Source of the DNA: Clostridiales bacterium
GTDB taxonomy: Bacteria; Bacillota_A; Clostridia; Christensenellales; Christensenellaceae
Assembly: GCA_003149735.1 (NCBI GenBank)
Contig: QANA01000044.1
Location: forward strand, 1 to 13,568
DNA length: 13,568 nt
Direction of reading: 5' to 3'
Shown here: positions 1 through 13,568 of the stretch, one piece after another
Layout of the letters: each line of letters starts with the position of its first letter
How positions within the stretch are numbered: position 1 is the first letter of the stretch
The notes under the pieces: model-generated
Told to the model about the DNA's origin: nothing
What the model saw: only the letters and a program-made list of their open reading frames with translations
Database searches by the model: none
Translations under genes and position numbers: made by a program

Positions 1-77
1 CCGCAAGCGGTAAGAGCCAGCAGCATAGCCAAAGCCAGAATCAGCAGGAAACATTTTTGAATATTTTTCTTACGCAT
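1..77 (-). CDS. Lipoprotein, N-terminal fragment (cut by window edge)
   Basis: Only the first 25 codons are in the window. They read as a classic lipoprotein signal peptide: a basic start (MRKKN), a hydrophobic core rich in Leu and Ala, then a lipobox-like L-T-A-C-G in which the Cys would be lipidated. The ATG at 77-75 has a good ribosome site (AAAGGAAG) about 6 bases upstream. The mature protein lies outside the window, so its function is unknown; substrate-binding lipoproteins of ABC systems are one common possibility. It lies downstream of the LuxR-type regulator on the same strand but is separated from it by a terminator. Confidence 0.75.
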   Translation of the reverse strand, partial: MRKKNIQKCFLLILALAMLLALTAC

Positions 78-188
78 GTTGTCTTCCTTTCTTTACTAAA
101 TGTAAACGAATTTCAAAGTTAGTATAGTAAAAAACGTCGTAAAAAGATAGTATCCCAAGGGTACTTTGTCGTTTGAAAGGAATAAAAG

Positions 189-215
189 GGCAGGGTATCG
201 GAAAGATACCCTGCC
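189..215 (-). terminator. Intrinsic terminator of the LuxR-type regulator gene
   Basis: A perfect 11-bp inverted repeat (GGCAGGGTATC and its complement) surrounds a 5-base loop. Read on the minus strand it is followed by CCTTTTATT, a short U-tract. It lies about 55 bases beyond the stop codon of the regulator and upstream of the lipoprotein gene, so the two are probably separate transcription units. Confidence 0.75.
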
Positions 216-268
216 AGAATGCAGTATTTCTCGGCGGGAATTACCGCCTGCCCGTTTTCCCGGGCCGA

Positions 269-1690
269 TTATTGGAGCAGCCTAAGCAAATCTTCCAGAC
301 GTTGGCTGCGGCGCAGCAAATCAATATAGATTAACAATTCGTCTCGAGTATCCACGCCGAGTTTGCGATAGATATTCTTATTATGTTTGCGTACGGTGTT
401 GATGCTGATATAAGCCAGAGAGGGAATCTCTGAAATCTCATGCCCGCGGATATAATATTGCAGGACATTCCGCTCCGCAGGGGTTAATGAGGATGCGCTT
501 TCAATAAAATCATCCAACATCAATTGAAGGTCGGAAGCAAATGCATCCGGGATAGTATTTGTAGTGGGGGCAATTTCCGTGAACGCAGCGATCACAGGCT
601 GAGAGGGCTTTTCCAGATACGGTTGATCGATGATGCGCAGAATCTCTTCAGCCGAAAAGTTTTCTGCAGAGATATCGACCGTAAAAATCTGCATCGGGAA
701 GGAAGTATCATGCCCGCGATAGATCCAGTTTTCGGAAAAACATTGATAAGCAGACTGTGAAAGGTTTGGAATATAAGAACACAATACTGCAAAATGCCCG
801 TGTTCACAATTATAAAGCATAGCCTTTTTAGAAACCTTGCCGAGCAATTCGGCAATTTTTGCCAAAAAAGCATTGGCATATCCGGTATCCAAAGAAGCGA
901 TTTCCCAATAGTATGGGCGGGAGAGCTTCACAATTAGGAGGGAGAGCGGAATATCGCTTTCCTTGGCCAAAGGAATATCGTGCAAAAAAGCGGTTCGGTT
1001 ATAGGTATTGGTAGCGGGGTTGTAAATACGGTCGAAATCCTCCACCGTAGTCAGAAAACCGAATATGCCGATGGATTGGAAAAAGAGCTCCAAAAGTTGG
1101 TGCGGCATAAAAAATTGCTGTATACCAATGGGCAGGATGCTGAATATGAGCAATAGAAACGCCATATTTTGCTGGGATTTCAGCAACAGATGGCGAAAAC
1201 GCACGGCCAGATATACGCAAAGCAGCATATAGAAATAACCCGTTGCATAAAGGACATAAATCATGAAACCATGAGAATATATACGAGCTGCATCGTAATA
1301 GAAAACCCAGCGGAAAAAGGGATTTAAAAGCAAAGGCAGGGCAGCTCCTAAAGTTTGCGGCAAAAAAAAGAGAGCGGTCAGCCAGGGAGTGAAACGTGGG
1401 CGCAACACTAATAGAGATACCATGTACCAGGCAAACAAGGCAGCCGTACTGGTATGCGCAAATAAAAAGATATAGTTGAGTATGTCGCGATATAAATAGC
1501 TGTAATGATAGACGTAAGAGTTGGCCACCGAACTCCAAATGTCAAAAACGGCGGAAATGAGCGCTAGAATGATCACATACATTAAAAGACGGTTGGATTC
1601 CCGCTGCAATCCCTTTCGGGAAATGATAATAAATAAAGAAAATGCAGAAATAATCAATGCACATATATCAAAACTGATATTATATATCAT
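269..1690 (-). CDS. Membrane-anchored LuxR-family regulator with degenerate GGDEF-like domain
   Basis: 473 aa. Residues 5-217 contain about seven hydrophobic membrane segments, like the 7TM sensor region found in front of histidine kinases. Residues 222-355 look like a decayed GGDEF domain: the opening N-T-Y-N-R-T-A-F resembles the D-x-L-T-G-L-x-N-R-x-x-F entry of diguanylate cyclases, but the catalytic GGDEF position reads E-H-G-H-F (296-300), so cyclase activity is not expected. Residues 401-462 are a LuxR-type HTH, starting L-T-P-A-E-R-N-V-L with recognition-helix region S-I-N-T-V-R-K-H and ending Y-R-K-L-G-V. I infer a one-component membrane sensor that binds DNA directly. The start has a ribosome site (GGGAG, 8 bases away). 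The signal and targets are unknown. The gene is monocistronic, with its own promoter and terminator; the adjacent lipoprotein gene is a possible target. Confidence 0.8.
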   Translation of the reverse strand: MIYNISFDICALIISAFSLFIIISRKGLQRESNRLLMYVIILALISAVFDIWSSVANSYVYHYSYLYRDILNYIFLFAHTSTAALFAWYMVSLLVLRPRFTPWLTALFFLPQTLGAALPLLLNPFFRWVFYYDAARIYSHGFMIYVLYATGYFYMLLCVYLAVRFRHLLLKSQQNMAFLLLIFSILPIGIQQFFMPHQLLELFFQSIGIFGFLTTVEDFDRIYNPATNTYNRTAFLHDIPLAKESDIPLSLLIVKLSRPYYWEIASLDTGYANAFLAKIAELLGKVSKKAMLYNCEHGHFAVLCSYIPNLSQSAYQCFSENWIYRGHDTSFPMQIFTVDISAENFSAEEILRIIDQPYLEKPSQPVIAAFTEIAPTTNTIPDAFASDLQLMLDDFIESASSLTPAERNVLQYYIRGHEISEIPSLAYISINTVRKHNKNIYRKLGVDTRDELLIYIDLLRRSQRLEDLLRLLQ

Positions 1691-1734
1691 AAGGGTATCT
1701 CCCTGAAACGCATCATGAAAAATCGTGTATCAAT

Positions 1735-1763
1735 ATATTAACAGATTGTTTACCTGTTTTCAA
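1735..1763 (-). promoter_or_regulatory. Probable sigma-A promoter of the LuxR-type regulator
   Basis: On the minus strand TTGAAA (1763-1758) and TAATAT (1740-1735) are separated by exactly 17 bases and end about 45 bases before the start codon. The -35 matches consensus in 5 of 6 positions and the -10 in 4 of 6. The spacer itself carries an inverted AACAG/CTGTT pair. Confidence 0.55.
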
Positions 1764-1766
1764 AAT

Positions 1767-1780
1767 ATTTTCGCGAAAAT
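1767..1780. promoter_or_regulatory. 14-bp perfect palindrome, possible operator
   Basis: ATTTTCGCGAAAAT reads the same on both strands and ends 3 bases upstream of the -35 element of the regulator promoter. That position suits an activator or autoregulator site. No protein can be assigned to it from sequence alone. Confidence 0.4.
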
Positions 1781-1805
1781 CGGTGAGGGGGGAGAATCGG
1801 ATAGC

Positions 1806-1843
1806 AAAAAAATATTGCAATCCATTTTCATGAATTGCAATAT
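1806..1843 (-). terminator. Intrinsic terminator after tRNA-Ser
   Basis: A 10-bp perfect inverted repeat (ATATTGCAAT at 1812-1821 and ATTGCAATAT at 1834-1843) with a 12-base loop is followed on the minus strand by a run of T residues (complement of 1806-1811). It lies about 20 bases after the CCA end of the tRNA. Confidence 0.7.
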
Positions 1844-1864
1844 GAAGTAAAGAGCTATCTTGTT

Positions 1865-1955
1865 GGCGGAGTGGGCGGGATTCGAACCCGCGTGCCGCTC
1901 ATCACGGCAACACGATTTCCAGTCGTGCTCGTTATGACCTCTTCGATACCACTCC
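1865..1955 (-). tRNA. tRNA-Ser (anticodon GGA)
   Basis: On the minus strand the acceptor arms GGAGTGG and CCACTCC pair perfectly, followed by discriminator G and an encoded CCA (complement of 1865-1867). The anticodon arm is CACGA-CTGGAAA-TCGTG, giving anticodon GGA, which reads UCC and UCU. A long variable arm typical of class II serine tRNAs and the T-loop motif GGTTCGAATCC are present. Length is 91 nt including CCA. It has its own near-perfect promoter and a terminator, so it is a stand-alone unit. Confidence 0.95.
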
Positions 1956-1977
1956 AGCTCAATGTCACTGCCTTATT

Positions 1978-2006
1978 ATTATAATGACTGGAGGAAGAGG
2001 TGTCAA
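1978..2006 (-). promoter_or_regulatory. Consensus sigma-A promoter for tRNA-Ser
   Basis: On the minus strand TTGACA (2006-2001) and TATAAT (1983-1978) are both perfect consensus hexamers with the optimal 17-base spacer. The -10 lies about 22 bases before the tRNA 5' end. It fits a strong constitutive stable-RNA promoter. Confidence 0.9.
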
Positions 2007-2046
2007 GTCCCTTTTTCCACAATTGGGAAAGAGCATTTTTCGCTTT

Positions 2047-3561
2047 TTACCGGCTGATTAATATGAGTTTCTGACCTTTTACAATTGTATCTTCCGGAGT
2101 CGCGTTGCGAATGGTGTCAGGGGCGACTCGGAATTTTTTTGCGACATCCCAAAGCGTTTCTTTGCCATCGGCATAATAAATGATAATGCCGCATTGCTTG
2201 GGAGAGGCCATCTCTGAAAACGTGGCAGAACAAACGGCCTGTGCCTGCTGTGTTTCTACTTCCCAGATACACAGATCCAGGCAACATTTGATTTCGAGTT
2301 CTCGACCGGAGCCTTCGCAGAGGGCATATTCGCCAAAGCAGCGGATAAGTAGCTCACTATCCGGTAATTTCTTCTCGTAGGAGACTTCTGTTTCAAAAGG
2401 AATTTGCAGCTTCAAGCTGCGGATACCTGCCTGTGAAGTGGTATAACAGAGCAAAAGCGTCATAATGCCATCCATGGAAAGTATGCCGCTTTCCTCTTTG
2501 GAAGAAAGAATCGTCGGGTAAGCGCTGGAAAAGAGGATGCGGGAGACTTCCGGTGCGGCCGAGGGAATCTCGGCGCTGAGCCGAAGGATTTTTTTCATAC
2601 ATTCGCCTTCGGAAATATTACAGGTACCGATAGAAGTATAATCCAACTGAACATCTCTTTTCTCATCATATAAATCTTCTATGATGCGGACGGTCTCGTG
2701 CCGCCTGCCTATCAGGCAAAGGCCGATAGCGGCGGAAATATTGAGGATATCCATATCTTCGGCATCGGGCTCGGTTGCCAACGTTTCCAGATTGGCAATG
2801 CAAAATACCTTGGAACCTGTGCGTAAGGCATCATCGCGTATGACTTCACCAAAGGGAAGCGTTTCTTCAAAATATTGCAGGGGCGCATTTTTATCGGTAC
2901 TTTCATAAATGATAAATATTTTGAGATCCCCCTCTACTGCTGCTCGACCATCTTCTGCCACCGTCTTCCGCAACATAGCATATCCACGCTCGGAAAGGAC
3001 ACGCTTGACGGTCGGCATACTTTGCGGAACACGTACTTGAGCACTGACATAGGATTTGCTGGCATTCATGCATCCGATTTGGGAAAAAGGAAGATCTCGT
3101 TCCCGGGTTTGCATATATTTTTCGCGCGACTGACCATCCAGAATCTGATATATTTGATTTCCGGCAGCATAAAGATCTGCTTCTACAATACCCTTGATGG
3201 AGAGGTTACGGCCATCTGCCTGATGATAAGAGATATCGCGCAGCTCACTCCAGGCCAGCAATTTGGCATCGGGTAAAGCATCTGTAAAATCCAAAGTTTG
3301 AGAAAAAGGACTTTCCGCATCAAAGCCCGAAAATTCTCCCTCAGTATTGAGATACAACACCTTGAAATAAGCAATGCCCCGAAGAAGGATTTTCCCCTCT
3401 TCGATGCGCGATTCTGTGATTTCGCTGGTGCCTGAAACCTCCAGGATTGTTTCGATTGGTTCTAACTCTCCCGGAATTCCCAAAACCCCTTCGACTAAAA
3501 TTTGAGAGCCGGCGATCCATCTGCTGTTTTCAGCAGTAATTGTTTTGACATTTAAATTCAT
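2047..3561 (-). CDS. sipL: SipL-like spore morphogenesis protein (SPOCS/DUF3794 repeats plus LysM)
   Basis: 504 aa from the chosen ATG at 3561-3559, which has GGAGG 5 bases upstream; an in-frame start at 3660 would add 33 residues but is less well supported. The length and layout match clostridial SipL: repeated beta-rich SPOCS (DUF3794) domains, the first seen as I-L-V-E-G-V-L-G-I-P and the following stretch to about residue 90, then a C-terminal LysM domain from about residue 458 (containing E-T-L-W-D-V-A-K-K-F and ending K-G-Q-K-L-I-L-I). In Clostridioides difficile, SipL binds SpoIVA through the LysM domain and is needed for coat encasement of the forespore, so it acts in the mother cell. 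No clear U-tailed terminator follows it before the tRNA promoter. Confidence 0.85.
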   Translation of the reverse strand: MNLNVKTITAENSRWIAGSQILVEGVLGIPGELEPIETILEVSGTSEITESRIEEGKILLRGIAYFKVLYLNTEGEFSGFDAESPFSQTLDFTDALPDAKLLAWSELRDISYHQADGRNLSIKGIVEADLYAAGNQIYQILDGQSREKYMQTRERDLPFSQIGCMNASKSYVSAQVRVPQSMPTVKRVLSERGYAMLRKTVAEDGRAAVEGDLKIFIIYESTDKNAPLQYFEETLPFGEVIRDDALRTGSKVFCIANLETLATEPDAEDMDILNISAAIGLCLIGRRHETVRIIEDLYDEKRDVQLDYTSIGTCNISEGECMKKILRLSAEIPSAAPEVSRILFSSAYPTILSSKEESGILSMDGIMTLLLCYTTSQAGIRSLKLQIPFETEVSYEKKLPDSELLIRCFGEYALCEGSGRELEIKCCLDLCIWEVETQQAQAVCSATFSEMASPKQCGIIIYYADGKETLWDVAKKFRVAPDTIRNATPEDTIVKGQKLILISR

Positions 3562-3666
3562 ATTTACCTCCGCATTTTGCTCTGCATTCTTCGGCTTACT
3601 TATATGTATCGCGCGGACGGCAAAAAAATACCTCCCTTTTGCGGGAACGTGTTTATTCATAATTTA

Positions 3667-3699
3667 TTTACACCGGGAAAATACGGCCTTTGATATAAT
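3667..3699 (+). promoter_or_regulatory. Extended -10 promoter for the ABC operon
   Basis: TGATATAAT (3691-3699) is an extended -10 element (TG-N-TATAAT). A TTTACA sits upstream at 3667-3672, but its 21-base spacing is too long for a normal -35, so the extended -10 probably carries the promoter. It lies 38 bases before the start codon of the ATPase. Confidence 0.55.
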
Positions 3700-3736
3700 T
3701 TTCTTATAGAAATTTATTTAGGGAAGTGTATCCGAT

Positions 3737-4684
3737 ATGCTGACTGTGAAAAATATTTCAAAACATTATGGAGATACTGCCGCGCTGAGCGGCATTTCTT
3801 TTCATATTGCCCCGGGGGAAACTACGGGAATTTTTGGTATGTCTGCCTCCGGAAAAACGACTCTATTAGATATTATTTCAGGGTACATGTTGCGCTATAC
3901 AGGCCATGTGGAACTATGCGGTGTCGATCTGCATAAGCACCCCTCTCTGTATCGCCGTCAGATCGCCTATATTCCGACGGGCGGCGGGTTATATCCGGAA
4001 ATGACCGTGGAGGAATATGCGCTGTTTGTTGGTGGTCTCAATCATCGGAAAAATGGAAAATGTAAAAAAAAGGTAGCAGAGGCGATGCGCTTTGCAGGGA
4101 TCGAAAGCCTGGCAGCTTATCCCATACAATCGCTGAATACGCTGGATCGGGCCAAAGTTGCAGTTGCGGCGGCTCTGGCGACGGAACCCAAGCTGCTGCT
4201 GATAGATCAACCGTTCTATGGGTTGCGTATGGATGAAATCGCAGTGTATCAGAACTTTTTAAAGGCTGTGGCACAGCGGCTGACATTGATAGTGGCCTCC
4301 GATTCCATTTCCGGTTTTTCGGAGATATGTAAGCGCACGATTATTCTCAATAAGGGTAAGATGGCGTCAACTGCCGGTGAAAATTTTTTTGCCATGAAAA
4401 ATACAGGGGCCCGGCTGCGGCTGAGAATTGCCTGCGCGCCTTCGCAGGTGAAAGCCGCATTTCAATTTATTCCGGGAATACTGAATCTGGATTTTCAATG
4501 CGCACCGGAAAAAGGTGTTTGGGATGTCTTGATTCATGCGGAGGAGGGGATAGATATCCGCAGACAGATATGGTTTGCGGCAGCGACTTTCAAAGTGCCC
4601 GTGCTGGAAATGCGCTATCTGAATATTTCTCCGGAAGATATTTTTTTGCAGCTGACCGGCCAGAATCAGGGGGAGGGCAGATAG
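3737..4684 (+). CDS. ABC transporter ATP-binding protein with degenerate catalytic motifs (GldA-like)
   Basis: 315 aa, first gene of a three-gene operon. The Walker A motif G-M-S-A-S-G-K-T (34-41) is intact, and the region Y-P-E-M-T-V-E-E-Y (86-94) matches GldA/CcmA-type ATPases. However, the ABC signature is L-N-T-L-D-R (133-138) instead of LSGGQ/LSKGY-R, Walker B reads L-L-L-I-D-Q-P, placing Gln158 where the catalytic Glu belongs, and the H-switch position is Asp189 in A-S-D-S. ATP binding is likely; normal hydrolysis is doubtful. Residues after about 220 form an additional C-terminal domain of the kind common in this family. It should pair with the permease directly downstream (stop to start, 4 bases). 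The substrate is unknown. Confidence 0.85.
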   Translation: MLTVKNISKHYGDTAALSGISFHIAPGETTGIFGMSASGKTTLLDIISGYMLRYTGHVELCGVDLHKHPSLYRRQIAYIPTGGGLYPEMTVEEYALFVGGLNHRKNGKCKKKVAEAMRFAGIESLAAYPIQSLNTLDRAKVAVAAALATEPKLLLIDQPFYGLRMDEIAVYQNFLKAVAQRLTLIVASDSISGFSEICKRTIILNKGKMASTAGENFFAMKNTGARLRLRIACAPSQVKAAFQFIPGILNLDFQCAPEKGVWDVLIHAEEGIDIRRQIWFAAATFKVPVLEMRYLNISPEDIFLQLTGQNQGEGR

Positions 4685-4688
4685 GCGC

Positions 4689-5399
4689 ATGAAGGCAATC
4701 ATCCATAAAGAGATACGGAGCTATTTTCATAACATTCTGTTATATATGATTGGCACAGGATTGACGCTCTATTCGGGAATTCGATTCAGCGGAATTCTTT
4801 TTTCCGTGGAAATTTCTTCGATTCAGTCCATATTTGCAGAAGTGGCGTTTACGCTGCTCTTATTTATCCCGCTGCTTACGATGGATAGTTTTGCGGCAGA
4901 GAAATATAATGGGACGGATCGGTTGCTCTTTTCTTCGGCAATCAGTATGTACAATGTAGTATGTGCAAAATATGTGGCAGCCTTTCTGACTTTTGCAGTA
5001 TTTTCTGGAGTAACGCTGTTGCTGCCTATGGGTATGTTGCTGCTTTCGGGCATCTATTGGACAGAAGCATTGCTTTTGTATGGCGGCGTGTTGCTGCTGG
5101 GCAGCGCGGTCTGTGCATTTGGCATATGGATTTCTTCTATGTCTTCCCATGGATTTCGAGCGCTGTTGGTGACGGTGACAGGATTATTTGCCTGGTGGAT
5201 GCTGGATGCCTTACTGCCCTATATGGGAAATATCTGGATCCGTGAATTAATTTCTTTTATTTCGTTGTTCAGCCGTTTTGAAGCTTTCCAGAAGGGATTG
5301 CTCAGCTATTCGGCTGTGCTTTATTTGGTTTCGGCGACAATTCTCTTTCAATTGCTGGCTATGCAGGTTTTGCGAATATGGAGGCAGAGAAGAGCATGA
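4689..5399 (+). CDS. ABC-2 type permease (GldF-like)
   Basis: 236 aa, very hydrophobic, with about six membrane segments. The N-terminus (M-K-A-I-I-H-K-E-I-R-S-Y-F) and the conserved loop A-A-E-K-Y-N-G-T-D-R-L-L (near residue 70) are typical of GldF/NosY-type ABC-2 permeases. It starts 4 bases after the ATPase stop, with the ribosome site GGGGGAGGGC inside the end of the previous gene, and its TGA overlaps the ATG of the next gene (ATGA). It would form the membrane channel of the ABC system. Confidence 0.85.
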   Translation: MKAIIHKEIRSYFHNILLYMIGTGLTLYSGIRFSGILFSVEISSIQSIFAEVAFTLLLFIPLLTMDSFAAEKYNGTDRLLFSSAISMYNVVCAKYVAAFLTFAVFSGVTLLLPMGMLLLSGIYWTEALLLYGGVLLLGSAVCAFGIWISSMSSHGFRALLVTVTGLFAWWMLDALLPYMGNIWIRELISFISLFSRFEAFQKGLLSYSAVLYLVSATILFQLLAMQVLRIWRQRRA

Positions 5400-6835
5400 A
5401 ATGGTGGACAAACTGGAAGGAGCGAATTCATGGCAGACAGGGGATTGGCTTTAATATTATATTTGGAGTGTCGCTGTTTTTATTGATTGTTGCCAACCTG
5501 TTGTTCCCGGCAATAGAACGCAGCTATGCTCTGAAAACGGATTTAACAAAGAATCATATTTATACGCTGTCTGACAGTACCAAAAAGATTTTACAGGAAT
5601 TGGAAGAAGATATTTATATTTACGCAGTATATTCCCCGGGAAATGAAGATATCCGCGTGCAGTCTTTATTGGAAAAATATGGGGCGGCATCGCCGTATAT
5701 TCACGTCACTTCCATATCTACGGAAGTACTGCAGTCTGCAGAGATGAAGGCACAACCTGCAATGAGTGAAGGCGTTGTCTTTTTTAACGCAGATCACTCG
5801 TTTTCCCACACATTTGCGTATGAAAATTTTTATATGACGGATGAGGAAGGGAATCAGATGGGATGGAAGGCGGAAGCAAAAATCACTGCTGCAATACAGG
5901 GCATTGTGCGGGGCGCATTTTGCAATGTGCGTCTGCTGACCGGCCATGGAGAAACAACCGAAAAGGACTTGAGCCGTTTTTTGCAGATGCTGGATATTGG
6001 AAATTTTCAGGTAAGCAGTTATGACCCTTCTGCAGATACGCAACCACTTGATGCCAAGACAGATATTTTGGTAATTGTCTCACCCAAAGCAGACCTGGAA
6101 CACAATGAATATGAGACAATTTCGAAATTCATGGAGGAAGGCGGGCGTACATTGCTGTTGCTGGATCGGGCCAGTTTTAATACAAAACAGGGCACTTTAC
6201 AGATTTATACTACAGAGCTGCCGTCCTTTTCAAAGCTGATGGCTGATTACAACATACAGGTGAATGACGATTTGATTTTTTCCAGAAGTGTAGAGGCCAT
6301 GAATCTGCGGCGCACTTCTTTTCGGGCAACTCCTCTGATGCATTCAGTGACAGAACAACTGATAAAGAATGATCAGGGAGTGGTCGTCAACGAAGCGGCG
6401 AGCCTGCGTTTCCTGAATGGCGGGGAAGTGAAAATTTCTGCACTATTGGCAGCGGACGCGCGTTGTTTTGCGAAAACACTGGAGAATGGTGTGGAAAATT
6501 TTACCTATCAAAGTAAGGATATGCAAGGGACGTTTATTGTCGCTGCATTGGCAGAAAAAGATGCCTCATGTTTGGCTGTGATCACAGATTCTCTGTGTAT
6601 CGGCGATGAATCCCTTTCAATCCCCGGAAATCGATTATTTTTTGAGAGCCTGATCAATACCATCTCGCCTATGGAACCGCTGATTTCCGTAGAAAGCAAA
6701 GAACTGTGCATCCCCGGAATACCGAGGTCCGGTGGTGCGGCACAAATGCTGATCATGATCGGAGGACTTTTGGTGCTGCCGTTTGTGGTGCTTTATGTAG
6801 GTATGCGTATGAAATCGGGAAAATGGAGAAAATAG
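5396..6835 (+). CDS. GldG-like ABC system auxiliary protein
   Basis: 479 aa from ATG 5396, which overlaps the permease stop as ATGA and has GGAGG at 5380-5384; an in-frame ATG at 5378 would add 6 residues. One membrane segment near the N-terminus (about 19-39), a large outside domain, and one segment near the C-terminus (about 450-470) followed by a basic tail. The motif L-T-G-H-G-E (181-186) and the following I-L-V-I-V-S-P-K are hallmarks of the GldG / ABC_transp_aux family. GldG-type proteins accompany GldA and GldF; in flavobacteria that set is tied to gliding, but in Firmicutes the role is unknown. The product probably forms a complex with the two upstream proteins. Confidence 0.85.
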   Translation: MKWWTNWKERIHGRQGIGFNIIFGVSLFLLIVANLLFPAIERSYALKTDLTKNHIYTLSDSTKKILQELEEDIYIYAVYSPGNEDIRVQSLLEKYGAASPYIHVTSISTEVLQSAEMKAQPAMSEGVVFFNADHSFSHTFAYENFYMTDEEGNQMGWKAEAKITAAIQGIVRGAFCNVRLLTGHGETTEKDLSRFLQMLDIGNFQVSSYDPSADTQPLDAKTDILVIVSPKADLEHNEYETISKFMEEGGRTLLLLDRASFNTKQGTLQIYTTELPSFSKLMADYNIQVNDDLIFSRSVEAMNLRRTSFRATPLMHSVTEQLIKNDQGVVVNEAASLRFLNGGEVKISALLAADARCFAKTLENGVENFTYQSKDMQGTFIVAALAEKDASCLAVITDSLCIGDESLSIPGNRLFFESLINTISPMEPLISVESKELCIPGIPRSGGAAQMLIMIGGLLVLPFVVLYVGMRMKSGKWRK

Positions 6836-6843
6836 ATGATTGA

Positions 6844-6897
6844 GCCCCTTTTATGAAAAAAAGGGGCATTATTATAAAAAATAATTTTTTTATGGCT
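6844..6897 (+). terminator. Strong terminator closing the ABC operon
   Basis: GCCCCTTTT (6844-6852) pairs perfectly with AAAAGGGGC (6859-6867) around a 6-base loop, followed by ATTATT and, after a weaker AT-only hairpin, a run of seven T residues. It starts 8 bases after the GldG stop and insulates spo0A from the operon. Confidence 0.85.
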
Positions 6898-6928
6898 TTT
6901 TGTATTTGTATTTTTTTAAATAATGCTA

Positions 6929-6937
6929 TGCTATAAT
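6929..6937 (+). promoter_or_regulatory. Extended -10 promoter of spo0A
   Basis: TGCTATAAT is a perfect extended -10 element, about 69 bases before the spo0A start; no -35 hexamer with 16-18 base spacing is visible in the T-rich DNA upstream. A short GCCG/CGGC hairpin (6947-6959) lies in the leader. I see no clear 0A box (TGTCGAA-like) and no clear sigma-H promoter here. Confidence 0.55.
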
Positions 6938-7006
6938 GCCCTTGAAGCCGAAAAACGGCGGATGCTGCAGCAAAAACGGAAAACATAGATTTTAGGAGAA
7001 GAGAAT

Positions 7007-7777
7007 ATGGAAAAACAGATCAGATTGTTGGTAGTGGATGATAATCAGGCTTTGGCTTCTGAGATCAGTGCATTTATGAATGCACAGCAGGAAATACAGG
7101 TGGTAGGGACTGCAGAAAACGCAAAGGAAGCATTGGAAATGGTGAAGCTGCTGAATCCCAACGCTATCATTGCAGATTTGATCATGCCACAGACGGATGG
7201 ATTCTTTTTGCTGGAGAGGCTGGCGACCGGAGAATATGGCGAAATGCCGAAGGTGATTATGCTTTCGGCAGTCAGCAGCGAAACACTATATGCGCGGGCT
7301 ATTTCTCTTGGTGCTACTTATTATATGAATAAGCCTTTTGTGATAGAAACATTATATCAGCGGCTGCTGGATTTCTTTGATTTGCGTCCGTTGAATATTC
7401 AGAAAAAGCCGACTCTGGTTAAAAGTAAATCACTGGATGAACGGATTACCAGTATTTTCCTTTCTATTGGGATCCCGGCCCATATCAAAGGTTATCAGTT
7501 TTTGAAGGAAGCCATTAAAATTGTAATTAAAGAGCCGGAGATGATTAACGGAATTACCAAACAGCTCTATCCGGCCATTGCACAGAATTTTGAAACATCG
7601 CCGAGCAAAGTTGAGCGTGCGATCCGCCATGCCATTGAGGTCGCTTGGAATCGTGGCCGTATTGAAAATCTGAATACTATTTTTGGTTATCATATTTACA
7701 CAAAAAATGATAAACCCACCAATGGTGAATTCATAGCATTGATTGCGGATCGTTTGACGCTTGAAGTGCCTGCCTGA
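7007..7777 (+). CDS. spo0A: Stage 0 sporulation protein A (master response regulator)
   Basis: 256 aa, the usual Spo0A length. Receiver domain (about 5-125): acidic pocket D11-D12, phosphoacceptor D57 in I-I-A-D-L-I-M-P, switch Ser87 and Lys109 in N-K-P-F. C-terminal Spo0A DNA-binding domain (about 140-256): I-P-A-H-I-K-G-Y-Q-F-L, the stretch V-T/I-K-Q-L-Y-P-A-I-A and the highly conserved recognition helix S-K-V-E-R-A-I-R-H-A-I-E-V-A-W. Phosphorylated Spo0A binds 0A boxes and commits the cell to sporulation. In Clostridia it is phosphorylated directly by orphan kinases. The start has AGGAG with 8 bases spacing. It is a single-gene unit here, between the ABC operon and a DnaA-box cluster; no canonical terminator is visible after it. 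Confidence 0.98.
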   Translation: MEKQIRLLVVDDNQALASEISAFMNAQQEIQVVGTAENAKEALEMVKLLNPNAIIADLIMPQTDGFFLLERLATGEYGEMPKVIMLSAVSSETLYARAISLGATYYMNKPFVIETLYQRLLDFFDLRPLNIQKKPTLVKSKSLDERITSIFLSIGIPAHIKGYQFLKEAIKIVIKEPEMINGITKQLYPAIAQNFETSPSKVERAIRHAIEVAWNRGRIENLNTIFGYHIYTKNDKPTNGEFIALIADRLTLEVPA

Positions 7778-7824
7778 TTGCATATTCATTTTTTTCGTCA
7801 AAATATTCATGAATCAGACACAGG

Positions 7825-8006
7825 TTATGCACAAAAGAAAGTGGGAATTGTTGATAATGTTGATAACTTTGTGGATTTATCAACAGAAATAAAGCCGTAA
7901 TCATCGCTTTTTTCAACAAGACTGTTGATAATGTGCATAACTTCTTTGCAATAATTCCCGTTTATGCACATAGTTGATATGTGAGAAATACATGAATTTA
8001 TGCAAA
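7825..8006. promoter_or_regulatory. Cluster of DnaA-box-like 9-mers (candidate oriC or DnaA-binding locus)
   Basis: In 182 bp the following occur. TTATGCACA: 7825-7833 (+), 7932-7940 (-), 7962-7970 (+). TTATCAACA: 7849-7857 (-), 7858-7866 (-), 7877-7885 (+), 7923-7931 (-). One-mismatch sites: TTTTCAACA 7910-7918 (+) and TTATGCAAA 7998-8006 (+). Both sequences differ by one base from the DnaA box TTATCCACA. Two pairs abut head to tail with no gap (7849-7866 and 7923-7940), and 7858-7866 with 7877-7885 forms a perfect inverted repeat. The surroundings are AT-rich and hold no credible gene. The array looks like an origin or a DnaA-titrating/regulatory cluster; dnaA and dnaN are not in the window, so origin function is not proven. 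Confidence 0.65.
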
Positions 8007-8092
8007 GCAATCTCCTGCATTTTGAAAGGGTATCACGTATATTTTACTTCCTTTGAGGGCATGATAGGAATAAAAAGGAGAATTTTCTTAAC

Positions 8093-8347
8093 ATGCCCAA
8101 TCAATTAGGTCGCATTAAAAGTTTGCTATCTGCCTATCAGGGATGCATGGTTCAACTGTATGCGATAGGAGAGCGAAATAAAATATTGGATACCTATGGA
8201 ATTTTAGAAGGTGTCTATCCTGAAGTATTTGTTGTGCAAGTGGAACAGGGTGGCTATTGCCGGAAATATTGCTATTCTTACAGTGAGATATTGACAAAAC
8301 GCGTGAAAGTCACCCCAGCGCTTCCGTATGGGCGATCGATTGGATAG
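8093..8347 (+). CDS. veg: Veg family protein
   Basis: 84 aa. It matches the small Veg (DUF1021) family: N-terminal R-I-K-S-L-L, then G-C-M-V-Q-L-Y-A, the core G-I-L-E-G-V-Y-P-E-V-F-V-V-Q-V and the late S-Y-S-Y-S-E-I-L-T motif. In Bacillus subtilis, Veg promotes biofilm matrix gene expression and the gene is strongly expressed in growth; its biochemical role is not settled. The ribosome site AGGAG lies about 12 bases before ATG, longer than usual, but no better start is available. I see no confident -35/-10 pair. The last 38 bases overlap the convergent gene on the minus strand. Confidence 0.88.
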   Translation: MPNQLGRIKSLLSAYQGCMVQLYAIGERNKILDTYGILEGVYPEVFVVQVEQGGYCRKYCYSYSEILTKRVKVTPALPYGRSIG

Positions 8348-9023
8348 AAAGCGGCTTGCCGGTTGCGAAATCTTTGGCAAATAGCCAATAGCCCTGAGAG
8401 CCGTCTGCGTTATTGAGGAAGTAATCGAAGCCCTTGAGCCATGGAGGCGGATTTACGGCATATTCACCGGGCACAGCTAAGAGGGTAACACGCAAAATAC
8501 CCTGTTCAAAAATTTCCCCTGTTAGATAATGACTGCCATTTGCGAAATACGGATATTCCACCCGTTTCCAGACGGTATTTTCCAAAAAGCCCGGGAAAGG
8601 ATTGCTGATGTTGGAAGCATCTGCTTTTCGGCAGGGAGGCTCCTCTGCTGCTGTTTTGGCAGCGGCAGAAGGAGAGGAAGGGGGCGCAGCGATTGGCGCG
8701 GCGGTAACAGACTGCGGCTGCAGGGCAGAAAGAGCGGCTGCCCAATGGAAATCCCCTATTTTTGCTTTCATAAAGGGATGTCCTTCGGATAACAGAACAA
8801 CCGCTTTGAGTGATTTCAGCTGTGCCTCTGAGGTTTCTCCATGTAAATTCGGAAGCTCTAAAAAGCGATCCTCGCTGAAGAAAAACAGTAAGCGCGGATG
8901 CTTGGGCAGATGACTGCAGTGAAGTTCATAATGCAGTGATTGACGCTGCTCCAATTCAAGAATCCCTATGTCCTGCCCTTTCAGGAGCATGGAAATTTTT
9001 TGATAGTTTTTAGGTTGCTGCAT
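8310..9023 (-). CDS. Uncharacterised two-domain protein with Ala/Pro-rich linker
   Basis: 237 aa from ATG 9023, chosen because AGGAGG lies 12-13 bases upstream and the peptide before it looks non-coding; an in-frame start at 9158 would lie inside the terminator hairpin. Residues 1-95 form a compact domain rich in beta-type residues (I-S-M-L-L-K-G-Q-D-I-G-I start). Residues about 100-140 are a low-complexity linker of Ala, Pro and Ser. The C-terminal domain carries a distinctive aromatic/proline pattern: W-K-R-V-E-Y-P-Y, H-Y-L-T-G-E, L-A-V-P-G-E-Y, N-P-P-P-W-L-K-G-F-D-Y-F and G-Y-W-L-F. I recall similar C-termini in hypothetical clostridial proteins but cannot assign a function. There is no signal peptide or membrane segment, so it is probably cytoplasmic. 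Confidence 0.75.
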   Translation of the reverse strand: MQQPKNYQKISMLLKGQDIGILELEQRQSLHYELHCSHLPKHPRLLFFFSEDRFLELPNLHGETSEAQLKSLKAVVLLSEGHPFMKAKIGDFHWAAALSALQPQSVTAAPIAAPPSSPSAAAKTAAEEPPCRKADASNISNPFPGFLENTVWKRVEYPYFANGSHYLTGEIFEQGILRVTLLAVPGEYAVNPPPWLKGFDYFLNNADGSQGYWLFAKDFATGKPLSIQSIAHTEALG

Positions 9024-9103
9024 TATAAAAGAGCACCTCCTTTTTCTAACTATATGCATGCACAGTTGGGAATTATCCTGACAGGTTTTAAACTTTTTGA
9101 CAG

Positions 9104-9141
9104 AAAAGCACAGGTTCCTTCTACGAACCTGTGCTTTTTTT
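9104..9141. terminator. Bidirectional intrinsic terminator
   Basis: A 14-bp perfect stem (AAAAGCACAGGTTC at 9104-9117 with GAACCTGTGCTTTT at 9125-9138) and a 7-base loop. On the plus strand it is followed by a long T-run (9135-9141); on the minus strand a shorter U-tail follows. On the minus strand it ends the radical SAM gene, whose stop is 9149. The better U-tract faces plus-strand transcripts, which here could only come from veg. Confidence 0.85.
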
Positions 9142-9148
9142 GTAAATA

Positions 9149-10021
9149 TCAATTCCAAAAAGTAAGCTGTCTGCTCGCCGGAGCAGATGTATATGTCTGC
9201 AAATATTGAAAAAGAACATTTTGATCTGTTTCCAAATCATATTTTTGACAGAGTTTATAAAATAGCTGTGTCAACTGACGATGATAAGGGCTGAATATCT
9301 CATAAGAGAGGCCATATTTTTGTTCATAAATCCTGCGCAGGCCAGGAAAATGCAAATCCAATTGACGGTAATAGTATTCCCGATTTCCCTCGCGCAGAGT
9401 AAGGCCCATGCCAAAATGGATGATCCCGTAAACACCTGCTTGTTGGCAACTCTCCAGGAGGCCCTGTATATTCTGCGCCGTATCGTTAATGAATGGAAGG
9501 ATTGGCGTCAGCCAGACAATTGTGGGGATCCCTCTTTGATGCAGTTCACGGAGTGCGGCAAGGCGTTCGGAAGTAGGGCAGACACCAGGCTCAATGATGC
9601 GGCAAAGGGTATCATCATAAGTGGTAAGCGTCATTTGTACCACGCATTTGGCTTTACGGTGGATCTGTTCCAACAGGTCGATATCCTGCAGAATATCTGC
9701 CGATTTGGTGAGAATCGACAGGCCAAAGCGGTAATGTGCGATCAACTCAAGTGCGCGCCGGGTGTAGATGCGCGCTTCAGGCAGTGGCAAATAAGGATCG
9801 GTCATGGAACCGGTGCCGATCATACAGCGATGCCGCTTTCTGATTAGGGCTTGCTCCTACAGTTCAAGCGCATTACTTTTGATTTCGATATCTTCAAAAT
9901 CATGCTGCATTTGATAGCATTTGCTTCGGCTGTCACAATAAATGCAGCCATGGAGACAACCGCGAAACAGATTCATTCCATTTTTGGCAGAGAGAATGCT
10001 TTTCACTTCCCGATAGTGCAT
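9149..10021 (-). pseudogene. SPL-like radical SAM protein gene interrupted by an in-frame TAG
   Basis: The reading frame from ATG 10021 (AAGGAG 5 bases upstream) to TGA 9149 is 291 codons and intact except for TAG at codon 55 (9859-9857). Residues before the stop contain G-M-N-L-F-R-G-C-L-H-G-C-I-Y-C-D, the CxxxCxxC iron-sulfur motif that binds the 4Fe-4S cluster and S-adenosylmethionine (C22, C26, C29). Residues after it continue the same family without any frame change: C-M-I-G-T-G-S-M-T-D-P-Y, I-L-T-K-S, Q-M-T-L-T-T and W-L-T-P-I-L-P-F. This is the SplB-related radical SAM family (COG1533-like). The 54-aa and 224-aa halves alone could not form an active enzyme. A single TTG-to-TAG change would explain it; family members usually have Leu there. 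Sequencing error or suppression are alternatives. TAG is the normal stop of four other genes in the window. Confidence 0.85.
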
Positions 10022-10054
10022 AAAAACTCCTTGAAAGAAAAACGGTTATCTATT

Positions 10055-10063
10055 ATTATAACA
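10055..10063 (-). promoter_or_regulatory. Extended -10 promoter of the radical SAM gene
   Basis: On the minus strand TGTTATAAT (10063-10055) is a perfect extended -10 element about 34 bases before the start codon. It lies just downstream, on its own strand, of the -35 of the divergent kinase promoter, so the two promoters are packed back to back. Confidence 0.5.
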
Positions 10064-10071
10064 GTTTCTAT

Positions 10072-10100
10072 TTGCCAAATATATGGGAAGTCGCTACAAT
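10072..10100 (+). promoter_or_regulatory. Sigma-A promoter of the FGGY kinase-nudC unit
   Basis: TTGCCA (10072-10077) and TACAAT (10095-10100) are separated by 17 bases; each hexamer has 4-5 of 6 consensus positions. The predicted start of transcription is about 17 bases before the kinase ATG, giving a very short leader. Confidence 0.7.
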
Positions 10101-10123
10101 AAAGGAGAAAGGGATTAGAAATT

Positions 10124-11446
10124 ATGAAACTGATCGCTGTTGATATTGGAAGCACTTATGCAAAATGTGCTGTATTACAATCGCATAATGGGATAATGCT
10201 GGAAAAGCAGGTACGGCCGATGCCCGAGAAACTTTCGTTGACGGAAAAAGAACGCTTTGAATTGTCGCCGGAAGAAATTTTTTTGCTGGTCAAGGCAATG
10301 ATAGACGATTGCCTTGAACGGCACCGCGATATACAGGCTATTTATCTGGATACGCAGATGCATGGTTATATTCTTTCTGAAATGGATGGTACCGGAGCAG
10401 AATCCTATATCAGCTGGCAGGATACCCTTGCGGAACCGCTGTTACCTGAATTGGCTGAACGATTGGGGCAGACTGCCTTACGATGCATGGGAACACGTTT
10501 TAAGGCAGGGCTGGCGGTCTGCAGTTTTTACGCACGGCATAAAAAGAAGCCGTTATTGCGCAATCAGCTTTTACATACGCTGGGTGGATATATTTACTAT
10601 CGGCTTTCTGATGGCAGGGCACATATCTGTCATGAAAGTATGGCGGCATCTCTTGGATTATACGATTGTGCAGAGCATACGTGGAATAAGCAAACATTGC
10701 AAGTGATCGGCGGCCAAAAGTTGATTTTGCCTACTGTCATTTCCCACACACAGGCAGCAGGTATGTACAAAGGAATTCCGCTCTATGGAGATATCGGAGA
10801 CCATCAGGCCAGTGTATACGGCCTGGAAGCAGAGGAAGCAAACAGCATCGTGCTGACGCTGGGGACGGCGGGTATTCTGTGTATGCCATCGACAAAATCG
10901 TTTTATGAAGGAATGGAAGGGCGGCCTTTTTTTCACGAAAAGTGGCTGTTGACAAAGACACGTCAACCGGGTGGGCGTACCTTGGATTTATTGATTGATT
11001 TTATACGCAATTGTGGCGAAATGAGCACAGGGCAGACCTTATCGACGCAACAGATATGGCAGACTTTGCTGGAAGATCTCCCGGAGCAGACACAAGGGTT
11101 GCAGGTAAAGCCGGATTATTTTATCGGAACCGGTCAAGGGGAAATTCAAGGGATCGGTGTAAATAATTTTAAACCTCGCTTGTTATTTGCGGCCGCAATA
11201 GATGGGTTGGCGCAGGCATATGCGAAAACAATCGAAGCCTTCAGGAAGATTGAACCGGGATTGCAAAGGATTTTGTTGTGTGGCGGCCAGTTGGCAAAGT
11301 TGGAACGATTACAGAAGGCGCTGGAGTGCTGCACGGGTTTGCAGGTTGTTTGTTCTTCAAAACAGGATGAGGCACTTTATGGATTGGCAAAGCTGGCTGC
11401 AGAACAGGAAGAGAAGATATTCGATTACAAAGAAATTAGCAAATAG
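10124..11446 (+). CDS. FGGY-family carbohydrate kinase
   Basis: 440 aa. N-terminal actin-like fold domain with phosphate-1 motif V-D-I-G-S-T-Y-A-K (6-14) and the substrate-side motif S-W-Q-D-T (97-101). C-terminal domain with the catalytic base Asp226 in G-D-I-G-D-H-Q-A-S, phosphate-2 motif L-T-L-G-T-A-G (244-250) and adenosine motif L-C-G-G-Q-L-A-K-L. It should phosphorylate a sugar or polyol with ATP in the cytoplasm. The layout and size recall sedoheptulokinase-like members, but the substrate cannot be set from sequence, and no transporter, isomerase or aldolase gene is nearby. The ribosome site is spaced long (AAGGAG 16 bases, or AAAGGG 10 bases, before ATG). It is followed 14 bases later by nudC with no terminator, so the two are co-transcribed. 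Confidence 0.9.
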   Translation: MKLIAVDIGSTYAKCAVLQSHNGIMLEKQVRPMPEKLSLTEKERFELSPEEIFLLVKAMIDDCLERHRDIQAIYLDTQMHGYILSEMDGTGAESYISWQDTLAEPLLPELAERLGQTALRCMGTRFKAGLAVCSFYARHKKKPLLRNQLLHTLGGYIYYRLSDGRAHICHESMAASLGLYDCAEHTWNKQTLQVIGGQKLILPTVISHTQAAGMYKGIPLYGDIGDHQASVYGLEAEEANSIVLTLGTAGILCMPSTKSFYEGMEGRPFFHEKWLLTKTRQPGGRTLDLLIDFIRNCGEMSTGQTLSTQQIWQTLLEDLPEQTQGLQVKPDYFIGTGQGEIQGIGVNNFKPRLLFAAAIDGLAQAYAKTIEAFRKIEPGLQRILLCGGQLAKLERLQKALECCTGLQVVCSSKQDEALYGLAKLAAEQEEKIFDYKEISK

Positions 11447-11460
11447 AGGAGAAAATAGTG

Positions 11461-12315
11461 ATGATACACGAGATACAACCGCATATTTATGATAACAGTT
11501 TCCATCAATATACGCCGGGGATGCAGGATATTGCATTATATTATGAAGGCAAAGAAATGCTTTTGGCAGGGGATGGGGAAGCAGGACATATTCAGTTGCC
11601 GCGTTTCAGTCAGCTGGACGAAACGGCAATGGAACAAGCAGAGTATCTTTTTTCTATTGATACAATTGGATGTTACCTGCTGTGGAAACGCCCGGAAGTA
11701 AAAAATGGGGAAGCCTTGACGATGCGACCGGTACAATTGATGCGAGAAGCGGAGCAATGGATTGGTTTTGCAGGGGTTACCGGGTGGCAGCTGCAACGTT
11801 GGGAACAAACGCATAAATTCTGCGGTAAATGCGGATCCCTTATGCGCAGAAGTGCTCGGGAGAGAGCTTTTGTCTGTCCGCAGTGTGGAATACGGGAATA
11901 TCCCAAAATCAATCCGGCAATTATTGTTGCCGTTTCAGATGGAGATGAACTATTGATGATTAAGAGCCCGGGCTCTACTTCTGGGCGTTATCATTTGATT
12001 GCAGGATATGTGGAAGTGGGGGAAACGTTTGAACAGACTGTAGCCAGGGAAGTAATGGAAGAAGTAGGAGTAAAGGTGAAAAATATCCGTTACTACAAGA
12101 GTCAGCCATGGGCTTTTTCAGATACAATTATGGTTGGATTCACGGCAGAACTGGATGGGGAGCGCACACCTTTTGTGCTGCAGGAAGAGGAAATTGCCGA
12201 GGCAAAATGGGTGCATCGGAAAGATATCCTCCAAAACACAAATCAGGCCAGTATTGGAAGCGATTTGATTCGATATTTTATAGAACAGGGAACAGAAGGA
12301 AATCAGGAAAATTAA
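11461..12315 (+). CDS. nudC: NudC-type NAD+ diphosphatase (Nudix hydrolase with zinc ribbon)
   Basis: 284 aa from ATG 11461; GTG at 11458 is an equally possible start, as AGAGGAG lies 6-9 bases upstream of the two. N-terminal substrate domain (1-110), a four-cysteine zinc ribbon (C121, C124, C139, C142), and a Nudix domain with complete box: G182, E188, R196-E197 and E200-E201 of G-x5-E-x7-R-E-x-x-E-E-x-G. The NADH pyrophosphatase signature S-Q-P-W-A-F (214-219) is present. NudC enzymes split NAD(H) into NMN(H) and AMP and can remove NAD caps from RNA 5' ends. It is the second gene of the kinase operon. Confidence 0.92.
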   Translation: MIHEIQPHIYDNSFHQYTPGMQDIALYYEGKEMLLAGDGEAGHIQLPRFSQLDETAMEQAEYLFSIDTIGCYLLWKRPEVKNGEALTMRPVQLMREAEQWIGFAGVTGWQLQRWEQTHKFCGKCGSLMRRSARERAFVCPQCGIREYPKINPAIIVAVSDGDELLMIKSPGSTSGRYHLIAGYVEVGETFEQTVAREVMEEVGVKVKNIRYYKSQPWAFSDTIMVGFTAELDGERTPFVLQEEEIAEAKWVHRKDILQNTNQASIGSDLIRYFIEQGTEGNQEN

Positions 12316-12347
12316 CAGAAGCAAGTAGAAAGCGAACAGAGAAGTAT

Positions 12348-13007
12348 ATGAAAAACAAGCCTTATTGTGATCGGAGCTGACAGCACAGCATTGCGATATA
12401 TCGGGACCTGTGTATCAAAGGAAGGCATCAAATTGATGTTGACGATAGGATGGCTTGTTTCCGGGCGAATTTTAGGAAGGAAAATCAAGCCAATGCATCA
12501 TTTTGAGGAAGCATAATTTTTGCTGTTGTTTACGAAAGCTGTTTTGTAATAAGTTTGTTTTTTGTCTGAACTGATATGAATGTGTCGTTTTATGACGGCA
12601 AATGGCGTTTTTATAAAGAAGGGGGCGAATCTATCGTACTATTGTCTCAAATAGAAATATTTGGGAGGATTTCTCTGCGAAAATAACAATTCAAAAGACA
12701 CTTCGCGCGCTTGGTATCACACCAGAAATTACGATGGCTATCGGTTGATTCTGGCAGCCGTGCAGCTGGCGGTAGAAGATGAGGACCGCCTGCGTTTGGT
12801 CACCAAAGAGATATACCGCCCGGTATCCATTCTCTGTTGCTGTCCGCTGGCAAATGTTGAGCGCAATATCCACACGGTGATTTTCGTGCATGGAAAGTAA
12901 ACCGGCCGCTTCTCTCACAACTGGCAGGCTTTCCTCTGGAAGCGCCGCCGGCAGTTTCCCATTTTATTGAAATGATGGCAAGCCATCTGATAGACGAGTC
13001 GGCATGA
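12348..13007 (+). pseudogene. Decayed Spo0A-like gene (receiver remnant plus Spo0A C-terminal domain)
   Basis: A readable Spo0A C-terminal domain is split over three frames. Part 1 (12665-12724): K-T-L-R-A-L-G-I-T-P. Part 2 (12724-12882): N-Y-D-G-Y-R-L-I-L-A-A-V, V-T-K-E-I-Y-R-P-V and N-V-E-R-N-I-H-T-V-I. Part 3 (12882-13007): R-A-W-K-V-N-R-P-L-L ... ending M-A-S-H-L-I-D-E-S-A and TGA. These align in order with intact Spo0A (I-P-A-H-I-K-G-Y, K-Q-L-Y-P-A-I, K-V-E-R-A-I-R-H-A-I-E-V-A-W, then a tail of the same length). One added base near 12724 and one in the T-run 12881-12884 would restore one frame. Upstream, 12348-12640 has receiver-like fragments: S-L-I-V-I-G-A-D-S-T-A-L after the ATG, and S-I-I-F-A-V-V where I-I-A-D-L-I-M would be. 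That half needs several more frame changes and is less certain. It follows nudC without a terminator. Confidence 0.7.
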
Positions 13008-13012
13008 TTTTT

Positions 13013-13036
13013 GCGCTGCTTTGGCAGCGCGTTTTT
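13013..13036 (+). terminator. Intrinsic terminator of the FGGY kinase-nudC-relic unit
   Basis: GCGCTGC (13013-13019) pairs perfectly with GCAGCGC (13024-13030) around a 4-base loop and is followed by GTTTTT. It begins 6 bases after the old stop codon of the Spo0A-like relic, which supports that stop being the true ancestral gene end. Confidence 0.85.
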
Positions 13037-13078
13037 CATATTTTAAATTTTAAGGAGAAAATTCTTTGGATGGATGGC

Positions 13079-13121
13079 AAAAAAATCCCTTATTGGAGCT
13101 TGAAAAAGCTGCAATAAGGGA
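13079..13121 (-). terminator. Intrinsic terminator of the aldo/keto reductase gene
   Basis: TCCCTTATTG (13086-13095) pairs with CAATAAGGGA (13112-13121), extended inward by AGCTT/AAGCT after single-base bulges. On the minus strand it is followed by seven T residues (complement of 13079-13085). It lies about 40 bases after the reductase stop. Confidence 0.8.
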
Positions 13122-13162
13122 AACGTTAACTATGGATTGCGCAAAATGGCAATTAAAAAAAG

Positions 13163-13568
13163 TTAAAATTTGAAAAGCAAACGCGCACCGTGTTTTACCA
13201 GATGATAAAGCGGAGTTTCCATCTTTTTGCGCACTTTCTTGAGGTTTTCCCGAATTGGCAAACCCTGCGGGCAATGCTGTTCGCATCTTCCGCAGCCTAT
13301 ACATTGAGAAGCGGAAGTAAGCGTCGGTTTCAATGTGGTGCACATCAGATATTCTTTAAAGCCGATATACCATCCTTCTGCGTATAAATTGTTATAGCAG
13401 CGGAAACAAACGGGAATATCAACCCCTGCAGGGCAAGGCATGCAATAGCCGCAAGCAGAACAGTCGATTTTAGAGGCTTTGCGAATGGCTTCTATGGCTT
13501 TGGAAAAATAAAGATAATCAGATTCCTCTAACATTTCCGACTGCGGAATAGAAGCAATACTGAGATTT
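13163..13568 (-). CDS. Aldo/keto reductase with C-terminal 4Fe-4S clusters, 3' part only
   Basis: The frame is open to the window edge, so only the last 134 or so residues are visible; an internal Met at 13534 should not be taken as the start. Two ferredoxin-type motifs stand out: C-S-A-C-G-Y-C-M-P-C-P and C-I-G-C-G-R-C-E-Q-H-C-P, each able to bind a 4Fe-4S cluster. Together with the linker A-G-V-D-I-P-V-C-F they match the C-terminus of the COG1453 family (predicted aldo/keto reductase with an added iron-sulfur domain), common in anaerobic Firmicutes. The NADPH-dependent barrel would lie outside the window. Substrate unknown. Confidence 0.88.
   Translation of the reverse strand, partial: NLSIASIPQSEMLEESDYLYFSKAIEAIRKASKIDCSACGYCMPCPAGVDIPVCFRCYNNLYAEGWYIGFKEYLMCTTLKPTLTSASQCIGCGRCEQHCPQGLPIRENLKKVRKKMETPLYHLVKHGARLLFKF

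Follow-up and report, generated by a model that had tools for sequence, protein, structure and literature searches.

An ordered array of DnaA-box-like sequences behind spo0A, shared across Christensenellaceae, is probably a DnaA-box cluster outside oriC

The gap between spo0A and a veg-like gene in a genome of the Christensenellaceae contains an ordered array of sequences that look like DnaA boxes. Because relatives keep the spacing of these boxes, two of them apparently after loss of spo0A, we read the array as a replication-control site rather than a spo0A switch. It is probably a chromosomal DnaA-box cluster outside oriC, of the kind represented by the DnaA-box clusters (DBCs) of Bacillus subtilis and by datA of Escherichia coli, and would restrain re-initiation. 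The initial annotation had left several interpretations side by side: the identity of the boxes as DnaA boxes and the likeness to DnaA-titrating clusters agree with the evidence below, a displaced or second origin does not, and a switch for sporulation entry is weakened.

The window, that is, the whole stretch of 13,568 bp that was analysed, carries the array in a gap of 315 bp that is AT-rich (GC 0.317). The veg-like gene on its far side passes the Pfam cut-off and falls below the NCBIfam cut-off (50.1 vs 135 bits). The features of the locus are listed here, B3 at 7858 being the anchor from which offsets are counted.

7007..7777, plus strand: spo0A, upstream neighbour (TIGR02875, 284.6 bits, cut-off 200)
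7825..7833, plus strand: B1, DnaA-box-like TTATGCACA, exact 9-mer
7849..7857, minus strand: B2, putative DnaA box TTATCAACA, exact 9-mer, first of an abutting pair
7858..7866, minus strand: B3, putative DnaA box TTATCAACA, exact 9-mer, second of the abutting pair, position 0
7870..7878, minus strand: degenerate box AAATCCACA, near copy, offset +12
7877..7885, plus strand: B4, inverted putative DnaA box TTATCAACA, exact 9-mer, perfect inverted repeat with B3
7910..7918, plus strand: weak box TTTTCAACA, near copy
7923..7931, minus strand: B5, putative DnaA box TTATCAACA, exact 9-mer, first of the second abutting pair
7932..7940, minus strand: B6, putative DnaA box TTATGCACA, second of the second abutting pair, 74 bp after B3
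7962..7970, plus strand: B7, DnaA-box-like TTATGCACA, exact 9-mer
7998..8006, plus strand: weak box TTATGCAAA, near copy
8093..8347, plus strand: veg-like gene, downstream neighbour (PF06257, 62.3 bits, cut-off 25)

All seven window copies of the exact 9-mers, three of TTATGCACA and four of TTATCAACA, lie inside 7825–7970, and the perfect box TTATCCACA has no copy in the 13,568 bp. Seven boxes with at most one mismatch from TTATCCACA fall in the gap; when the gap was dinucleotide-shuffled 2000 times, the average was 0.124 and no shuffle gave more than 2. The remaining 13,253 bp of the window hold three such boxes, with at most one per sampled 182-bp stretch. The array exceeds chance. The clustering of seven exact 9-mers and the two head-to-tail pairs that abut with no gap (7849/7858 and 7923/7932) were confirmed as first described. 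Perfect inverted repeats are formed by two pairs (7858 minus with 7877 plus, and 7932 minus with 7962 plus), and near copies lie at 7870 minus, 7910 plus and 7998 plus.

An RNA element in the gap was rejected, as no Rfam match was found there; the only Rfam match in the window was a tRNA elsewhere. A tRNA-Ser (GGA) lies on the minus strand at 1864–1955. By eye, words resembling TTATGCA or ATGAATAA repeat around the boxes in the window (7778–8020) and in the intergenic regions of loci L169 and L179; they are perhaps weak DnaA sites or the sites of another protein. Spo0A-box words were seen by eye in two relatives only (G002 and G015). Upstream of spo0A, at 3737–6835, lies a three-gene GldA/GldF/GldG-like ABC transporter, all three genes scoring below NCBIfam cut-offs. 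On the other side, the veg-like gene overlaps tail to tail, at 8310–8347, a minus-strand ORF (8310–9056) with no Pfam or NCBIfam match, a relative of which accompanies veg in G001, G003, G004, G014 and G104.

The best 80 of 569 loci in a Spo0A scan led to 18 genomes of the window's family; among these 80, Spo0A identity to the window was 87% in L001 and L002 and 66% in L003 and L004. Thirteen of the 18 genomes have a full-length Spo0A-like match (G001–G010, G014, G015 and G017). The initial annotation had suggested comparing the spo0A-downstream gap in relatives, and all 13 proved to carry at least two boxes, with at most one mismatch from TTATCCACA, behind Spo0A. The cluster lies directly behind spo0A in 12 of them; in G003 it is found 1.55 kb on, next to veg, a DUF1576 gene having been inserted behind spo0A.

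The geometry of the array is shared as well. Offsets were compared in 15 relatives, the 13 Spo0A-bearing genomes plus G012 and G013, the anchor box of each being set to 0 by eye. A minus-strand box at −9 (B2) is present in 11 of the 15 with at most two mismatches and in 8 with at most one; the corresponding numbers are 14 and 13 for the box at +64 to +66 (B5), 10 and 9 for that at +73 to +75 (B6), and 9 and 4 for that at +12, all on the minus strand, although G004/G014 and G006/G007/G008 seem closely related, and the counts are therefore not independent and stand for fewer events. The +12 box is intact or one mismatch away in G005–G008. The inverted box at +19 (B4) is found in the window, G001–G004, G012, G013 and G014, and at +29 in G015; it is absent in G005–G010 and G017. 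A counterpart of B7 occurs in G001 and G002 at +102/+103, and at the offset of B1 (−33) G001 has TTATACACA and G002 TTATGCACA. At the offset and strand of the weak box 7910 plus, no box was found in the relatives compared. Offsets are shared down to about 40% Spo0A identity; the main pair of G015 is shifted by about 10, G017 fits least, and G017, G009 and G010 have few boxes. When the window, G001, G002 and G003 are compared, 49 of 63 columns inside boxes are invariant vs 52 of 252 outside.

Are these boxes read by DnaA? They look like DnaA boxes, and the box variant found in relatives tends to follow their own dnaA region. The share of TTATCAACA vs TTATCCACA in the cluster tracks that of the dnaA region across the 13 genomes in which boxes could be counted in both regions (Spearman 0.857, nominal p 0.0002), a correlation to which kinship, ties and base composition contribute. 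The set leaves out G005, in whose cluster both exact variants are lacking, and G004, which has no DnaA match and was taken as an incomplete genome; G014 runs against the trend (4 CC and 1 CA in the dnaA region, 1 CC and 2 CA in the cluster). Same-strand box pairs 0–12 bp apart were found at 24 places in 12 of 13 genomes (none in G017), 11 of them at dnaA, 9 at the cluster locus and 4 elsewhere, and the reversed-pattern control gave no such pair in any of the 13. The perfect box is likewise commoner than its reversed control in 13 of 13 genomes; single boxes elsewhere exist. The variant trend fits DnaA, to whose box the initial annotation had likened these sequences, and DnaA probably binds here.

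While the cluster stays, its neighbours change. A Veg match is present in 5 of the 18 genomes (G001–G004 and G014), each time beside the cluster; that of G003 was flagged with one TGA, and the ORF list gives an open frame of 90 aa. Behind the cluster lie a PF00144 beta-lactamase-fold gene in G015 and a PadR gene in G005, G006, G008, G009 and G010, and the one frame tried in G007 had no match. An element of the veg promoter was rejected, as the spo0A-bearing G005–G010, G015 and G017 have no Veg match, yet carry boxes behind spo0A. In G012 and G013 we found no full-length Spo0A (best E-values of 3e-9 and 4e-8, covering the receiver part only), no Veg and no SpoIVA match, in genomes whose completeness is unstated. 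In both, a single contig carries gldG, then the cluster, then xylB, as in the window except that spo0A and veg are missing from between them, and boxes stand at −9, 0, +19 (inverted) and +65. G011 and G018 gave no gldG match, and G016 gave one of only 25% at a locus without the cluster. SpoIVA matches were obtained in only 5 of the 18 genomes (G001, G002, G004, G014 and G015), and 10 of the 15 cluster-bearing genomes have none, including G003, which may simply be incomplete. A Spo0A-like gene is retained without a SpoIVA match in G005–G010 and G017. Cultured Christensenella are called non-spore-forming in the excerpted text of PMC8289216.

Could the cluster nevertheless control spo0A? DnaA might act there as a transcription factor or roadblock on spo0A read-through or on the downstream gene, and so tie sporulation entry to replication, as the initial annotation had envisaged. 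The position directly behind a full-length Spo0A match in 12 of 13 family genomes speaks for such a role, as does a precedent in B. subtilis, where the product of sda, a gene activated by DnaA, inhibits the activation of Spo0A (excerpted text of PMC4447404). However, two genomes apparently keep the cluster after losing spo0A, and because G012 and G013 keep it without spo0A and veg, it would do something other than control spo0A; we regard this as the strongest argument. Spacing kept without full-length spo0A, veg and spoIVA matches, and spo0A-bearing relatives without a SpoIVA match, weaken a sporulation-entry switch, and direct control of spo0A by the cluster is weakened with it. Moreover, the DUF1576 gene separates the cluster from spo0A in G003, and the gene downstream differs (veg, PF00144 or PadR), which is not what is expected of a DnaA-regulated promoter of a conserved target gene. 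As weak evidence, a consensus promoter scan of 7600–8400 found one promoter-like site, on the minus strand, vs 3.1 expected, and none on the plus strand. We consider this form of gene control unlikely. A second or displaced replication origin is extremely improbable, even though the boxes are dense and the gap AT-rich. No window ORF was identified as dnaA, in line with the first description of the cluster as lying away from it; in the relatives dnaA is on another contig or at least 146 kb away, and in G008 no skew switch was found at the cluster. Of 16 family dnaA loci, 14 have at least three exact TTATCCACA/TTATCAACA boxes of their own no farther than about 1.5 kb from the dnaA match, and the other two, G011 and G017, have one each. 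Cumulative GC skew over 400 kb of G008 is lowest in the bin at 2.34–2.35 Mb, at dnaA, and does not turn where the cluster lies (2.6016 Mb). Three or more boxes come together at three places in that stretch: at dnaA, at the cluster and, as a weak group with one mismatch, at 2.32 Mb. These dnaA boxes and the G008 skew led us to reject a displaced origin. The two places do share box sequences, and abutting pairs also occur at dnaA in G003, G009 and G012, but unlike the oriC of Firmicutes, which flanks dnaA, the cluster is not beside that gene. It lies 146 kb from dnaA in G007 (of 2.56 Mb), 254 kb in G008 (of 2.97 Mb), 259 kb in G009 (of 2.77 Mb), 187 kb in G010 and 159 kb in G005; spo0A and dnaA are on different contigs in G001–G003, G014 and G015. 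In G001, a second box cluster (C72:11930–11969, L159) was seen some 10 kb away from dnaA, flanked by an AstE/AspA-type gene and a Peptidase_S24/HTH gene.

Like E. coli DARS1 and DARS2, the cluster is a multi-box site of mixed orientation, and its inverted box at +19, next to a same-strand pair, is reminiscent of the DARS core, in which box I stands opposite boxes II and III (excerpted text of PMC5742627). Such a site would reactivate ADP-DnaA instead of restraining it. The opposite box is present in the window but missing in G005–G010 and G017, and the comparison was by orientation alone; reactivation is distinctly doubtful. A site of chromosome organisation or segregation, using DnaA boxes or a look-alike protein, would account for the shared geometry and for the words repeated by eye around the boxes, but the tendency of box variants to follow the dnaA region fits DnaA, and we hold this to be very unlikely. 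The preferred reading, a DnaA-box cluster outside oriC that would restrain re-initiation, has counterparts in B. subtilis and E. coli. As in the DBCs of B. subtilis, several boxes form an intergenic cluster outside oriC. Initiation comes earlier when six DBCs are deleted, and putting one back partly reverses the effect (Okumura 2012, in the excerpted text of PMC5295017); the same review text calls DBCs redundant and rates their role as minor, not significant, an argument against any single site having a large effect. Unlike the cluster, none of the eight high-affinity DnaA regions of B. subtilis named in the excerpted text of PMC4447404 (two at dnaA, ywcI/vpr, gcp/ydiF, trmE, ywlC, sda and yydA) lies at spo0A or veg. 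The E. coli site datA is non-coding; its essential boxes all point the same way, two of them being set farther apart, and its distance from oriC is about 10% of the chromosome (excerpted text of PMC5742627). The cluster is similarly non-coding, with two same-strand pairs and a longer gap, at 5.7–9.3% from dnaA in G007, G008 and G009, where the contig is about genome size; it differs in the inverted boxes of some lineages, and datA itself needs IHF.

Outside the family, the link between the cluster and spo0A is patchy. Among 151 sampled genomes of the order, 8 of them from the window's family, 16 have an abutting pair, and the 17 places concerned comprise 9 at the spo0A/veg/sipL or gldG-xylB locus, 2 at dnaA and 6 elsewhere. 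Four such places at the locus are outside the family, behind spo0A in G019, beside veg in G104, between veg and sipL in G024 and, in G143, beside a sipL-like gene (about 21% identity) only. Spo0A matched in 69 of 81 order genomes searched. Among the 29 best-scoring loci of the 68 genomes with a Spo0A match other than G001, 4 (G019, G043, G077 and G078) have at least two exact boxes within 900 bp of spo0A, and in L005–L080 boxes within 400 bp behind spo0A are not enriched (0.37/kb vs 0.30/kb elsewhere). On these densities and the 4 of 29 loci, a general clostridial feature of spo0A was rejected. In genomes outside the four closest, groups of 3–5 boxes were seen farther beyond spo0A, at about 3 kb (L055:8414–8533) and nearly 8 kb (L048:16485–16520 and L073:10967–11002).

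At the level of the class, a TTATCCACA-type pair was found in 39 of 245 genomes, at 41 places. Among 28 new pair loci, L196 is a further case behind spo0A, and DnaA was found at none. Ten flanking frames, one per locus, comprised three dnaB, one tsaD, two solute-binding, three other and one unmatched. The pairs adjoining dnaB (three loci) and tsaD (one locus) are those of L198, L208, L212 and L197. A similar box layout recurs in L191, L193, L192 and L194, with solute-binding genes following in L191 and L193. In B. subtilis, tsaD goes by the name gcp. The gcp/ydiF region is one of high DnaA affinity in that species (excerpted text of PMC4447404). Around the pairs, 7 of 39 loci have a further box on the same strand at −12, and 8 have one at +21, vs a mean of 0.27 per offset; related loci inflate these counts, and the 39 are what remained of 44 pair loci after three short ones and two without an exact pair were dropped. 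A 12-9 box spacing rule may be general.

How would the cluster restrain initiation? Two same-strand abutting pairs, separated by 74 bp or some seven turns of the helix, together with the inverted boxes, would favour cooperative DnaA binding, and the bound DnaA could form a fixed nucleoprotein complex. At 146–259 kb from dnaA in five measurable relatives, the locus would be copied early after initiation; the doubled cluster might then take up, or inactivate, DnaA, and re-initiation at oriC would be restrained, a mode of action already proposed for the DBCs and for datA. More speculatively, the cluster might be a family-wide Firmicutes equivalent of datA with a fixed two-module layout, an active DnaA-inactivating complex instead of a passive sink, whose ancestral place behind spo0A once coupled the level of the initiator with spo0A dosage; spo0A would later have decayed in some lineages, and the replication part stayed. 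We think this fuller scenario unlikely.

A full-text literature search (listings and the starts of abstracts) returned no report of a DnaA-box cluster at spo0A, and DnaA-box clusters outside oriC have so far been worked out in few model species. Here, the cluster can be traced across a family at similar offsets and outlives its neighbours, so that its own role becomes separable from that of the adjacent genes. Relatives of Christensenella, a genus of the human gut, offer a natural setting in which to ask whether such sites act in replication or in gene control, and the box layout is a concrete target for mutation.
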